This document shows positions 1 to 64,000 of a stretch of 64,000 nt of DNA, piece by piece. The stretch spans positions 1 through 64,000 of the forward strand of contig NZ_JACXAD010000002.1 in assembly GCF_014699115.1 (NCBI RefSeq), in the 5' to 3' direction. The notes below the pieces were generated by a model. The model did not search any database, was not told the origin of the DNA, and saw only the letters and a program-made list of their open reading frames with translations. The translations under genes and the position numbers were made by a program. How positions within the stretch are numbered: position 1 is the stretch's first letter; every line of letters begins with the position of its first letter. The stretch comes from Hymenobacter montanus. Lineage in GTDB: Bacteria; Bacteroidota; Bacteroidia; Cytophagales; Hymenobacteraceae.

Positions 1-20
1 GACAAAGGCCCCGCGCAGGG

Positions 21-410
21 CTACGACGCGGGGCGTGTCGCGTGCGGCCGCATGCAGGGCTTTTTTTTGCGCCGCAAATCGTGCGCGGCCAGTACCTGCC
101 AGACCGTGCTCACGCACACGCGCAGCCCGTTCTGGGCCGCGAGCAGTGCCCGCAACTCGGCCAGCGGGATGTCGGGCTGCTGGCCCACCCAGGCCACGAG
201 TTGCGCTTGCGCGGCGGCGTCCAAGCACCGGGCCGGACCGCCGTTCCAGGGCTTGGCCGCCACCGTGCCGCTCGTGCGCTGGCGCCGCAACAGCTTGGCC
301 ACGAAGGACAACCTCACCCCGAATTGCGCCGCCACCGCGTGCTGCCGCTGTCCCGGCCGCTGGCAGGCGGCCGCCACTTTCTCCCGCAAATCGTCCGAAT
401 ACGCTTTCAT
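21..410 (-). CDS. IS630-family transposase, N-terminal HTH frame (orfA)
   Basis: This 129-residue protein has the double helix-turn-helix DNA-binding arrangement of IS630 transposases: MKAYSDDLREKV at the start, then AVAAQFGVRLSFVAKLLRR, and a second helical domain near residues 70-115. It stops shortly after a lysine-rich stretch encoded by eight consecutive A residues. IS630 elements commonly make the full transposase by -1 slippage at such a run, joining this DNA-binding part to the DDE catalytic part in the next frame. Here the -1 frame continues directly into catalytic-domain-like sequence. It is not a truncated gene but the upstream half of a frameshifted pair. Confidence 0.8.
   Translation of the reverse strand: MKAYSDDLREKVAAACQRPGQRQHAVAAQFGVRLSFVAKLLRRQRTSGTVAAKPWNGGPARCLDAAAQAQLVAWVGQQPDIPLAELRALLAAQNGLRVCVSTVWQVLAAHDLRRKKKPCMRPHATRPAS
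61..68 (-). other. A8 slippery run for programmed -1 frameshift in IS630 transposase
   Basis: Read on the minus strand, CGC AAA AAA AAG CCC gives the orfA frame; slipping back one base gives GCC CTG CAT, which opens the catalytic frame. The run sits just before the orfA stop, where IS630 elements place their frameshift site. Confidence 0.65.
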
Positions 411-488
411 TAACCTGCATACGCAATGCAGGAAAAAGTGTACATTAACTGCAAAACCGCTCTAACTTGTCCGATACGCTCTCGGATG

Positions 489-1595
489 TTACCGCGGCAA
501 TGGTATGCTTTCGCGCACCGCCTGCAACACTTTCTCGGCTGGTAAATCCTCCATGCAACTGGTGCCGAACTGGCAGGTGCCCCGGTAGAAGCAGACGCAT
601 TCGCGGTCGGGCTGCACGATCTGGCCGCGGCCGTAGAGGTCAAATTCGTGAGGGTTGAAGATGTTGTTCATGAGGATGGTAGGCTTACCCAACGCGATGC
701 TGATGTGCATGGCCATGGTAACCTGGGTCACGATGCCATCCATCTGGTGCATCAGGTTGATGAACTGGGGGAGGGGGAACGTGCCGGGGTAGGTCGCCCC
801 GGTGGCGGCGTGGAGCACGCGGTTGCGGGCATCTTCGGCCTCGCCGCCCAGGAGCACGGGGGTGTAGCCGGCCCTTTGCAGGTCCTGGATGAGAGCGGTC
901 CACTTTTCGTCGCTCCAGAGGCGAGTGGTCCACCGGTCACCGCAGCCGGTGTTGACGCCGATGCGGGGAGCAGCAACGGGTAGCTGGCTCCAGTCGTAGC
1001 CTTTGTCTTCGTGGGTGTCGAAGACGTATTCTTCGCCCCGGAAATCGAAGCCGCAGAGCTCAAAGATTTCCTGCACGTACGGCTTGGTGTTGGCTTGGCT
1101 AACCTGGTCGAAGAGGCCGGTGAGAAATTTGTGCTCGGCCCGTTCGTTTACCGGCCAGGCCACGCCGTCGTGCGGGCGCAGGGCGTAGCCAAACTTCGCT
1201 TTAGCCGGAATGGTGTTCAGCAAGGCACAGGCTTCCTTCTCCTTATCGAGATTGATGACCACGTCGAACTGTCGGGCCTGGAGCTGCAAGGCGCTGGCGA
1301 AATCAAACTTCAGAATTTCATCGACTTCCGCCTGGGGCAGAATAGCGGGCGTGTGGGTGAGCCAGGTGATGAAGCAGCCCGGCTGCTCCACCCGCAGCCG
1401 CCGTAGCAACGGGGTAGTTCGGATAACGTCGCCGATGGCTCCGAGTTTAATGATGAGTACCCGACTGCTCACGGGCGCGTACACCGCGCACCCCTGGCAC
1501 AGGTAGCCAGCGGCTTTATTGGGTCGGCAGGGCAGATCGCCGCGAAAGTGACGGCAATCGGAGTTCACAACACAGTTGTCGAGAAGATGAGGCAC
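489..1595 (-). CDS. Glycosyltransferase family 9 (ADP-heptose:LPS heptosyltransferase-like)
   Basis: A 368-residue cytoplasmic enzyme of the GT9 fold, which transfers heptose from ADP-heptose to growing lipopolysaccharide or a related surface glycan. The N-terminal Rossmann half begins with RVLIIKLGAIGDVIRTTPLL near residue 45; the donor-binding half contains GVNTGCGDRWTTRLW. An ATG exists at 1688, but it lies inside the terminator of the next gene, and a TATTTTTG promoter box lies at 1620-1627. The GTG at 1595 is therefore the preferred start. Unusually for GT9, two cysteine clusters frame the protein: C14, H16, C23, C33, C36 at the front and C333, C335, C341, C347 near the end, suggesting a bound metal. 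The acceptor is unknown. Confidence 0.8.
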   Translation of the reverse strand: MPHLLDNCVVNSDCRHFRGDLPCRPNKAAGYLCQGCAVYAPVSSRVLIIKLGAIGDVIRTTPLLRRLRVEQPGCFITWLTHTPAILPQAEVDEILKFDFASALQLQARQFDVVINLDKEKEACALLNTIPAKAKFGYALRPHDGVAWPVNERAEHKFLTGLFDQVSQANTKPYVQEIFELCGFDFRGEEYVFDTHEDKGYDWSQLPVAAPRIGVNTGCGDRWTTRLWSDEKWTALIQDLQRAGYTPVLLGGEAEDARNRVLHAATGATYPGTFPLPQFINLMHQMDGIVTQVTMAMHISIALGKPTILMNNIFNPHEFDLYGRGQIVQPDRECVCFYRGTCQFGTSCMEDLPAEKVLQAVRESIPLPR

Positions 1596-1619
1596 GAGGT
1601 CGGGAAGCGGATGAAAAGG

Positions 1620-1627
1620 CAAAAATA
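1620..1627 (-). promoter_or_regulatory. -7 promoter element of the GT9 gene
   Basis: TATTTTTG on the minus strand matches the Bacteroidota -7 consensus TAnnTTTG, 24 nt before the GTG start at 1595. It excludes the upstream ATG as a likely start. Confidence 0.5.
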
Positions 1628-1648
1628 GCGCTGGGTGGCACCGCCCAT

Positions 1649-1685
1649 AAAAAAGCCGCCGCTGCCCCAGCGGAGCAACGGCGGC
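1649..1685 (-). terminator. Intrinsic terminator of lipoprotein gene
   Basis: A GC-rich hairpin with GCCGCC/GGCGGC outer and CCGCTG/CAGCGG inner arms is followed, on the minus strand, by six T residues. It sits 18 nt past the stop of the lipoprotein gene. Confidence 0.75.
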
Positions 1686-1702
1686 CATAAAACAAGGAGC
1701 CC

Positions 1703-2170
1703 TTAAAAATTGACGTTGAATTGGCCGTTACTCACAGTCTTCGAAGCTGTGCCGTTGCTGCCCGTGAAGGTAAAGGTACCAACAATGTTAGTAGCAGTGA
1801 CACTGGTCACGGTGATTGTACCCGCAGTAGCATTATAGGTCTGGTTTGCGGCTGGGCCGGTTGAGTAGAGAGCTGCCTGATCGCCTGTGCCCGTCGGATC
1901 GGGAAGAGCATAAGTGCCAACTCTTCTGGCTACCCCTAGGATAACGCTCGTATTGCTCGTGGTACTTGCGGTAATTATAACGCCGGTGCCAACTGATCTG
2001 GCGAGGACGCCAGCGGCCGTTACGTTGCTGCCATCAATCGTCCAGCTCACGCCGGTAGCCGGAGCAGCGGGAGCTGGAGCCGGATCATCCTTCTTTTTCG
2101 AGCAGGCGGAGAGAGAGGCGAACGCCAATACCGTAGTGGCGACCCGGAGGGAATGCAAAGAGAAACTCAT
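1703..2170 (-). CDS. Putative lipoprotein, paralogue of the adjacent gene
   Basis: A 155-residue exported protein of unknown function. It has a lipoprotein signal peptide with lipobox LSAC and a Lys/Asp/Pro-Ala linker ([13 protein letters not shown]), then a beta-rich domain rich in Thr, Ser and Gly: WTIDG, then IVGTFTFTGSNGTASKTVSNGQF at the end. The start MSFSLHSLRV (2170) is preferred over an ATG five codons upstream because it aligns with the neighbouring paralogue. The neighbour (2270-2719) has the same signal peptide, the WT(I/V)DG motif and the same C-terminal IVGTFTFTGS motif, so the two arose by tandem duplication. It probably sits on the outer membrane. It resembles small Bacteroidota lipoproteins of the DUF6252 kind, but that link is uncertain. 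Confidence 0.75.
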   Translation of the reverse strand: MSFSLHSLRVATTVLAFASLSACSKKKDDPAPAPAAPATGVSWTIDGSNVTAAGVLARSVGTGVIITASTTSNTSVILGVARRVGTYALPDPTGTGDQAALYSTGPAANQTYNATAGTITVTSVTATNIVGTFTFTGSNGTASKTVSNGQFNVNF

Positions 2171-2269
2171 AGGAAAAATGTGCAAAAATGGTGAGTAAAA
2201 ACACGCAGCACTCGCCGAGTGGTAACGCTGGCAGACGTTAACAGAAGAGGTATTTAACTATTAATTCCC

Positions 2270-2719
2270 TTAGAAGTTAAGGCTAAACTTACCGTTAGTC
2301 ACATTTTTCGAAACGGTACCATCGCTGCCGGTGAAGGTGAACGTGCCAACGATGGTTTTGTCCGTGATGCTTGTTACAACAATGGTGCCGGAAGTGCTTT
2401 TATAATCCTGGGTTGTGCCATCACTATTACTCACCCGATAGGTAGCGGCATCTACCGAGGTGCTGGGGGGGGCTGGGTAAGTGCCCACGCTTTTAGGTAG
2501 AGTGAGGTAAATGCCAGTAGGGGTTTCTTTAGCGGTTCCACTAGCTATAATTACGTTGCCAATTGGGGCAGCCGTATGAGACTCGGCCTTCATATTGGTG
2601 CCGTCAACCGTCCAGCTCATATACATGGTAGGTGGCAAATTCTTTCTTGAGCAAGCAGCGAGGGATGCGAACACCAATACGGTGGTAGCGATGCGAAGAA
2701 AACGCAAAGTGAATTTCAT
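2270..2719 (-). CDS. Putative lipoprotein, tandem paralogue
   Basis: A 149-residue exported lipoprotein: MKFTLRFLRIATTVLVFASLAAC with lipobox LAAC, followed by a beta-rich domain containing MSWTVDGTNMKAES and ending IVGTFTFTGSDGTVSKNVTNGKFSLNF. The C-terminal 40 residues closely match its neighbour at 1703-2170, while the middle has diverged. The start at 2719 is chosen because the 18 extra residues from 2773 would disrupt the signal peptide. It lies 99 nt upstream of its paralogue on the same strand and has no terminator of its own before it, so the two are probably co-transcribed. Function unknown. Confidence 0.75.
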   Translation of the reverse strand: MKFTLRFLRIATTVLVFASLAACSRKNLPPTMYMSWTVDGTNMKAESHTAAPIGNVIIASGTAKETPTGIYLTLPKSVGTYPAPPSTSVDAATYRVSNSDGTTQDYKSTSGTIVVTSITDKTIVGTFTFTGSDGTVSKNVTNGKFSLNF

Positions 2720-3097
2720 GATGAAGGGGAAAGGAGGGATACCAGGCAGTCGCCTGGTAGCTGATGTTGGCAAAGCAAGGAATGAGCCAAGTCCTAATGA
2801 TTGCGCGAATCAGATAAATCTGCTTCCTTAAATCAACTGTTTACCGGCTCTAAAGGATGATGTGTAACGGAGCCGCTGCTTCATTGGCACCACCGTATAA
2901 TTCTGCCGCCTCGTAAATGCGGCCGATTAGTCTCAATTCATAAACCACTCGCAGCCGGCCAATGTGCTCACGCGATGATTGAGTTGTCTGGGAAATTCAG
3001 CAAAATCTCCGGCGGATGCCTTTGGTGGGTACCACTATCAACTTGCCCGGTGCGGGGCACGAGGCAGGCAAATAAAAATAAAAGGGTGCACGGGCGC
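2720..3097. other. Intergenic region, no gene seen
   Basis: 378 nt upstream of the lipoprotein pair and downstream of purB. No open frame with protein-like composition and no clear hairpin terminator or repeat was seen. Confidence 0.5.
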
Positions 3098-4438
3098 TCA
3101 GCGGCCTACGTAGGTGCTGGGCGTAATGGCGCGTAGCTCAGCCTTTAGGTCCTCGCTCACGTTCAGCCCATCAATGAATGCTCCGATGCTGTCCGCCGAA
3201 ATGGCCTCGCCGGTGCGGGTAAGGGCCTTCAGTGCGTTGTAGGGGTCGGGATAAGCTTCTCTTCGGAGAATGGTTTGGATGCCCTCAGCCACTACGGCCC
3301 AGTTGGCCGCCAGGTCGCGCTGCAGCGCCGACTCATCCAGGGCCAGCTTACACAGGCCCCGCTGTAGGGCGCCCAGAGCAATGAGAATGTGGCCCAGTGG
3401 CACGCCCAGGTTGCGCAGTACCGTGGAATCGGTCAGGTCGCGTTGGAGGCGGGAGACGGGCAGCTTGGCGGCGAGGTGTTCGAGCAGAGCGCTGGCCACC
3501 CCCAGGTTGCCCTCCGCGTTCTCGAAGTCGATGGGGTTCACCTTGTGCGGCATGGCGGAGGAGCCAACCTCACCCGCCTTGATGGTTTGCCGGAAGTAGC
3601 CGAGGGAAATGTACTGCCACACGTCGCGGGCCAGGTCGAGCAAAATAGTATTGAGACGCTTCAGGCCGTCGCAATGGGCCGCCAGGTGGTCGTAGTGCTC
3701 GATTTGAGTAGTGGGAAACGAGCGGTGCAGGCCCAGCCGGTCGTTCACGAAAGTGGCAGCAAACGCGTGCCAGTCGACTTGCGGGTAGGCCACGTAATGA
3801 GCGTTGAAGTTGCCGGTGGCCCCGCCGAATTTAGCGCCAAACGGAACCTGAGCCAGCAACTCCACCTGAGCGTCGAGCCGGGCCACGAACACCTCAAGCT
3901 CCTTGCCCAGCCGGGTGGGCGAGGCCGGCTGCCCATGAGTGCGGGCCAGCATGGGCACGGCCGCCCACTCCTGAGCCCGGGCCGCCAGCGCGTTGCGGAC
4001 CTGGGCGTAGCCGGGCAGCAGCACTCCCACCAAGGCATCGCGGAAGCTCAGGGGAATGGCCGTGTTGTTGACGTCCTGAGACGTGAGGCCGAAATGAATG
4101 AACTCGAGGAAGCCCCCGAGGCCCAGGGCCGTGAACTGGTCGCGCAGCCAGTACTCCACGGCTTTCACGTCGTGGTTGGTGATGGCTTCGTGGGCCTTGA
4201 TGGCTTCGGCGTCGGCTTCGGCGAAGGTTTCGTAGAGGCGGCGCAAGGCGGGGAAAGTGGCGGCCGGCACGTCTTGCAGCTGGGGCAGCGGCAACTCGGC
4301 CAGGGCGATGAAGTACTCAACTTCGACCAGCACGCGGTAACGCATCAGGGCCATTTCGGAGAAGCGCTGGGCCAGGGGGGCGGTGGCGCGGGCGTAGCGC
4401 CCGTCGAGGGGCGACAGGGCAGTAAGGGAACTCGGCAT
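3098..4438 (-). CDS. purB: Adenylosuccinate lyase
   Basis: A 446-residue cytoplasmic enzyme that cleaves SAICAR to AICAR and adenylosuccinate to AMP, releasing fumarate each time. It begins LTALSPLDGRYA, has the LTSQDVNNTA substrate motif and the fumarase/aspartase superfamily signature GSSAMPHKVNPIDFENAEGN, whose Ser is the catalytic base. Length and motifs fit the long PurB type of E. coli. The start MPSSLTAL is chosen because a perfect promoter box lies only 5 nt upstream; the longer reading from 4642 would run through the divergent gene. purE, another purine gene, lies about 38 kb away, so the pathway is not clustered here. Confidence 0.95.
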   Translation of the reverse strand: MPSSLTALSPLDGRYARATAPLAQRFSEMALMRYRVLVEVEYFIALAELPLPQLQDVPAATFPALRRLYETFAEADAEAIKAHEAITNHDVKAVEYWLRDQFTALGLGGFLEFIHFGLTSQDVNNTAIPLSFRDALVGVLLPGYAQVRNALAARAQEWAAVPMLARTHGQPASPTRLGKELEVFVARLDAQVELLAQVPFGAKFGGATGNFNAHYVAYPQVDWHAFAATFVNDRLGLHRSFPTTQIEHYDHLAAHCDGLKRLNTILLDLARDVWQYISLGYFRQTIKAGEVGSSAMPHKVNPIDFENAEGNLGVASALLEHLAAKLPVSRLQRDLTDSTVLRNLGVPLGHILIALGALQRGLCKLALDESALQRDLAANWAVVAEGIQTILRREAYPDPYNALKALTRTGEAISADSIGAFIDGLNVSEDLKAELRAITPSTYVGR

Positions 4439-4443
4439 GAAGG

Positions 4444-4451
4444 CAAAAGTA
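4444..4451 (-). promoter_or_regulatory. -7 element of purB, 5 nt from start codon
   Basis: TACTTTTG on the minus strand, then CCTTC, then ATG. Transcription would begin at or within a few bases of the start codon. Confidence 0.6.
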
Positions 4452-4560
4452 GGAACGGCGCGACCTGTGAACCCGTGCCAGGGGGCGCCGGTGCGCGGGC
4501 CGGCCCCGCTAGCTGGGTCAATCACCCAGGTAAATTTCGGTTTAGCGCAACCGTTCTTCT

Positions 4561-4568
4561 TACCTTTG
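4561..4568 (+). promoter_or_regulatory. -7 element of the glycosyltransferase 51 gene
   Basis: TACCTTTG matches the consensus exactly and lies 33 nt before the GTG at 4602, supporting that start over the ATG at 4437. Confidence 0.5.
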
Positions 4569-4601
4569 ACATTGGCTAAACCGCCCACCTTCCTGAGTTC
4601 C

Positions 4602-6725
4602 GTGTCCATATCCCCTTCCACCAAACGACTTTTCATCCGCATTCTGGCTGGTGTAACCCTGCTGCTGGGACTGGCCTTCGCCGTATTTCAATGGAAGCGC
4701 CAGCAGCTCCTGACGTATGCGCTGGAGAAAATAAAGGCCAAAGTTGAGCGCAAGTACCCGGTCGTTCTCACCCTGGGGCGAGCCCGGTTCGTCGGCTTTA
4801 AAACGGTGGAAATCGCGGGCATGAGCCTCGTGCCCAGTGCGGCGCCTACCGATACCCTGCTCACTGCCAAGTGTTTGCAGGCCAGCTTGAGCGTGCGCTC
4901 CTTGTTCGCCGGCCGCCCGGTATTCAGTGAACTGGAAATCATGGCGGCGCACCTGACGGCCCGGAAAACCCCGACGAGCGACAACTTTGGATTTCTGATT
5001 AAGAAGCAGAAAACCCCCGTTGTACCGCGCGATGTCACCAAAGGCACTAATTATGGCTTACTGCTGAACCAAGTGCTCGAAACCGCGTTTGACAACGTGC
5101 CCGGGGAGGCCAGCTTCAAGAATTTTTACGTGAGCTACAACAGTCCGCACCACATGGCGCTGTTGCGCCTGCCGGAGCTGCAGATCAAGGACGGCGACAT
5201 TACCGGCCAACTCACGGCGAACATCGATTCCGTAACAAACGAATTAGGCATCAGCGGGCACATCGAGCCGGGTGATTATTCCCTCTCGGCCCGGGTGTTC
5301 GGCCGGGGCAGCTCGGTGCAGTTGCCCTACGTGCCCCGCCAGTTCGGGGCCCTTGTGAGCTTCGATACGGTGCTGGTCCGCCTCGACAGCAAGGATTTTG
5401 AAAGCAACGATGCGGGGGGGGAGCTGATGGTGCGCGGCTCGCTGGCCGCCCGGAACTTTAGCTTATACCACCCGAAGCTGGCCGCCAACGAGATTGAGGT
5501 GCAGCGCGGGTCGCTCGACTTCGTGGCTACGCTGGGCCGGGGCACGATGGCGCTGGAAAAGGGCAGCCAGATAACGGTGAACAAGCTGGTGTTCAACCCC
5601 GAAATCAGCGTGCGGATGAAACCTAGTCTGGCGGTTAATATCAGCGTGACTTCGGCTGAAACCGGGGCGAACGACTTCTTTGCGTCCTTGCCCACCGGCA
5701 TCTTCGACGAAGTGCGCGGGGCCCGGGGTACGGGCACGCTCACGTATCGTCTGAGGACCAGCCTCGACATGGCTAAGGTCGATAGCCTGAAATTTGATTC
5801 CAGCCTGCAGGGCAGGAACTTTCAACTCACCGCCTTCGGCGAGGAAGACCTGAACAAGCTGAACACGTCTTTCCGTTACACGGCCTACAATGACCAGGGC
5901 GACTCGGTCCGCAGCTTCACCGTGGGGCCGCCCAACCCCGACTTCGTCTCCTACAACGACGTGTCGCCCTACCTCATCCACGCCATTACCACGGCCGAGG
6001 ACCCGCGCTTCTTCACGCACCGGGGCTTTATGGAGCAGGCGTTCGTGAAATCGGCTATTCAGAACATCAAAGAGGGCCGCTTTGCCCGCGGCGGCAGCAC
6101 CTTATCGATGCAGTTGGTCAAGAACGTGTTCCTGACCCGCCAAAAAACCGTAGCCCGGAAGGTAGAGGAGGCCCTCATCGTGTGGCTGCTCGAAAACACC
6201 CACATGGCCAGCAAGCAGCGCATGTTTGAGGTGTACCTGAATATTATTGAGTGGGGCCCCAGCAAGTACCGCTGGCCCAGCGGCAAGCGGGGCGTATACG
6301 GCGTGAAGGATGCTGCTTTGTTCTACTACGGCAAGCGCCCCAGCGAGCTCAACCTGGCGGAAAGCTTATATTTGGCCAGCATCATTCCCAAGCCTAAGTT
6401 CTACCGCTATTCCTTCGATGCCTACGGCGACCTGCGCCGCAGCACCCGCTACTTCTTTCGGCTAATTGCCGACATTATGGCCAACCGCGGCCTTATCACT
6501 AATGCGGACCGTGGGAACCTGTCCTATGCGCTTAATCTCAACGGTCCCGCGCGTCAGTACATGCACTTTGCCACCCGCCCGGATACTACGCGCACCACGG
6601 CCGCGGCCGATTCCAGTCAATTTGAGCCCCTCAACCTGATTGATCTGCTGAACACCGGCGGCGCCCCGGACGCCGGCGTGAATTCCGGAGCCCGGGATGA
6701 GGACGCGCCGACGGCTCCCAAATAG
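4602..6725 (+). CDS. Membrane protein with peptidoglycan glycosyltransferase (GT51) domain
   Basis: A 707-residue protein with a single N-terminal membrane segment (LFIRILAGVTLLLGLAFAVF), a long AsmA-like beta-rich periplasmic region (about 40-440) and a C-terminal GT51 domain (about 445-630) that polymerises glycan strands from lipid II. The GT51 motifs are clear: TTAEDPRFFTHRG with catalytic Glu466, RGGSTLSMQLVKNVF, RKVEEALIVWLLE and YLNIIEWGP. There is no transpeptidase domain, so it resembles a monofunctional biosynthetic transglycosylase with a large extra domain. The GTG start follows a TACCTTTG box. It is divergent from purB and ends at a strong terminator. What the AsmA-like region binds is unknown. 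Confidence 0.85.
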   Translation: MSISPSTKRLFIRILAGVTLLLGLAFAVFQWKRQQLLTYALEKIKAKVERKYPVVLTLGRARFVGFKTVEIAGMSLVPSAAPTDTLLTAKCLQASLSVRSLFAGRPVFSELEIMAAHLTARKTPTSDNFGFLIKKQKTPVVPRDVTKGTNYGLLLNQVLETAFDNVPGEASFKNFYVSYNSPHHMALLRLPELQIKDGDITGQLTANIDSVTNELGISGHIEPGDYSLSARVFGRGSSVQLPYVPRQFGALVSFDTVLVRLDSKDFESNDAGGELMVRGSLAARNFSLYHPKLAANEIEVQRGSLDFVATLGRGTMALEKGSQITVNKLVFNPEISVRMKPSLAVNISVTSAETGANDFFASLPTGIFDEVRGARGTGTLTYRLRTSLDMAKVDSLKFDSSLQGRNFQLTAFGEEDLNKLNTSFRYTAYNDQGDSVRSFTVGPPNPDFVSYNDVSPYLIHAITTAEDPRFFTHRGFMEQAFVKSAIQNIKEGRFARGGSTLSMQLVKNVFLTRQKTVARKVEEALIVWLLENTHMASKQRMFEVYLNIIEWGPSKYRWPSGKRGVYGVKDAALFYYGKRPSELNLAESLYLASIIPKPKFYRYSFDAYGDLRRSTRYFFRLIADIMANRGLITNADRGNLSYALNLNGPARQYMHFATRPDTTRTTAAADSSQFEPLNLIDLLNTGGAPDAGVNSGARDEDAPTAPK

Positions 6726-6773
6726 GGGAGCTTTCATCCTCACCAAGCCGCTGGTTTGTGAGGGGGATAAAGC

Positions 6774-6806
6774 AAAAAGGGACGGCCATTCGGCCGTCCC
6801 TTTTTG
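6774..6806. terminator. Bidirectional intrinsic terminator
   Basis: GGGACGGCC, a four-base loop, GGCCGTCCC, flanked by AAAAA and TTTTT. It serves the GT51 gene; the convergent glycosyltransferase gene ends about 110 nt further on and could use it too. Confidence 0.85.
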
Positions 6807-6918
6807 CTTCTTGTGTATTATGCTCGGTAGCTGGGCCTATGTGGCACAACCTTAAACGATTTCACCACAGCGCGGGCGCGCCACCGTCCAAGCTGCGTTC
6901 CACGTGCTAAGGCTGGCT

Positions 6919-7659
6919 TTACTTGGCTGCCGGCTTCAGGGGGTGCAGCCAACTGCTCACTTTCATTCGCAACACGCCAAAGAGGGCTTCCTCGAAAATG
7001 CCCTTCGACATTTTGGAGGTGCCCCGGGTGCGGTCGGTGAAAATAATCGGCACTTCTTTGATGCGAAAGCCCAACTGGTAGGCCAGCCACTTCATCTCAA
7101 TCTGAAAAGCGTAGCCCACAAAGTGAATGCTGGCCAGGTCGATGGTGCGCAGCACGCGGGCCGTGTAACATTTGAAGCCGGCGGTGGCATCGCGAATGGG
7201 CATGCCGGTTATCAGGCGCACGTACCAGGAGGCAAAGAAAGACAGCAGGACCCGCGACATGGGCCAGTTGACCACGTTCACCCCCTGAATGTAGCGCGAA
7301 CCGATGGCCATATCGAACCCCTCAAGGGCGCAGGCCTCGTACAGGCGCACCAAGTCGTCAGGGTTGTGCGAGAAGTCGGCGTCCATCTCGAATACGTATT
7401 CGTAGCTGTGCTCAAGTGCCCAGCGGAAGCCGTGCAGGTAGGCGGTACCTAAGCCCTGCTTGCCGCTACGCTCTTCTAAAAACAGCCGGCCTGGAAACTG
7501 AGCCTGCAGCCCTCGCACAATGGCGGCCGTGCCATCAGGCGAGCCGTCGTCGATAATCAACAGATCGAACGCCTTCGGCAAAGACATCACCTTTCGGATA
7601 ATCAATTCCGCATTTTCGCGCTCGTTGTAGGTAGGAATTAGGACGAGGCCTTCACTCAT
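6919..7659 (-). CDS. Polyprenol monophosphomannose synthase-like glycosyltransferase (GT2)
   Basis: A 246-residue GT2 enzyme of the dolichol-phosphate mannosyltransferase type, which loads a hexose from a nucleotide sugar onto polyprenyl phosphate at the inner face of the membrane. It shows LVLIPTYNERENAELII, the nucleotide-binding IDDGSPDGT, the metal-binding EMDADFSHNPDDL, GSRYIQG, and FQIEMKWLAYQLGFRIKEVPIIFTDR. There are no C-terminal membrane segments, as in Dpm1-like single-domain enzymes. The start at 7659 (MSEGLVLIP) is preferred because a TATCTTTG box lies 5 nt upstream. It probably feeds surface glycan or protein O-glycan assembly; the exact sugar cannot be read from sequence. Confidence 0.85.
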   Translation of the reverse strand: MSEGLVLIPTYNERENAELIIRKVMSLPKAFDLLIIDDGSPDGTAAIVRGLQAQFPGRLFLEERSGKQGLGTAYLHGFRWALEHSYEYVFEMDADFSHNPDDLVRLYEACALEGFDMAIGSRYIQGVNVVNWPMSRVLLSFFASWYVRLITGMPIRDATAGFKCYTARVLRTIDLASIHFVGYAFQIEMKWLAYQLGFRIKEVPIIFTDRTRGTSKMSKGIFEEALFGVLRMKVSSWLHPLKPAAK

Positions 7660-7664
7660 GGGAT

Positions 7665-7672
7665 CAAAGATA
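7665..7672 (-). promoter_or_regulatory. -7 element of GT2 gene, 5 nt from start codon
   Basis: TATCTTTG on the minus strand followed by a 5-nt spacer and ATG, implying a leaderless message. Confidence 0.55.
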
Positions 7673-7717
7673 GGGTTTTGCCGCACGAAGCTGCATGCTG
7701 ATACGGTGCCCAGGGCT

Positions 7718-7738
7718 ATTATTTAGCAATTAAATAAT
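7718..7738. terminator. AT-rich hairpin downstream of protoporphyrinogen oxidase
   Basis: ATTATTTA, GCAAT, TAAATAAT forms a perfect 8-bp stem 43 nt past the stop of the minus-strand oxidase gene. There is no clear T run, so it may be a weak terminator or a protein-binding palindrome. Confidence 0.35.
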
Positions 7739-7780
7739 AATAGTTATATTAACTGATCCCTGGTGCCAGCCAAAAACCTA

Positions 7781-9109
7781 CTATTGGCCAGCAGCTAAGG
7801 CATTAGCTACCTGCCGGGCATAGCGCACACAGTCGGGTACGCTCACCCCGGCCCGCCAGTTGGCAACCGCCACGATGTTGTCGGCTTCGAGCGTCTTGGC
7901 AGCTACGTGGGCGCCAACGATAGCCGTGTCGAACTGCGGAATGCTACGGGGCCATACGTAGCGCCCTTGCCAGCGCGGCTCACCCACAATGCCGTAGAAG
8001 CGGCTTAATTCGGCGTGCACGGCGGCCTTTTGGGCGTCTTCGGGTTGGTGGGCGGCTTCCTCGTACTGCGCGCCCCCGACAAACGTGGTGAACAGCACTT
8101 GCCCCTTGGGCACCCGGCCCGGGTAGATGGCGCTGGTCCAGATGGAGCCGGCCGCGTAGGGTTGCTCTACTTTGGGGTGCAAGGCCCCAAATCCGTTGAG
8201 GGCATGCGCGACGGCTGCCCGGTCGTAGGCCGAGAAGACGACGCTCATCGGGGGGTAGTGCACCGCGGCCAGGGCGCGGGCGGCCTGCGGAAAAAGGGGC
8301 GCCAGGAGCGGGGCGGCGCCATAAGCCGGCAGGGCTAGCGCCAGGTGAGTATAGGCCGCTGAGTTGGTGGCCGGCGCAAGCTGTAGCTGGTAAGTGCCGT
8401 CGGGGCGGCGGGCGACCCCCGTTACGGCAGTGCTGGGATGGTAGTGCGAGAGCTTGGCCGCGAGGGTGTCAGTAATGGTTTGCACTCCCTGCTTAAGCGA
8501 GACAATGCGCCGCCGCAGGGCTCCTTTACCGGTTTTGGCCAGGCCGCGCAGCACCGAGCCGTATTGTTGCTCCAGGGCCACCAATTGCGGGAAGGTTTTG
8601 TGCAGCAGCAGCTTCTCCGGGTCGCCGGCGTAAATGCCGGCCGTAAAGGGGTTGACGGCATAGTCCACGATTTCGGGGCCGAAACGGCGGCGAAAAAAAT
8701 GGGCCACGGTTTCGTTGACGTCGGGCGGACCGGCGGGGCGGCGCAGCTCGCGCAGCAGGTGCCATTTGGCGCGCACGCTGAAGAACCCGTTACTGAGCAG
8801 GGCCGGCGGTGAGCCCGGCAACTGGCGGTAGCGGCCGCCGCGCAGCACGAAGCGGTGCTGGCTCACGGCCGCGGTGTCCTCAATCTGGTCGGTCAGGCCG
8901 AGTTCGGCCAGCAGCTCTTCTAGTTCGACGCTCAGCTGCAGGGAGTTGGGACCAGTTTCGAGCAGGTAGCCTTCGGGCGTGGGCCAACTGTGGAGGTTGC
9001 CGCCGGGCCGGGAGCTGGCTTCGAACAAGTCGTAGGCCACGCCGGCTTGTTGCAGGTACCAGGCGAGGGTGAGGCCGCTGATGCCGCCGCCGATAATCGC
9101 AATGTTCAT
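7781..9109 (-). CDS. hemG: Protoporphyrinogen oxidase (HemY/HemG flavoprotein type)
   Basis: A 442-residue FAD enzyme that oxidises protoporphyrinogen IX (or coproporphyrinogen III in some lineages) late in heme synthesis. The N-terminus is the FAD-binding Rossmann motif IAIIGGGISGLTLAWYLQQAG with the following acidic residue in LFEASSRPGGN, then LETGPNSL. The signature NPFTAGIYAGDPEKL of this family sits near residue 155, and the C-terminus has the FAD-contacting AVANWRAGVSVPDCVRYA. It is divergent from the HAD phosphatase gene with 69 nt between. hemE, two steps earlier in the pathway, lies about 29 kb away. Confidence 0.92.
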   Translation of the reverse strand: MNIAIIGGGISGLTLAWYLQQAGVAYDLFEASSRPGGNLHSWPTPEGYLLETGPNSLQLSVELEELLAELGLTDQIEDTAAVSQHRFVLRGGRYRQLPGSPPALLSNGFFSVRAKWHLLRELRRPAGPPDVNETVAHFFRRRFGPEIVDYAVNPFTAGIYAGDPEKLLLHKTFPQLVALEQQYGSVLRGLAKTGKGALRRRIVSLKQGVQTITDTLAAKLSHYHPSTAVTGVARRPDGTYQLQLAPATNSAAYTHLALALPAYGAAPLLAPLFPQAARALAAVHYPPMSVVFSAYDRAAVAHALNGFGALHPKVEQPYAAGSIWTSAIYPGRVPKGQVLFTTFVGGAQYEEAAHQPEDAQKAAVHAELSRFYGIVGEPRWQGRYVWPRSIPQFDTAIVGAHVAAKTLEADNIVAVANWRAGVSVPDCVRYARQVANALAAGQ

Positions 9110-9132
9110 AGAGTCGTCGCGGAAGTGGGTGG

Positions 9133-9173
9133 CAAAGGTAGCTACCCCATCTGGCGGGGCGCCCGTAGCTTTG
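9133..9173. promoter_or_regulatory. Divergent promoters of hemG and the HAD phosphatase gene
   Basis: TACCTTTG on the minus strand at 9133-9140 (23 nt before hemG) and TAGCTTTG on the plus strand at 9166-9173 (5 nt before the ATG at 9179). Both match TAnnTTTG. Confidence 0.6.
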
Positions 9174-9178
9174 CCCTG

Positions 9179-9706
9179 ATGACTACAAAGAACAAAGCCA
9201 TTTTTCTCGACCGCGACGGGGTGTTAAATAACGAAATCGGCGACTACGTGTGGAAGCTGGAGGAGTTCATCGTCAGCCCCGGCGTGCCCGAAAGCCTAGC
9301 CCGCCTCAAAGCCGCTGGCTACTACCTGATTGTCGTCACCAATCAGGCTGGCATCGCCAAGCAGCTCTACACGGCTACGGAGGTGCGGGCCTGTCATGCC
9401 CAACTGCAAGCCGCCTGCGGCAGTGCGCTCGACGCCCTTTATTTCAGCGAGGCCCACCCGAGCGTGAGCGAGTCCATCCTGCGCAAGCCCGATTCGGGCA
9501 TGCTCGAAAAAGCCGTGGCCCGCTTCAACCTCGACCCGGCTCAGTGCTGGATAGTCGGCGACCGGTACCGCGACATGGAGGCCGGGGCTAAGATTGGCGT
9601 GCGCGGCATCATGGTGGGCGAAACGGAGCCGGTTGATTTCACCCCCCGGGTAGCAGATTTGCGGGCGGCCACCGATGTTATCCTGGGAGCTGCGCCGGCA
9701 AATTAA
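9179..9706 (+). CDS. HAD-IIIA hydrolase, GmhB/HisB-like heptose bisphosphate phosphatase
   Basis: A 175-residue HAD phosphatase with motif I FLDRDGVLN (Asp11 nucleophile, Asp13 acid/base), motif II VVTNQAGI and motif III/IV GDRYRDMEAGAKIGVRGI. This is the HisB/GmhB subfamily; GmhB removes the 1-phosphate or 7-phosphate group during ADP-heptose synthesis. The four cysteines that bind zinc in typical GmhB are missing: the loop reads YFSEAHPSVSESILRKPDSG instead. A heptose-7-phosphate-type kinase (32201-33202) and a GT9 (489-1595) in the window make a heptose role plausible but not proven. The ATG at 9179 is supported by the promoter box 5 nt upstream. Confidence 0.82.
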   Translation: MTTKNKAIFLDRDGVLNNEIGDYVWKLEEFIVSPGVPESLARLKAAGYYLIVVTNQAGIAKQLYTATEVRACHAQLQAACGSALDALYFSEAHPSVSESILRKPDSGMLEKAVARFNLDPAQCWIVGDRYRDMEAGAKIGVRGIMVGETEPVDFTPRVADLRAATDVILGAAPAN

Positions 9707-9760
9707 CCCAAGGTGAGAACGAGCACTGAGCGAAAAGGACCAAACCCGGCAGGGGGCTAG

Positions 9761-9810
9761 CCGAGTGGTGTTACGAATCCCGCGGAGCGGTTCGTAGCAC
9801 CACTACTCGG
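9761..9810. repeat. Long imperfect palindrome
   Basis: Arms CCGAGTGGTGttACGAA and TTCGTagCACCACTactCGG surround a 13-nt GC-rich loop. It lies 55 nt past the HAD phosphatase gene, has no T run, and resembles the dispersed intergenic palindromes seen elsewhere in the window. Confidence 0.55.
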
Positions 9811-9888
9811 GAGAACGGGGTTGCCACCAGTCATTCCAGTGGTACCACGAAGCCCTCCGGGCAATTCGGGCCACCACCCGGACAGCGG

Positions 9889-10202
9889 CTATTCCTCAGT
9901 CAGTTGCTCCGGGAAAATATCAAATAGGGTTGCGCCATCTACTGCACAGATGCCCCAGGGGGGCTCGGTATCTACCCGGATAACTGCCTGGCCCTTGCTA
10001 AATTTCGTTTCAACCACCCGGCCGGCAATGACGCCCGGGCGGGGATAAACACTGGCCGAGTCGAGATGCTAAGCTGTTACAACCGGGACTTTCTCTACGA
10101 AGAACCACGGGCGCTGCCCCAATCGACCAAGCGGCATTCTACGAAACCAGGAAAGGGATCATCAACAAACCGAACGATTTCGACTTTGATTTTCCTAAAC
10201 AT
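9889..10202 (-). pseudogene. Decayed small gene, function unknown
   Basis: The minus strand starts MFRKIKVEIVRFVDDPFPG and FVECRLVDW, then continues in the next frame as FFVEKVPVVTA, an in-frame TAG, HLDSASVYPRPGVIAG, RVVETKFSKGQAVIRVDTE, and after another shift PWGICAVDGATLFDIFPEQL ending in TAG at 9889-9891. The pieces read as one coherent protein of about 100 residues broken by at least two frameshifts and a stop. It resembles small standalone proteins common in bacterial accessory regions, possibly immunity-type, but I cannot name the family. Confidence 0.6.
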
Positions 10203-10226
10203 GGCCGAGGGTAGCTAAAAGTAGAA

Positions 10227-10256
10227 AGGCCGGCTTCCTACGGAGGAAGCCGGCCT
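10227..10256 (-). terminator. Intrinsic terminator of small lipoprotein gene
   Basis: A 12-bp stem (AGGCCGGCTTCC/GGAAGCCGGCCT), then TTTCTACTTTT on the minus strand, 21 nt past the stop. Confidence 0.8.
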
Positions 10257-10276
10257 GCGGTAATCGAGTTCGGAGC

Positions 10277-10432
10277 CTACTGGCGGGTGGCGGGCGTAGC
10301 CGTACTAGCCGTAATGGGCGAGGAAATGCGACTGGCTTCCTTGGTGCTGGTGTAGGCCGGGCACTTTTGGCGGTTGCAAGCGCCGAGTGAAAGAGCAGCA
10401 ACACCGGCGGCGAGCAAAACGAACTTTTTCAT
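10277..10432 (-). CDS. Small putative lipoprotein (51 aa)
   Basis: MKKFVLLAAGVAALSLGAC is a textbook lipoprotein signal peptide with lipobox LGAC and the modified Cys at residue 19. The mature part is only about 33 residues (NRQKCPAYTSTKEASRISSP and a Thr/Ala-rich tail). The start at 10432 is chosen because upstream codons would spoil the signal peptide. A strong terminator follows and supports a real transcription unit. Very short lipoproteins of this kind, with a KCPAY segment after the lipid anchor, are common in Cytophagales, but their role is unknown. Confidence 0.7.
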   Translation of the reverse strand: MKKFVLLAAGVAALSLGACNRQKCPAYTSTKEASRISSPITASTATPATRQ

Positions 10433-10538
10433 AATTATAAAAAACGGGTGGAGGATGACGCGGCTGAGCTGAAGTTCAAAGATAAGCACGTTAGCCTATA
10501 CCTGATGAAAAAATGATGAGGGCGAAAAATAGTACTAT

Positions 10539-11933
10539 TTAGTAGCCAAGAATCCGCATCATGCTCGCCGCTTCCTGCTGCGGCGCGAACACGGTGTCAA
10601 TAAGGGTACCGTCGGGGGCACGGTCAAGAATAACGTGCTGCGGGGCGGGAATAAGGCAATGCTTGATGCCGCCGTAGCCACTCAGGCTCTCCTGGTAGGC
10701 GCCGGTATGGAAAAACCCGACGTAGAGCGGCTGGGTGTCGGTGGGCTTGCGTTCGGGCAGGAAAACCTGGTAGATGTGCTTTTCGGCGTTGTAATAATCC
10801 TGGGAATCGCAGGTGAGGCCGCCCAACTGAAGCCGCTTGTAGCCCTTCTCCCAGCCATTGACCGCGAGCATGATAAACCGTTGGTTCAGCGCCCAGGTGT
10901 CGGGCAAGTTGGTAATGAAGGAGCCGTCGATCATGTACCACAGCTCTTTGTCGTTCTGCAGCTTTTCGTCGAGGATGCTGTAGATGATGGCGCCGCTTTC
11001 GCCCACCGTGAAGATGCCGAACTCGGTGAAAATGTCGGGCTCCGGTACGCCTTCCTCGGCGCAGATGCGCTGGATGGTCCGCAGAATCTCGGTTACCATG
11101 TACGGGTAGTCGTACTCGGGCTGGATGCTGGTTTGGATGGGGAAGCCGCCGCCAATATCAATAGTGGTCAGGGTGGGGCACACCTTGCGCAGCTCGCAGT
11201 ACTTGTGCACGAAGCGGCTCAGCTCCGACCAGTAATACGACGTGTCCTTGATGCCGGTGTTGATGAAGTAGTGCAGCATGGTGAGCTCGAAGCGCGGGTC
11301 TTCCTTGATGCGCTTCTCGTAGAGCGGGATGGCATCGGCGTACCGGATGCCCAGGCGGGAGGTGTAGAACTGGAAGCGCGGCTCCTCGTCGGAAGCCAGG
11401 CGCATGCCCAGGTTCACCTTCTCGCGCACGTGGTCGTGGTAATAGTCGATTTCGTTCGGCGCGTCGATGATGGGCATGCAGTTCACAAAGCCGTCGTTGA
11501 TCAGGTCGGCGATTTCCTGCTTGTAGGCTTCGGGCTTGAAGCCGTTGCAGATGATGTGCTTCTGCTTGTCGACCTTGCCCTGGGCGTGCAGGTTGCGAAT
11601 GATGCTGATGTCGAACCACGACGAAGTTTCGAGGTGGATGTCGTTTTTCAGGGCTTCTTCCAGCACAAAACGGAAGTGCGACGACTTGGTGCAGTAGGCG
11701 TAGGTGTACGAGCCCTGGTAGTTGGTTTGTTGAATGGCCTCGGCAAACCAGTGCTTGGCCCGCTGAATCTGGGAGCTGATCTTGGGCAGGTAGGTGAGGC
11801 GCAGCGGGGTGCCGTACTTCGCCACAAGGCCCATCAGGTCAATATCGTGGAAGCGCAGCTCGTGGTTTTGGACGGTAAAGTCGGCCGTAGGGAAGTCAAA
11901 CGTTTGGGAAATTAGGTCGTGGTAAGTGTCCAT
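10539..11933 (-). CDS. speA: Arginine decarboxylase (PLP fold III, Bacteroidota type)
   Basis: A 464-residue enzyme converting arginine to agmatine, the first step of one polyamine route. It has the alanine-racemase-like fold: YAYCTKSSHFRFV near residue 78 contains the PLP-binding Lys, TIDIGGGFPIQT is the glycine-rich phosphate loop, and LTCDSQDYYN carries the catalytic Cys of the ornithine/arginine decarboxylase group. At 464 residues it is shorter than the 650-residue E. coli SpeA and matches the compact form found in this phylum. The start MDTYHDLIS at 11933 is preferred; a TACTTTTG box at 11982-11989 overlaps the alternative upstream start. An arginase-family gene runs divergently from the shared upstream region. 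Confidence 0.88.
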   Translation of the reverse strand: MDTYHDLISQTFDFPTADFTVQNHELRFHDIDLMGLVAKYGTPLRLTYLPKISSQIQRAKHWFAEAIQQTNYQGSYTYAYCTKSSHFRFVLEEALKNDIHLETSSWFDISIIRNLHAQGKVDKQKHIICNGFKPEAYKQEIADLINDGFVNCMPIIDAPNEIDYYHDHVREKVNLGMRLASDEEPRFQFYTSRLGIRYADAIPLYEKRIKEDPRFELTMLHYFINTGIKDTSYYWSELSRFVHKYCELRKVCPTLTTIDIGGGFPIQTSIQPEYDYPYMVTEILRTIQRICAEEGVPEPDIFTEFGIFTVGESGAIIYSILDEKLQNDKELWYMIDGSFITNLPDTWALNQRFIMLAVNGWEKGYKRLQLGGLTCDSQDYYNAEKHIYQVFLPERKPTDTQPLYVGFFHTGAYQESLSGYGGIKHCLIPAPQHVILDRAPDGTLIDTVFAPQQEAASMMRILGY

Positions 11934-12249
11934 TCTATTTTTGAATGCGGCGAGAAAAGCCGATATTTGCTTCGGGCGGGTCAAAAGTACCGCCGGGGTG
12001 CGGAAGTGGCAGGAGCAAGCAGTTGTTCGTGAGCCGTCCCGCCTTGCATCGTGACGATGGAATTAAGCGACTTGGCTACGGTAGAGCGTCCCTCTCCCGC
12101 AAGGCAGCGCTCGAAGGTTATTCTGTAGTTGTCGGTTGCTGATGGTCAGTGAGCACGGGTTTTCGACCCGAGCGACTGGCTACCAGCAGCTGACGACTGA
12201 GAGCCGCCTTGGAACGATGCCGCCATGTCCTACCTACAATTCCCACCCG
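11934..12249. other. Divergent intergenic region between speA and arginase gene
   Basis: 316 nt. It contains a speA promoter box (TACTTTTG, minus strand, 11982-11989) and a loosely palindromic tract near 12110-12190 made of repeated GTTGCTGA/TCAGCAGC-like words. No gene seen. Confidence 0.45.
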
Positions 12250-13224
12250 ATGAAACGCATAAAACTACTGGAGGTTCGCTCTGAGCTGGGGGCCGGTACC
12301 CGCGGGGCCAGTATGGGCATCGATGCCTTGCGCGTGGCCTGCCTCAACAAGGGCTGTAACTATTTCAGCCGGTTCAACTCCGTAACGGTCCCGGACCTGA
12401 ACCACGTGCTCTTCGACAAAAACCACTTTCCATTCGCCAAGCACATCGACTCTATTTACACGGTGCAAAAGGCCATTGCCAATACTGTGGAGCAAACCTT
12501 ACGTTTTGGGGAGTTTCCGCTGGTGCTGGCCGGCGACCACAGCAGCGCCAACGCTACCATTGCCGGCATCAAGGCTACGTACCCGCACAAAACCCTGGGC
12601 GTGGTTTGGATTGATGCCCACGCTGACATTCATTCGCCCTACACCACCCCCAGCGGCAACGTGCACGGCATGCCCCTGGCCGCTGCCCTGGGCCTCGACA
12701 ACCTCGCCCACCAGCGCAACCGGCCCGACCCGGAAACCGAGTTTTTCTGGCATCGCCTGCAAAACCTCGGCGAGCCCGGCCCCAAGCTCAGCCCCGACCA
12801 CCTGGTGTACGTGGTGGTGCGCGACACCGAGGAGCAGGAGAATGCCATTATCGAATCGTTGGGTATCAAGAACTTTAAGCTGCCCGAGTTTCGCGCCAAA
12901 GGCCCGCGTCAGGTGGCCCGCGAGATTTATGAGCAGCTGCGTTTCTGCGACCTGGTGTACATTTCCTTTGATGTGGACTCGCTGGACTCGCGCTTCAGCA
13001 AGGGTACTGGTACGCCGGTTGAGCTGGGCCTCGACGTGCCCGAAGCCATTGCCCTCTGCCGCGCCCTGCTCGAAAACGACCGGGTAGTGTGCTTCGAGAT
13101 GGTCGAAATCAACCCCACGCTCGACAGCGAGAATACCATGGCTAAAAATGCTTTCAGTATTCTGGAAGCCGCTACCGAAGCCATCGAACGGCGCCTGCGG
13201 CTCAATGAGGTGGTGAGCCGGTGA
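12250..13224 (+). CDS. Arginase/ureohydrolase family enzyme
   Basis: A 324-residue binuclear manganese hydrolase. Metal ligands are all present: His97 in AGDHSSANATIAG, Asp122, His124 and Asp126 in IDAHADIHSP, and Asp241 and Asp243 in SFDVDSLD. The segment SGNVHGMPLA is the substrate loop of arginases. It starts KRIKLLEVRSELGAGTRGASMGIDAL, characteristic of a Bacteroidota arginase clade. It could act on arginine (giving ornithine and urea) or on agmatine made by the divergent speA. The neighbourhood favours polyamine or arginine metabolism but does not settle the substrate. It ends in a strong terminator. Confidence 0.85.
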   Translation: MKRIKLLEVRSELGAGTRGASMGIDALRVACLNKGCNYFSRFNSVTVPDLNHVLFDKNHFPFAKHIDSIYTVQKAIANTVEQTLRFGEFPLVLAGDHSSANATIAGIKATYPHKTLGVVWIDAHADIHSPYTTPSGNVHGMPLAAALGLDNLAHQRNRPDPETEFFWHRLQNLGEPGPKLSPDHLVYVVVRDTEEQENAIIESLGIKNFKLPEFRAKGPRQVAREIYEQLRFCDLVYISFDVDSLDSRFSKGTGTPVELGLDVPEAIALCRALLENDRVVCFEMVEINPTLDSENTMAKNAFSILEAATEAIERRLRLNEVVSR

Positions 13225-13238
13225 ATCAATTGAAAAGT

Positions 13239-13291
13239 AAAAACACCAAATTAAAAGAGGGGTTTACGACCGCTTTTAATTCGGTGTTTTT
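13239..13291. terminator. Intrinsic terminator after arginase gene
   Basis: A 19-bp arm pair AAAAACACC-AATTAAAAG / CTTTTAATT-GGTGTTTTT with a 15-nt loop, flanked by A and T runs, so it could stop transcription from both sides. Confidence 0.85.
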
Positions 13292-13358
13292 ATCTTTATT
13301 CAGAGTAGCTTTCTAATTCGTATACAGGGTAAAGGCCGCTGTGAAACCTCATCTGGAT

Positions 13359-15671
13359 TTATTCTTTTACGAACCGCTGCACCCACTCCCGCGCATCGGT
13401 TTTTATTCTGATAATATATAGTCCGACTTTAAGATTTTCGATGGAAATGACTCCAGCATCTAGTGCGCCTTTCTGCAACAACTTTCCTTCTATGGAGTTT
13501 ATTTCATAAGTAGTACCCTTTAAAATGTTTCCTGAAAGGTAGAGCTGATTTTTGGTCGGGTTGGGGTGCAGGCTGTATAAATTGCGGATTTGGTTATCTT
13601 GATTGGTTGCCGTTATTACTTCTCTGCAATCTCCGGTTGGGCACCATCTATGCATTTGAATGTTGCCCATTCCAGCATTTTCAAATAAAATCACATACTC
13701 GCCATTGCTGCGTTTAAAAACATTTATTCCGCATTTGGCATCCACCTGGCCCTCGCCACCGATCCACCCATTCATATTTTGGGTTATAGTACCCACTAAA
13801 GATCCGGTCGATTTATTTAAAATTCGGATGTGCCCATAACCGTATGCAGCGAACAAATAATCACCCGCTACTCTTATGGCAACTACACGGCCGCCGCCGT
13901 AGTTTATTTCGGGGGTATACTGTAAATCATTGAAAGGAACATTCGCAATCCACTTTTCAGATGGACTAGTATTCCAATTCTGGATGCATCGTATATACTT
14001 ATTGTCGCCATCCCTATCAGTAGTAAGGCTTGCAATCAGGTATAAGCAATCGGTATCCTCATCCAAGGCCAATCCACTTGATCTGTATCTGGAATCAGGG
14101 ATTGGAGCAATTGTAGAAGTATTGTAAACAGGATTGCCAAAACTATCAAAGCCCTTAAACGGATACTTGATGCAATGATCAAAAGGATTAGGCTTTTGGG
14201 CCAGCATATAGATATCCCCGTTTTTCTTAACCTGTGAGTAAGATGTATATTCTTCCCTGCCTAAAACAGTATTCCACGTACGGGTTGTAGGGTTATAGGT
14301 AGCAATGTTATAGTTAAAGCCCGTAGGCATTATGACCGATGGAATGGCAACTTCACCGTCATTTGTTCTGTCGAAACGAAACATCTCCAAATCATACCCT
14401 GCCTGATCTGAGCGGGTAGTAAACAGCTTGCCTTGGATTCTAAATACACCATGGCCCAATGAGCGTACTATAACATCGGTTAAATGGTCGACTCTGGGGT
14501 CCAAAGGATATCTGAAACGATTCATTGTAAACCCTTTTAAGGACCATTCGCTGCCGGGCGTGGTTTTACTATAATCCAGGGAGTAATGGTGATATTTGGT
14601 GTAAACCTCGGTTTCGTTATCAGGATCTATGCCCCCGCCATCCAATGAAGACCCGCAAAAAATCCGCCATTGCAAGGTGCCGGCTTCATTGAATTTCTCA
14701 ACCGCCGCGCCCCAAAAACTTCCGTAGCGACAAGCTACATAGATGTTTCCGGCTGCGTCAACATCAATACCACTTATCCAGTGTAGCTTGGCGGTATTGT
14801 TAAACTGCCCTGCAACCCCGGAGAATATTCCGTTCATAACTCCAAACGTACCTACTTTACTCGGGGTGCCCGATAGGTTGCCATACTTCCAAATTTGGCT
14901 ATGCTCGTTCAGGCCGCCTACCAGCAATTGGTTACGGTTGTCGATAGCTAAGCTTTTAGGCTTTTCAAAATCAGAAATGCTTGCTCCCGGTACCCCCGTA
15001 TTTGAAAACGAAAGAATGTTTTTCCCGTACCAGGTAGGTCCATCAGCCGGTGTCTGACTGCTGGTAGGATCCCACTGCAGTACCCATATCTTTCCATTGT
15101 TGTCCACCGTTATCCTGGTTGGATTAGTTACTGCCCAACTGATATCTTCTGTCATGGTAATAATATTGTATATATGAACCTTATTGTCGGTGTAATTGCT
15201 TATGTACATTTTTTCGTTCTTTATGTACAGCCCCTCTATATCTTTCCCATTCAAATAAGTGACCAGCGGAGTTAAAGATCCCCCGTAAGCATATTTTTTT
15301 ATCCCTTGGCCGGGTGTACCAAAATAGACATTATCAGCAGTGGCAGCTACCGCCTTTACGGGGCTTCCAAAACCGGAATTAAAACCATCATATTGCCCCG
15401 AAAAACTCCCGTCAGTGGTATTGAATGAAGCACCACCTCCGCCTCTTTCGTGATACCCGGCGAAGAATAAGGCCCCGTTACCAAGCTTTATGTCTTCAAG
15501 TTCTTCCGGTACTCTCTCAACCCTCTGTAGATCAATAAATCTGCTAAACGTATTGCCTACCCAGGATTGTTTAATGGTACCTACAGGGGCTATAGGAGCT
15601 TGTGCTAAAGCATTTTGAAAACCAAGAGTTGCTATTAACAGGGTTGCTATGATTAACGTAATAATTTTCAT
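13359..15671 (-). CDS. Secreted beta-propeller-like protein with T9SS sorting domain
   Basis: A 770-residue secreted protein. It has a Sec signal peptide (MKIITLIIATLLIATLGFQNALA), a long region rich in short beta-strand repeats of NHL/propeller type (for example RITVDNNGKIWVLQWD, GIDVDAAGNIYVACRYG, SLAIDNRNQLLVGG), and a C-terminal type IX secretion sorting domain (last 75 residues: NLYSLHPNPTKNQLYLSG to the end). T9SS would carry it across the outer membrane and anchor or release it. Its DNA is clearly richer in A+T than the flanking housekeeping genes, suggesting recent acquisition. No catalytic motif was seen. Confidence 0.82.
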   Translation of the reverse strand: MKIITLIIATLLIATLGFQNALAQAPIAPVGTIKQSWVGNTFSRFIDLQRVERVPEELEDIKLGNGALFFAGYHERGGGGASFNTTDGSFSGQYDGFNSGFGSPVKAVAATADNVYFGTPGQGIKKYAYGGSLTPLVTYLNGKDIEGLYIKNEKMYISNYTDNKVHIYNIITMTEDISWAVTNPTRITVDNNGKIWVLQWDPTSSQTPADGPTWYGKNILSFSNTGVPGASISDFEKPKSLAIDNRNQLLVGGLNEHSQIWKYGNLSGTPSKVGTFGVMNGIFSGVAGQFNNTAKLHWISGIDVDAAGNIYVACRYGSFWGAAVEKFNEAGTLQWRIFCGSSLDGGGIDPDNETEVYTKYHHYSLDYSKTTPGSEWSLKGFTMNRFRYPLDPRVDHLTDVIVRSLGHGVFRIQGKLFTTRSDQAGYDLEMFRFDRTNDGEVAIPSVIMPTGFNYNIATYNPTTRTWNTVLGREEYTSYSQVKKNGDIYMLAQKPNPFDHCIKYPFKGFDSFGNPVYNTSTIAPIPDSRYRSSGLALDEDTDCLYLIASLTTDRDGDNKYIRCIQNWNTSPSEKWIANVPFNDLQYTPEINYGGGRVVAIRVAGDYLFAAYGYGHIRILNKSTGSLVGTITQNMNGWIGGEGQVDAKCGINVFKRSNGEYVILFENAGMGNIQMHRWCPTGDCREVITATNQDNQIRNLYSLHPNPTKNQLYLSGNILKGTTYEINSIEGKLLQKGALDAGVISIENLKVGLYIIRIKTDAREWVQRFVKE

Positions 15672-15910
15672 GGTATAAACCGGATTTTAATTAATTTTTT
15701 TATTGATTAATCCTTCGCAGGCTACCTCTGATTAAAGCTTGAACGATAATGGTAACTTAGAATTGCTATGACCAAGCTTACAACTGGCATATAGGTAAAC
15801 GGACTTGTTTTACCAACTCACCAAAATTCAAGATATAAAACAAAGCGTTTAGGAAGCAATCATAGTAGGCGAAGAACTAACTTAATTGTTATCCGACCTG
15901 CTAATCGCCA

Positions 15911-16134
15911 TTATAACCGCCCGAGGACAAATTCCACTACCTGTTGCGGTTGTGTTCCTTGGATTTGACGGCCGTTAAATACGGCCCGACTCCCGGGACT
16001 GAGCGTGCGCCGCCCAGCCCCGGGGTCCGGTGCCTACTGGTCCGGGGGGGCGTTGAACTCGGCGAAAGCTACTTCGACCCCTAGCGCATGCGCGACAAAC
16101 GGGGTATAGCTGTCAGGGCGGGTGCTACCAGCTA
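15911..16134 (-). pseudogene. Decayed gene fragment, function unknown
   Basis: In one minus-strand frame the sequence reads SYTPFVAHALGVEVAFAEF, NAPPDQ, a TAG stop, then TLSPGSRAVFNGRQIQG and TQPQQVVEFVLGRL before a TAA at 15911-15913. The reading is protein-like except for one internal stop and the lack of a start. I could not assign a family. Upstream it merges into the dispersed palindrome region. The flanking bases 15672-15910 are AT-rich with nothing recognisable. Confidence 0.4.
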
Positions 16135-16203
16135 CGCTCCTCGTTCGCTTCAGGCGCGAAGTTTCGGGAGAGGGGAGACGATAGCAAACTCAAGTTGCCG
16201 AAC

Positions 16204-16357
16204 AGCCGCGTCGCGGCGAGCGGTTGGTAGCATGGGCAGCCGGAACGGGGTTGAAGCCGCGTAGCGGTGACAGACTCGTCCGGCGGCTCTGCCACCGCGA
16301 CGCGGCTCTGGTTGTCACAGGGTAAAGATGCTACCAACCTCTCACCGCTACGCGGCT
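16204..16357. repeat. Nested inverted repeat, member of dispersed intergenic family
   Basis: Outer arms of 30 nt (16204-16233 and 16328-16357) match at 27 positions; both contain AGCCGCGT, GCGG and GGTTGGTAGCAT. Inside, a second pair of AGCCGCG-type arms lies at 16255-16271 and 16292-16308. A related copy with identical 51-nt spacing between its first two motifs lies at 25343-25410. Confidence 0.7.
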
Positions 16358-16408
16358 ATTCCACAACGTGGATTAGCGACACGAAAGGGAATACGGCACT
16401 ACTTGCAG

Positions 16409-17614
16409 TTAATACTGACTGATAAATGCGTAAGCCCCTAGTGTATAGGCAGCGGCCGATGAGAAATGGTTGCCGCCCGGAATCGGGTGCAGCTCAACCT
16501 GAGTAGCACCGCGCCCGCGCATGGCCTCATAGGCATCTTGCGAGTTGAAGAAGGGCACGTAATCGTCGGCGGTGCCGTGGAAGAGGGCCAGCGGAGCGCG
16601 CGGCCGCCAGTCGTAAAGATCGTTGGCGGCCAAGGCGGCGGCAAACGGCGCATCGGTGTTGGCTAACACCGCCTGGCGGAAGGCCGGGGTAAATAGCTGG
16701 TTCGGCTGGCTGGGCACCGCGGCGAACGGGTCGGCTTGCAACCGCGTGGCGTACGGTTCCTGGTAGTAGAAGGAGAGAGGCCGGTTTAAGCGGTAGATGC
16801 GGTCGTAGGTTCGCAGCACCCATACGTAGGTGCTCAGGAAGTTAAGCGGCTGCGTGGCGCCGAGAACGTAGCGGGCGAAGGCCGTCTTGTGATAGGCTCC
16901 CGCCCCGGGGGCGCTGGCCGTAACGGGCAGCGTGGTAGCGTATCGCTCTTCCAGCAGCTTGTGCAAGGCCATGGTGGCGTACCCGCCCTCGGAGTAGCCA
17001 AGCAGGAAGTTTTTCGGGTTGACCCCGACGTTTTGCTGCTGGCAGAACTCCCGCGTGGCCCGTAGCATGTCGGCCGAGGCCGAGGCCAGCGAAGCCGCGT
17101 GCTCGTAGGGGTGGGGCAGAGCTTTGGAGGCGCCGTAGCCTAGGTAGTCGGGCGCCGACACCACGTACCCCGCCGAAGCCAGCACCGACACCACCGACCA
17201 GACGTCGCTGCCAGTGGCGTAGTACGAGGGCGCCTGAGTTTCGCTACGGGGTTCGAGTGTGCCGTGCTGGTAACTGAGCACGGGCAGCGGACCAGCCCCC
17301 ACTGGCACCAGCACCGCCCCGGAGGCCGTCGTTTCGGCTCCCTCGGGAGTCTGGGTGTGATAGGTAAGCCGGTACACCCGGATGGGGTAGCGCACCAGGC
17401 TACCCGCCAGGGGCACCCCCGGCACGCGCCCGGCCAGGGCGGTCGTGCTGTATTCGCCAATAAGGGTACTGCCGGTCAGAACGGCAGCTTCGGCGGTGGG
17501 AGGGGCGGTGGTTGGCTCCGGAGCATTGCTCTTGCAGGCTGGGGCGGCCAGCAATGCCATAAACAACCATACAAAGCGATATCTGGAAACGATGGAAAAG
17601 CGGAATAGCGACAC
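16409..17614 (-). CDS. Exported alpha/beta hydrolase, secretory-lipase-like
   Basis: A 401-residue hydrolase with an N-terminal signal segment (FVWLFMALLAAPAC) that may be a weak lipobox, followed by a Pro/Thr-rich linker. The alpha/beta-hydrolase fold shows SYQHGTLEPRS (oxyanion region), the nucleophile elbow LLGYSEGGYAT, the acid in LFHGTADDYVPF and the catalytic His in PIPGGNHFSSA. The layout matches the secretory lipase/tributyrin esterase group acting on esters in the periplasm or outside. The GTG at 17614 is used; an ATG at 17560 would cut into the signal segment. No operon partner. Confidence 0.8.
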   Translation of the reverse strand: MSLFRFSIVSRYRFVWLFMALLAAPACKSNAPEPTTAPPTAEAAVLTGSTLIGEYSTTALAGRVPGVPLAGSLVRYPIRVYRLTYHTQTPEGAETTASGAVLVPVGAGPLPVLSYQHGTLEPRSETQAPSYYATGSDVWSVVSVLASAGYVVSAPDYLGYGASKALPHPYEHAASLASASADMLRATREFCQQQNVGVNPKNFLLGYSEGGYATMALHKLLEERYATTLPVTASAPGAGAYHKTAFARYVLGATQPLNFLSTYVWVLRTYDRIYRLNRPLSFYYQEPYATRLQADPFAAVPSQPNQLFTPAFRQAVLANTDAPFAAALAANDLYDWRPRAPLALFHGTADDYVPFFNSQDAYEAMRGRGATQVELHPIPGGNHFSSAAAYTLGAYAFISQY

Positions 17615-17701
17615 ACGGGAAAGGCTTGAAGTGGAGGAATCAAAACCCTAACGCCGTTCTATGGGGCCGGCGTTCCGGGGAGGCCCGGTAGCGAAGGCAC
17701 G

Positions 17702-17752
17702 ACCGGGACCTCACCCCCTAACCCCCTCTCCGCAAGAGAGGGGGGCCCCGGT
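17702..17752. repeat. Intergenic hairpin of the CCCCCTCTCC repeat type
   Basis: CCCCCTCTC, CGCAA, GAGAGGGGG with outer arms ACCGGG/CCCGGT. Such CCCCCTCTCC hairpins recur between genes in many genomes. It lies in the 17615-18001 gap, where I see no gene. Confidence 0.5.
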
Positions 17753-18001
17753 CATGCGCGGGCTGGAATCGTCAGGCTCCCCTCTCCTGGGGGCTCTGCG
17801 CATAAAGCAGATGCTGAGCGGGGAGTAAGGTTCCCCGATAGAAAGAAGGGTTTGTAGCTCGGCGCCATTACCACAAGCCTGTAATCTGACAAAGCCTTCG
17901 CCTTCCGCGTTGCCCGCGAAGCCAGCGGCGACGCTACTCGGCAATCAGCTCATTGTGCTAACTCAGGCTCCTTAAGAATATCTGCTAGGTGAGAGTAGAA
18001 G

Positions 18002-18009
18002 TATGTTTG
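18002..18009 (+). promoter_or_regulatory. Possible -7 element
   Basis: TATGTTTG matches TAnnTTTG. It overlaps the first ATG of the frame (18003), arguing that translation starts at the next ATG, 18039. Confidence 0.4.
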
Positions 18010-18038
18010 CTATTCACCAACTAAGCCTTATAGCCACA

Positions 18039-18599
18039 ATGGGCCTTTGTCAAGCAGAAATTTTCTTTAAAGAGAAAACGCCTACTTTCCAAACTATTAG
18101 CCAACAATACAAACAGCAAACGGGCCTTGATATAGCGTTAACAGCTACTATCCACTTGGCTACCGGTGAATTTGGAGAGGTATTGAAGGACTCAGCTACT
18201 CTTGTTTCGATTCTGCAGTCGGATGCCGCCGCAGTTGCCGCAATTGAGAATCGGTACAACGTTGAAGAAAGATGTGTGCTTTTAGCAAGTCAGTACGAAC
18301 AAGCCGCTGCACTGAGAGATCGGATGAAAGAAGAAAAGGCCCGTTTAAACCATATTAGCAGAGTTGAAATAGCGGTCGGTTATGGTGACTTTTATCCCAT
18401 TGAAGTTTCTGTACATGACCAAGTATTAGTGGTAAACAGGTACCACAACCAGCATTACGCAGTGGTCTCTCTAATTAAATCGTTGGTTGATTTAGGGGGC
18501 CTATATAGATGGGGTGACAAAGAACAACCATTGCCGAAGAGCTGGCGCAAACTGAAGCAGTGGCAGAATTATAAATGGTACAATCGTCCAAGAAAGTGA
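18039..18599 (+). CDS. Hypothetical protein
   Basis: A 186-residue protein with no recognised catalytic motif. It starts MGLCQAEIFFKEKTPTFQTI and contains a charged helical stretch, YEQAAALRDRMKEEKARLN, near residue 95, that superficially resembles the UVR motif of UvrB/UvrC (probably chance or a simple coiled coil). A beta-rich middle (VEIAVGYGDFYPIEVSVHDQ) and an aromatic basic tail (SWRKLKQWQNYKWYNRPRK) follow. No signal peptide or membrane segment. The base composition is richer in A+T than the neighbours, and dispersed repeats flank it, suggesting an accessory gene. ATG 18003 is possible but sits inside a promoter-like box. Confidence 0.6.
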   Translation: MGLCQAEIFFKEKTPTFQTISQQYKQQTGLDIALTATIHLATGEFGEVLKDSATLVSILQSDAAAVAAIENRYNVEERCVLLASQYEQAAALRDRMKEEKARLNHISRVEIAVGYGDFYPIEVSVHDQVLVVNRYHNQHYAVVSLIKSLVDLGGLYRWGDKEQPLPKSWRKLKQWQNYKWYNRPRK

Positions 18600-18800
18600 G
18601 CAACAACGAGCTCCAACTCCGCTAAACCCTGGCAGGGCGGCCGTCGCTTAAATTTAGGTGGGCTGTTCATCTGGCTGGCGCTGGGCCGGAGCCAGCAGGC
18701 CACCGAGAGAACCGGAACTGGTGCCCACTCTTTTGGGCCTCGCGGCGGTGAGTAAGCCGGGGCCCACCCCATGGGGTCCCGTAAGGTTAGCGCTTGCCCG

Positions 18801-18808
18801 TACCTTTG
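18801..18808 (+). promoter_or_regulatory. -7 element of argS, 4 nt from start codon
   Basis: TACCTTTG, CCCC, GTG. It fixes the argS start at the GTG. Confidence 0.6.
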
Positions 18809-18812
18809 CCCC

Positions 18813-20606
18813 GTGCAACAGTTAGAAAACTCCCTCAAAACCGCCCTGCAAACCGCCGCTCAGGCTGTTTTCGGGGTTGAAATCTCCGCCGCCAGCCTCA
18901 CGCTTCAGCCCACTCGCAAGGAGTTTGCCGGCAGCTTCACCCTCGTCACGTTTCCCCTCACCAAAGCCTTGGGCAAGGGCCCGGAGCAAATCGGGCAGGG
19001 GCTGGGCGAGTGGTTGCAAGCCCACGAGCCCCGCGTGAGCGGCTACAACGTGGTGAAAGGCTTCCTGAACCTCGAAATTGCCGACTCGGAGTGGCTGACG
19101 GTGTTTGGCCAGCTGCGCGCGCAGCCGGCCACCGCGCCCGTAGCCACCGAGGGTCCGCGCCGGGTGGTGGTCGAGTATTCGTCGCCCAACACCAACAAGC
19201 CCCTGCACCTGGGCCACTTGCGCAACAATTTTCTGGGCTACTCGGTGGCGGAGATTCTGAAGGCCACCGGCGCTGCCGTCACCAAAGCGAATTTGGTGAA
19301 CGACCGCGGCATTCACATCTGCAAGTCGATGATTGCTTACCAGCACTTCGGCCACGGCGAAACGCCGCAGAGCGCGGGCCTGAAGGGCGACCACCTCGCC
19401 GGCAAATACTACGTGCTGTTTGAGAAGCATTACCGCGAAGAAATCCGTCAGCTCGAAGCCGAAGGGGTGGCTCCCGATATCGCGAAGAAAAGCGCCCCGC
19501 TCATCACCGAGGCCCAGCAGATGCTGCAAGCCTGGGAGGCCGGCGACGAGGCAGTAGTGAGCCTCTGGCGCCAGATGAACGGCTGGGTGTACGAGGGCTT
19601 CGACGAAACCTACCAGACCATTGGCGTCGATTTTGACAAGTTTTACTACGAGTCCGCTACGTATCTGCTGGGCAAGGAACGGGTCGAGGAAGGCTTGCAA
19701 AAAGGGGTGTTTTTCCGGAAGGAAGACGGCTCGGTGTGGGTCGACCTGCAAGCCGAGGGCCTGGACGAAAAGCTGCTGCTGCGCGCCGACGGCACCAGCG
19801 TGTACATCACCCAGGACCTGGGCACGGCCGAGCTGAAGTACCAGGACTTTGGCTACGACTCCAGCATCTACGTCATCGCCGACGAGCAGAACTACCACAT
19901 GCAGGTGCTGCAAGCCACCTTGCGTAAATTGGGCAAGCCCTATGCCGAGGCGATTCATCACCTGAGTTACGGCATGGTGGATTTACCCTCGGGCAAGATG
20001 AAGTCGCGCGAAGGCACCGTGGTCGACGCCGACGAGCTGGTGCGCGAGGTCGTGGCCGCCGCCCAAGCCGCCACCCTCGAAAAAGGCAAAACCGAAGGCC
20101 TGACCGATGCCGAGCTGGCAGAACTGTACCATATGCTCGGCCTGGGCGCGTTGAAATACTATCTGCTGAAAGTCGACCCCAAGAAGCGCATGCTCTTCAA
20201 CCCCGAAGAGTCGGTGAGCCTGGAGGGGCATACGGGGCCGTTTATTCAGTATTCGCACGCCCGCATCGCGGCCATCCGCCGCAAAGCGGCCGAGCTGGGC
20301 ATCAGCGAAACGGCCGACTGGGCCAGCATCGCTAGCCTCGATGGCACCGAGCGGGAGTTGGTGCAGGAGCTGGCCCGCTACCCCGCGGTGGTGGCCGAGG
20401 CAGCCCGCAACCTGTCGCCTGCCGTGGTAGCCCAGTATGCCTATGACCTGGCCAAAGCCTATAACCGCTTCTACGCCGAAGTTTCCATTTTCCAGGAGCC
20501 CGACCCGGCCCGGCGCAGCCTGCGGGTAGCCCTGTCGGCCCGTGTAGGCGAGCAGATCAAGGCGTCGCTCGGCCTGCTGGGCATGCAAGCCCCCGAACGC
20601 ATGTAA
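18813..20606 (+). CDS. argS: Arginyl-tRNA synthetase
   Basis: A 597-residue class I synthetase that charges tRNA-Arg. An N-terminal additional domain (about 1-110) precedes the catalytic core with SPNTNKPLHLGHLRNNFLG (HIGH motif as HLGH, 132-135) and the KMSK-equivalent GKMKSREGTVVDA. The C-terminal anticodon-binding domain (last 120 residues) ends in LLGMQAPERM, the usual ArgS C-terminus. The GTG start is supported by a promoter box 4 nt upstream and by the fit of VQQLENSLKTAL to the ArgS N-terminal helix. It stands alone, upstream of the LOG-family gene by 87 nt. Confidence 0.96.
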   Translation: MQQLENSLKTALQTAAQAVFGVEISAASLTLQPTRKEFAGSFTLVTFPLTKALGKGPEQIGQGLGEWLQAHEPRVSGYNVVKGFLNLEIADSEWLTVFGQLRAQPATAPVATEGPRRVVVEYSSPNTNKPLHLGHLRNNFLGYSVAEILKATGAAVTKANLVNDRGIHICKSMIAYQHFGHGETPQSAGLKGDHLAGKYYVLFEKHYREEIRQLEAEGVAPDIAKKSAPLITEAQQMLQAWEAGDEAVVSLWRQMNGWVYEGFDETYQTIGVDFDKFYYESATYLLGKERVEEGLQKGVFFRKEDGSVWVDLQAEGLDEKLLLRADGTSVYITQDLGTAELKYQDFGYDSSIYVIADEQNYHMQVLQATLRKLGKPYAEAIHHLSYGMVDLPSGKMKSREGTVVDADELVREVVAAAQAATLEKGKTEGLTDAELAELYHMLGLGALKYYLLKVDPKKRMLFNPEESVSLEGHTGPFIQYSHARIAAIRRKAAELGISETADWASIASLDGTERELVQELARYPAVVAEAARNLSPAVVAQYAYDLAKAYNRFYAEVSIFQEPDPARRSLRVALSARVGEQIKASLGLLGMQAPERM

Positions 20607-20693
20607 CTCTCGCAGTTGGCACGCTGGCTGCGTTGCCGGCTGCCCAATGATTAGCATCTAACGACCTAGTCCCTAAAAAGCTGGGTTATCCTA

Positions 20694-21275
<582 letters not shown>

Positions 21276-21545
21276 TTGTAGTTGCTGATAGTTGGTTTTT
21301 GAGCCGTTTTTTATTCCGTGTCCCGTCGCCCGGCTCCCATTTCCTGCGGCTTCGCGCATGAGGCAAACAGGGTACGACCCCAGGGGGGCACCTGAGGTTC
21401 CCACAGCCGCGCTCGGCTAATCTAAAATCTGCTCTGAATCGACAACTGGAACATCTGACAAAAGCCGTCAGAACAGACAACCAACAACCATCGAATTAAA
21501 ACCCTGCTGGTCTGCGGGCGGTTACGCTGTCGAACCCGTAATTAT

Positions 21546-21553
21546 TACCTTCG
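21546..21553 (+). promoter_or_regulatory. -7-like element of glutathione peroxidase gene
   Basis: TACCTTCG (one mismatch to TAnnTTTG), CCCC, ATG: same cassette as argS. Confidence 0.5.
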
Positions 21554-21557
21554 CCCC

Positions 21558-22130
21558 ATGAAAAAAACGATTCTGCTTACGCTGGCTACCGCCGCCTTTA
21601 TCGCCGCCAAGCCCGCTCAATTTACCGCCATGACTACCCCCGCCGAAACCACTGCTCCTCCTTCCGTATATGATTTCAAAGTGAAATCCATCGATGGCAA
21701 AGAAGTGAGCCTGAGTAAATACAAGGGCAAAAAGCTGCTGATTGTGAATACCGCTTCCAAATGCGGTTTCACCCCGCAGTACAAGGAGCTGGAGGAGCTA
21801 TCAAAGAAGTATGGCAACAAGGTGGTCGTCCTCGGCTTTCCGTCCAACAGCTTCAACCAGGAGCTGGCTTCCAACGCCGAAGTCGCCACCTTCTGCGAGA
21901 AGAATTTTGGCGTCACCTTCCCACTGTTTGAAACGGTTTCGGTGAAGGGCGCGGATGCCGCGCCGCTTTACAAGTACCTGGCCGACAAAAGCAAGAATGG
22001 CGCAATAAGCGAGGCTCCGAACTGGAACTTCTGCAAATACCTGGTCAATGAGCAAGGCCGCGTCGTGAAGTTCTATAATTCCAGGGTGACGCCGCTGAGC
22101 CCCGAGCTGGTGGCCGATATCACCAAGTAG
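21558..22130 (+). CDS. Glutathione peroxidase-family protein (exported)
   Basis: A 190-residue thiol peroxidase of the GPx fold. An N-terminal signal-like segment (MKKTILLTLATAAFIAA) suggests a periplasmic location. Cys69 in VNTASKCGFTPQY takes the place of selenocysteine. The catalytic tetrad is completed by Gln101 in GFPSNSFNQE and Trp156-Asn157 in APNWNFCKYLV. The usual Cys in GFPCNQF is Ser here, so the common resolving-Cys arrangement is altered; C113 or C159 could act instead. It probably reduces peroxides with thioredoxin-like donors. Confidence 0.85.
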   Translation: MKKTILLTLATAAFIAAKPAQFTAMTTPAETTAPPSVYDFKVKSIDGKEVSLSKYKGKKLLIVNTASKCGFTPQYKELEELSKKYGNKVVVLGFPSNSFNQELASNAEVATFCEKNFGVTFPLFETVSVKGADAAPLYKYLADKSKNGAISEAPNWNFCKYLVNEQGRVVKFYNSRVTPLSPELVADITK

Positions 22131-22314
22131 TCGTTAATCGTCACGGCATGAGCTGAGCTAACCGACCGTCATGCTGAGCTGGCCGAAGCATCTCTACCAC
22201 GAGCGTAAATCCTAAGATTGGACTACTCTTTTGTAGAGAAGCGAGCTTTCGGCCAGTTCGGCATGACGTTTTATTTTGCCGCTGGTTTGGTTTAGTACCG
22301 TATTGTCCTTGCCC

Positions 22315-23208
22315 ATGTCTCCCTGGATTTCCGCATTCCGTCCTCGCACCCTGCCGTTGGCCTTGGCTAGCATCCTCACGGGTGGCTTCCTGGCCGCGGC
22401 GGCGGGCCGTTTTAATGGGCTGGTGGTAGGGCTGGCTGCGCTCACCACCATCCTGCTGCAAGTGTTGAGCAACCTCGCCAACGACTATGGCGACTCCCAG
22501 AACGGCGCCGACAGCGTGCACCGCCAGGGGCCCCAGCGCGCCGTGCAAAGCGGGGCCATCACGCCCGCCCAGATGAAGCGGGGCATGGTTATTTGTGGCT
22601 TGCTGGCGCTGGCGAGCGGCCTCGTGCTACTGTGGGTGGCGCTGGGCGCGGGGGGCCTGGGGCTGTTCCTGGGGTTCCTGGCGTTGGGGCTGGCAGCCAT
22701 TTGGGCGGCCGTGAACTACACGGCCGGCTCGAACCCGTACGGCTACGCGGGGTTGGGCGACCTTTCGGTGTTCCTGTTCTTCGGGCTGGTAGGAGTGGGC
22801 GGCACGTACTTTCTGCAGGCGCGGGCTCTGCCACTGCCGGTACTACTGCCCGCCGCCGCCCTGGGCTGCTTTGCCACGGCGGTGCTGAACGTGAACAACA
22901 TCCGCGACATTAATTCCGACCTGCTCGCCGGCAAAATCACCATTCCGGTGCGGCTGGGGGCCATTCGTGCCCGGCGCTACCACTGGCTGCTCCTGCTGCT
23001 GGGCCTGGGCTGCGCGACGGTGTTCGTGGCCCTCACGTACCACTCGGCCTGGCAGTGGCTGTACGCGCTGGCTACCCCGCTGTTCGCGTTCAATGCCGTC
23101 CAGGTGTGGCTGCGGCAAGATTCCATGCAGATTGACCCGCTGCTCAAGCAAATGGCTTTGAGCACGCTGGTTTTTACGCTGCTGTTTGGGGTGGGGCAGG
23201 TGATGTGA
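22315..23208 (+). CDS. menA: 1,4-dihydroxy-2-naphthoate polyprenyltransferase
   Basis: A 297-residue inner-membrane UbiA-superfamily enzyme that attaches the prenyl tail to DHNA in menaquinone synthesis. The two Asp-rich motifs are clear: NDYGDSQNGADSVHR (near residue 59) and NVNNIRDINSDLLAGKITIPVRLG (near 198). Eight or nine hydrophobic segments fit the family. The start MSPWISAFRPRTLPLA matches MenA proteins and excludes the 13-residue upstream extension. A bidirectional terminator separates it from the convergent helicase gene. Confidence 0.9.
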   Translation: MSPWISAFRPRTLPLALASILTGGFLAAAAGRFNGLVVGLAALTTILLQVLSNLANDYGDSQNGADSVHRQGPQRAVQSGAITPAQMKRGMVICGLLALASGLVLLWVALGAGGLGLFLGFLALGLAAIWAAVNYTAGSNPYGYAGLGDLSVFLFFGLVGVGGTYFLQARALPLPVLLPAAALGCFATAVLNVNNIRDINSDLLAGKITIPVRLGAIRARRYHWLLLLLGLGCATVFVALTYHSAWQWLYALATPLFAFNAVQVWLRQDSMQIDPLLKQMALSTLVFTLLFGVGQVM

Positions 23209-23281
23209 AGCCGGGGCCCTGATGCTGGGGCCACGCGCTGGTATGCCTCGGGCGGGCCCGGGCACCAAACCATGGAATAAC

Positions 23282-23311
23282 AAAAAAGCGGCTCCGATGA
23301 GCCGCTTTTTT
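23282..23311. terminator. Bidirectional intrinsic terminator
   Basis: AAAAAAGCGGCTC, CGAT, GAGCCGCTTTTTT: a 13-bp perfect stem with A and T runs, shared by menA and the convergent helicase gene. Confidence 0.9.
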
Positions 23312-23333
23312 GTTTTGCTGTCGGGAAGCCCGC

Positions 23334-25022
23334 TTATTCGGTTGGAGCGGGAGCCGCCGGCGTCTCACCAGTAGCCGCGGCGCCTCCGGGCCGGGGACCC
23401 CGGCCACCCCGATTACGACCACCACGATTGCGTCCGCCGCGATTGCCCCGCCGCTCGCCTTCGGGTCGGGGCGGGCCGGCCTCGCCTTCGGCGCGCGGTT
23501 CGCGCGATTCAGCTTCGGAGCGGGGCGGGCGGGGCTCCCGGGGCGGGCGCGCTTCCCCTTCCGGCCGGGGCCGGCGCTCGGGGCGGGCTTCACCTTCGGG
23601 GCGGGGCTCCCGGGGCGGGCGCTGGTAGGGCACAGTAGGGGCCTGACCGGAATCGAGCGCGGCCAGGGCATTTTTGGCGTGGGCCAGACGCTCCAAGTGC
23701 TTAGGGTCCTTCGGGTCGGGCGCGTCGCGGCGGGAGGGGCGGCCCCCCTCCCGACCGCCTTCGCGCCTGCCCCCTTCGCGGGAGCCGCCATTTCGGCCGC
23801 CCCCACTACCGCCGTGGCTACCGCGGGGAGGCCGACCGCCGATTTTACCACCCAGGCCGGCGAAGCGCCGGGGGTCGAACTCCGGAGCCGGGCCCAGACC
23901 CAACTCCTCGGTGATGGAACGCTTCTCCAGGTCGCGCTCGATCAGCTTTTCAATTTTCACCACCCGGTCCTGGTCCTGGTCGGAGACGAAGGTGATGGCC
24001 GTGCCCTTGGTAGCCGCGCGGGCCGTGCGGCCAATGCGGTGCACGTAGTCTTCGGCGGCGCGCGGAATGTCGTAATTCACCACGTGGCTCAGCGAGTCGA
24101 TGTCGATGCCTCGGCTGAGCACGTCGGTAGCCACCAGGATGGGAAACTGCTTGTTTTTAAAGGCGCGCATGATTTCCTCGCGCTCTTCCTGGGTGCGGTC
24201 GGAGCTGATGCCGCGGGCCTCGTAGCCCAGCTTGTTGATGGCCTTCACGATGCCCCCTACGGCGGCTTTCTGGCTGGTGAAGAGCACCATGCTCTGCACG
24301 TCCTGGGTTTTGATAATGTGCTCCAGAACGTAGATCTTCTGGCGGTCGAAGGCCATGTACAGCTGCTGGTCGATGCCGGCGGCGGGCTTCGAAACGGCCA
24401 GGCGGATTTCCTCGGGGTTCTTGAGGATCTGCTGCGAGAAGTCGCGGATTTTGTTGGGCATGGTGGCCGAGAACAGCAGGGTCTGCCGGTCTTTGGGCAG
24501 TTGGCGCACGATGTTCAGGATGTCGTCCGAAAAGCCCATGTCCATCATCTTATCGGCCTCGTCGAGCACCAGATACCGGATCTGGTCGAACTTCACGTAG
24601 CCCATCTGCAGGTGGGCAATGAGGCGGCCGGGAGTGGCGATGATGATGTCGGCGCCGCTGGTGAGGGCGCGTTTCTGCTGCTCCCAGTTCTCGCTTTTGC
24701 CGCCGCCGTAGATGGCAATGCTGCTGGCCTCGACATAATAGCCAAAGCCCATCACCTGTTCGTCGATCTGAGTGGCCAGCTCCCGGGTGGGCACCAGAAT
24801 AAGGGTGGTGGTGTGGCCGTGCTTGGCGTGCGAAATCTTGTCGAGCAGGGGCAGCAGGTAGGCCGCCGTTTTGCCGGTTCCGGTTTGGGCGCAGGCAATC
24901 AGGTCTTTGCCCTCGATAATTTTGGGAATGGCCTGCTCCTGAATGGGGGTGGCCTGCTGGTAGTTCATGGCATCCACGCCGGCCAGAAGGTCGTCGTGGA
25001 GGTTAAATTCATGGAAGGTCAA
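23334..25022 (-). CDS. DEAD-box RNA helicase with Arg/Gly-rich tail
   Basis: A 562-residue ATP-dependent RNA helicase. The Q motif (NYQQATPIQEQAIP), Walker A AQTGTGKT (45-52), PTRELA, DEAD, SAT and HRIGRTAR are all present in a core of about 375 residues like RhlE/CshA. The last 185 residues are a low-complexity, highly charged tail of Arg, Gly, Pro and Glu, with an N-terminal RRxGG section and a Pro/Glu/Arg repeat (PREPRPEGEARP-type units), ending in RGG-like NRGGRNRGGR. Such tails bind RNA and help form ribonucleoprotein assemblies; the helicase may act in ribosome assembly or cold adaptation. Confidence 0.92.
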   Translation of the reverse strand: MTFHEFNLHDDLLAGVDAMNYQQATPIQEQAIPKIIEGKDLIACAQTGTGKTAAYLLPLLDKISHAKHGHTTTLILVPTRELATQIDEQVMGFGYYVEASSIAIYGGGKSENWEQQKRALTSGADIIIATPGRLIAHLQMGYVKFDQIRYLVLDEADKMMDMGFSDDILNIVRQLPKDRQTLLFSATMPNKIRDFSQQILKNPEEIRLAVSKPAAGIDQQLYMAFDRQKIYVLEHIIKTQDVQSMVLFTSQKAAVGGIVKAINKLGYEARGISSDRTQEEREEIMRAFKNKQFPILVATDVLSRGIDIDSLSHVVNYDIPRAAEDYVHRIGRTARAATKGTAITFVSDQDQDRVVKIEKLIERDLEKRSITEELGLGPAPEFDPRRFAGLGGKIGGRPPRGSHGGSGGGRNGGSREGGRREGGREGGRPSRRDAPDPKDPKHLERLAHAKNALAALDSGQAPTVPYQRPPREPRPEGEARPERRPRPEGEARPPREPRPPRSEAESREPRAEGEAGPPRPEGERRGNRGGRNRGGRNRGGRGPRPGGAAATGETPAAPAPTE

Positions 25023-25194
25023 GGTTCAGCTTATGAGAGTTGTAAAAGGCTGACCCCGATGCATTGGCCAGCAAACCGCTTGATTTGGGGTAAAGATACG
25101 GTAGCGCTACGCCAACTTTTCGTTGGCAAACCGTTGGCCTAACCACCACTTTTCAAGTCAGAGTACCGCTAGTGGAACCTCCCGTGAGTCCTAC

Positions 25195-25440
25195 GGGGTC
25201 GTACCAGGTAGGGCGAGACTACCGGGTACGACCCCAGTTCGCTTCAGGCGCGAAGCCCCAGCAGAGTGGTGCCAAAGCAGAGCGGAGCCCAGCGACAGGT
25301 ACTTTGAACTGAAAATCGCTTTACTAATTCAAATTGCGGCCTAGCCGCGTAGCGGCGACCGGTTGGTAGAATATAAAGAAGCAGCGTAGTTAAAGCCGCG
25401 TAGCGGTGGCACCTTCATCCATCTAATGGCTCCGACACCG
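25195..25440. repeat. Cluster of palindromic dispersed repeats
   Basis: In the 500-nt gap before the methyltransferase gene: a hairpin GGGGTCGTACC / GGTACGACCCC (25195-25235, with inner GGTAG/CTACC), a GTTCGCTTCAGGCGCGAAG unit also present at 16143, and AGCCGCGTAGCGG units at 25343 and 25394 spaced 51 nt apart exactly as at 16204 and 16255. GGTACGACCCC also occurs at 21371-21381. No gene is visible in 25023-25522. Confidence 0.65.
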
Positions 25441-25522
25441 CGGGTTGGCAGGCGTTAAATTTTCTGCCAACTTGCCGCCGCTACTCATCTATTCCACCAC
25501 TGGGGTTAACCAGAATCCGCCT

Positions 25523-26260
25523 ATGGCCCTCGACCGCTTCTCCGCCCAGGCCGCCGACTATGCCCGCTACCGTATCGACTACCCCGCCGCCCTCTACGAG
25601 TGGCTGCTGCCCCAGGTAGGCCGGCGCGCACGGGCCTGGGACTGCGCCACTGGCAACGGCCAGGTCGCCGTCGTATTGGCCGACTATTTCGCCCGGGTCG
25701 ATGCGACCGACTTGAGCGAGAATCAATTGGCACAAGCCGTCCCTCGTTCAAATATCCACTATCAGCCGGCCCGCGCCGAGCAAACGCCCTTTCCTGACCA
25801 GCATTTTGACTTAATCACTGTGGCTCAGGCCGTGCACTGGTTCGAGCCCGCCGCTTACCACCAGGAGGTGCGTCGGGTGAGTCGGCCGGGGGCGGTGCTG
25901 GCCGAGTGGGGCTACGGCCTGGTGCGGGTAAGCCCGGAAATCGACCCGCTTATTGAGCATTTTTACCGCGCCACCATGGGCCCGTACTGGGACGCTAACC
26001 GCTGGCACATCGACGACGAGTACGCCCGGATCCCGTTTCCTGGTACCGAGGTGCAGCGGGCGCATTTCGCGGTGCGGCGCCGCTGGTCGGCCGAATGGTT
26101 TCTGCAGTATCTGCGCACCTGGTCGAGCGTGCAGAAATACCACAAGCAGCACGGCGAAGACCCGGTCGGGGCCCTGGCCGAAGAAGTGTCGCGGCGCTGG
26201 CAAGCAGGGGAGCGGGAGGTGATTTTCCCCGTTTTTGCGCGCGCCGGGCGCATAGAGTAG
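25523..26260 (+). CDS. Class I SAM-dependent methyltransferase
   Basis: A 245-residue cytoplasmic methyltransferase of the Methyltransf_11 type. The SAM-binding motif I reads ARAWDCATGNGQVAVVLADYF, followed by the acidic post-I motif VDATDLSENQL; motif III-like ITVAQAVHWF and the QEVRRVSRPGAVLAEWGYG motif complete the fold. The DCATGNGQ and AVHWF signatures are typical of the trans-aconitate-methyltransferase-like group, but the substrate cannot be told. The start MALDRFSAQAADYARYR (25523) fits this family. It lies alone between repeat-rich and IS-scarred gaps. Confidence 0.82.
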   Translation: MALDRFSAQAADYARYRIDYPAALYEWLLPQVGRRARAWDCATGNGQVAVVLADYFARVDATDLSENQLAQAVPRSNIHYQPARAEQTPFPDQHFDLITVAQAVHWFEPAAYHQEVRRVSRPGAVLAEWGYGLVRVSPEIDPLIEHFYRATMGPYWDANRWHIDDEYARIPFPGTEVQRAHFAVRRRWSAEWFLQYLRTWSSVQKYHKQHGEDPVGALAEEVSRRWQAGEREVIFPVFARAGRIE

Positions 26261-26334
26261 AATAAGCCGAGTTGAGCCGCGTTGGCAGGTAAAACGGCTG
26301 CCGATCTTAAAGGCGTGGTAAGATCTAGGAAGTG

Positions 26335-26420
26335 TTAACAGTCACGCAGTCACAGGGCGGCTGCAGTGAGGTGAATAAAGGCCTAAAATGGGCATCACGC
26401 TTGTCATAGCTTGCTGATCA
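26335..26420 (-). pseudogene. Scar of an IS5-family transposase C-terminus
   Basis: On the minus strand SYDKRDAHF reads in one frame, then after a shift AFIHLTAAAL, a TGA, and LRDC followed by TAA at 26335-26337. This is the usual end of IS5-type transposases (YDKRDAHF, HLAA, LWLR), with the Trp codon turned into a stop and a frameshift. The rest of the gap (26421-26580) carries no recognisable gene. Confidence 0.45.
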
Positions 26421-26581
26421 AGCCGTGGCGCCCGAGGGCGTGCGGCCCGTTTTTGTGCGTGCTCCGCTGGCGTGTTGGCGGGCCCGCACCGTGGTCGAGT
26501 TCAGCCGCAGCGTGTGCCAAACTTACTACCTACGGTTAACCCCTCTTAGCAACCCCGCTTTTTCTGGTTGGCCATCGCAAT

Positions 26582-26618
26582 GAATAAAAAAGCCTAGCCC
26601 GCGCAGGCTTTTTTATTC
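26582..26618 (-). terminator. Intrinsic terminator overlapping stop codon
   Basis: GAATAAAAAAGCCT and AGGCTTTTTTATTC form a 14-bp perfect stem with a 9-nt loop. The stop codon of the hypothetical gene at 26613-26615 lies inside one arm. Confidence 0.8.
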
Positions 26619-27170
26619 GGGCAGACTGAAGCGGCGGGGCAGCTCAAACCGCAATTGGTGGCTTTTACTGCGGCCGTGCAACTCGCCCAGTATCCCATCG
26701 ATTTCCGGTTGGTATTCGACCCATAGGTCTTCGTGCAGGTTTTTCAGAATCAGGGCCGGGAGCCGGGCAGCGAGCCGGGCCGTGGCGTTGAAAAAGCCGT
26801 CGTACACGCTATCGAACTGGCCGGAGTAGTGGTCGATGCACTGGCGGAGGGCGTAGACCAGCAGGTCGATTTCCAGCTGCTTGCTTTTGGTGATGCGGCG
26901 GGCCCGGGCCGCTTCCTGGACGCTGGCACGCAAGGCTTTCACTAGGCTGCGATTGAGCAAGCGCCCCGACACGGCCACGTTGAACAGCTCGTGGATGCGG
27001 TCGACGGTTTCCTCCTGAATCTGGTTCAGGGTTACGTCGGCCAGGAGCTCGTAGCGGAAGGTTTCGTACAGCTCGGCGTCGCGGCGCACGGCCCGCAGCA
27101 ACAGCGCTTCCTTGTCGCTCTCGGGGAGGCGCTTAAGCGCTTTTTTGAAATCAGAAGAAGGAACGGGCAT
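26613..27170 (-). CDS. Conserved-looking hypothetical protein
   Basis: A 185-residue, mostly helical, charged cytoplasmic protein (SDFKKALKRLPESDKEALLL at the start). It has no signal peptide, membrane segment or catalytic motif that I recognise. The first half (residues 10-75) looks like a helical bundle with repeated Glu/Asp-Leu pairs; the second half contains SVYDGFFNATARLAARLPALI. Codon use and base composition match the core genes, and a strong terminator overlaps its stop, so it is very likely real. It lies back to back with clpS, about 250 nt apart. Confidence 0.7.
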   Translation of the reverse strand: MPVPSSDFKKALKRLPESDKEALLLRAVRRDAELYETFRYELLADVTLNQIQEETVDRIHELFNVAVSGRLLNRSLVKALRASVQEAARARRITKSKQLEIDLLVYALRQCIDHYSGQFDSVYDGFFNATARLAARLPALILKNLHEDLWVEYQPEIDGILGELHGRSKSHQLRFELPRRFSLPE

Positions 27171-27411
27171 GAGGAGCGGGGTTAAGCCGGAATTTGGGTG
27201 TCGAATGCCGGAGCTAATTGATTGAGGGGGTGGAGAGGAAAAATTACGCCCGAAACCCAGGCGCTGGCTTTGGGGCCAGAAGCTTCGGGTGCCCGGCGCG
27301 CATCCTCTCCAGTCGGGTTTAACTAAGTCATAACTGAATCAACCGCTGGCGACGAAACGAATCAACCGGATTTGGGGTTATTAAGGGCTGCCCTAAACGG
27401 CCATTCCTGCG

Positions 27412-27419
27412 TAAATTTG
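27412..27419 (+). promoter_or_regulatory. -7 element of clpS, 4 nt from start codon
   Basis: TAAATTTG, CCCT, ATG. Confidence 0.6.
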
Positions 27420-27423
27420 CCCT

Positions 27424-27705
27424 ATGAACACCCGCCCACAAATTGACTACGATGAAGAGGTACTGCTGCTCGAAGAGGAAGTCGAGCTCCGCAACCTCGT
27501 TGTGTACAACGACGACGTCAACACCTTCGAACACGTCATCAAAACCCTGATTGACGTGTGTGGCCACCAGCCCGAGCAGGCCGAGCAATGCACCCTGCTC
27601 ATCCACTACAAAGGGCAGTGCGCCGTCAAAATAGGGACTTACGAGGAACTGGAGCCTATGTGCACCGCCATTCACGACCGCGGCATTTCGGCCGACGTCG
27701 TTTAA
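27424..27705 (+). CDS. clpS: ATP-dependent Clp protease adaptor ClpS
   Basis: A 93-residue adaptor that hands N-degron substrates to the ClpAP/ClpCP protease. The core signature LVVYNDDVNTFEHVIKTLIDVCGH (residues 25-48) contains the Asn-Asp residues that grip the substrate N-terminus; a second conserved part reads CTLLIHYKGQCAVKIG. The acidic N-terminal extension (DYDEEVLLLEEEVE) is the flexible arm that engages the ClpA/ClpC pore. The length is standard. It is followed by a large inverted repeat and then recR on the same strand. Confidence 0.93.
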   Translation: MNTRPQIDYDEEVLLLEEEVELRNLVVYNDDVNTFEHVIKTLIDVCGHQPEQAEQCTLLIHYKGQCAVKIGTYEELEPMCTAIHDRGISADVV

Positions 27706-27710
27706 TTTTT

Positions 27711-27795
27711 GGTGCTTGGTTGTTGGTGCTTGGTGCTTGGCTTTCGGTAAAGCCGCACTTTTCAACCACGCACCAGGCACCAACAACCAAGCACC
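27711..27795. repeat. 25-nt inverted repeat built of TTGGTGC words
   Basis: Arms 27711-27735 and 27771-27795 match with one mismatch (GGTGCTTGGTTGTTGGTGC and its complement), separated by 35 nt. The arms are themselves made of repeated TTGGTGC words. It fills the clpS-recR gap and can form a long hairpin in the transcript. Confidence 0.8.
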
Positions 27796-27804
27796 ACTAC
27801 CTGA

Positions 27805-28419
27805 ATGGAGTTTCCCTCAAAACTGATTGAAAACGCTGTGGGTGAGCTGTCTCGCCTGCCCGGCATTGGGCGCAAAACTGCGCTGCGGCTGGCCCTGCAC
27901 TTGCTCAAGGCGGAGATGGATACCACGGCTTCGCTGGCGGAGGCCTTGGCTAAGATGCGCTTCGAGATAAGCTACTGCCGCACGTGCCACAGTATTGCCG
28001 ACGCCGAGGAATGCGACATCTGCGCCAATAAGCTGCGCGACCACAGCCTGGTGTGTGTGGTTTCGGACGTGCGCGACGTCATTGCCATCGAAAATACGGG
28101 CCAGTACAAAGGCGTGTACCATGTGCTGGGAGGTGTGATCTCGCCCATCGAAGGCGTGGGTCCTTCGGATTTGCATATCGACTCGCTGGTCGAGCGGGCC
28201 GGGGTAGAAGGTTCGGAAATTCGCGAAGTCATTCTGGCCATCAGCCCGACCATGGAGGGTGATACGACGGCTTTTTACCTCTCGCGCCGCCTGCGCGACT
28301 TGCCCAACGTGCACATCAGCACCATTGCCCGGGGCATTCCGGTAGGAGGGGAGTTGGAGTACGCCGACGAAATCACCCTGGGCCGCAGCATTGTCGAGCG
28401 CCTGCGGCAGGCCCGGTAA
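27805..28419 (+). CDS. recR: Recombination protein RecR
   Basis: A 204-residue DNA-binding protein of the RecFOR pathway that loads RecA at single-strand gaps. It has the helix-hairpin-helix LSRLPGIGRKTALRLALHLL, a four-Cys zinc finger (C58, C61, C70, C73) and a Toprim domain beginning LVCVVSDVRDVIAIENTG, with the Walker-B-like GGELEYADEITLGRSI near the end. Length and motifs are standard. It has no promoter of its own visible upstream and probably shares transcripts with clpS; a clear terminator follows. Confidence 0.96.
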   Translation: MEFPSKLIENAVGELSRLPGIGRKTALRLALHLLKAEMDTTASLAEALAKMRFEISYCRTCHSIADAEECDICANKLRDHSLVCVVSDVRDVIAIENTGQYKGVYHVLGGVISPIEGVGPSDLHIDSLVERAGVEGSEIREVILAISPTMEGDTTAFYLSRRLRDLPNVHISTIARGIPVGGELEYADEITLGRSIVERLRQAR

Positions 28420-28489
28420 GTGCAGCCTCATTCCCTAACCCTTCTCCGGCGGGGCACCGGTCTTGCGCCACGTATCATTCCATACATTC

Positions 28490-28527
28490 AACCCAAGAGC
28501 CCGCTAGAGAGCGGGCTCTTGGGTTTT
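28490..28527 (+). terminator. Intrinsic terminator after recR
   Basis: AACCCAAGAGCCCGCT, four-base loop, AGCGGGCTCTTGGGTT, then T residues: a 16-bp perfect stem. Confidence 0.85.
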
Positions 28528-28623
28528 CGGTTTCAGTATTGATTTGCGCTGAACCGGTGCCCCTCGACTGCGGAGAGGGGGGCATGCCCCGTGGGAGCTA
28601 GTGAGGTTTCGTAGAACGACCCG

Positions 28624-28631
28624 TAATTTCG
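28624..28631 (+). promoter_or_regulatory. -7-like element, 4 nt from start codon
   Basis: TAATTTCG (one mismatch), CCCT, GTG at 28636. Confidence 0.45.
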
Positions 28632-28635
28632 CCCT

Positions 28636-30654
28636 GTGGTGAAGCTCTCCGTCGTTGTGGTCAATTACAATGTCTGCTATTTTCTGGAGCAGGCGCTGCT
28701 ATCCGTGCGGCGAGCAGTGGAAAAACTGGGGCAGCCGGTGGAGGTCTTCGTGGTCGACAACAACTCGGCTGATGGCTCGGTGGCCATGGTGCAGGCCCGC
28801 TTTCCGGAGGTGGTGCTCATTGCCAACCATACCAACCCCGGCTTTTCGAAGGCCAACAACCAGGCCCTGCGCCGGGCCACCGGCCAGTACCAGCTGCTGC
28901 TGAACCCCGACACGGTGGTGGAGGAGGACACCTTCCGCGCCTGCTGCGCCTTTATGGACGCCCACCCCGAGTGTGGGGGGCTGGGAGTGAAAATGCTGGA
29001 CGGCCAGGGCCGGTTCCTGCCCGAGAGCAAGCGCGCTCTGCCCACGCCCACAGTCGCCTTCTACAAGATGTTTGGGCTGGCCCGGCTGCTGCCCAGGTCG
29101 CGCACGTTCGGCCGCTACCACCTGGGCTTTCTGAGCCCCGACGAAACCCACGAAGTTGAAGTGCTGAGTGGTGCCTTTATGCTGTTGCGCAAAGCCGCAC
29201 TCGACGAAATCGGCTTACTCGACGAGGATTATTTTATGTACGGCGAGGACATCGACCTCTCGTACCGCCTCACGCAGGGCGGCTGGAAAAACTACTATTA
29301 CCCTGGCACCCGCATCATTCACTACAAAGGCGAAAGCACTAAGCGCACGAGCGTGAACTTCGTGTTCGTGTTTTATCGGGCCATGGTGATTTTTGCTCGC
29401 AAGCACTTCGCGCCGGGGCGGGCGGGCCTGTTTTCGCTGCTGATCAATGCTGCCATCTGGCTGCGGGCCGGGGCTGCGCTGCTGGAGCGGCTAGCCGTGC
29501 GGGTGGCCCCGCTGCTGCTCGACGCCGGCCTGATTTGGGGCGGCATGTACTTTCTGAAAACGTACTGGGAGCGTAACCACAAGTTCGCGCCCGGCAACTA
29601 CCCGCCGCAGTACATGGAAGTGGTGGTGCCGGCTTACATTCTGGTGTGGCTGACGTCGGCTTACCTGAGCGGGGCCTACGACCGGCCCGTGAAAACCTCA
29701 CGGGTGGTGCGGGGCGTTTTCGTCGGGACGCTCGTGATTTCGGCGGCTTCCAACTTTCTGGATGCCTGGCGCTTTTCCAAGGCCTTGATTATTCTGGGCG
29801 GGGTGTGGGCCGTGGCCGCGTTGGTGGGGCGGCAGCTGGTAGCGCACTTCATCAAGTACCGCGATTTGCGCTTGAGTGAGCGCCGACAGAAAAACATTGC
29901 CATCGTGGGTTCGGGGCCCGAAAGCCGTCGCGTGCGCCAGTTGCTGGAAGCCGCCGGCGTGCAGGCCCGCGTGATTGGCTACGTGAACGTGGCGCCCGAA
30001 GCTACCACCCCTGCCGTCGCGGCTGCCGATGCGCACGCCGCGCCTTCCCCGTTGCCGCATTCGCCCCTTGAGGATGCGCTTGGCGAGCTGCGCCAGCTGG
30101 CCGACATCATCCACCTCTACGCGTTGGATGAGCTGATTTTCTGTGGTAAAGACCTGCCCGCCAGTCAAATCATCGCCCTGATGCTCAGCTTGCCCGCGGA
30201 CCCGCCGGTGGCCTATAAAATTCTGCCCGAAGACAGCCAGTACATCATCGGCAGCAGCAACAAGGATACGCCAGGTGACTATTATACCCTCGACATTGCC
30301 CTGAGCCTCTACCAGCCTCAGCAGGCCCGGGCCAAGCGCTTGCTCGACGTGGTGAGTAGTGCCGGGCTGCTGCTGCTGGCCCCGCTGCTCATCTGGTGGC
30401 AACCCCGGAAAGAAGGCTTTTTGCGCAACTGCCTGGAGGTCCTGCTCGGGAACCGGACCTGGGTGGGCCTGCGCTACACCACGGGCCCGGCGCAGGCGGT
30501 GCCCGCCGTGCTGTCGCCGGCCGATGCCGTGGCGACGGTTACGCCGCTGACCGAGGTAACCCAGCGGCGGCTGGAACTGCTGTACGCCAAAGATTACGAG
30601 CCGGGGATGGATTTAAGCGTGCTCTGGCGTTGCTGGCGGCGGCTAGGGCAGTAA
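28636..30654 (+). CDS. GT2 glycosyltransferase fused to sugar-phosphotransferase-like membrane module
   Basis: A 672-residue fusion. Residues 1-270 are a rhamnosyltransferase-type GT2 (LSVVVVNYNVCYFLEQAL, FVVDNNSADGS, LLLNPDTVVEE, DEDYFMYGEDIDLSYRL). Residues 275-410 hold several membrane segments. Residues 420-560 are a Rossmann-type domain (KNIAIVGSGPESRRVRQLLEAAGVQARVIGYVN) as in WbaP/PglC-class polyisoprenyl-phosphate hexose phosphotransferases, and the end carries only a shrunken version of the catalytic region (RAKRLLDVVSSAGLLLLAPLL, RTWVGLRY). The usual catalytic Asp-Glu core and SVRPGITG-like motif are not visible, so the transferase half may be inactive or regulatory. GTG start. Likely surface polysaccharide synthesis. 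Confidence 0.82.
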   Translation: MVKLSVVVVNYNVCYFLEQALLSVRRAVEKLGQPVEVFVVDNNSADGSVAMVQARFPEVVLIANHTNPGFSKANNQALRRATGQYQLLLNPDTVVEEDTFRACCAFMDAHPECGGLGVKMLDGQGRFLPESKRALPTPTVAFYKMFGLARLLPRSRTFGRYHLGFLSPDETHEVEVLSGAFMLLRKAALDEIGLLDEDYFMYGEDIDLSYRLTQGGWKNYYYPGTRIIHYKGESTKRTSVNFVFVFYRAMVIFARKHFAPGRAGLFSLLINAAIWLRAGAALLERLAVRVAPLLLDAGLIWGGMYFLKTYWERNHKFAPGNYPPQYMEVVVPAYILVWLTSAYLSGAYDRPVKTSRVVRGVFVGTLVISAASNFLDAWRFSKALIILGGVWAVAALVGRQLVAHFIKYRDLRLSERRQKNIAIVGSGPESRRVRQLLEAAGVQARVIGYVNVAPEATTPAVAAADAHAAPSPLPHSPLEDALGELRQLADIIHLYALDELIFCGKDLPASQIIALMLSLPADPPVAYKILPEDSQYIIGSSNKDTPGDYYTLDIALSLYQPQQARAKRLLDVVSSAGLLLLAPLLIWWQPRKEGFLRNCLEVLLGNRTWVGLRYTTGPAQAVPAVLSPADAVATVTPLTEVTQRRLELLYAKDYEPGMDLSVLWRCWRRLGQ

Positions 30655-30663
30655 CTTTACTCA

Positions 30664-30746
30664 GAACTCAGAACCTAGAACTTAGACCGAAGAAAGGAAC
30701 CGGCTTATGACTGAAATCTCTGCTCTAAGCTCTAGGTTCTAAGTTC
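30664..30746. repeat. 23-nt inverted repeat of AGAACCTAGAACTTAGA words
   Basis: Arms 30664-30686 and 30724-30746 match with two mismatches and consist of repeated AGAAC / CTTAG words. It follows the glycosyltransferase gene and may end its transcript. Confidence 0.6.
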
Positions 30747-30890
30747 CAGGTTCTGGAAACCCTTTGATAGCGATAATGGGTGGGTAGGACCAGCAGATCA
30801 CGGGTAAAATAGATGGCAACCATCACGGGGCGTCGGGTTGACGGGTTGAGGCGCTGTATCTTTATCCATCCAACGCAATTATTTGTGCTT

Positions 30891-32111
30891 ATGCCCACCA
30901 CTGTCACCCTCACGTCTGCTTCGCCGCTCTCCGATCGGGTGCTAGCGATGAATGAATCGGCGACCATTGCCATGGCCAAAAAGTGCCGGGAGTTGATCGC
31001 CAAGGGTTTCGATGTGATTAACCTCAGCTTCGGCGAGCCCGACTTTCAAACGCCCCAATACATTAAAGATGCCGCCAAGCAGGCCCTGGATGAAGGCTAC
31101 ACCTTCTACACGCCCGTCCCTGGTATCCCGGAGCTGCGGCAGGCCATTTGCGACAAATTCAAGCGCGATAACCAACTCGACTTTCTGCCCAACCAGATTG
31201 TGGTGAGCACCGGCGCCAAGCAGGCCCTGGCCAACGTGGTGCTCAGCCTGGTAAATCCTGGCGATGAGGTCATTGTGTTTTCGCCTTATTGGGTGAGCTA
31301 CGAGGAGATGGTGCGGCTGGCCGAAGGCACTTCGGTGCCGCTGGTGGGCACCCTCGAAAACGACTACAAGGTGACGGCGGCGCAGCTCGAAGCGGCCATC
31401 ACGGAACGCACCAAGCTCATCATGTATTCGTCGCCCTGCAACCCAACGGGAGCCGTGTTTACCCGCGCGGAGCTGGAGGAAATCGCGGCAGTTATGAGCC
31501 GGCACCCCCAGGTGTACGCCCTGGCCGACGAGATTTATGAGTACATCAACTTCGTGGGCGAACACGTGAGCCTGGCTCAGTTTCCGGCGGTTAAGGACCG
31601 GGTGATTACTGTGAACGGCTTCTCCAAAGGCTACGCCATGACCGGCTGGCGTTTGGGCTACCTGGCCGCTCGGCCGGACATTGCCGCGGCGTGTGACAAA
31701 ATGCAGAGCCAGATTACGTCCGGCACCTGCTCCATCACCCAGCGGGCCGGCCTGGCGGCCCTGCGCGGCGGCCGCACCTCGGCCGATGAGATGGTCGAAG
31801 CCTACCGCCGCCGCCGCGATTTGGTGCTGGACATTGTGAAAGACATTCCGGGCTTCAAAACGCCCACGCCGAGCGGAGCCTTCTACATTTTTCCGGAGGT
31901 GTCGGCCTACTTCGGCCGCACCGCCCCCGATGGTAGTACCATCCGTAACTCCCTGGATCTGGCCCTTTATCTGCTGAACGACGCCCTGGTGTCGGCCGTG
32001 TCAGGCGAGGCGTTTGGGGCCCCAGAGTGCCTGCGCTTCAGCACCGCCGCCGCCGACGACAAACTAGTAGAGGCTTTCCGGCGGGTGAAAGCCAGCCTGG
32101 CGAAGCTGTAA
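30891..32111 (+). CDS. Aspartate aminotransferase-type PLP aminotransferase
   Basis: A 406-residue fold-I aminotransferase of subgroup I-gamma that interconverts aspartate and 2-oxoglutarate with oxaloacetate and glutamate; some relatives act on prephenate. PLP contacts: Asn184 in SPCNPTGAVF, Asp213 and Tyr216 in LADEIYEYI, Lys246 (Schiff base) in NGFSKGYAMTGWRLGY, and Arg254. Start at the ATG 30891, giving MPTTVTLTSASPLSDRVLAM, fits the family. A pair of palindromes separates it from the downstream kinase gene. Confidence 0.9.
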   Translation: MPTTVTLTSASPLSDRVLAMNESATIAMAKKCRELIAKGFDVINLSFGEPDFQTPQYIKDAAKQALDEGYTFYTPVPGIPELRQAICDKFKRDNQLDFLPNQIVVSTGAKQALANVVLSLVNPGDEVIVFSPYWVSYEEMVRLAEGTSVPLVGTLENDYKVTAAQLEAAITERTKLIMYSSPCNPTGAVFTRAELEEIAAVMSRHPQVYALADEIYEYINFVGEHVSLAQFPAVKDRVITVNGFSKGYAMTGWRLGYLAARPDIAAACDKMQSQITSGTCSITQRAGLAALRGGRTSADEMVEAYRRRRDLVLDIVKDIPGFKTPTPSGAFYIFPEVSAYFGRTAPDGSTIRNSLDLALYLLNDALVSAVSGEAFGAPECLRFSTAAADDKLVEAFRRVKASLAKL

Positions 32112-32177
32112 CGCGGACTTTGCGAGTCCGCGAATGAGTGGTCTTGTTCAGAGGGGCGCGGACTCGCAGAGTCCGCG
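32112..32177. repeat. Two palindromes that are also mutually inverted
   Basis: 32112-32132 and 32157-32177 each form CGCGGACT-N5-AGTCCGCG; the two are complementary to each other with one mismatch. The RNA could form two short hairpins or one long one. It starts one nucleotide after the aminotransferase stop. Confidence 0.7.
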
Positions 32178-32200
32178 CTACAAATATTTCTGCTGCCGTA

Positions 32201-33202
32201 ATGCCCATTGATTCTCTACTGACACTTTTTGAAAACTTCAACAACCTGCGCGTCCTCATCATCGGCGACGTGATGGTGGACGCCTACGTGTGGGGTCGCT
32301 CGACGCGGCTCTCGCCCGAAGCACCGGTGCCCATCGTACACGTGGCCCGCACCGAGCAGCGCCTGGGCGGGGCCGCCAACGTGGCCCTGAACGTGCAGGC
32401 GCTCGGCGCGACACCGCTGCTGTGCGCCGTCATCGGCACCGACGTGGGTGGCGACCAGCTCCTGCAGCTGTTGCACGAGCGGCAGCTTTCGGCCGAGGGC
32501 ATTATTCGCAGTGCCCACCGGCCCACCACGGTCAAGCAACGCATTCTGGCGCACGGCCAACAGCTGCTGCGCATCGACTCGGAGGTGGAAACCGACGTGA
32601 ATGCCGACGAAAGCGCCCAGATGCTGGCCGCCTACGACGACCTGCTGGTCCGCGCCGACGTGGTGGTATTTGAAGATTACGACAAGGGCGTGTTGAACGA
32701 GGCCATCATCACCGAGTGCATTGCCCGGGCGCGGCGGCGCGGCATCCCTACGGTGGTCGACCCCAAAAAGAAAAACTTCCTGGCTTACCGCCATTGCACC
32801 CTGTTCAAGCCCAATTTGAAAGAGCTGCGCGAAGGCCTGAAGCTGGAATTTGGCGACCCCGATTCCGACCGCCCCGGCTTTGAGGCCGCGGTAGCCAGAC
32901 TGCGCGAAGTACTGGAGCCCGAAACGGTGCTGGTCACGCTCTCGGAGTACGGGATATTTGCCCAGCAAGACGCTCAGAAAACCTACTTGCCGGCTCATCT
33001 GCGCACGATTTCGGATGTGTCCGGCGCGGGCGACACCGTGATTAGCATTGCCGCCCTCTGTGTGGCCTTGGGTTGCCCGGCTTCCTTTACTGCTGCACTC
33101 GCCAACCTCGGCGGCGGGCTGGTGTGCGAGCAGGTCGGCGTGGTGCCCGTGGAAAAGCAGTTGCTGCTAGTCGAAGCAGCCGAAGCTGGAATAGCCACTT
33201 AA
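32201..33202 (+). CDS. RfaE/HldE-type D-glycero-D-manno-heptose-7-phosphate kinase
   Basis: A 333-residue PfkB-family sugar kinase of the RfaE domain I type. It shows VLIIGDVMVDAYVWGRSTRLSPEAPVPIV (the RfaE N-terminal signature), LGGAANVALNVQALGA, VVDPKKKNF, FKPNLKELREGL and the catalytic DVSGAGDTVISI with its Asp base. The nucleotidyltransferase domain II of bifunctional HldE is absent, so ADP-transfer would need a separate protein, as in organisms with split HldA/HldC. Start at ATG 32201; a longer frame from 32138 runs through a palindrome. It may work with the HAD phosphatase (9179) and GT9 (489) on heptose. A mobile-DNA graveyard begins right after it. Confidence 0.88.
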   Translation: MPIDSLLTLFENFNNLRVLIIGDVMVDAYVWGRSTRLSPEAPVPIVHVARTEQRLGGAANVALNVQALGATPLLCAVIGTDVGGDQLLQLLHERQLSAEGIIRSAHRPTTVKQRILAHGQQLLRIDSEVETDVNADESAQMLAAYDDLLVRADVVVFEDYDKGVLNEAIITECIARARRRGIPTVVDPKKKNFLAYRHCTLFKPNLKELREGLKLEFGDPDSDRPGFEAAVARLREVLEPETVLVTLSEYGIFAQQDAQKTYLPAHLRTISDVSGAGDTVISIAALCVALGCPASFTAALANLGGGLVCEQVGVVPVEKQLLLVEAAEAGIAT

Positions 33203-33253
33203 GCTTCTATTCCGATTTTTCCGCCAGACGCTTTATCACTGCCCTGACTGCCC

Positions 33254-33286
33254 CTGGCGCGAGTTTAGCGCAGCGTAACTCGTGCC
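33254..33286 (+). repeat. 33-nt repeat, exact inverted partner at 37532-37564
   Basis: The sequence beginning CTGGCGCGAGTTTAGCG and ending AACTCGTGCC occurs once more, as its exact reverse complement, 4.2 kb away. The two copies bracket the decayed transposon region. Each contains the imperfect palindrome GAGTT...AACTC. Confidence 0.8.
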
Positions 33287-33291
33287 TGTTT

Positions 33292-33939
33292 ATGGGGTGG
33301 AGGCTGGGCCTGACGGCCTACGCCCTGTCCCCGGTCAAGCGCGTTGACCGGGCGCTGATTGAGGCCCAGTGGGACACGCTGCTGCGGCTGGTCGTGAGCC
33401 TCAAACAAAAGCACGTGACGGCTTCCACCGTGCTGCTGCGGCTCAATTCCTACTCCCAGCACCACCCCGTGTACCTGGCCCTGCGCGAGCTGGGCCGGGC
33501 GGTGCGCACCGAATTCCTGTTGCGCTACATGGACGACCAGGACCTGCGCCAGCGCATCGACGACCAATTGGACAAGCTCGAAAGCGCCCATTCATTCGCG
33601 CGGGCCGTGTTTTACGGCCAGAACGGGCAGATTCCCTACGCCGGCAAGGAAGAGCAGCAACTGGCCGATGCCTGCAAACGGCTGGTCCAAAATGCGCTTC
33701 AAGCATTTGGCCGTGATTGTGTGCTGGAATTGCCTGTACCTGAACCAGTACCTACTCCAGGCCCCGGCGGCCGAGCGCCAGGCGGTGGCCGATACCATCG
33801 CCGCCAGTTCGCTCGTAAGCTGGCAGCACCCCAACCTACACGGCGAGTTTGACTTTTCCGACGAAGCCCTAAAAGACTCGCTCCGCTTCGATGTAGAGGC
33901 GCTTTTTGCCTTCCAGTGGGAGCCCCAGCCGCCCCGCTC
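33292..33939 (+). pseudogene. Tn3-family transposase, C-terminal remnant with frameshift
   Basis: Two adjacent frames together spell the end of a Tn3-type TnpA. Frame one (33292 to about 33690) reads LGLTAYALSPVKRVDRALIE, LRRL-like repeats, ELGRAVRTEFLLRYM and FARAVFYGQNGQIPYAGKEEQ-type sequence; frame two (about 33700-33939) reads VIVCWNCLYLNQYLL, SWQHPNLHGEFDFSDEAL and FAFQWEPQ, the usual end. The N-terminal two thirds, with the first catalytic residues, are missing and a frameshift lies near 33695. The catalytic function is lost. Confidence 0.8.
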
Positions 33940-33973
33940 GTTTAACCTTTGTACCAAACTTTTAACCAAGGCC
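33940..33973 (+). repeat. 34-nt candidate terminal inverted repeat of Tn3-family transposon
   Basis: Read inward (minus strand) it starts GGCCTTGGTTAAAAG. It lies just after the TnpA end, where a Tn3 terminal repeat belongs, and matches the copy at 37425-37458 at 31 of 34 positions. Confidence 0.65.
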
Positions 33974-33978
33974 CATTT

Positions 33979-34185
33979 TCTTGCCTGCTGGCGCTGGAGC
34001 AGGCCGCCGCGGCCGGGGTTCATGCCCGCGAGCGCAGGCGAACGCAGGCCGTGCTCAGCCACAGCCGGGGCTTGAGTCTGGACCAGTTGGCCGCCGCCTA
34101 CGCAGTGGGTTGCGATACGGTGCAGGCTCAATTCCGTCAGGTACGTCACCTGCTCAGGCGTAAGGGTCAGATGCGGTGTTCTCAT
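33979..34185. pseudogene. Rearranged IS630 transposase N-terminal fragments, head to head
   Basis: On the plus strand 33979-34126 reads LALEQAAAAGVHARERR and AVLSHSRGLSLDQLAAAYAV, an IS630 HTH region. On the minus strand 34185-34129 reads MRTPHLTLTPEQVTYLTEL, the N-terminus of the same kind of protein. In an intact gene the second piece would precede the first on one strand, so a small inversion has split it at about 34127. Confidence 0.6.
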
Positions 34186-34234
34186 GCATCTGAAATACAC
34201 TAAAACTTCCTGAACAAGGTATTTAAACGCGTAG

Positions 34235-36145
34235 TTAGCGAACTATGCTTACACGGGTTGAAGCCGTAGTGAAGGTGTTGCCAGGCGCGGGGACTGCTAC
34301 CTGTACCACATACACTCCATCAGCTAAACCAGCCATATCGAGTTGACGCTGTTGCGCGCCGGCAGCTTGCGGCAGCGTGGTAAAGTGCTGCACCGACCGG
34401 CCCAACGCATCCACCACCGTTATGCGCACGAAACCTGACAGAGGCTGAACGTAGCGCACATTCACTGCGCTCAGGGCCGGATTGGGATACGCTTGCAAAC
34501 CTAGCGCCAGTGCCTTGGCCTCCGCGTTGCGTAATGGTACACTAGCCTCGTCGGCCCCAATGTAGGGAGCAGTACGACTACGCGAAGCCCCGTCGATATC
34601 AAGATTTACTGCGGCGAGGAAATTGCCGGCTAGTTCCCGGTCACCAACCGAAGCCCCGGCCAGATGCAGGTCGCTAGCGGCTTCGTTTATGAAGGCCACG
34701 GCCTTGCTTATCGACCGAGCATCAGTACCGGTGTTGGTGCGCCACTCCGCTAGTGTAACCGATGTGATGCGGGTGCCACCATCCTCGCGGCCAGTCTGCC
34801 CGATACTGCCGTTAGTACCAGGCGCTAGTAGCACGTTGGTATCACTGGTTAGGTTGCCACGGGCCGAGTTGCCATCTACAATGGCAAAAGCACCATGCCC
34901 ATTTACACTGGTGCTGAGCCGATTGATAATAATGTTATTACGCAGCTCGGCTGGGACGGTACGGATGATACCACCGACGAGGACACCACCGATCATGTGG
35001 AAACCAGCGGAGCTGTAGCCCACTGGCGTGGGAGCGGCGGGCAATACAATAGTGTTGTGGAAGACCTGCGTGAGGCCGCCGCCACCCGGCAGATAATTTA
35101 GCCAGATGCCCAGAGCATAAAGCGCATTGTCTGCAGGGCCGATGGTGAAATTAATGCGAGAAATGCCTCCTACGAAATTGTTGAATACTTTGAGAGTATC
35201 CCCATCTATAACACTGGCGCGGATGCCTTGGGCTAAGGATAGTCCTTCCCCAGCAAACCGCACATAGCTAATACGGTTCCCTTCAAGTCGGCCACTCACA
35301 TTGTCCAAGCCAATGCCGGATATGCTAGTCCTAGGAAGCGGGTTCGAGTTACGGACCAGCACGCTGTCGATGCGGTTGTTGAGCAGGCGTACGGCCCGTT
35401 GCTCTGCCGCCGAAATGCCAATGGCCCTCGCTCCGGCATCTATGCCATCAATTCCAATGAACGTGCGTCCACCTAGTACACAGCCGCGCACTTCGTTGCC
35501 TTGGTCGCGAAAAGTGGGTTGGCCACTCAGCTGGATTCCCCTAGCGGCTTTGTCTACCTGCACATTCAGGATGCGGTTGAAGTTGTTGGCTCCACTAGCT
35601 GTAGTAGCTACCGACACTATTTGCACTCCTCGGCTGCTAGAGGACCCGGATGGCGCCGTTCCGCCGCCCAACCGTACCGAACAGTTACTAATCGTAACGT
35701 GGGTGCTACCCTTGGTGGCAGTACCCGTGATAGAGTAACCAACCTCCACCTGATCGGCGCCGCTAGTACCGCCGTCGGCTACGTTCAGCGAATCGAGGGT
35801 AATATAGTCGCAGGCTGTGATAGTAACGGCTGCATCGGTATTGGCGTTGGTACCCACGGGCCGCAACGTTACGGTTCCGCCGCGCCCTACAAATCGCACT
35901 GGATTGGCGGCCGACGAGCCCGTGAGCGTGGTTAGGGTAATACGTTCCGCGTAAGTACCTGGGCGCACGGCTAACGTAACTCCGCCGGCCCCTACCCCAC
36001 GACTTTGTAGAGCCGTCACGGCGGCAGTCAGGGTTGAATAAGTTGGGGTAGTGCCGCCCACCGTAACGGTGCCGGTTAGGGCTTGCGCCCGGGCGCTGAG
36101 GCCAGCTAGCAGGAAGCAGCAGCTGAGAGTAAGTGTTTTGTTCAT
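34235..36145 (-). CDS. Secreted parallel beta-helix protein with T9SS sorting domain
   Basis: A 636-residue secreted protein. The signal peptide is MNKTLTLSCCFLLAGLSARA. Then comes a right-handed beta-helix (about 30-430) with pectate-lyase-like repeats such as ITACDYITLDSLNVADG, VTISNCSVRLGG, VRLLNNRIDSV and RNNIIINRL, a spacer, and a C-terminal T9SS sorting domain (LGLQAYPNPALSAVNVRYV to VRITVVDALGRSVQHF and GLADGVYVVQV). Beta-helices of this kind bind or cleave polysaccharides, but no catalytic Asp triad could be placed. It sits inside the transposon graveyard, so it may have arrived with mobile DNA. The ATG at 36145 is preferred over a TTG one codon upstream. Confidence 0.82.
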   Translation of the reverse strand: MNKTLTLSCCFLLAGLSARAQALTGTVTVGGTTPTYSTLTAAVTALQSRGVGAGGVTLAVRPGTYAERITLTTLTGSSAANPVRFVGRGGTVTLRPVGTNANTDAAVTITACDYITLDSLNVADGGTSGADQVEVGYSITGTATKGSTHVTISNCSVRLGGGTAPSGSSSSRGVQIVSVATTASGANNFNRILNVQVDKAARGIQLSGQPTFRDQGNEVRGCVLGGRTFIGIDGIDAGARAIGISAAEQRAVRLLNNRIDSVLVRNSNPLPRTSISGIGLDNVSGRLEGNRISYVRFAGEGLSLAQGIRASVIDGDTLKVFNNFVGGISRINFTIGPADNALYALGIWLNYLPGGGGLTQVFHNTIVLPAAPTPVGYSSAGFHMIGGVLVGGIIRTVPAELRNNIIINRLSTSVNGHGAFAIVDGNSARGNLTSDTNVLLAPGTNGSIGQTGREDGGTRITSVTLAEWRTNTGTDARSISKAVAFINEAASDLHLAGASVGDRELAGNFLAAVNLDIDGASRSRTAPYIGADEASVPLRNAEAKALALGLQAYPNPALSAVNVRYVQPLSGFVRITVVDALGRSVQHFTTLPQAAGAQQRQLDMAGLADGVYVVQVAVPAPGNTFTTASTRVSIVR

Positions 36146-36181
36146 CAATTAAGAGAAAAAAGGTGTCTGAGCGTAGATTAT

Positions 36182-36218
36182 CAAAAGTAATCATTAAATA
36201 ATTATTCAGCCAAAAGTA
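36182..36218 (-). promoter_or_regulatory. Promoter region of beta-helix gene
   Basis: TACTTTTG occurs twice on the minus strand, at 36182-36189 and 36211-36218. The nearer copy is 36 nt before the ATG; the TTTTG of the farther copy sits about 21 nt upstream of it, where a -33 TTTG would be expected. Confidence 0.45.
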
Positions 36219-36265
36219 ATCTGGTATTGTGGGGTTCCAATGGCTAGCAGCAGGTCGGTAACGTG

Positions 36266-36546
36266 TTAGAGCAATGTCTGCGGGGTTTGACAGGCTGCGG
36301 GCGTGAGCCAATAGTGCTTGCAAAAGTGCCAGAGGATTTTGATGCGGTTGAGTTCGGGGGAATAGCGTGGTAAAAACAAGAGCGTCAAGCCCGCAGCTGC
36401 CCAGGCCGCCTGGTGCGCTTTGACTAGGTGGGCCTTATGAATGGAGGCATTGTCGAGCACGGTGGGCTGGGTCAGGTGGGTGAGGAACTTGGCTACGGCC
36501 AACACAAAGCGTTCGGCCGTGGCTGAGATGATGGTTGTAAAGGGGG
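36266..36546 (-). pseudogene. IS630 transposase DDE remnant with lost catalytic Glu
   Basis: The minus strand reads FTTIISATAERFVLAVAKFL, TVLDNASIHKAHLV, LTLLFLPRYSPELNRIKILW and FCKHYWLTP, the second half of an IS630 DDE domain. The second catalytic Asp is present (LDNASIHK). The catalytic Glu, normally in NRIE or NPIE, is Lys here (AAA instead of GAA), and there is no N-terminal half. Inactive. Confidence 0.8.
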
Positions 36547-36606
36547 CCTCTCAGGAAACGGAAAAATAGCACGCTAAGGAATTGAACCGAGCACTTGGCA
36601 CAAAAC

Positions 36607-37219
36607 TCACGCGGTCTGCTTGCCCATAGCAGCTTTGCGATGACTATGAATGACGACGCCCCGGTGGCGTAAGTATTTATAGAGTGTGACCTTAGAGATG
36701 CTCAGGCGCTGGGCAGTTTCGTTGATGCCAAGCAGCTGTTCCCGATAGAGGGTTTCGGCGATAATGGCCGTGCGCTCGGCCTCTTTCGAGAGGCCCCGCT
36801 GGCGGCCACCCACCCGGCCCCGGGCGCGCGCCGAAGCCAGTCCGGCGTGGGTACGCTCGCGAATCAGCTCCTGTTCAAATTCGGCCAGTGAGGCAAACCG
36901 GTTAAACACGAGCCGGCCCTGGGCGGAGGTCGTGTTGATGGCATCGGCCAGCGAGACCAGGCCCACGCCGCGAAACTCGAGTTCGGCCACCATATCCAGC
37001 AAATGCTTGAGCGAGCGGCCCAACCGGTCGAGCTTATTAGGTGTAGACCGTATCGCCTTTGCGCAAGCTGGCCAAGAGCCGGTCTAATTCCGGGCGGGCT
37101 TTGGTGGCCCCGGAAGCATGTTCCTGGAAGATAGTTTCACACCCGGCCTTGTGTAAGGCATCAAGTTGCAGTTCCAGGTGCTGGTCGCGGGTGGAGACGC
37201 GGGCGTAGCCGATTTTCAT
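36607..37219 (-). pseudogene. Serine resolvase/invertase, broken by a frameshift
   Basis: Two frames make one serine recombinase. The first (37219-37037) reads MKIGYARVSTRDQHLELQL with the catalytic Ser in ARVST and stops after RKGDTVYT. The second continues NKLDRLGRSLKHLLDMVAEL, FASLAEFEQELIRERT and a C-terminal HTH (INETAQRLSISKVTLYKYLR). One extra base near 37035 separates them. It is a Tn3-type TnpR and a candidate res site lies directly upstream. Confidence 0.85.
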
Positions 37220-37260
37220 GGGGCAAAGTACAGGTTATCCGTTGCGCAGGTACCCTTCTG

Positions 37261-37375
37261 CACTTTGATTGCTGAACAAGTTTTCTGTACCAAATCGGCT
37301 GGTTTTGGCTTCGCCGGACTACAGGTGTTTAATTAACTTGTACAGAAATACGTTCATTTGGCTGAACAAGCTAAA
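37261..37375. other. Candidate res site upstream of resolvase
   Basis: Direct repeats GCTGAACAAG at 37271-37280 and 37361-37370, and inverted TTTCTGTAC/GTACAGAAA at 37282-37290 and 37340-37348, lie in the 200 nt before the resolvase start. Tn3 resolvases bind such paired sites directly upstream of their gene. Confidence 0.45.
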
Positions 37376-37424
37376 TAGCCTCTGCAGAGCGTCAGCAGGT
37401 AGTGGGCCTGTTTTAAAGTGTCTT

Positions 37425-37458
37425 GTTTAACTTTTGCACCAACCTTTTAACCAAGGCC
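37425..37458 (+). repeat. Second copy of 34-nt candidate Tn3 end
   Basis: 31 of 34 positions match 33940-33973. It lies upstream of the resolvase with its outer end away from the gene, as expected for the other transposon end. Confidence 0.6.
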
Positions 37459-37504
37459 AGGATTACTCAATCATGCCGACGAATCGTTAATGAAGTCGTT
37501 CTAC

Positions 37505-37564
37505 GCGAGGCTCAGCCTCGCCCGAATGGTCGGCACGAGTTACGCTGCGCTAAACTCGCGCCAG
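37505..37564. repeat. Hairpin plus 33-nt repeat copy
   Basis: GCGAGGCT, C, AGCCTCGC (37505-37521) forms a perfect hairpin; 37532-37564 is the exact inverted copy of 33254-33286. The gap 37220-37632 holds no gene apart from these elements. Confidence 0.7.
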
Positions 37565-37632
37565 TAGCGCAATAGGGGCCAGCAGGCAGTAGGAGGGACC
37601 AAAAGAAGTTTCATAAAGCCCCTGACCAATCG

Positions 37633-38658
37633 TTATCCCCGCCAAGTCTTCACCGTGTCCACAAATACGCGTACATTGTCTGGGTCAGTGTCCGGGTACA
37701 CCCCGTGGCCGAGGTTGGCGATGTGGGGGCCACCCGCAAACTTGCGAAGCATGGTTACGGTGGCTGCTTTCACTTGTTCGCGGGTGCCGTAGAGGGCGCA
37801 GGGGTCGAGGTTGCCTTGCAGGGTTTTGTCGCCGGCTTGCTGGCGCACCTGAGCGGGATCCTGGTTCCAGTCGAGCCCAATGGTGCGGCAGGGGGTGGCA
37901 GCAAAATCGGGCACGGCCCACCAGGCTCCTTTGGCGAAGACGGTGACGGGCACCCGCGGGGCCAGCGCTTCGCAGATTTCGGCGATGTAGCGCGTCGAAA
38001 ACTCGCGGTAGTGTTCGGGGGGCAGGGTGCCCGCCCAGGAGTCGAATATCTGCACCACCTGGGCACCAGCCGCGACCTGGGCCTGGAGGTAGGCGATGGT
38101 CGTGGCCGTTATCTTGGCCAGTAGCTGGTGGGCCAGGGCGGGCTCGCGGTAGAGCATGCCCCGGGCTTTGCTGAATGTTTTGGAGCCGTGGCCCTCCACC
38201 ATGTAGGCCAGCAGGGTCCAGGGCGCCCCGGCGAAACCAATGAGCGGCACCCGGCCGTTGAGGGCGCGCTTGGTGATGCGCAGGGCTTCGAGCACGTAGC
38301 CAAGACCTTCTTCGGGGTCCGCGACGCGGAGCTTGGCCACGTCGGCAGCCGTACGGATGACGTTGGGGAAGAGCGGCCCCCGGGCTTCGACCATCTCGTA
38401 GGGCAGGCCCATGGCGTCGGGCACCACCAGAATATCGGAGAAGATGATGGCGGCATCCACGTCGAGCGCATCCACGGGTTGGATGGTGACTTCGGCGGCC
38501 AGGGCGGGCGTTTCCACCAGCTCTTTAAAGCCGGAGAGGCGCGCCCGCAGAGCGCGGTACTCGGGCAGAATGCGGCCGGCTTGGCGCATCAGCCAGACGG
38601 GGGGGCGCTCGGTGGCTTCGCCGCGGGCGGCGCGCAGGAAAAGGTCGTTTTTCAGCAT
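37633..38658 (-). CDS. hemE: Uroporphyrinogen decarboxylase
   Basis: A 341-residue enzyme removing four carboxyl groups from uroporphyrinogen III to make coproporphyrinogen III. The N-terminal signature [20 protein letters not shown] carries the substrate-binding Arg residues; [16 protein letters not shown] and the C-terminal [20 protein letters not shown] are also diagnostic. The ATG at 38658 is set by the TACCTTTG box 8 nt upstream; a longer frame has no support. Directly downstream lies the transposon region, with no operon partner. Confidence 0.95.
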
Positions 38659-38666
38659 AGGAAAGG

Positions 38667-38674
38667 CAAAGGTA
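38667..38674 (-). promoter_or_regulatory. -7 element of hemE, 8 nt from start codon
   Basis: TACCTTTG on the minus strand, 8-nt spacer, ATG. Confidence 0.6.
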
Positions 38675-38762
38675 CACCCTCCGGCTAGTCCTTTGAAGGC
38701 CGGCCGAAAAGTGTCCCCTTGCTTAAAATCCAGTCCAACTGCGCGATCAGTCGCCAAGTGGG

Positions 38763-41210
38763 CTAGCTGCCAGCGCGGCGCTTTTCGTCTTCGGCCCCCC
38801 CGCCGCGGCGGCGAGTGGGCGTGAGCTTATCGTTGCCGAAGCGGTAGCTGAAGGACAGCGTCATAAAGCGCGAGTCGCGGCGCTGGTAGAAACGCTCCAC
38901 GTAGTTGTCGTAAGTGGAAGTAACCCGCCCGGTTCGGGTGAAAAAGAGGTCGGTCACGGCCAGTTTCAGGGTGGCTTTGCGTTCCCACAGGCTCTTTTGG
39001 GCCCCGCCGCTCACTTCCCCGTTCGGGCGCTGCACGAAGAAGCCATCCACTTGCCGCGACTCGTAGCTGCCGCTCAGCTCCGCGCTCCAGCCCTTGCCGA
39101 AGGTGAAGGTGTGGTTGGAGGTGAGCGTCACGGCCACGCCGCCGCGGTCGAGGTTGGTGCCCGCCACCGCGCCGCTGAAGCGGTTGTAATACAGTACCGC
39201 GTTGTTGAAGGTCTTCCACCAGGGGGTAATATCCACCGGGGCCGTCAGCGTAAGGGCATAATAGTGCTGGCGGGTGAGGTTGCGGAAGGTCGAGAGCACC
39301 GTACTGTCCGTTTCGGGCTGCACCACGCCGAGGAGCGGGTCGCTGGTCCGGCTGTAGCTCAGGCCCGCACTGTATTTCTGCTTGAAAGTATGGGTCAGCT
39401 CCACGTTGTAGCTGGTTTGGGGTAGCAGGTTGGGGTTGCCGCTGCCCGAGGTAGTACGGTCAATGAGCTGGCGGAAGGGGTTCAGCTGCCCGTAGCCTGG
39501 CCGGTCGATGCGCCGGCTCAGGGATAGGGCCAGCTCGTGGTTGTCACCCACCTGGCGCTTGATGGACGCGCTCGGAAACAGCTGGAAGTAATTGCGCTGG
39601 AAGTCCTGGTATTCCACCTCGCGGTCCTGCTTACCTACGGCGTTGGTTTGCTCGCCGCGTAACCCCGCTTGCAGCGTCAGCCGGGGTTGGCTGTAGTTCA
39701 GGTTCACGTAGCCCGCGTTGATGTTCTCGTCGTAGCGAAAGCGGTTCGAACGGCTCAAATCCAGCCGGGCGTCATTGAAATATTTCAGGTCGTTATCGGC
39801 CGTCACCAAGCTGGATTTGGCCCCCAGTTCCACCCGCAACTGCTTGCTGAGTGCCTGCAGGTAATCAATCTTAACTGATTGAATAACCAGGAGGCCGTTT
39901 TGGTCGAGGCGGTTGGCCAGGTCAGGCTCCCCCACGAAGTAGGTTCGCAGCAGTTGGTTGCGGTTGCTGCGGTAGCGGGCGTAGTCGGCATCGGCCGTGA
40001 GCTCCTGCGGGCCGAAGGCGTTGGTGAAAGTGCGCCGGAGGTTGAGGTTGCCGGCCACGTTATCCAGCTGGTTCTGGCTGGTGTTGGTGGCGTTGTAGCG
40101 CTGCTCCCGGCCGCGCAGTAAGTCGTTCAGCACCGTTTGGTTGGTACCGGCGGTGGCGTTCCGGTTGTCGAGGCCGCTCACCACCGCCCCGAGCGTGGTG
40201 TTCTCCGATAGATTATAGTCCAGCCCGCCGCGCCAGCTGTGCGAATGCAGGGTAATCGGGCTGCGGTTGTCCTGGTCGGAGGTGCCCGTCAGGGGCCGGC
40301 CGGTGGCGGTGAGGCGGCTGTAAAAGTCCCGGTGAATAGTCAGCAGGTTCAAAAACGAACGGTCGGAGTAGTTGTAGGAGCCAAACAAGTTAAGGTTTTG
40401 CCGGCGGTGGTTCAGGCTCAGGCCGCCGGTGTACCGGTTAAACGCCCCTCGGGCGTAGCTCAGGTTAAGGGTGCCGTTGGTGCCGAGGCGCTGGTCTTTT
40501 TTGAGGTTGATGGCGATGATGCCGGCCCCGCCCTGGGCGTCGTACTTGGCCGGCGGGTTGGTTATCAGTTCCAGGCTTTTGAGCTGGTCGGCGGGCAGGG
40601 CGCGCAGGTAGTCGGCCAGCTCGGCGCCGGTCATGGGCTGGCGCTTGCCGTCGATAAGCACCAGGACGCCCTGTTTGCCGCGCAGAGCCAGGTTGTCGTT
40701 GCCGTCAACCGTCACGCCCGGCGAACGGCGCAGGATGTCCAGAGACGTGTTGCCGGCCGCCAGCGTCGAGCCCTCCACGTTGACAATGGTGCGGTCGGCT
40801 TCGTGCTCGTACAACGGCTTTTGTCCCACTACCATCACTTCCTTCAGCGCCGTGGCCGCGCTGGTCGCCAGCGCCAGCACCGGCAGCGCCACGGCCTGGC
40901 CCGCCACCTCAAAGGGCGGCGACCACTGCCGCACGAAGCCGACCTGCGCGGCCGAAACCAGGTAGCGCCCGTTGGCGGCCCGCTCAAACTGGAAATGCCC
41001 TTTCGGGTCGCTGAATTCAGTTTTGACCACCGTGGAATCAGTCGCCCGGTGCAAAGTCACGGTGGCAAATTCGATGGGAGCGCCGGCGGCACTTTGTACC
41101 GTGCCGTGCACATCAACGGGCGCCTGGGCCTGCGCTGCCAGGGCACCCGTGAGTCGCAGGGCCAGCAGCCAGCAGCCCGCTTTCATGAAGGGATAACGGA
41201 GAGGTTTCAT
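38763..41210 (-). CDS. TonB-dependent-receptor-like outer membrane beta-barrel protein
   Basis: An 815-residue outer membrane protein. A signal peptide ([18 protein letters not shown]) is followed by a carboxypeptidase-regulatory-like domain ([20 protein letters not shown], about residues 25-110), a plug-like region ([30 protein letters not shown]) and a long beta-barrel ending in an aromatic residue-rich strand ([16 protein letters not shown]). This is the family that imports or senses large substrates, or exports; no SusD partner is present. Start at ATG 41210; an in-frame ATG at 41186 is an alternative. A 21-nt palindrome-containing sequence 114 nt upstream is shared with the promoter of the marR gene, which lies upstream on the same strand, suggesting repression by MarR. 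Confidence 0.85.
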
Positions 41211-41323
41211 AATAAAGAGTGGGGAGGTGTTGGGGATAAATAGAAGTTGAAGGCGTTTTGGCAAGCCTGAGGCTGATAGGCTCAGAGCTGAATCGTAGGA
41301 AAACCGGGAGTGGTTAAAAGAGC

Positions 41324-41344
41324 ATGATATATCATAAACATTGC
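41324..41344 (-). promoter_or_regulatory. Candidate MarR operator upstream of outer membrane gene
   Basis: On the minus strand GCAATGTTTATGATATATCAT, containing the palindrome ATGATATATCAT (41324-41335). The same 21 bases occur upstream of the marR gene. Confidence 0.65.
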
Positions 41345-41458
41345 TTAGATGTGCGTATTCCGCAGCAGCTTGTATCAAGCTGATGAGCTTCGGCAAGATG
41401 GTAAGAGAGGGCTGTTATTTGTTAAGCCGTTGCGAAGCAGGCGAAACGGTCGAAAGAC

Positions 41459-41890
41459 CTAGTCAGTGGGTACGCAGTTGCCGGCAATGCGCTCCAGCAG
41501 TTGTTGGAGCACGGCTATCTCCTCAACCGAAATGCCGGCCAGCGCCCGGGCCCGGTTATTCAGGATCAGGGGGTGCACGGCGTCGAGCAAGTGCTGCCCC
41601 TGTTCGGTGACTCGGAGCTTGGTGCGGCGCCCATCGTTCGGCAAGGGTACCGCCGACAGCAGGCCGCGCTTGGTGAGCAGCGCCAGCATGCGGGCCACCG
41701 ACGCCTGATCCTTAAAAACCTGCTCCGCGATTTCGTGTTGGGTCAGGTCGTCATGCTCCAGCAGCACCCGCAGCACCAGCCACTGGTCGATGGTAATGGC
41801 GAGCCCCGCCCGGTCGATGTTGGCCTGAGCCATCCGCCGGTAGCTACGGATAGCCTTATCAAGCGAGTAAAAAAGAATGGAGTTAAGCAT
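41459..41890 (-). CDS. MarR-family transcriptional regulator
   Basis: A 143-residue winged-helix regulator that usually binds palindromes as a dimer and lets go when it meets a small ligand or oxidant. The winged helix spans about residues 30-95: WLVLRVLLEHDDLTQHEIAEQ, FKDQASVARMLALLTKRGLL and the wing SAVPLPNDGRRTKLRVT with the DGRR wing motif. The start MLNSILFYSLDKAIRSY (41890) follows a TATCTTTG box by 7 nt. A perfect 18-nt palindrome just upstream is the likely self-binding site. The outer membrane protein gene downstream on the same strand carries the same operator. Confidence 0.88.
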   Translation of the reverse strand: MLNSILFYSLDKAIRSYRRMAQANIDRAGLAITIDQWLVLRVLLEHDDLTQHEIAEQVFKDQASVARMLALLTKRGLLSAVPLPNDGRRTKLRVTEQGQHLLDAVHPLILNNRARALAGISVEEIAVLQQLLERIAGNCVPTD

Positions 41891-41897
41891 GATGAAG

Positions 41898-41931
41898 CAA
41901 AGATACGGCAATGTTTATGATATATCATAAA
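41898..41931 (-). promoter_or_regulatory. marR promoter with overlapping operator palindrome
   Basis: TATCTTTG at 41898-41905 (-7 box) and TTTATGATATATCATAAA at 41914-41931, a perfect 18-nt palindrome placed between the -7 and -33 positions, where a bound repressor would block RNA polymerase. Confidence 0.7.
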
Positions 41932-42023
41932 AAATTTGCGAACCCTGGTGTCGAGGGGAGGAAGTACTGCCACGCCGTAGGCTTGTTGAACGTCGTAGCG
42001 CCGTCGGGTTGCCGTGGCGGGCG

Positions 42024-42644
42024 CTACCTAGTCAGGCCCGGAAACAGGGCCGCGATGGCCGTGGCGAAGAAGTTAACGCCGATAGCCAGCGTGATAAAGC
42101 CCATAATACGCGCCATGGCCGCCATGCCGGGCTTGCCCAGCACCCGCGTCAGGCGCAGGGAAAATAGCAGAATGATAAAGCTGGCCAGCGCCACCAGCGA
42201 AAAGCCGGCTATGGTCATGGCCTTGTCCACGTAAGTCGGGCGGATGAGGCCGATGCAAATGGCCATGGACCCCGGCCCTGATAGCATGGGCATAGCCAGC
42301 GGCGTGAAGCTCACATCGTCCTTGTGTTTGCTTTCCTCCAGGGCATCGGGACCGACGCGGTCGCGGTTGGCGCCGGGGGTGAGCAATTCGAAGGCCGAGC
42401 GCATGAGCAAGATGCCGCCCGCAATGCGCAGGTGCTGGATGTTGATGCCGAAAAAGTTGAGGATATACTGCCCACCAAAGAAGGCCACGCTCAGGATGGC
42501 CACCATGTACACGCAGGCCCGCAGGGCGGTGCGGGCCCGCTCGGAAGCCCGGTCGTCGGCGGTGAGCGTGAGGAAAACCGGCATCGCCCCAAACGGGTTA
42601 ACGATGGAAAACAGGGTGGTGAAGGTGGCGAGCAGTACTTCCAT
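42024..42644 (-). CDS. MarC-family membrane protein
   Basis: A 206-residue inner-membrane protein of the MarC/NAAT family with about six membrane segments (for example TTLFSIVNPFGAMPVFLTLT at the start). Diagnostic motifs: FSIVNPFGAMPVFL, FFGINIQHLRIAGGILL and PLAMPMLSGPGSMAICIGL. Despite the name, MarC is not shown to cause drug resistance; the transported substrate is unknown. It runs divergently from purE, 120 nt away, and is separated from marR by about 130 nt on the same strand. The start follows a TACCTTTG box by 7 nt. Confidence 0.9.
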   Translation of the reverse strand: MEVLLATFTTLFSIVNPFGAMPVFLTLTADDRASERARTALRACVYMVAILSVAFFGGQYILNFFGINIQHLRIAGGILLMRSAFELLTPGANRDRVGPDALEESKHKDDVSFTPLAMPMLSGPGSMAICIGLIRPTYVDKAMTIAGFSLVALASFIILLFSLRLTRVLGKPGMAAMARIMGFITLAIGVNFFATAIAALFPGLTR

Positions 42645-42651
42645 GGCGGTA

Positions 42652-42659
42652 CAAAGGTA
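42652..42659 (-). promoter_or_regulatory. -7 element of marC-family gene, 7 nt from start codon
   Basis: TACCTTTG on the minus strand, 7-nt spacer, ATG. Confidence 0.6.
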
Positions 42660-42764
42660 GGAGAAGTGCTGGGCCGGACAGAAAAGCCGTATTTTGCTAC
42701 CTCAACGGTTGGTTTCCCCCTTTTGCCGTGTATTATGCGTTCTTAATATACTCTTTCGCACTTT

Positions 42765-43337
42765 ATGATTCCTGATTCTTCCGGCGGTCCTTCGTCGGGC
42801 TCCGACCACGACGACCGCCCTACCCTTGAAACGCCCCTCGTCGGCATTATCATGGGGTCGAAATCCGATTTAAAAATTATGTCGGCCGCCGCGGACCTGC
42901 TCCGCCAATTCGGCATTCCGTATGAAATCACCTTGGTGTCGCCGCATCGCACGCCGCACCGCATGGTTGAGTACGCTGAAAGTGCCCGCAAGCGGGGCCT
43001 GCGCGTACTGATTGCCGGCGGGGGCGGGGCGGCCCACCTGCCCGGCATGGTGGCCGCGTTCACCACCATACCCATCATTGGCGTACCCATCAACAGCACC
43101 CTGTCCGTCCAGGGGCTCGACTCCATTCTGAGCATGATTCAGATGCCGGCCGGCGTGCCCGTGGCCACCGTCGGCATCGACAGCGCCACCAATGCCGCCG
43201 TGCTGGCCATCCAGATGCTGGCCCTGAACAACGCCCGGCTGGCCGATGCCCTGGAAAAGTACCGCATCACGCTCAAAGACCGGGTGATGCGCACCATTGA
43301 AGAACTGCGGAAGGGAGGCTTTCAGGATGATGTATAA
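42765..43337 (+). CDS. purE: N5-carboxyaminoimidazole ribonucleotide mutase
   Basis: A 190-residue purine enzyme that moves the carboxyl group of N5-CAIR to carbon 4, giving CAIR. The class I PurE signature is clear: VGIIMGSKSDLKIMSAAADLL, LVSPHRTPHRM, IAGGGGAAHLPGMVA and GVPINSTLSVQGLDSILSMIQMPAGVPVATVGI. The acidic N-terminal 20 residues (PDSSGGPSSGSDHDDRP) are longer than the usual PurE. No purK was seen beside it. The next gene starts 17 nt downstream and may be translated from the same message. purB, also in this pathway, lies at 3098-4438. Confidence 0.95.
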   Translation: MIPDSSGGPSSGSDHDDRPTLETPLVGIIMGSKSDLKIMSAAADLLRQFGIPYEITLVSPHRTPHRMVEYAESARKRGLRVLIAGGGGAAHLPGMVAAFTTIPIIGVPINSTLSVQGLDSILSMIQMPAGVPVATVGIDSATNAAVLAIQMLALNNARLADALEKYRITLKDRVMRTIEELRKGGFQDDV

Positions 43338-43354
43338 TTCCCAGCGCCCTGTCG

Positions 43355-44476
43355 ATGGCTGATCTTCTTGCCTTGCTGCTCACCCTGGTTCATTGGCTTA
43401 CCTGGATTTTGGGCAGCTTGGCCCTGGTAGCGACCCTGTTGCCCATTCTGCGCCAAACTGCGTGGTGGATTCGCATTTGCGACTTTCCACGCCTGCAAAT
43501 AGTAGCCGGGCTGGCATTGAGCTTGCTGGCGGCCGTGGCCTTGCCCGCCTCGCCCAGCTTTGGCCGCGACGTTTTCGCCGTGAGCCTGGCCGCCGCCTTG
43601 GTTTACCAAACCACTCGCATCTGGCCCTACACGCCCTTGCACCGCAAGCAGGTGGCCGACGCCGCCCGCCCGGCCGACGACGACGAGCACCATATTAGTC
43701 TGCTGGTGACCAACGTGCTGATGTATAACCGCGACGCCTCGCGCTGCCTGGGCCACATTCGCGACTACCAGCCCGATATCGTGCTAGCCGTCGAAACCGA
43801 TGACTGGTGGCTGAGCCAGCTCCAAAGCATCGAAAAAACGCATCCGTACACCTGCCACGCGCCGCTGCCCAATACCTACGGCATGCTGGTGTTTTCGCGC
43901 TTGCCCCTGCGGGAGCCGCAGATTCGCTACATTCTGGACCCGGAAATTCCCTCGTTCCACGGGTGCGCGGTGCTACCCAACGGGGTCCCGGTAAACTTGC
44001 ACTTCCTCCACCCCAAGCCGCCCGCGCCGCAGGAATCGAAAACCAGTGCCCGCCGCGACGCCGAGCTGCTGGTGGTAGGCAAAATTATTCAGCACCACGA
44101 CGGCCCCACCATCGTGGCCGGCGACCTGAACGACGTGGCCTGGTCGCACACCTCGGAGTTGTTTCGGCGGCTTTCGCGCCTGCTCGACCCGCGCATCGGG
44201 CGGGGCCTGCTGCCCACCTTCCACGCCGACTACAAGCTGCTGCGCTGGCCTCTAGACCATGTGTTTCATTCGGCGCACTTCCGCATTCAGCGGTTGGAGC
44301 GTCTCTCCCACATCGGCTCCGACCATTACCCCATTTACATCCGCCTCAGCTACGAGCCTAGCGGCTGGCAGGAGCAGGAGGCTGAGCTGGAGCAGGCCGA
44401 CGCCGATGACCACGTCGAGGCGGCCGAGCGAATCGAGGAGGGATTGGAAGAAGCTGCCCAGCCTCGGGTAAAATGA
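43355..44476 (+). CDS. Membrane-anchored endonuclease/exonuclease/phosphatase-family protein
   Basis: A 373-residue protein with three N-terminal membrane segments (LLALLLTLVHWLTWILGSLA, IVAGLALSLLAAVALP, and a short third) and a C-terminal EEP domain (about 110-340). Catalytic features: TNVLMYN (metal-binding Asn), DIVLAVETDDWW (Glu), IVAGDLNDVAW (Asp-Asn pair), WPLDHVF (Asp) and GSDHYPIYIRL (Asp-His). EEP enzymes hydrolyse phosphodiester bonds in nucleic acids, lipids or sugars; the substrate is unknown. The C-terminus is acidic and helical. Close spacing to purE (17 nt) suggests co-transcription but not shared function. Confidence 0.85.
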   Translation: MADLLALLLTLVHWLTWILGSLALVATLLPILRQTAWWIRICDFPRLQIVAGLALSLLAAVALPASPSFGRDVFAVSLAAALVYQTTRIWPYTPLHRKQVADAARPADDDEHHISLLVTNVLMYNRDASRCLGHIRDYQPDIVLAVETDDWWLSQLQSIEKTHPYTCHAPLPNTYGMLVFSRLPLREPQIRYILDPEIPSFHGCAVLPNGVPVNLHFLHPKPPAPQESKTSARRDAELLVVGKIIQHHDGPTIVAGDLNDVAWSHTSELFRRLSRLLDPRIGRGLLPTFHADYKLLRWPLDHVFHSAHFRIQRLERLSHIGSDHYPIYIRLSYEPSGWQEQEAELEQADADDHVEAAERIEEGLEEAAQPRVK

Positions 44477-44739
44477 GTCGGGCAGAGGCTGCGCGTACTT
44501 TACGCAGCTAGTCATCAGTAAAGCCCTAATTAGGTAATGGCTGGAATCTGTGTCGGCCGTACGTCGTTCGTTACTCTTGGCGAGCAATTCAATTAGCGGC
44601 TAAGCCCCATCGGGGATAGAAAATTCGGGTATTGTTGAAAGGTATTCATTAGGCAGATAACTAGAACCGAGTTGAGTTACTGGTCAAGACCTGCTATTTT
44701 CATGCAAGAGAAAACCGAACCGGCAATTAATAGCAGCTG

Positions 44740-44786
44740 CCAACCAAAAAGGCCCGGAGCACTGTGCCCCGGGCCTTTTTGGTTGG
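44740..44786 (-). terminator. Intrinsic terminator of dnaK
   Basis: An 18-bp perfect stem CCAACCAAAAAGGCCCGG / CCGGGCCTTTTTGGTTGG with an 11-nt loop, about 30 nt past the dnaK stop. The 263 nt before it (44477-44739) show no gene. Confidence 0.85.
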
Positions 44787-44813
44787 CGAAAAGCAATCCG
44801 CGAAATCAGCGCA

Positions 44814-46757
<1,944 letters not shown>

Positions 46758-46852
46758 GTTTTTGGGTGTTGGTTGGTTAGGAGTGGAATGTCAGGTCAAA
46801 CAGCCTCGCGGCCGCTGCCCGGGGATTACAAGCAACGTACCAGCGTCGTTTT

Positions 46853-46869
46853 GGTGACAAACTGTCACC
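46853..46869. promoter_or_regulatory. Palindrome upstream of dnaK
   Basis: GGTGACA, AAC, TGTCACC, a perfect 7-bp palindrome centred 104 nt before the dnaK ATG. On the dnaK strand its TTG is about 21 nt upstream of TACGTTGC, which fits a -33/-7 pair, so a bound protein could block the promoter. It is unlike CIRCE (TTAGCACTC/GAGTGCTAA). The rest of 46870-47189 shows no gene. Confidence 0.4.
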
Positions 46870-47189
46870 GATTATCGGCAAGTGCCGGCCTTATGCGACT
46901 CGGTGGCCGGGTTTGTTTTCGACCAGGAGATTTTTCCTGACAGGGCTGCAGAAGTAGGGCCGAGCAGGGCTGACCGCTTGCGGTATGCAAGCGGCCCGTG
47001 CTAGCTGACCGGAAGCCAGAGCAAAAAAGCCAAGAGATAAAAGGGTAGAGCCGGCGCCATAATGCCATGAAGCAAACCAGCGTCGTCATTAGCCGGAGCG
47101 ACCACAACGATACCCGTCAGGTGAACGAAGCGAATAGCTGGGTAGGTCGGTCTGCTGAAAAGCATTGGTTGATATTGATATTCCCAAAC

Positions 47190-47230
47190 TAAAAAAGCAG
47201 CAGGTTCCCGAGGAACCTGCTGCTTTTTTA
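47190..47230 (-). terminator. Intrinsic terminator
   Basis: A 19-bp perfect stem TAAAAAAGCAGCAGGTTCC / GGAACCTGCTGCTTTTTTA with a 3-nt loop, just past the stop of the T9SS protein gene. Confidence 0.9.
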
Positions 47231-47248
47231 ATGCAAGGAAGAAAAAGC

Positions 47249-50200
47249 CTATTCCACCACGAGCCGTTTCGTTACGACTCCTTCCGACAGGCTGATGCGC
47301 AGCGTGTAGACGCCTTTAGCCAAGCCCGCCAGGGGCAGGGCGGCCACCGAGCTGCGCCCGGCGGGCACTTGGTGGCGCTGCACTTGTTGGCCCAGCGCAT
47401 TGAGCACGAGCACCTCGACGGGCTGTTTGAGCGCGGGCAGGCTCAACCAGACTTGCTCGCGCGCCGGGTTGGGATACACGCTCACCTGCGCGCTCAGTTG
47501 AGGCGAGGCGTTGGCCAGCACGCGGCCTGGGCTGAACTGCACCGAGAAGCGCGTCGGCGCCTGCGAGGGCTCCAGGGTGCAGGTGTAGACGGGGTTTCGT
47601 TGCAAATCAACCGTGCGGCCGGTCAGGGCGTCGCGCAGGGTCACCGTCCAGCCGCTGGGCAGGTTGAGCAGGTCGGTGGCGCGCAAGCTGTAAGCGCCAG
47701 CCCGGGCCACGCGCACCACCAGGGGCACGGTTACCTCGCTGGTGCCCAGAGCCGGTAGGCCATTGATGGCTAGTTCCTCCGCGCCCGCCAGCGTGCCGAG
47801 CTGCACCGAGCTGCTGTTGCCAATGCGGAAGGCATCGAAGGCTTGGTCGAAGGCGGCGGTGGCTCCCGACTGGAAGTAGATGGCCGCCTGTTCGGTACTG
47901 CCGTTGGCCGCTTGCAGGTCCAGCCGCAGCAGTGGCCGCGTTTCGGCGGTGCGCTGAAGCGCGGCGTTGGTGTAGGTGGTCAGGCGGGCCGCGTTGGTCA
48001 GGTTCAGGCTGCCGGTAATGCCGGGAGCACTGGTCCGCACGAGGAAGCCCTGCGCCACCGGAATAATGCTCGTGCCCCCGTTAGTGCCTATCCCATTCAC
48101 GAAGCTGGCGTACGTACCGCTGTACTGCCCGCTCGACTTGAACACGTGTACGGCGTTGGCCAGGCCCGAGCTACCCAGGAAAGCCTGCGTCCAGTCGATA
48201 GGAGCCGGGTAGGGGTTGCCGAGCAGGTGCCAGCCAGCCTGATCCTGGGAGCCCCGGAGCAGGGCCGACTGAACCACGCTGCCGTTGCCGAGCGTACCGA
48301 CGAAGTCCAGGACCTGGCCGCCGCTCAAATTTACCGTGTACCCTTTGCCGGGTACCATCGGCTCGCTGGTGCTGGCGGGTGACACCCAGCCCTTATCGAA
48401 ATCAGCATTGGCTCCGTTGCCGGTCGTCGCGACCAGGCCCTGGTTGTAGAAGAAGACGTTGGGGAAGGGCGTGACCGAGCCGGGGTTAGCGGCCGTGTTA
48501 TAGTTGGAGTTTACCCGAGGCGAGAAGTTGGGCGTCGCCAGATCGGCCAACGTGGTGTTACTGACCGGAGCCGCGAACTGCCGGTAGCCCAGCCCCGCGT
48601 TCAGGCTGGGGTCCAGGTAGCGCTGTACCGTGGCGCTGCCTACGACGACGGCGGCCCCGTTATTGACGACCATAGCCGTGCCATTCTCGTCCGAGCGCAG
48701 GGTCAGGTTGCCGTTGGAAACCAGGCTGCCGTTCAGCAACAGCACTTGGGCGACCATCAGCGGGCGGTTGAGCTGGAGCCCCGCGGGCCCCACCGTGAGA
48801 TTAGCGATGCTGATGTCTTTGCTGCCGCCGAATTGCTGCGTGGTGGTGCCCGTGGCGAGCAGCGTGCCGGCGCCGCTCACGATGCCGTTGTTGGTCAGGT
48901 TGCCGCTGAGGCTGAGTGCCCCGCCCGCAGCTACGGTCATCGAAGCGCCGTCGGCCACCGTAAAGCTGTTGGCCGCGGCCGGGACGTTGAGTACCGGGAA
49001 GTTCACCACGCCGCCGGGAATGGTTACGTTGTCGGTGCGCCCGGGCACGGTGTTGTTGTTCCAGTTGGCCGGATTGGTGTAGTCGGTGCTCACGGCCCCC
49101 GTCCACTGCCCGTCCGGGAGGGGTGGGTTCACGACCACCCGTAGCGTAAAGACCGAGACGCCCGTGGGGGTACCATTGTCGACAGCGGTAAAGGTGACGT
49201 CGGTCGTCCCAATGTTACAGTCACTGCCCGTCACGAAAAACAGCAGGTTGGGGTTTGAGCTGTTGTTTTCGGTGGTAAATTCCGCGGCGGAGCACAACCC
49301 GTTGAGTTCGGAAGTGACGTTAACGGTCTGCGTTACTTCCGGCCCGGAAAACTGCAGCGACAGCGTGCGCGTCTCGCCTTGATTGACGGTAATGATGTTG
49401 CCCGCCGGCAAACCAGCCACGGCGGGTGGAATATTGTCGCGGGGACCGACCTCGTAGCCCAGGCACTTGCCATCCAGCCAGTCGACCCCACCGGGAGCAC
49501 CTACGGTAGGGCTGTTGGGGGCTTGATCGTTATTAATGTTGAACCGGCCCGTCTGAATGTAGTCTACGCCATTACCCCGGTTGGCTCCCACGGTAGCCAG
49601 ATCCCTTCCGAAGCCTCCGGACCCTCCGGTATCGCCCGAGGTCCACTGCATGTCGTCATAAGAAATAAGCACGTCGTTGCCGGTGAAGCCCGGGGCGGTA
49701 TTGGCCTTGATGACAAGCTGGAAAGTGTTTTTCCGATCAATCCTCCTGCTAAAGTATCCCACTCGGTTCCAGACCACCACCAGCCGATCGGGAAACACTT
49801 TGTACCAGACCGAGCCGCTACCGGTACCTCGGTCATCCGGGCCGCGCGTATCCACGTCAGCCCAAAAGGCCGCGATCATGGGCGTGTTAATGGGGAAGCC
49901 CGCCGGGGTGTAAGCATCCAGCGGCCGGTCGAACGTGATATTACCGTTCGTGTTAATGTATACCCGGTTGTAAATAGTGCCGAACAAAGAGAAGTTGAAG
50001 CCTAGCGGTATCGAGCCCGAAGAGTTGTCATCATCACGTCTCAAGCGAGACCAGCCTCCGCTGGCCGTGGTATCGAAAGGTTCGAAACAGGCCGGGCGGG
50101 CCAGTGGGGTACGCCCAGGAGCGTAGCGCTGCGAGGGATGGCCCGCGGCCCAGCGCCGGGCCTGCTCGTCTTTACGAGCTTGGTAGCCGGGGTCCGTATC

Positions 50201-50314
50201 GGTGGGACTCCAATTGTGAGCCGGCTGCTGGGCTCTTGCTGGGGAGTGCCAAGTAGCCATCAGTAGTACTAGCACCAGTAAGATACGATATAATGGAGAG
50301 AGAAGTGTTTGCAT
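47249..50314 (-). CDS. Large secreted nidogen-like protein with T9SS sorting domain
   Basis: A 1021-residue secreted protein. After the signal peptide (LLVLVLLMATWHSPARA) comes a nidogen-like domain (about 110-240: GFNFSLFGTIYNRVYI, NGNITFDRPLDAYTP, IAAFWADVDTR), then a long low-complexity beta-rich region with Gly/Thr repeats, and a C-terminal T9SS sorting domain (VSVYPNPAREQVWLSLPAL to VYTLRISLSEGVVTKRLVVE). Nidogen-like modules mediate adhesion in other phyla. No enzyme motif was found. A TATATTTG box lies 32 nt before the ATG, longer spacing than in the housekeeping genes here. Confidence 0.85.
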   Translation of the reverse strand: MQTLLSPLYRILLVLVLLMATWHSPARAQQPAHNWSPTDTDPGYQARKDEQARRWAAGHPSQRYAPGRTPLARPACFEPFDTTASGGWSRLRRDDDNSSGSIPLGFNFSLFGTIYNRVYINTNGNITFDRPLDAYTPAGFPINTPMIAAFWADVDTRGPDDRGTGSGSVWYKVFPDRLVVVWNRVGYFSRRIDRKNTFQLVIKANTAPGFTGNDVLISYDDMQWTSGDTGGSGGFGRDLATVGANRGNGVDYIQTGRFNINNDQAPNSPTVGAPGGVDWLDGKCLGYEVGPRDNIPPAVAGLPAGNIITVNQGETRTLSLQFSGPEVTQTVNVTSELNGLCSAAEFTTENNSSNPNLLFFVTGSDCNIGTTDVTFTAVDNGTPTGVSVFTLRVVVNPPLPDGQWTGAVSTDYTNPANWNNNTVPGRTDNVTIPGGVVNFPVLNVPAAANSFTVADGASMTVAAGGALSLSGNLTNNGIVSGAGTLLATGTTTQQFGGSKDISIANLTVGPAGLQLNRPLMVAQVLLLNGSLVSNGNLTLRSDENGTAMVVNNGAAVVVGSATVQRYLDPSLNAGLGYRQFAAPVSNTTLADLATPNFSPRVNSNYNTAANPGSVTPFPNVFFYNQGLVATTGNGANADFDKGWVSPASTSEPMVPGKGYTVNLSGGQVLDFVGTLGNGSVVQSALLRGSQDQAGWHLLGNPYPAPIDWTQAFLGSSGLANAVHVFKSSGQYSGTYASFVNGIGTNGGTSIIPVAQGFLVRTSAPGITGSLNLTNAARLTTYTNAALQRTAETRPLLRLDLQAANGSTEQAAIYFQSGATAAFDQAFDAFRIGNSSSVQLGTLAGAEELAINGLPALGTSEVTVPLVVRVARAGAYSLRATDLLNLPSGWTVTLRDALTGRTVDLQRNPVYTCTLEPSQAPTRFSVQFSPGRVLANASPQLSAQVSVYPNPAREQVWLSLPALKQPVEVLVLNALGQQVQRHQVPAGRSSVAALPLAGLAKGVYTLRISLSEGVVTKRLVVE

Positions 50315-50346
50315 GAAGAGCCGCGAGAGGAGGTTGAAATACCAGA

Positions 50347-50354
50347 CAAATATA
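50347..50354 (-). promoter_or_regulatory. -7 element of the nidogen-like gene
   Basis: TATATTTG on the minus strand, 32 nt before the ATG at 50314, so this gene has a normal leader. Confidence 0.5.
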
Positions 50355-50503
50355 TGACTCTAAGCAGGGTAATTCGACAGTTACAGCAGATTTATTAAAG
50401 CAGGGAAGCGGAATTATGCCAAAGACGGCTTTGCTTCCCTACCCTGTCGAGCGGCTCTTTACTTTTTGCTTCTCCACCGCGTCCCTCATCGACCCGTTCA
50501 GGG

Positions 50504-50660
50504 CCGAAGACCCCGGTCACCTGCTGGAGTCAGGCCGCCACGCACCTGGCTGGGCTGGACTTTGCCCGCGCGGTACTCGTCGGCCATCCGTTAACCAACC
50601 GCGATGAAGTTATCCTACTTGCCCATCAAGCCGTGGGGCTGACCAACTACCCTTCTTAGC
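50504..50660 (+). other. Possible gene remnant
   Basis: One plus-strand frame reads WSQAATHLAGLDFARAVLVG and HPLTNRDEVILLAHQAVGL before a TAG at 50657-50659, with no start codon. It looks protein-like and may be a decayed gene tail, but I do not recognise the family. The rest of the 50355-50683 gap holds nothing clear. Confidence 0.25.
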
Positions 50661-50683
50661 AGTACCTATTTACTTTGAGCAAG

Positions 50684-51295
50684 ATGAGCTTGAACGCGAT
50701 GAACTCTAAAATCCTGCTGATTCTTGATCTTGACGAAACCCTGCTCCATGCCACGGCGAGCAAGCTGGGCGATAATTTCGCGTTCCAGCTGTACCACTAC
50801 TACGTGTATAAGCGCCCCGGTTTGGATGCGTTCATCGCGGCCTGCGCCGAGAAGTTTCAACTGGCAGTCTGGTCCTCGGCTAGTGACGACTACGTAGCCG
50901 AAGTGGTAAAAAGGATTTTCTCGGAGGAAATAAAACTGGCTTTTGTATGGGGCCGCTCACGCTGCACGCCCATAAGCACGGCCCGCGCGGATGAGTTGGG
51001 CTACTACCATTGCGACTATTCAAGTCATTATGAGTATGCTAAGCTACTGAAGAAAGTAAAGCGACTGGGCTTTAACCTGAACAGGGTATTAATAGTGGAC
51101 GATACGCCGGCTAAGGTTCGAAACTGCTACGGAAATGCCATTTATCCGGAGCCCTTTCTAGGTAATCCGAACGACCAGGAATTGAGCATGCTTGCGGCGT
51201 ATCTGGATACGCTGAAAGCGGTGGAGAACACCCGAAGCATCGAAAAGCGGCCGTGGCGGCAACAATTCCTGCCAAACCCTGATCCAGCCCCTTGA
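50684..51295 (+). CDS. FCP1/NLI-like HAD phosphatase
   Basis: A 203-residue HAD phosphatase of the FCP1/SCP type. Motif I ILDLDETLLHA (nucleophile Asp and acid Asp), motif II WSSASDDY, the RCT segment of this family, and motif IV VLIVDDTPAKVRNCYGNA are all present. Eukaryotic relatives remove phosphate from protein serine residues; bacterial ones are poorly known. It precedes an ATP-grasp gene on the same strand by 105 nt, so the two may act on one pathway. ATG 50684 follows a TTACTTTG box; ATG 50699 is an alternative. Confidence 0.8.
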   Translation: MSLNAMNSKILLILDLDETLLHATASKLGDNFAFQLYHYYVYKRPGLDAFIAACAEKFQLAVWSSASDDYVAEVVKRIFSEEIKLAFVWGRSRCTPISTARADELGYYHCDYSSHYEYAKLLKKVKRLGFNLNRVLIVDDTPAKVRNCYGNAIYPEPFLGNPNDQELSMLAAYLDTLKAVENTRSIEKRPWRQQFLPNPDPAP

Positions 51296-51400
51296 GTTCG
51301 TGCGGAATGATTGCTAGCGTAAAACGCTCCGGGATTCTCCGTCTTCGGGTCGAAAAGAAGTTAGCGTATTTTGCATCTCACCCCTGATGACCTTCGGTAG

Positions 51401-52159
51401 ATGCTTAACCTGATATTCCCCAGCCTGCCTTACCAGCGGCTGGTCGATCCAATGTGGCAGGAAGAAATGGAAACGGCCCAGCGCTTCGGCCACACGGTCG
51501 GCTTATTCGACTCCGAGCAGGAAAAGCTATATCAGTCACCCAACCCCAACTACCCCAGCCTGTACCGCGGCTGGATGCTGACCCCGGCCGAATACCAGAA
51601 GCTGGAGCGGCTGACGCCCCTGCTGGTGCCCGTGGCGATGTACCTGGCCTCGCACCGGGCCGACGGCTGGTACGAGGCCATTGCCGGTTTCACCCCGAAA
51701 AGCTACTTCGTGCCCAGTGAGGAGCGCGGCGGGATGCTGGAGCTGGTACGCCGTGGGTGTTTCATTAAAGGAGCGAGCAAGTCCTTCGGGGCCGACTCCT
51801 ACGTTCATTCTTTGGTCGAACTGGAGCAGTTGGTTAAAAAGCACGCTATTGACCCCGACGATTACCTCTTTGCACGCGAGCTTATCAAATTATCCGACCA
51901 GCCAGAGCAGCGCTTCTTCGCGGTGCATAACCGAGCTTTTGGGACTGCCCGCCAGCCCTTCCCCGCCGCGTTGGTCCCGGCGCTGACTGCCCTGCAAAGC
52001 CGCTGCTTTTATACGGTAGACGTAGCCTATACCCGGGCCGGCCAGCCAATTATTATTGAGGTCGGCGACGGACAGGTTTCGGACACGAAAGAGTGGGATG
52101 TAGCCGAACTGTACGAAACCGCGATAAACTATTTGGCCGAAATAAAATCAGCGACTTAG
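51401..52159 (+). CDS. ATP-grasp domain protein, R2K clade (DUF4343-like)
   Basis: A 252-residue protein with a compact ATP-grasp fold. The N-terminal part (PSLPYQRLVDPMWQEEMETA) and the C-terminal TVDVAYTRAGQPIIIEVGDGQVSDTKEWDVAELY match the R2K clade, where the ExGDGQV stretch carries the metal ligands and KGASKSFGADSYV supplies an ATP-binding lysine. Members of this clade are predicted to form peptide-like bonds or modify proteins, and are common in phages and accessory islands. No known substrate. It shares the strand and a 105-nt gap with the HAD phosphatase, and a 25-nt inverted repeat follows. Confidence 0.72.
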   Translation: MLNLIFPSLPYQRLVDPMWQEEMETAQRFGHTVGLFDSEQEKLYQSPNPNYPSLYRGWMLTPAEYQKLERLTPLLVPVAMYLASHRADGWYEAIAGFTPKSYFVPSEERGGMLELVRRGCFIKGASKSFGADSYVHSLVELEQLVKKHAIDPDDYLFARELIKLSDQPEQRFFAVHNRAFGTARQPFPAALVPALTALQSRCFYTVDVAYTRAGQPIIIEVGDGQVSDTKEWDVAELYETAINYLAEIKSAT

Positions 52160-52190
52160 AGCAGTTTTCGCATAGGAGGAAAGAATTAAA

Positions 52191-52248
52191 AATTAAAAAT
52201 GAAGAATTAAAAATGTGTTGGTCCATTTTTAATTCTTCATTTTTAATT
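52191..52248. repeat. Perfect 25-nt inverted repeat, AT-rich
   Basis: AATTAAAAATGAAGAATTAAAAATG and its exact complement at 52224-52248 around an 8-nt loop. The arms are made of repeated AATTAAAAAT words. It lies between two convergent genes and may stop transcripts. Confidence 0.85.
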
Positions 52249-52276
52249 TCTAAAAAACGGTACACGGGCTTGAGAA

Positions 52277-53227
52277 CTACTCTAAAAACGCCCGCAGCTG
52301 CTGCTCCCAGTCTGCCGGATAGCGCTTCCAGTACGGCTCGTGGCCCACGCCGGGGAAGTCGTGCCGGGCTTTCGGGCCGGCGAGGTTCGCGAAGATGGCG
52401 TCGGTTTCGGCGCGGGTTACGCGCGGGTCGGTGGTGCCCCAGAGCAGGAGGGTGGGGGTGTGGATTTGGGTGGCGTAGTGCTCGGCGTTGAGGCCGAAGG
52501 CCCAGAACCCGTTTTGCACGCCGCCCCAGAATACCAGCAAATCAGCCAGCGGAAAACCGGGAACGTGCATGGAGGCAAAGCGGTTGGAGGCCGTTTGGCG
52601 CAGATTTCCGTAGGGGCATTCCAGGATGTTGGCGCTGGGGCGGACGCCCAGCTCAGCTTCGGCCCGCAGGATGGCCACCGCGCCCATGCTCACGCCGTAG
52701 AGAATGAGGGTTTGGGGTTTGATTGAACCTTGCAGCCAGTGCACGGCGGCGGCCACATCGTCGGCCTCGCGGTAGCCCGCGGTGGTGCGGAAACCAGCCG
52801 AATTACCGTTGCCGGCTTGGTCGACGAGCAATACGTTGTAACCCAGGCGGCGGAAGTAGCCGGCCTCGTGGGTGAGGTGCGACTTGCTGCTGGTGTAGCC
52901 GTGGAACAGGGCCACGGTGCCACGGGCGCGGCCACTGTCGGGGCGAGCGTACCAGGCTTCCAGCGCGCCGTTGGGGCTGGCGATGGTCACGGTTTCGACC
53001 GGGAAGCTAGGTTTAGGGCCACTGCGGGGTTTAGGGTTACGGATGCCCGTGAGCAGCACCCAGCATTTCTGGGCTGGGCTGAGCTGCTCGGGGTTAGGGG
53101 AGTGGGCCCCGGCCTCGTTGGCGAAGTGGGTGAAGCGCCAGGCGTGGAAGAAAGCTACGGCGTTCAGGGCGGCGAAACCCACACCCAGGAGCAAGAGCAA
53201 CTGGCGCCGGGGGAAGCGTTTTTTCAT
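52277..53227 (-). CDS. Alpha/beta hydrolase, membrane-anchored
   Basis: A 316-residue serine hydrolase with an N-terminal membrane anchor (LLLLLGVGFAALNAVAFF). The fold shows VALFHGYTSSKSHL (oxyanion), VLLVDQAGNGNSAG, the nucleophile elbow YGVSMGAVAI, the acid in LLWGTTDPRVTRAE and the catalytic His in FPGVGHEPYW. Members of this group are esterases or thioesterases with unknown substrates. Start at ATG 53227, giving MKKRFPRRQL. The same AT-rich hairpin type occurs on both sides (52191-52248 and 53250-53282). Confidence 0.8.
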   Translation of the reverse strand: MKKRFPRRQLLLLLGVGFAALNAVAFFHAWRFTHFANEAGAHSPNPEQLSPAQKCWVLLTGIRNPKPRSGPKPSFPVETVTIASPNGALEAWYARPDSGRARGTVALFHGYTSSKSHLTHEAGYFRRLGYNVLLVDQAGNGNSAGFRTTAGYREADDVAAAVHWLQGSIKPQTLILYGVSMGAVAILRAEAELGVRPSANILECPYGNLRQTASNRFASMHVPGFPLADLLVFWGGVQNGFWAFGLNAEHYATQIHTPTLLLWGTTDPRVTRAETDAIFANLAGPKARHDFPGVGHEPYWKRYPADWEQQLRAFLE

Positions 53228-53249
53228 CTTAAGAGCAGTTTTGGGAAAA

Positions 53250-53282
53250 GAATTAAAAATCGGCTGGTCCATTTTTTAATTC
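53250..53282. repeat. AT-rich hairpin related to 52191-52248
   Basis: GAATTAAAAAT and ATTTTTTAATTC with a 10-nt loop, plus the shared GGTCCATTTTT and AATTCTTCATTTTT words of the downstream repeat. Confidence 0.6.
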
Positions 53283-53307
53283 TTCATTTTTATTTTTTAA
53301 TTCCTAG

Positions 53308-54897
53308 CTACCAACTGCTGCCGGCGCCGCCCCCGCCCGACGAGCCCCCGCTGCTCGAGGAGCTGGAAGAGGAGCTGGAGCTGCCGGAAGAGGAGGAGCT
53401 GCTGGAGGATTCGGATAGTTGGGGAATGATAAACTTCGTTTCATGCTGATGGCCGCAAAACGCGCACTGGTAGTGTTCCCAGCCCCAGCCGGGGGCCGAA
53501 GTGGTGGCCCGATGAGCAGTTTTTCGCTGTTTCAGGAGGTCGGTCTGGTGCTGGCACGCCGGGCAAGGCAAGGCCTCGGTGGCCAGATTACGGTAGCCGA
53601 ACACGAGTTGCCGTGCGCACCGGTCGCACCGCCACACGTCGTAGTCAACCGACAAAATCCTTTCTTCGGCCACCTGCCCCGGCTCCAGGTGCTCATCATC
53701 GGCATGCTCGTCGAGCCGGTGCATCGGGCTGCTACAGCCGGGGCAGTTATAAGGCGTGTCGCGCAAGCGGCCCAGGCGGCGGCGGTGCCAGGGCCAGTAG
53801 AAGGCCAGCAGCAGCGGAAACACGTAGGCGCTGAAACCCAGTTTATAGTGCGCCTTATTCAGGTACTCGTACTGGGGGTGGCGTCCCTGCTGGGCATAGA
53901 TGGTACGTGCCCGGTAGTTGACTACTCCTAGATAGCCGTGGAGATAAAACAACGGCAGCCCGTACAGCACCCCGGAGAGGAGCCAGAGGGTGGCGACGCC
54001 TGCGATAAAAGTCACGATCACAACCCCCACTGGTAGGAGCAGGCTCAGCCCTAACAACTTGCGGGGCCATTTGCCCGCCTCCGTCGTGAACTGCCACAGA
54101 ACAATGTATAGTAAAAATCCTGCCAGACCTGCCCCCCCGATTCCTACGCAGCCGAGCGGACTAATCTCGGGGCGTGATTCCGGCGGTATTTCAGTCGGCG
54201 TGGACTCTAAATCCGGGCCAGTCACCGCCCCTTCTTCCTGCGCCTGAGGCTGGGTTTCGCTGCCAGAGGGCTCTGGGTCCGGCGCGGCAGTCTGGGCCTC
54301 GGGTGGCTTCGGAGCCGCCCCGGCATCCTGGGCATCGGTAGCGCTGTTGGTCGGTTGGGAAGCATCGCTGAGCGAGGGGTTGGCCAGGTGCTGGATGATG
54401 GCGGCTACGCCCTGGCGCACGGCTTCGTCGTAGCGGTTGGCACGGGCCAGCGGGACCATGTAGCGCTGCTGAATGCGGTAGCAAATGATGTCGGGCAAAT
54501 CCGCTTCCAGGCCGTAGCCGGTCTCGAACTCCATGCGGTGCTGGTCCAGCACCAGCAGCATCAGCAAGCCATTGTCTTTCTCCTTAGCCCCGATTTTCCA
54601 GCGGTTGAATAGCTCGTAGGCCGCCGTCTTGGGCACAGCCTCGCCAATGCTCTTAACCAGCACCACATCCAGGTGGGCCCGTCCGGACTGGTCGAGGGCT
54701 TGCAGGGTGGCGTTCAGGTCGGCCACCGTGTTCGGGGCCAGGATGCTATCGGGGTCGCTGACGTAGGCTTCGCCCAGTGTTTTGGGGTCCGGAATATAGG
54801 TCAGGTAGTCGGCGGCCGGCGGGGTTTGCGAGGAGCCACAGGCCGTGAGCAGCAGGCAAGCCGATAGCAGGAATGAATGCAGGTATCGCCAGGCCAT
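53308..54897 (-). CDS. TPM-domain lipoprotein with zinc-ribbon region and Ser tail
   Basis: A 529-residue lipoprotein (lipobox LTAC). The N-terminal TPM domain (about 45-175, DLNATLQALDQSGRAHLDVVLV, KEKDNGLLMLLVLDQHRMEFETGYGLEADL) is a phosphatase-like fold found in membrane proteins. Two or three membrane segments lie in the middle (about 250-350). The C-terminal half has four CxxC pairs (NCPGC, RCDRC, PCPAC, QCAFC), likely two zinc ribbons, then a run of about 20 serines and a Gly/Ser end finishing GGAGSSW, like the C-terminus of YgcG-type proteins. The combination is unusual. Function unknown. Confidence 0.78.
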   Translation of the reverse strand: MAWRYLHSFLLSACLLLTACGSSQTPPAADYLTYIPDPKTLGEAYVSDPDSILAPNTVADLNATLQALDQSGRAHLDVVLVKSIGEAVPKTAAYELFNRWKIGAKEKDNGLLMLLVLDQHRMEFETGYGLEADLPDIICYRIQQRYMVPLARANRYDEAVRQGVAAIIQHLANPSLSDASQPTNSATDAQDAGAAPKPPEAQTAAPDPEPSGSETQPQAQEEGAVTGPDLESTPTEIPPESRPEISPLGCVGIGGAGLAGFLLYIVLWQFTTEAGKWPRKLLGLSLLLPVGVVIVTFIAGVATLWLLSGVLYGLPLFYLHGYLGVVNYRARTIYAQQGRHPQYEYLNKAHYKLGFSAYVFPLLLAFYWPWHRRRLGRLRDTPYNCPGCSSPMHRLDEHADDEHLEPGQVAEERILSVDYDVWRCDRCARQLVFGYRNLATEALPCPACQHQTDLLKQRKTAHRATTSAPGWGWEHYQCAFCGHQHETKFIIPQLSESSSSSSSSGSSSSSSSSSSSGGSSGGGGAGSSW

Positions 54898-55124
54898 GAG
54901 TTGAGAGAATATAGCACTATGTCAAGCGAAGATAGGAAAAATACCTGGATGGCACCGCCCGGGCTTTCCTTCCGCGGTTGGGCTATTGGAACAGTTGCTG
55001 GAATTCCGTCAGCGGTTCCATTATACTGGTGTTGGCAGAGTAGGCAGATTCATTGGCAACACCGAACCCAAATCATGAAGCATCGAAGCCAACACGCAGT
55101 ATTGCGGCGTGCGCAACCAGCGCT

Positions 55125-55730
55125 TTAGCGGAAGCGGCGGAGGGGTGGGCGGGTGGGGGTGGCGGGAGCCGAACGCAATGAGGCGACCTCGCTGGGGGTG
55201 AGGTCGCGCCACTCGCCGGGCGGCAGCTCGCCCAGGGAAAGGCCGGCGAGGGCGGCGCGCACCAGGCGCAGGCAGGGGAGGCCGACGGCCGCGCACATCT
55301 TGCGCACCTGGCGGTTCATGCCCTGCGAGATCTGAATCTCCAGCCAACTGGTGGGAATGCTGGCCCGGTAGCGGATACCCGGCGTGCGCGGCCAAAGATG
55401 AGCCGGCTCGGGTATTTCGGCGGCTTCGCCGGGGGTAGTGAGGCCTTCCTTAATCGGCACCCCTTGCCGCAGCCGTTGCAGCGCGACTTCAGAAATCAGG
55501 CCCTCCACCTGCGCCCAGTACGTTTTCGGTACTTTGAAGCGCGGGTCACTGAGGGAGTGCTGGAGCTGCTTGTCGTCGGTGAGCAGGAGCAGGCCCTCGC
55601 TGTCGTAATCGAGCCGGCCAACCGGGTACACATTTGGCACGGGCACGAAATCCTTGAGTGTGGCGCGGCCATGCTCATCGGTGAACTGGGTGAGGACTTC
55701 GTAGGGCTTGTTCAGCAGGAGGTAGCGCAT
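55125..55730 (-). CDS. rluE: RluE/RsuA-family 23S rRNA pseudouridine synthase
   Basis: A 201-residue pseudouridine synthase without the S4 domain, like RluE, which modifies U2457 of 23S rRNA. The catalytic motif is VGRLDYDSEGLLLLT with Asp41 in the active site, and the C-terminal substrate motif NRQVRKMCAAVGLPCLRLVRAALAGLSLGELPPGEW fits this family. The N-terminus MRYLLLNKPYEVLTQF is standard. No operon partner is close; the next gene on this strand is the broken metallo-hydrolase. Confidence 0.88.
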   Translation of the reverse strand: MRYLLLNKPYEVLTQFTDEHGRATLKDFVPVPNVYPVGRLDYDSEGLLLLTDDKQLQHSLSDPRFKVPKTYWAQVEGLISEVALQRLRQGVPIKEGLTTPGEAAEIPEPAHLWPRTPGIRYRASIPTSWLEIQISQGMNRQVRKMCAAVGLPCLRLVRAALAGLSLGELPPGEWRDLTPSEVASLRSAPATPTRPPLRRFR

Positions 55731-55865
55731 GAAAGAAACGGAGAGGCGGCGCGTGGTAGCGCGGGCTGCGTAGTTGGCACCCCAGTGTCGTTATAGCTCG
55801 CGGTTCAGCTAAGATGTTTGGGTGTCATTCTGAGCCGCGAGCTGCAAAGTTCGCGGTCCGGGGGC

Positions 55866-57052
55866 CTACTCCCACCACCGCGAACTGGGTATCGCTGCCC
55901 CCAACGTTACGGGCTGGCCCAGGCGCGGAGTGGTGATGGGCTGCCCCCGCCGCGCGGCTTCGGCGGTGGCGCGGTTGATGGGGTCGTACCAGGCGTGGTT
56001 GGCTTCGGTGAAGGCGGCCCAGTGCACGGGCAGCATCAAGGCGGCGCGCAGGTCGCGGGCCGCTTGCACGCTTTGTTCGGGCCGCATGTGGATTTGGGCC
56101 CATTGCGGGTCGTACTGGCCGCACTCCATCAGGGCCAGGTCGAAGGGGCCGTAGCTGGCTCCAATCCCCACTACTGCCCGTTGCCCGCCCGGCCTACCAC
56201 GAGGTCGAAGGGGCCGTAGCTGGCTCCAATCGCGGCGAAGTGGGGCCCGTAGCCGCCATCGCCGCTGTAAAACAAGCGCTTGGTGGGCGTCTGCATTACC
56301 CAGGAGCACCACAGCGTAGAGTTGCGGTTGGTGAGGCCGCGGCCTGAAAAGTGGCGGCTGGGTGTACACCGCAGCGTGAGGCCGGGCAGGCGGGCACTAT
56401 CGCCCCAGTTCATTTCGGTGATGCGCTCGGGAGCCACGCCCCAGGCGCGCAGGTGCGGCCCGATGCCCAGCGGCACGTAGAAACGCGCCACCTTGCCCTT
56501 AATGGTCCGGATGGTTTGGTAGTCGAGGTGGTCGTAGTGGTCGTGCGAAATGAGCACGGCAGCAATGGGAGGCAGCTTTTCGGAGCTGATGGGCAGGCGG
56601 CGGTTGTAGCGGTTGGGCGTGGCCCAGCTCACGGGGCCCATTTCGATGCTCAGCATGGGGTCGAGCAGAATGTTCTGCCCGGCCAGCTCCACTAGGCTGG
56701 CCGAGTGGCCAAACCAGGTCACGCGCACCAGCTGCGGCGTTTTTTGGGCGATGCTGAGCGAGTCGAGCGGCTGCATGGGCAGCGGGCCGGGTGGGGTGGC
56801 CTGAGGGTCTTTGCGAAAGAGAAACTTCCACAGCATCGACCCAAAGCTGCCGCCGGTAGAAACCGCCGTGGGCACCAGATTCACAAATTTGCCGTCCTGG
56901 TAGTGGCCCGATTGCGCGTACGCCTGCCGCTCGGCCTTGGTGGGCGTGCCGCCCAGCTGCGGGCTGAGGCTGGTGAAAGCTACCGCCGCCACGAGTAGGG
57001 TGCCGATGAGGCCGCCGGTGGTCATAAGGAACGTTTTTAGGGCCGGGCTCAT
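55866..57052 (-). pseudogene. Metallo-beta-lactamase-fold hydrolase broken by 65-nt duplication
   Basis: The first frame (57052 to about 56200) has a membrane anchor (TFLMTTGGLIGTLLVAAVAF) and the metal motif SHDHYDHLDY of MBL-fold phospholipase-like enzymes; the second (about 56165-55866) finishes with IGASYGPFDLALMECGQYD and NHAWYDPINRA. A 29-nt direct repeat (56137-56165 and 56202-56230) with 36 nt between adds 65 nt and shifts the frame. Deleting one copy would restore a complete protein of about 370 residues. The ATG overlaps the stop of the upstream gene by 4 nt (ATGA), showing translational coupling. The duplication could be a real mutation or an assembly error. Confidence 0.8.
56137..56230. 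repeat. 29-nt direct repeat inside metallo-hydrolase
   Basis: Two exact copies of AGGTCGAAGGGGCCGTAGC plus the following 10 bases at 56137-56165 and 56202-56230, 65 nt apart. The spacing is not a multiple of three and breaks the reading frame. Confidence 0.85.
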
Positions 57053-57738
57053 GAAGGAGTTGAATGGGCGGCTGTTTGGGCCCGGGCCAGTGTCACGATG
57101 TCGGGCACTTCCAGTACCCGTTTGGGGTAGCCCCCGCGCACGGCGTTCAGCATGGCCTGGCCCAACTCCGCCATGGTGGAGACGTAGTTGGAGCCCAGCC
57201 GCCGGAATAGGGGATACAGCCAGCTTACGTACTTGTACAGCTTCAACACGTTGCGTTGGCCGGGAGTGGCGCGCACGAAGCCCGGCCGGAACATGTACGC
57301 TTGCCGGAAAGGCAGTCGCAATAAGGCGTTTTCGGTTCGGCCTTTGGTGCGGGCCCAATGGCTGCGGCCTTGCTCGGAGCTGTCGGTGCCGGCCCCGGTC
57401 ACGTAAATAAAGGCCAGGTCGGGGTTTAGCCGCAGGAGCGTTTGGGCCACTGCCAGGGTGGTGTCGAAGGTAATGCGCTCATACTCGGCCGGGCTCCGAC
57501 CCACCGCGGAAACGCCCGCGCAGTAAAAGCAGGCGTTGTAGCCCGCCAGTTGGGACTCGACGGCCTGCAAGTGCTGGAAGTCGGCGTGCAGCAGCTCCCG
57601 CAGCTTGGGATGGGCGTAGCCACTGGGCTGCCGGCTGAGTAGGAGCACGGACTCAACGTCGGCGTCGCGGAGACATTCGAGCAGGACGCCCTCGCCCAGC
57701 ATGCCGGTGGCCCCGGTAATAATCGCTTTAATTTTCAT
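57049..57738 (-). CDS. NAD(P)-binding Rossmann protein (epimerase-like)
   Basis: A 229-residue short-chain-dehydrogenase/atypical-SDR protein. The nucleotide-binding loop IITGATGMLGEGVLLECL opens the protein; a YVTGAGTDSSEQGRSHWARTKGRTEN section stands where the catalytic Tyr-x3-Lys lies in extended SDRs, but with a Trp-Ala-Arg-Thr-Lys pattern in place of YxxxK, so its catalysis is doubtful. Many relatives are NmrA-like sensors rather than enzymes. Its stop overlaps the start of the metallo-hydrolase gene, so they form one operon. Confidence 0.8.
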   Translation of the reverse strand: MKIKAIITGATGMLGEGVLLECLRDADVESVLLLSRQPSGYAHPKLRELLHADFQHLQAVESQLAGYNACFYCAGVSAVGRSPAEYERITFDTTLAVAQTLLRLNPDLAFIYVTGAGTDSSEQGRSHWARTKGRTENALLRLPFRQAYMFRPGFVRATPGQRNVLKLYKYVSWLYPLFRRLGSNYVSTMAELGQAMLNAVRGGYPKRVLEVPDIVTLARAQTAAHSTPS

Positions 57739-58102
57739 CTTGCTGCATAAAGAAAGTAGGAGGGAGGACGCAGAGCGGGCCCGGCTACTTTATCCGAGGC
57801 CAAGGTTTGCCCATCGTACCAGCTCCGACCAGCATCGGGTTATTGAAAGATGAGGCCTGCATGGTGCCGCAATACCGTCATTATTATGATGATAATGAAT
57901 ATATTATTTCATAAGTGAATCATTTTGCGTCCAGTACATAATACCAGCACCAACAGTGGCAAGAGCCGGGGCTTACTTCTCTACCCGCTTACGCATTCCT
58001 GGATGGGAGTTGGGCCCAGCCCAAAGTCAGGCCCTCAAACACCCGGATGAAACCCATGTTTCAGAATGAGAACCTGGCGCTGCCCAAAGCTCCCGCGCTC
58101 TG
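57739..58102. other. Intergenic region with palindrome
   Basis: 364 nt without a convincing gene. TCATTAT, TATGATG, ATAATGA at 57878-57898 is a 7-bp palindrome in an AT-rich stretch, upstream of the NAD-binding gene on its strand by about 140 nt; it might be a regulator site. Confidence 0.4.
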
Positions 58103-60184
58103 CTACACGCTGCCGGAATACTTCCGCACGGCCCATTCCACCGTCAAAAAGGCCAGAATCACGAAGAAAATCCACTTCAGGTTGATTAAGTCCTTCAAGT
58201 CTTCCTCGGCGGAAATTACCGGCTTATAGTTGGCCTGCAGAATATCCTGCGCCAGCTTATCGAACTGCGTCGGGTAGTAAAGTCGCGAGCCGCTCCGCCG
58301 CGCCAACTGGGCCAGCAGGTTGTGGTCGGCCCGCGATTCCAGGGCTTCCAGCGGCTGCGCCTGCACCACCAGCTCGCCGACGTCCTGCTGGGCCTGCCCG
58401 CCGAGGGTGGCGCGGGCCTGGTAGCGGTAGAGGCCCGCCGGCAGGGGCCCCAGGTGCAGGGGCGAGCCATCTTCGGGGTTGGCAAAGCTGAAGCGGCGAA
58501 CCTGCTGTTGCGCGTCGGTAAGGGTGAGGTCGATTTTCTGGTTGTAGAGGCGCTCGAAGACGGCGTTGTAGGTTTCGGCGCCGAGGGTCACGTCGTCCTG
58601 GGTACCGAAGGCATCTTGGGTGGGGTACACGTCGAGGCGCTTTTTGTTGGCATTCTGGGTGAGCAGCTGGAGCGTGCGGATGATGAGGCGGTCGTAAGCC
58701 TCGGGCCGGTCGTCGTGCTCCACTGCTTCGCTCAGGCGCCACTGCCAGCTGCCATCGGTCAGCAAGGTGGCCTGGCGGGCGTCGGGCGGGCCGCCAAAGA
58801 CGAGCAGGGGCTTCTGGGTGGGCACCCGGCCCACCTGCTGCCACAAAGCCGCCTCCGCCCCGGCCCCGAGGCGCAAGTCGCCGAAGGGTACCGGCGCGGG
58901 TGGATAAGCCGCAAAGCGCCGGGCCGATTCCTCGTCGGTGGCGAACCGGGCAAAGCCGGGGTTGGGTAGCGGCGTCACCTCGTCGGTCTGGGCCCCGCGC
59001 GGCTGAATGGTGAGGCCCGTGCCGAGCCGGTTGTAAGCCGGCAAATCCGACTGGGCCCCGATGATGTAGAGGGCCGGGGTGCGCCGGGCCTTCACCTGGG
59101 CCAGGATTTCGTTGCCCAGCCCGCCCTGGGCCGGCAACTGGTGCAGAATGGCCACGTCGAAATCCGCCGGGGCCTTGAGCGGGGCCACGCCGGGCAGGGC
59201 CAGGGTAAGGTCGAAGTTATCGTTGGCCAGGATGGCGGCCCGCAGGGCTTTTAAATCGGGGTGGGGAGCCGCCCCGGCCAGCAGCACCCGCAGCTTGCCT
59301 TTCACAATTTCGATGAAGGCTGTGCGCGCATTGTTCAGCTCGGTGAACTCGCCGGCCTGGGGCACCACCCGCACCTCGTAGCGGCGCTTGCCCGGGGCGG
59401 GAGCGGTTATCTCGAAGGCCGTGCGCACGCGCCGCCGGCCGGCCGGCATGGCCACGCGGCGGCTGTCGAGCACCCGGTTGCCGTCGCGCAGCTCCACGGT
59501 GGCCGCCCCGCCCGCGAAGCCCACGAAGCTCAGCTCGGCCTCAATGGGAAACCGGTTGCCGCTAAAGGCCACGCGGTTATAGGTGAGGCCGGTGAGGCGC
59601 AGGTCTTTCTTAGGAATGGTGTCGCCCACGGCCACGCCGTAGATGGGAAAGTTAAACGCCGAGTACACGGGGCTGCGGCCCTGGTTCACGAGGCCATCGG
59701 AAACGAGCACCACGCCGGCCAGGTTGCGCCCGTCGTAGGCTTCGCGGGTCCCGGCCAGTAGCTGGTCGAGGTCGGTGGCGGGGGCGGCGAAGCGCAGGGA
59801 ATCGAGCCGGGCGGGGCGGCCGGGGGTAGGCGTAAGCGTCCGGGTTTCGACGGTGAAGCCCTTAGCCCGCAAGGTTTCGGCGAGTCGGGCTAGGCCGGTG
59901 GTGGCCTGGCTCAGCACTGGCTTGGGTGTAAACAGCTCGACGGACTGCGAGTTGTCGACCGCGAGCACCACGGTGGGCGCCTCGGTGCGGGTGGTGGTGA
60001 TTTTAACGAACGGCGCCAGCAGCAGGAAGCACAGAAAGCTGACCACCGCGAGACGCAGGGCGGCCAGGGCATAGTTCAGGCGCGGGCTCCAGGGCGCCTG
60101 GGCCGAGTATTGCAGGGCGGCGTAGCCCGCGCCGACGAGCAGGCAGAGGGGAATGAACCAGGCGGAATAGTGAGTGGTCAGCAA
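58103..60184 (-). CDS. Large membrane protein with VWA-like domain
   Basis: A 693-residue membrane protein. Two N-terminal membrane segments (FIPLCLLVGAGYAALQY and LAALRLAVVSFLCFLLLAPFV) flank a short loop; a VWA-like domain follows (about 70-190) with VVLAVDNSQSVE in place of the MIDAS DxSxS motif and VVLVSDGLVNQGRSP; a long beta-rich region follows, and one segment (LKWIFFVILAFLTVEWAVRKY) ends the protein. This layout matches the BatA/BatB neighbourhood and Bacteroidota VWA proteins that couple to MoxR ATPases, but no such partner lies here. The start is a TTG at 60184; no better start exists. Confidence 0.75.
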   Translation of the reverse strand: MLTTHYSAWFIPLCLLVGAGYAALQYSAQAPWSPRLNYALAALRLAVVSFLCFLLLAPFVKITTTRTEAPTVVLAVDNSQSVELFTPKPVLSQATTGLARLAETLRAKGFTVETRTLTPTPGRPARLDSLRFAAPATDLDQLLAGTREAYDGRNLAGVVLVSDGLVNQGRSPVYSAFNFPIYGVAVGDTIPKKDLRLTGLTYNRVAFSGNRFPIEAELSFVGFAGGAATVELRDGNRVLDSRRVAMPAGRRRVRTAFEITAPAPGKRRYEVRVVPQAGEFTELNNARTAFIEIVKGKLRVLLAGAAPHPDLKALRAAILANDNFDLTLALPGVAPLKAPADFDVAILHQLPAQGGLGNEILAQVKARRTPALYIIGAQSDLPAYNRLGTGLTIQPRGAQTDEVTPLPNPGFARFATDEESARRFAAYPPAPVPFGDLRLGAGAEAALWQQVGRVPTQKPLLVFGGPPDARQATLLTDGSWQWRLSEAVEHDDRPEAYDRLIIRTLQLLTQNANKKRLDVYPTQDAFGTQDDVTLGAETYNAVFERLYNQKIDLTLTDAQQQVRRFSFANPEDGSPLHLGPLPAGLYRYQARATLGGQAQQDVGELVVQAQPLEALESRADHNLLAQLARRSGSRLYYPTQFDKLAQDILQANYKPVISAEEDLKDLINLKWIFFVILAFLTVEWAVRKYSGSV

Positions 60185-60239
60185 ATGGATAAATGTAAAC
60201 AGCCAGCGTCAAGCCCTGGGCCGGGCCACGCCTCACAAA

Positions 60240-60662
60240 TTAAGGTTGAGAAAGATGGACTAAGGCCTGGTTGGGTGTCAGGGCGGGCAGTGTGCCGGTT
60301 TTGAAGTCGGCGGCATTGCGCGTGACAATGACTTCGATTGCCGGAACTGAGGCCGCTGCGCAATGTTGAAGGCCATCTTCAAAATCAAGGAAAGACCCGG
60401 TAATGGCCTTCTGTACCGCCACGGCATCGACGGCCACTATCGTTACCAACTGCTCCAGATTGGCCACTAACGTTCGCGCCAACTGTCGGTTCGCCTGCTT
60501 GCGCAGCACGTAATACACGGTGCTGAAGGACAAGCTTGCCACGTACAGCGTGGCCCTTTTTTCCAGCCCAGCCCGAAAAATCTCTAGTGCGGCTTCGGCA
60601 AACGGTTCGCGCCGAGCCAGGAAGTCCAGCACTACGTTGGTATCCAGAAAATAGTGCTTCAT
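60240..60662 (-). CDS. PIN-domain toxin (VapC-type)
   Basis: A 140-residue PIN nuclease, the toxin of a type II toxin-antitoxin pair, which cuts RNA. Acidic residues typical of the fold: Asp7 in YFLDTNVVLDFL, the Glu/Asp of LDFEDGLQH (93-96) and Asp119 in TRNAADFKTG. It fits the length of VapC-like toxins. Its ATG overlaps the antitoxin stop by 4 nt (60659-60662), as usual for co-translated pairs. Confidence 0.88.
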   Translation of the reverse strand: MKHYFLDTNVVLDFLARREPFAEAALEIFRAGLEKRATLYVASLSFSTVYYVLRKQANRQLARTLVANLEQLVTIVAVDAVAVQKAITGSFLDFEDGLQHCAAASVPAIEVIVTRNAADFKTGTLPALTPNQALVHLSQP

Positions 60663-60907
60663 TGGTCGCCCCGGTCATTAAATACTTCCGCCAGATGCTC
60701 CTTGTAGTTATAGCCAGGTGGTAGGCTAATGCAACCATATAAGGCTGCTAACTCCGGGGGAATGGGCTTACTGCCGCTGGCTGGTTGCTCTACAATCGGT
60801 CGCAAGGCATCGGTTACCAAAGCTGATAAATCGGTGCCCGTGCGCTGCGCGTAGGCTTCGGCCTGGGCCAGAAAATCGTCGTCGAGCGTGAGCGTGATGG
60901 TTGACAT
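60659..60907 (-). CDS. Antitoxin of the PIN pair (DUF6364-like)
   Basis: An 82-residue antitoxin. The N-terminal ribbon-helix-helix-like part is STITLTLDDDFLAQAEAYAQRTGTDLSALV; the C-terminal tail (GCISLPPGYNYKEHLAEVFNDRG) would block the toxin. It precedes the PIN gene with 4-nt overlap. The TATCTTTC box (one mismatch) 5 nt before the ATG fits the leaderless pattern of this region; such antitoxins usually repress their own promoter. Confidence 0.8.
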   Translation of the reverse strand: MSTITLTLDDDFLAQAEAYAQRTGTDLSALVTDALRPIVEQPASGSKPIPPELAALYGCISLPPGYNYKEHLAEVFNDRGDQ

Positions 60908-60982
60908 GGCAAGAAAGATAAGTAAAACAACGGGCTGCTATCCGAAAGGCCATCAGCTCCCGTGACGGTTGCCGCCGTTGGT

Positions 60983-61657
60983 TCAACGGTTGAGCACGGT
61001 AACCAGTTCGTGACTGTTAAAGATGCTGACCGGCGAAATAACGGTTTCATTCAGCGGCAGCTGGTCGCCGTACCGCTCCTTTAGCTTGGCCTGCACGACG
61101 GGGTGGCTGAGGTCAAAATCCCTGAGTTGCTGCAATTGCCCGAGGCGGCGGTGCAGGCCCCGCTCGTACACCTTCCAGATGAGCTCGGAGCAGTAGATCC
61201 GGTCATCAGACCAGCCGAAATACAAATCATAGGAGTGGCCCAGCAGGGGCTGCCCGGCCGCTTTCAGGTGCGTCAGCGCCGCCGGGGTGAGGGCGGTGGC
61301 CGCGTCGCGCAGCCGCTTGGTCACGAAGTGGCCGCCCTGGCCCCGCGCCACCCAATCGGCCAGCGGCGTCAGCTTCACCGGCTGCACGGCTTCGAACACC
61401 TGCCACCGGCCCGCCTGCTGATACAGGATGCCACAGTGGCTCCAGGCCGAATGCGTGGCCAGCTGGATGGCCTGGCTCTGGGCCGATTGCGAGGTGTGAA
61501 AAATCAGGTCGCCGTCGCGCATCTGGGGCGCGACTTGGGCGGTGGCGGCTTCAGCGGCCCGGTGGCTTTGGAAGCGGACCAGCCGGCGGTGCAGGCGCGG
61601 GTAAGCGGCGAGGCCGAGGCCGGTTAAGAGTAAGGCGAAGAGGAGCCAGCGGTTCAC
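60983..61657 (-). CDS. YiiX-type permuted papain-fold hydrolase
   Basis: A 224-residue NlpC/P60-like cysteine hydrolase of the YiiX/YebB group, circularly permuted relative to NlpC. An N-terminal membrane anchor (WLLFALLLTGLGLAAYP) places it outside the cytoplasm. The catalytic His74 is in SAWSHCGILY, Glu89 in VFEAVQP and the catalytic Cys156 in DRIYCSELIWKVYE. The natural substrate (peptide, lipid amide or other) is not known. The GTG start overlaps the stop of the upstream GNAT gene by 4 nt (GTGA), so the two form an operon. Confidence 0.82.
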   Translation of the reverse strand: MNRWLLFALLLTGLGLAAYPRLHRRLVRFQSHRAAEAATAQVAPQMRDGDLIFHTSQSAQSQAIQLATHSAWSHCGILYQQAGRWQVFEAVQPVKLTPLADWVARGQGGHFVTKRLRDAATALTPAALTHLKAAGQPLLGHSYDLYFGWSDDRIYCSELIWKVYERGLHRRLGQLQQLRDFDLSHPVVQAKLKERYGDQLPLNETVISPVSIFNSHELVTVLNR

Positions 61658-62190
61658 GGAATGATGGTTGAAAATTCGGCTGGGGTTGACTCCGTGAATA
61701 CCAACGCCATACTTTCCTCATCCAAGTAGCCCGTTTCGTGCGCCACGGCATTCCGCTCAAGGGCAAAGGGAATGAACCCTAACTTTAAATACAACTGCCG
61801 GGCGGGGGTGTTGCTGGCAATGACGGTCAGGTTGACCTGGCGCACGTCTCCCAAGGCGCGTACCCTGGCCAAAAGTGCCCGGATAAGTTGAATTCCTACT
61901 CCCTTCCCTTGAGCCTGCTGGTCGACGTACATTCTAAATAGCAACCCACGGTGGCGTAGCTTAGCTCGATTGGCTTCCGCGCGTTTGAAACTGACCACTC
62001 CTAATAGCTGGCCAGTTGTTTCTTCCTCCATTGCCAGCGTGAAACTATCGGCGGTTCCGGCAGTAGGAAACGGTTCCATCGCCTCATCCGGGCTGATACG
62101 GAAACAGGCGGGATGAGCCAATAGGCCCTGTAAAAAGAAATCCTGATAGCGGGGCTCGTCACTAACGGCATAGAGCTCTTTGATTTGCAT
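61654..62190 (-). CDS. GNAT-family N-acetyltransferase
   Basis: A 178-residue acetyl-CoA-dependent transferase. The CoA-binding motif A reads RMYVDQQAQGKGVGIQLIRALL, with the Q/RxxGxG/A core, and motif B is VNLTVIASNTPARQLYLKLGFIPF. The acceptor (small amine, protein N-terminus or antibiotic) cannot be told. It is translated just before and overlaps the YiiX-like gene. Confidence 0.85.
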   Translation of the reverse strand: MQIKELYAVSDEPRYQDFFLQGLLAHPACFRISPDEAMEPFPTAGTADSFTLAMEEETTGQLLGVVSFKRAEANRAKLRHRGLLFRMYVDQQAQGKGVGIQLIRALLARVRALGDVRQVNLTVIASNTPARQLYLKLGFIPFALERNAVAHETGYLDEESMALVFTESTPAEFSTIIP

Positions 62191-62332
62191 CGACTTCAGC
62201 GGCTTTGAAAAAGGTTGAACGTAGTAGCTAGGCGTGGGTAAACGGAAAGATCAGCAAAGCAGCCAAAGAAAGTTTGAGTGGCGCCGTCATGGCAGCGCGA
62301 TCTACAACCGTATATTTTATGGCAGAAAGTAA

Positions 62333-63103
62333 ATGGCCAATCACATGACCCAGACCAGCAGCCAGACTGATAATTATAAGGCAGAGCTGTCCGAATCGAT
62401 TGAGCAACTCTATCAAATGTTTGCCAAATACCCTCTTGACCCTGCTATGGATGGTAGCCCGGTGTATCAAAAGCTGATGCTGGATCGATGGAATCAGACC
62501 TTAGCCGCAAAGCCGCTCCGTGAGCTTTCAGTTGAAGACCTTACTACTTACCACTTCAAAGCTATGACAACCTGGGGTGGAGTAAATGACTTCAAACACT
62601 TCCTGCCTCGCCTGTTCGAGTTGCTCTCTGAGTTACCGATGGATTTTGATGAATGGGTAACCTTAGATAAACTCAATTATGGCAATTATAAAAACTGGCC
62701 TGATAATGAAAAGACGGTCATCCATCGATTTTTATTGGCCTTCTGGAAAAAGCTATTAACCGAAGAATCAGCGGACATCGATGCTGGTTTTGCAGGGTAT
62801 TTCTCCGCTATAGCCAACGTCTATTCAGACTTCGGGCAACTGCTGCAGATATGGCTAGCGGCTGATAAGCAATGCTCCAGTTATCGTTTAGCCGCTTTTG
62901 TTAGTGGGGCACAAAAAAAAGTGCTGGAAAAGCAGGTGCTCCCGGGATACGAGGATATGCCCCAGCAAGGTAAGCTATTCCGGGAGTGGCTGAGGAGCCC
63001 GGCCGTATTGAATAAGTTAAAGCAGACCGTACCATCCGCCGCAGCCCCCTACATAGATTGGGAGCTGATTCCGGTTATACGGCAACTGGAACAGGGCCTA
63101 TAA
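62333..63103 (+). CDS. Hypothetical protein
   Basis: A 256-residue, largely helical soluble protein with many aromatic residues (ELSESIEQLYQMFAKYPLDP, FLLAFWKKLLTEESADIDAG, FGQLLQIWLAADKQ). No known catalytic motif, signal peptide or membrane segment is visible. A+T content is higher than in the neighbouring fabG and GNAT genes, so it may be an accessory gene. It is flanked by genes on the opposite strand on both sides. ATG 62345 is an alternative start. Confidence 0.6.
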   Translation: MANHMTQTSSQTDNYKAELSESIEQLYQMFAKYPLDPAMDGSPVYQKLMLDRWNQTLAAKPLRELSVEDLTTYHFKAMTTWGGVNDFKHFLPRLFELLSELPMDFDEWVTLDKLNYGNYKNWPDNEKTVIHRFLLAFWKKLLTEESADIDAGFAGYFSAIANVYSDFGQLLQIWLAADKQCSSYRLAAFVSGAQKKVLEKQVLPGYEDMPQQGKLFREWLRSPAVLNKLKQTVPSAAAPYIDWELIPVIRQLEQGL

Positions 63104-63129
63104 ATTGGCACGGTCTGCCTTTTAACTCG

Positions 63130-63879
63130 CTACGTCAGCATGCCGCCATCCACCTGCAGCACCTGGCCGGTAATGTAGGCCGAGTCATCCGAGGCCAGAA
63201 ACGCCGTGGCCCGGGCCACGTCCTCGGGCCGGCCGCCGCGCTTGAGCGGAATGGCCTTGCGCCACTCGTCCACCTGCTTGGGGTCGAGCGCATCGGTCAT
63301 TTCGGTTTCGATGAAGCCCGGCGCAATGGCGTTGCAGCGGATGTTGCGCGAGCCCAGCTCCAGGGCCACCGATTTGGTGAAGCCAATGATGCCGGCCTTG
63401 CTGGCGGCGTAGTTGGCCTGCCCGGCGTTGCCCTTAAGGCCTACTACACTGGTCATGTTGATGATGGAGCCGGCTTTGGCGCGCATCATGGGCTTGGTAG
63501 CTGCCTTCGTGAGGTTAAATACCGACTTAAGGTTGACGGTCAGCACCTGGTCCCATTGAGACTCGGACATGCGCATAAGTAGGCCGTCCTGGGTGATACC
63601 GGCGTTGTTGACCAGGATGTCGAGCTGGCCGAAGTCGGCTAGTACGTCCTCAATCAGCTTTTCGGCCTGGGCGTAGTCGGAGGCGTCGGAGCGGTAGCCT
63701 TTGGCCTTGGCGCCGTGGGCCGCCAGCTCGGTTTCCAGGGCTTGGCCTTTTTCGACGGACGAGAGGTAGGTGAAGGCGACTTGGGCGCCTAATTGGGCAA
63801 AATGCGCCGCGATGGCGCGGCCAATTCCTTTGGAAGCACCCGTTATGAGGGCCACTTTTCCGGTCAGTGTTTGGGTCAT
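63130..63879 (-). CDS. fabG: 3-oxoacyl-ACP reductase
   Basis: A 249-residue SDR enzyme reducing 3-oxoacyl-ACP in fatty-acid elongation with NADPH. TGASKGIG (13-20) binds the cofactor, NNAG (91-94) supports it, and the catalytic triad is Ser144, Tyr157 and Lys161 in the YAASK motif. The C-terminal GQVLQVDGGMLT is typical. The start follows the TACCTTCG, CCCCC, ATG cassette. No other fab gene is visible in the window. Confidence 0.95.
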   Translation of the reverse strand: MTQTLTGKVALITGASKGIGRAIAAHFAQLGAQVAFTYLSSVEKGQALETELAAHGAKAKGYRSDASDYAQAEKLIEDVLADFGQLDILVNNAGITQDGLLMRMSESQWDQVLTVNLKSVFNLTKAATKPMMRAKAGSIINMTSVVGLKGNAGQANYAASKAGIIGFTKSVALELGSRNIRCNAIAPGFIETEMTDALDPKQVDEWRKAIPLKRGGRPEDVARATAFLASDDSAYITGQVLQVDGGMLT

Positions 63880-63884
63880 GGGGG

Positions 63885-63892
63885 CGAAGGTA
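63885..63892 (-). promoter_or_regulatory. -7-like element of fabG, 5 nt from start codon
   Basis: TACCTTCG on the minus strand (one mismatch), CCCCC, ATG. Bases 63893-64000 show no further feature. Confidence 0.5.
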
Positions 63893-64000
63893 AGAAGTGT
63901 CCCGCAGCCTTTGCCGCGGGTTTGGCCCGCCCGCCTGCTTCCCGACCACGCCCAGCCCGGCTGCGCCTCAGCGGCCCGCCACCGCGGACGTCGTCCTACC

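Follow-up and report, generated by a model that had tools for sequence, protein, structure and literature searches.

A conserved dyad before marR and an outer-membrane barrel gene of Hymenobacter as the probable operator of a local MarR circuit

An exact 21-bp repeat flanking a marR gene of Hymenobacter montanus is, in our estimation, highly likely to serve as operator for the MarR-family regulator whose gene lies between its two copies, with a neighboring outer-membrane barrel gene being repressed until a ligand releases MarR. A sequence-only reading of this DNA had proposed that the MarR protein recognizes the two sites and has the barrel gene as its target, and comparative genomics now lends that proposal strong support. 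As judged from the genomes compared, regulator and target very probably form a real pair, though one of a conventional kind.

Results

The repeated site in the window and in its genome

The 21-mer occurs exactly twice in the window (i.e., the whole 64,000-nucleotide stretch of H. montanus DNA analyzed here), once before marR and once before the barrel gene, just as the sequence-only reading had it (Table 1). The two copies are inverted and lie 563 bp apart. The same reading had given them the same orientation relative to their genes, and this proved incorrect, as the copies are on opposite strands and marR and the barrel gene are both on the minus strand. Since the 12-bp core is its own reverse complement, the error touches only the GCAA arm and is of little consequence. 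The part common to both copies consists of the dyad ATGATATATCAT and a single GCAA arm, and the asymmetric GCAATG arm is gene-proximal at marR and gene-distal at the barrel gene. The perfect palindrome that had been noted at marR was likewise found, and its length is 18 bp in the window, 26 bp in the related locus L011, and 36 bp in L015.

Table 1. Coordinates of the features of the marR-barrel locus in the window.
Feature	Position	Strand	Remarks
Outer-membrane barrel gene, 815 aa	38763..41210	-	Proposed target
21-mer GCAATGTTTATGATATATCAT, copy 2	41324..41344	-	114-134 nt before barrel ATG; 12-bp dyad core 41324-41335 plus GCAA arm
MarR-family regulator gene, 143 aa	41459..41890	-	Pfam MarR/MarR_2; ATG at 41890
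Putative -7 promoter box TATCTTTG of marR	41898..41905	-	TAnnTTTG type; read 41905-41898
21-mer GCAATGTTTATGATATATCAT, copy 1	41908..41928	+	In marR promoter region
Putative marR operator, 18-bp palindrome TTTATGATATATCATAAA	41914..41931		Additional GCAA arm at 41908-41911
marC-type membrane gene	42024..42644	-	Precedes marR

No other match to the 21-mer was found in the window at up to three mismatches, and 100 dinucleotide shuffles likewise gave none. A search of the whole genome, which had been suggested as a way of defining the regulon, returned no further exact copy; in 5,368,640 bases, the exact core ATGATATATCAT is present at just the two window sites. When one mismatch was allowed, six places were found in the whole genome, both window sites included, and the reversed control pattern also gave six, so that one-mismatch matches to the core are at background level. 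A generalized 23-mer with three mismatches allowed likewise recovered no site in the genome beyond the two; the genome thus holds no third exact core that would point to a larger regulon. Elsewhere in the window, on the minus strand at 36607-37219, two ORFs read like a split site-specific resolvase/invertase, as judged from their translation.

Conservation at linked marR-barrel loci of Hymenobacter

We searched 120 Hymenobacter genomes and found a MarR ortholog in 54, the window's own counted, at 61-100% identity; the next group of MarR proteins followed at 40-44%. In 47 of these 54 genomes, one genome per species, a barrel ortholog is the next gene on the same strand. A core with no more than two mismatches was present within 150 nt upstream of marR at 45 of the 47 linked loci, the window's own included, whereas 200 dinucleotide-shuffled sets averaged 0.8 such loci and never exceeded 4/47. 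The best core had no mismatch at 31 loci, one at 10, and two at 4, followed by single loci with five and six. The two exceptions, L012 and L014, have no marR-proximal site and retain a site between marR and the barrel gene. Both belong to the clade of the window, comprising nine loci (L007-L015) with MarR proteins 77-100% identical to that of the window; here, the barrel-proximal site was found in 9/9 loci (0-2 mismatches) and the marR-proximal site also in 7/9. The other 38 linked loci have the marR-proximal site alone, the best matches at 432-760 nt after the marR start having 3-6 mismatches, so control of the barrel gene at these loci would need co-transcription with marR.

Aligned in gene direction, the sites follow the consensus GCAACCTTnATGATATATCATA, which continues as ATCTTTTG at the barrel sites of the clade and as CATCTAT at the other marR sites. 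Doubled cores occur in 13 loci; their starts are exactly 20 bp apart in ten of these and 42 bp apart in three. Such spacings correspond to about two or four helical turns, the arrangement to be expected if protein dimers occupy the same face of the DNA.

Several loci have a second barrel gene. In 14 of the 47 linked loci (L018, L026, L027, L030, L033, L035, L036, L054, L057-L060, L064, and L068), a more distant barrel (43-54% identical) lies directly upstream, giving the order barrel2-site-marR-barrel1, and L114 is arranged likewise. In L088, L089, L100, and L101, two barrel genes were found with no marR detected between them, and the site is still there.

The regulator, its promoter, and the barrel protein

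The MarR protein of the window matches PF12802 (1e-11) and PF01047 (2.2e-11), both above the gathering cut-offs. Its AlphaFold2 model has a pLDDT of 82, and the best Foldseek matches were SlyA bound to DNA and RovA, with further MarR-family chains among the matches. All 13 of its matches to NCBIfam equivalogs (HpaR/SlyA/OhrR) score under the respective cut-offs. The start codon is backed by an invariant M1-L2 in 23 aligned sequences (22 from Hymenobacter plus Fibrisoma), in which the stretch VFKDQAS.AR, at the beginning of the presumed recognition helix, is likewise invariant.

Read toward marR, the promoter region consists of the core, 11 nt, the box TATCTTTG, 7 nt, and the ATG. The box fits TAnnTTTG, the -7 consensus described for a Flavobacterium (PMC9723704). 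An exact TAnnTTTG is present in the marR leader of 7/9 loci of the window clade, and TACCTTCG occurs in an eighth. Among the seven clade loci with a core before marR, six have 11 nt between core and box and one has 10 nt. At about 20 nt further upstream, a -33 element would coincide in part with the distal half of the palindrome. The box lies 7 nt from the ATG at the window's marR and 5-8 nt in other close relatives and, with a -7 box this near to the ATG, marR may be transcribed with no leader or almost none.

The barrel protein contains, in order, CarboxypepD_reg, plug, and OMP_b-brl_3 domains (PF13620, PF07715, and PF14905), all above the gathering cut-offs, and is accordingly predicted to be an OMP_b-brl_3 outer-membrane barrel, of the TonB-dependent-receptor-like type. 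A sequence search for solved relatives gave none at E <= 0.001, and a structure model built from five sequences was unusable (pLDDT 33). A search against plasmids returned just three short matches of 100 bp, all three falling within barrel-type genes of Hymenobacter sp. BRD128. Around the barrel site, none of the nine window-clade loci showed a TAnnTTTG box; several have ATCTTTTG after the core, a sequence that departs from the consensus. Since the barrel site is without a clear box of this type, repression is less certain there.

Co-occurrence of the site with MarR

The motif GCAAYNTNNATGATATATCAT, with at most one mismatch, was found in 45 of the 120 Hymenobacter genomes, and the reversed control in none. 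These matches amount to 57 rows, some near-palindromic sites being counted on both strands. All 45 genomes are among the 54 with a MarR ortholog vs. 0/66 genomes without one (Fisher 2e-24, uncorrected for relatedness), and each of the nine MarR-bearing genomes that miss the strict motif has a variant or core-only site. By coordinates, marR or a barrel ortholog accounts for 55 of the 57 rows. The remaining two are G016:C4, for which we have no explanation, and G046:C26, situated in front of a barrel paralog with 38% identity. In genome G046, cores precede a gene for a Peptidase_M43 protein with PKD domains and a distant barrel paralog (L092:2021 and L091:2038). The two genes could be extra regulon members in that genome, or the sites could be due to chance.

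In seven genomes, marR is located away from the barrel gene, in two different gene neighborhoods. None of these displaced marR genes has a core upstream (0/7; best matches with 4-6 mismatches), and the core was found at all nine barrel copies examined in the same genomes (0-2 mismatches), the barrels being 61-71% identical. In one displaced-marR group of three genomes (L086, L087, and L098), two cores lie 313-334 bp apart before the barrel gene, a spacing at which DNA looping is possible. Since the marR-proximal site is missing in L012, L014, and all seven displaced marR genes, autoregulation is not general. The sequence-only reading had the regulator controlling both itself and its neighbor; the neighbor as target is strongly supported, and the equal weight given to autoregulation is not. 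From the distribution of the sites, the barrel gene appears to be the more constant target and autoregulation to be optional.

Four genomes (G066, G021, G089, and G103) carry a barrel gene at 63-65% identity and have no MarR ortholog, with MarR matches in G066 and G021 reaching about 30% at most. No core was found in 900 nt at any of these four barrels (best 4-5 mismatches), a comparison that covers the barrels above 58% identity in MarR-less genomes. Nine further barrel copies in MarR-bearing genomes are also without a site. Their full-length identity is 52-60%, with 49-51% for two beside displaced sites, and they were classed as paralogs by identity or position. When a tree was built from 83 barrel rows, five of the nine formed one group and three another. 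The ninth, L106 of genome G032, groups as sister to L022, which has the site; therefore, L106 is better seen as a duplicate without the site. A duplicate can thus lack it, a result that counts against the operator reading. With the nine copies set aside, the site is present at 70/70 barrels of MarR-bearing genomes vs. 0/4 of those in MarR-less genomes, or at 70/71 when L106 is counted. The four MarR-less barrels nest among site-bearing ones in the tree, and all three independent contrasts are concordant, three pairs being too few for significance (sign test, p 0.25).

Relatives outside Hymenobacter

In a second genus of the family, the core precedes marR, with the barrel gene downstream, in all eight loci found (0-2 mismatches). 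In the Fibrisoma family (Spirosomataceae in the NCBI taxonomy), marR (51-56% identity) is divergent from the barrel gene in seven genomes, and the core lies upstream of the barrel gene in 7/7 fetched loci, six of them exact and one with a single mismatch. The GCAA arms are not clearly conserved in these loci. In Fibrisoma limi, the gene after a second MarR (50% identity) encodes a PF00144 serine hydrolase, and an exact core starts 29 nt before the ATG of this MarR; the related locus L137 has a core with one mismatch. Among more distant MarR relatives (33-45%), TTGATATATCAA was found near the start in 11 of 16 examined. The exact core at a MarR of 50% identity and the occurrence of TTGATATATCAA in these relatives thus indicate that the site tracks the MarR lineage, its sequence having shifted in the outer branches. 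A sister MarR lineage precedes a beta-lactamase-fold serine hydrolase (L113:3972-5882 and L078-L081; PF00144 confirmed in L113 and L078), the site being ATGATATATCAT in Fibrisoma or TTGATATATCAA in Hymenobacter paralogs. This pair may constitute a second MarR circuit.

Discussion

Proposed mechanism and alternative explanations

The genome comparisons establish that the two sites are identical, that they are conserved and co-occur with marR, and that the site is retained with the barrel gene; that MarR binds them directly is what these patterns suggest. In the mechanism we propose, a MarR dimer would bind the dyad ATGATATATCAT, with its A/T-rich flanks and GCAA arm, before the barrel gene and, in the window clade, also before its own gene. 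At marR, a dyad situated just upstream of the -7 box would block RNA polymerase when occupied. A ligand, probably tied to whatever the barrel handles, would then free MarR from the DNA and so switch the barrel gene on. Repression, rather than activation, is suggested by the position of the site and by the usual behavior of MarR proteins (PMC5487221), and relief by a ligand is likewise expected from that behavior.

The sign of this control is where an alternative carries the most weight. MarR could bind the same sites and activate the barrel gene, or counter another silencer there, as SlyA and RovA can. These two proteins are the best fold matches among solved structures, SlyA is described as activating fimB and hlyE by antagonizing H-NS (PMC5797941), and the barrel site lies well before its ATG with no promoter box found. 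However, at marR the palindrome stands directly before the -7 box at a conserved spacing, which is the typical position of a repressor site, and the nearest folds share merely 25-28% identity with the window's protein. We therefore regard activation as unlikely, though more probable than any other alternative. It is considerably less probable that the site belongs to another regulator whose presence merely correlates with that of marR. Being an AT-rich dyad of generic form, the core could be recognized by many regulators, winged-helix or other, and the link between MarR and the site is drawn from sequence; yet such a regulator would have to account for a motif in 45/54 genomes with MarR and 0/66 without, for an identical exact core at a 50%-identical MarR with a different neighbor gene, and for TTGATATATCAA in the same place at 11/16 of the MarR relatives of 33-45%.

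The repeat itself could have another origin. Exact 21-mers in inverted orientation around marR might be the ends of a segment that undergoes DNA inversion (phase variation) or the mark of a mobile element, and invertible promoters are known to be used by Bacteroidota (PMC4747536, PMC8748976). However, marR and the barrel gene keep one relative orientation in 47/47 linked loci of Hymenobacter, each species being represented by a single genome. Where relatives have two sites, the sequences flanking them are not alike, and in 38/47 linked loci the 330 nt that follow marR contain no copy. Since the core is its own reverse complement, the inverted arrangement is in any case explained. We consider an inversion or mobile-element origin very improbable and have rejected an invertible segment, one orientation alone having been seen among these 47 species. 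That an AT-rich palindrome in intergenic DNA was repeated by chance, as the base composition and location of the core might suggest, is hardly credible. It is contradicted by the absence of matches in 100 shuffles, by there being just two exact copies in the genome, and by conservation across dozens of species (45/47 linked loci vs. at most 4/47 after shuffling); the sequence-only reading, which had considered chance very unlikely, was right on this point. The explanation we favor thus remains that the repeat is a MarR operator through which the barrel gene would be repressed.

More tentatively, MarR and the barrel may form a dedicated sensor-importer module kept in at least two Cytophagales families, its operator inherited with the barrel and lost with MarR, and MarR sensing the compound that the barrel imports. 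We give this extension somewhat less than an even chance. If true, it would provide a handle on the cargo of an OMP_b-brl_3 protein. Even without this extension, a specific putative operator and a very small apparent regulon can now be assigned to an uncharacterized MarR lineage of the Hymenobacteraceae and the Fibrisoma family. An OMP_b-brl_3 barrel would likewise be tied to a regulator of the ligand-responsive type, and the ligand of MarR could point to the cargo of the barrel. The genomes with a displaced marR also offer a natural experiment in which control of the target is parted from autoregulation.

Comparison with known systems

In the literature searched, most subscription journals being outside its coverage, we found no report of the motif ATGATATATCAT or of a MarR-barrel circuit. 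The literature with TTGATATATCAA included a report on a DtxR-like TroR of Treponema denticola, the rest being, by title, unrelated to bacterial regulators. Literature joining MarR-family operators and autoregulation with TonB-dependent receptors consisted of a review on Zur; publications naming both Hymenobacter and MarR were, by title and the start of the abstract, microbiome or environmental studies and reviews.

SlyA and RovA, which have been solved in complex with DNA, share the MarR fold and winged helix with the window's regulator and, besides being its best fold matches (25-28% identity), are among its best sequence matches. However, the protein scores 47.8 bits against the NCBIfam SlyA model, vs. 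a cut-off of 120 bits. SlyA regulons are wider than local, whereas the known sites of the window's MarR are local. HpaR is the best NCBIfam model for the protein, belonging to the same family and having a similar length, but a score of 49.7 bits vs. a cut-off of 121.2 argues that it is not an HpaR by NCBIfam.

The closest likeness is to local MarR circuits, in which the operator lies between or before the regulator and its target, as described for HucR and uricase (PMC5487221). Shared features are the MarR fold, a palindromic operator in the regulator's own promoter, a neighboring target gene and, in relatives from the Fibrisoma family, the divergent arrangement. In contrast to circuits of the HucR/uricase type, an OMP_b-brl_3 barrel takes the place of an enzyme as target, the operator remains at the barrel gene even where marR has moved, and autoregulation appears to be optional. 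Taken as a whole, the circuit appears to be of the usual MarR kind (PMC5487221), and its proposal is well supported rather than surprising.
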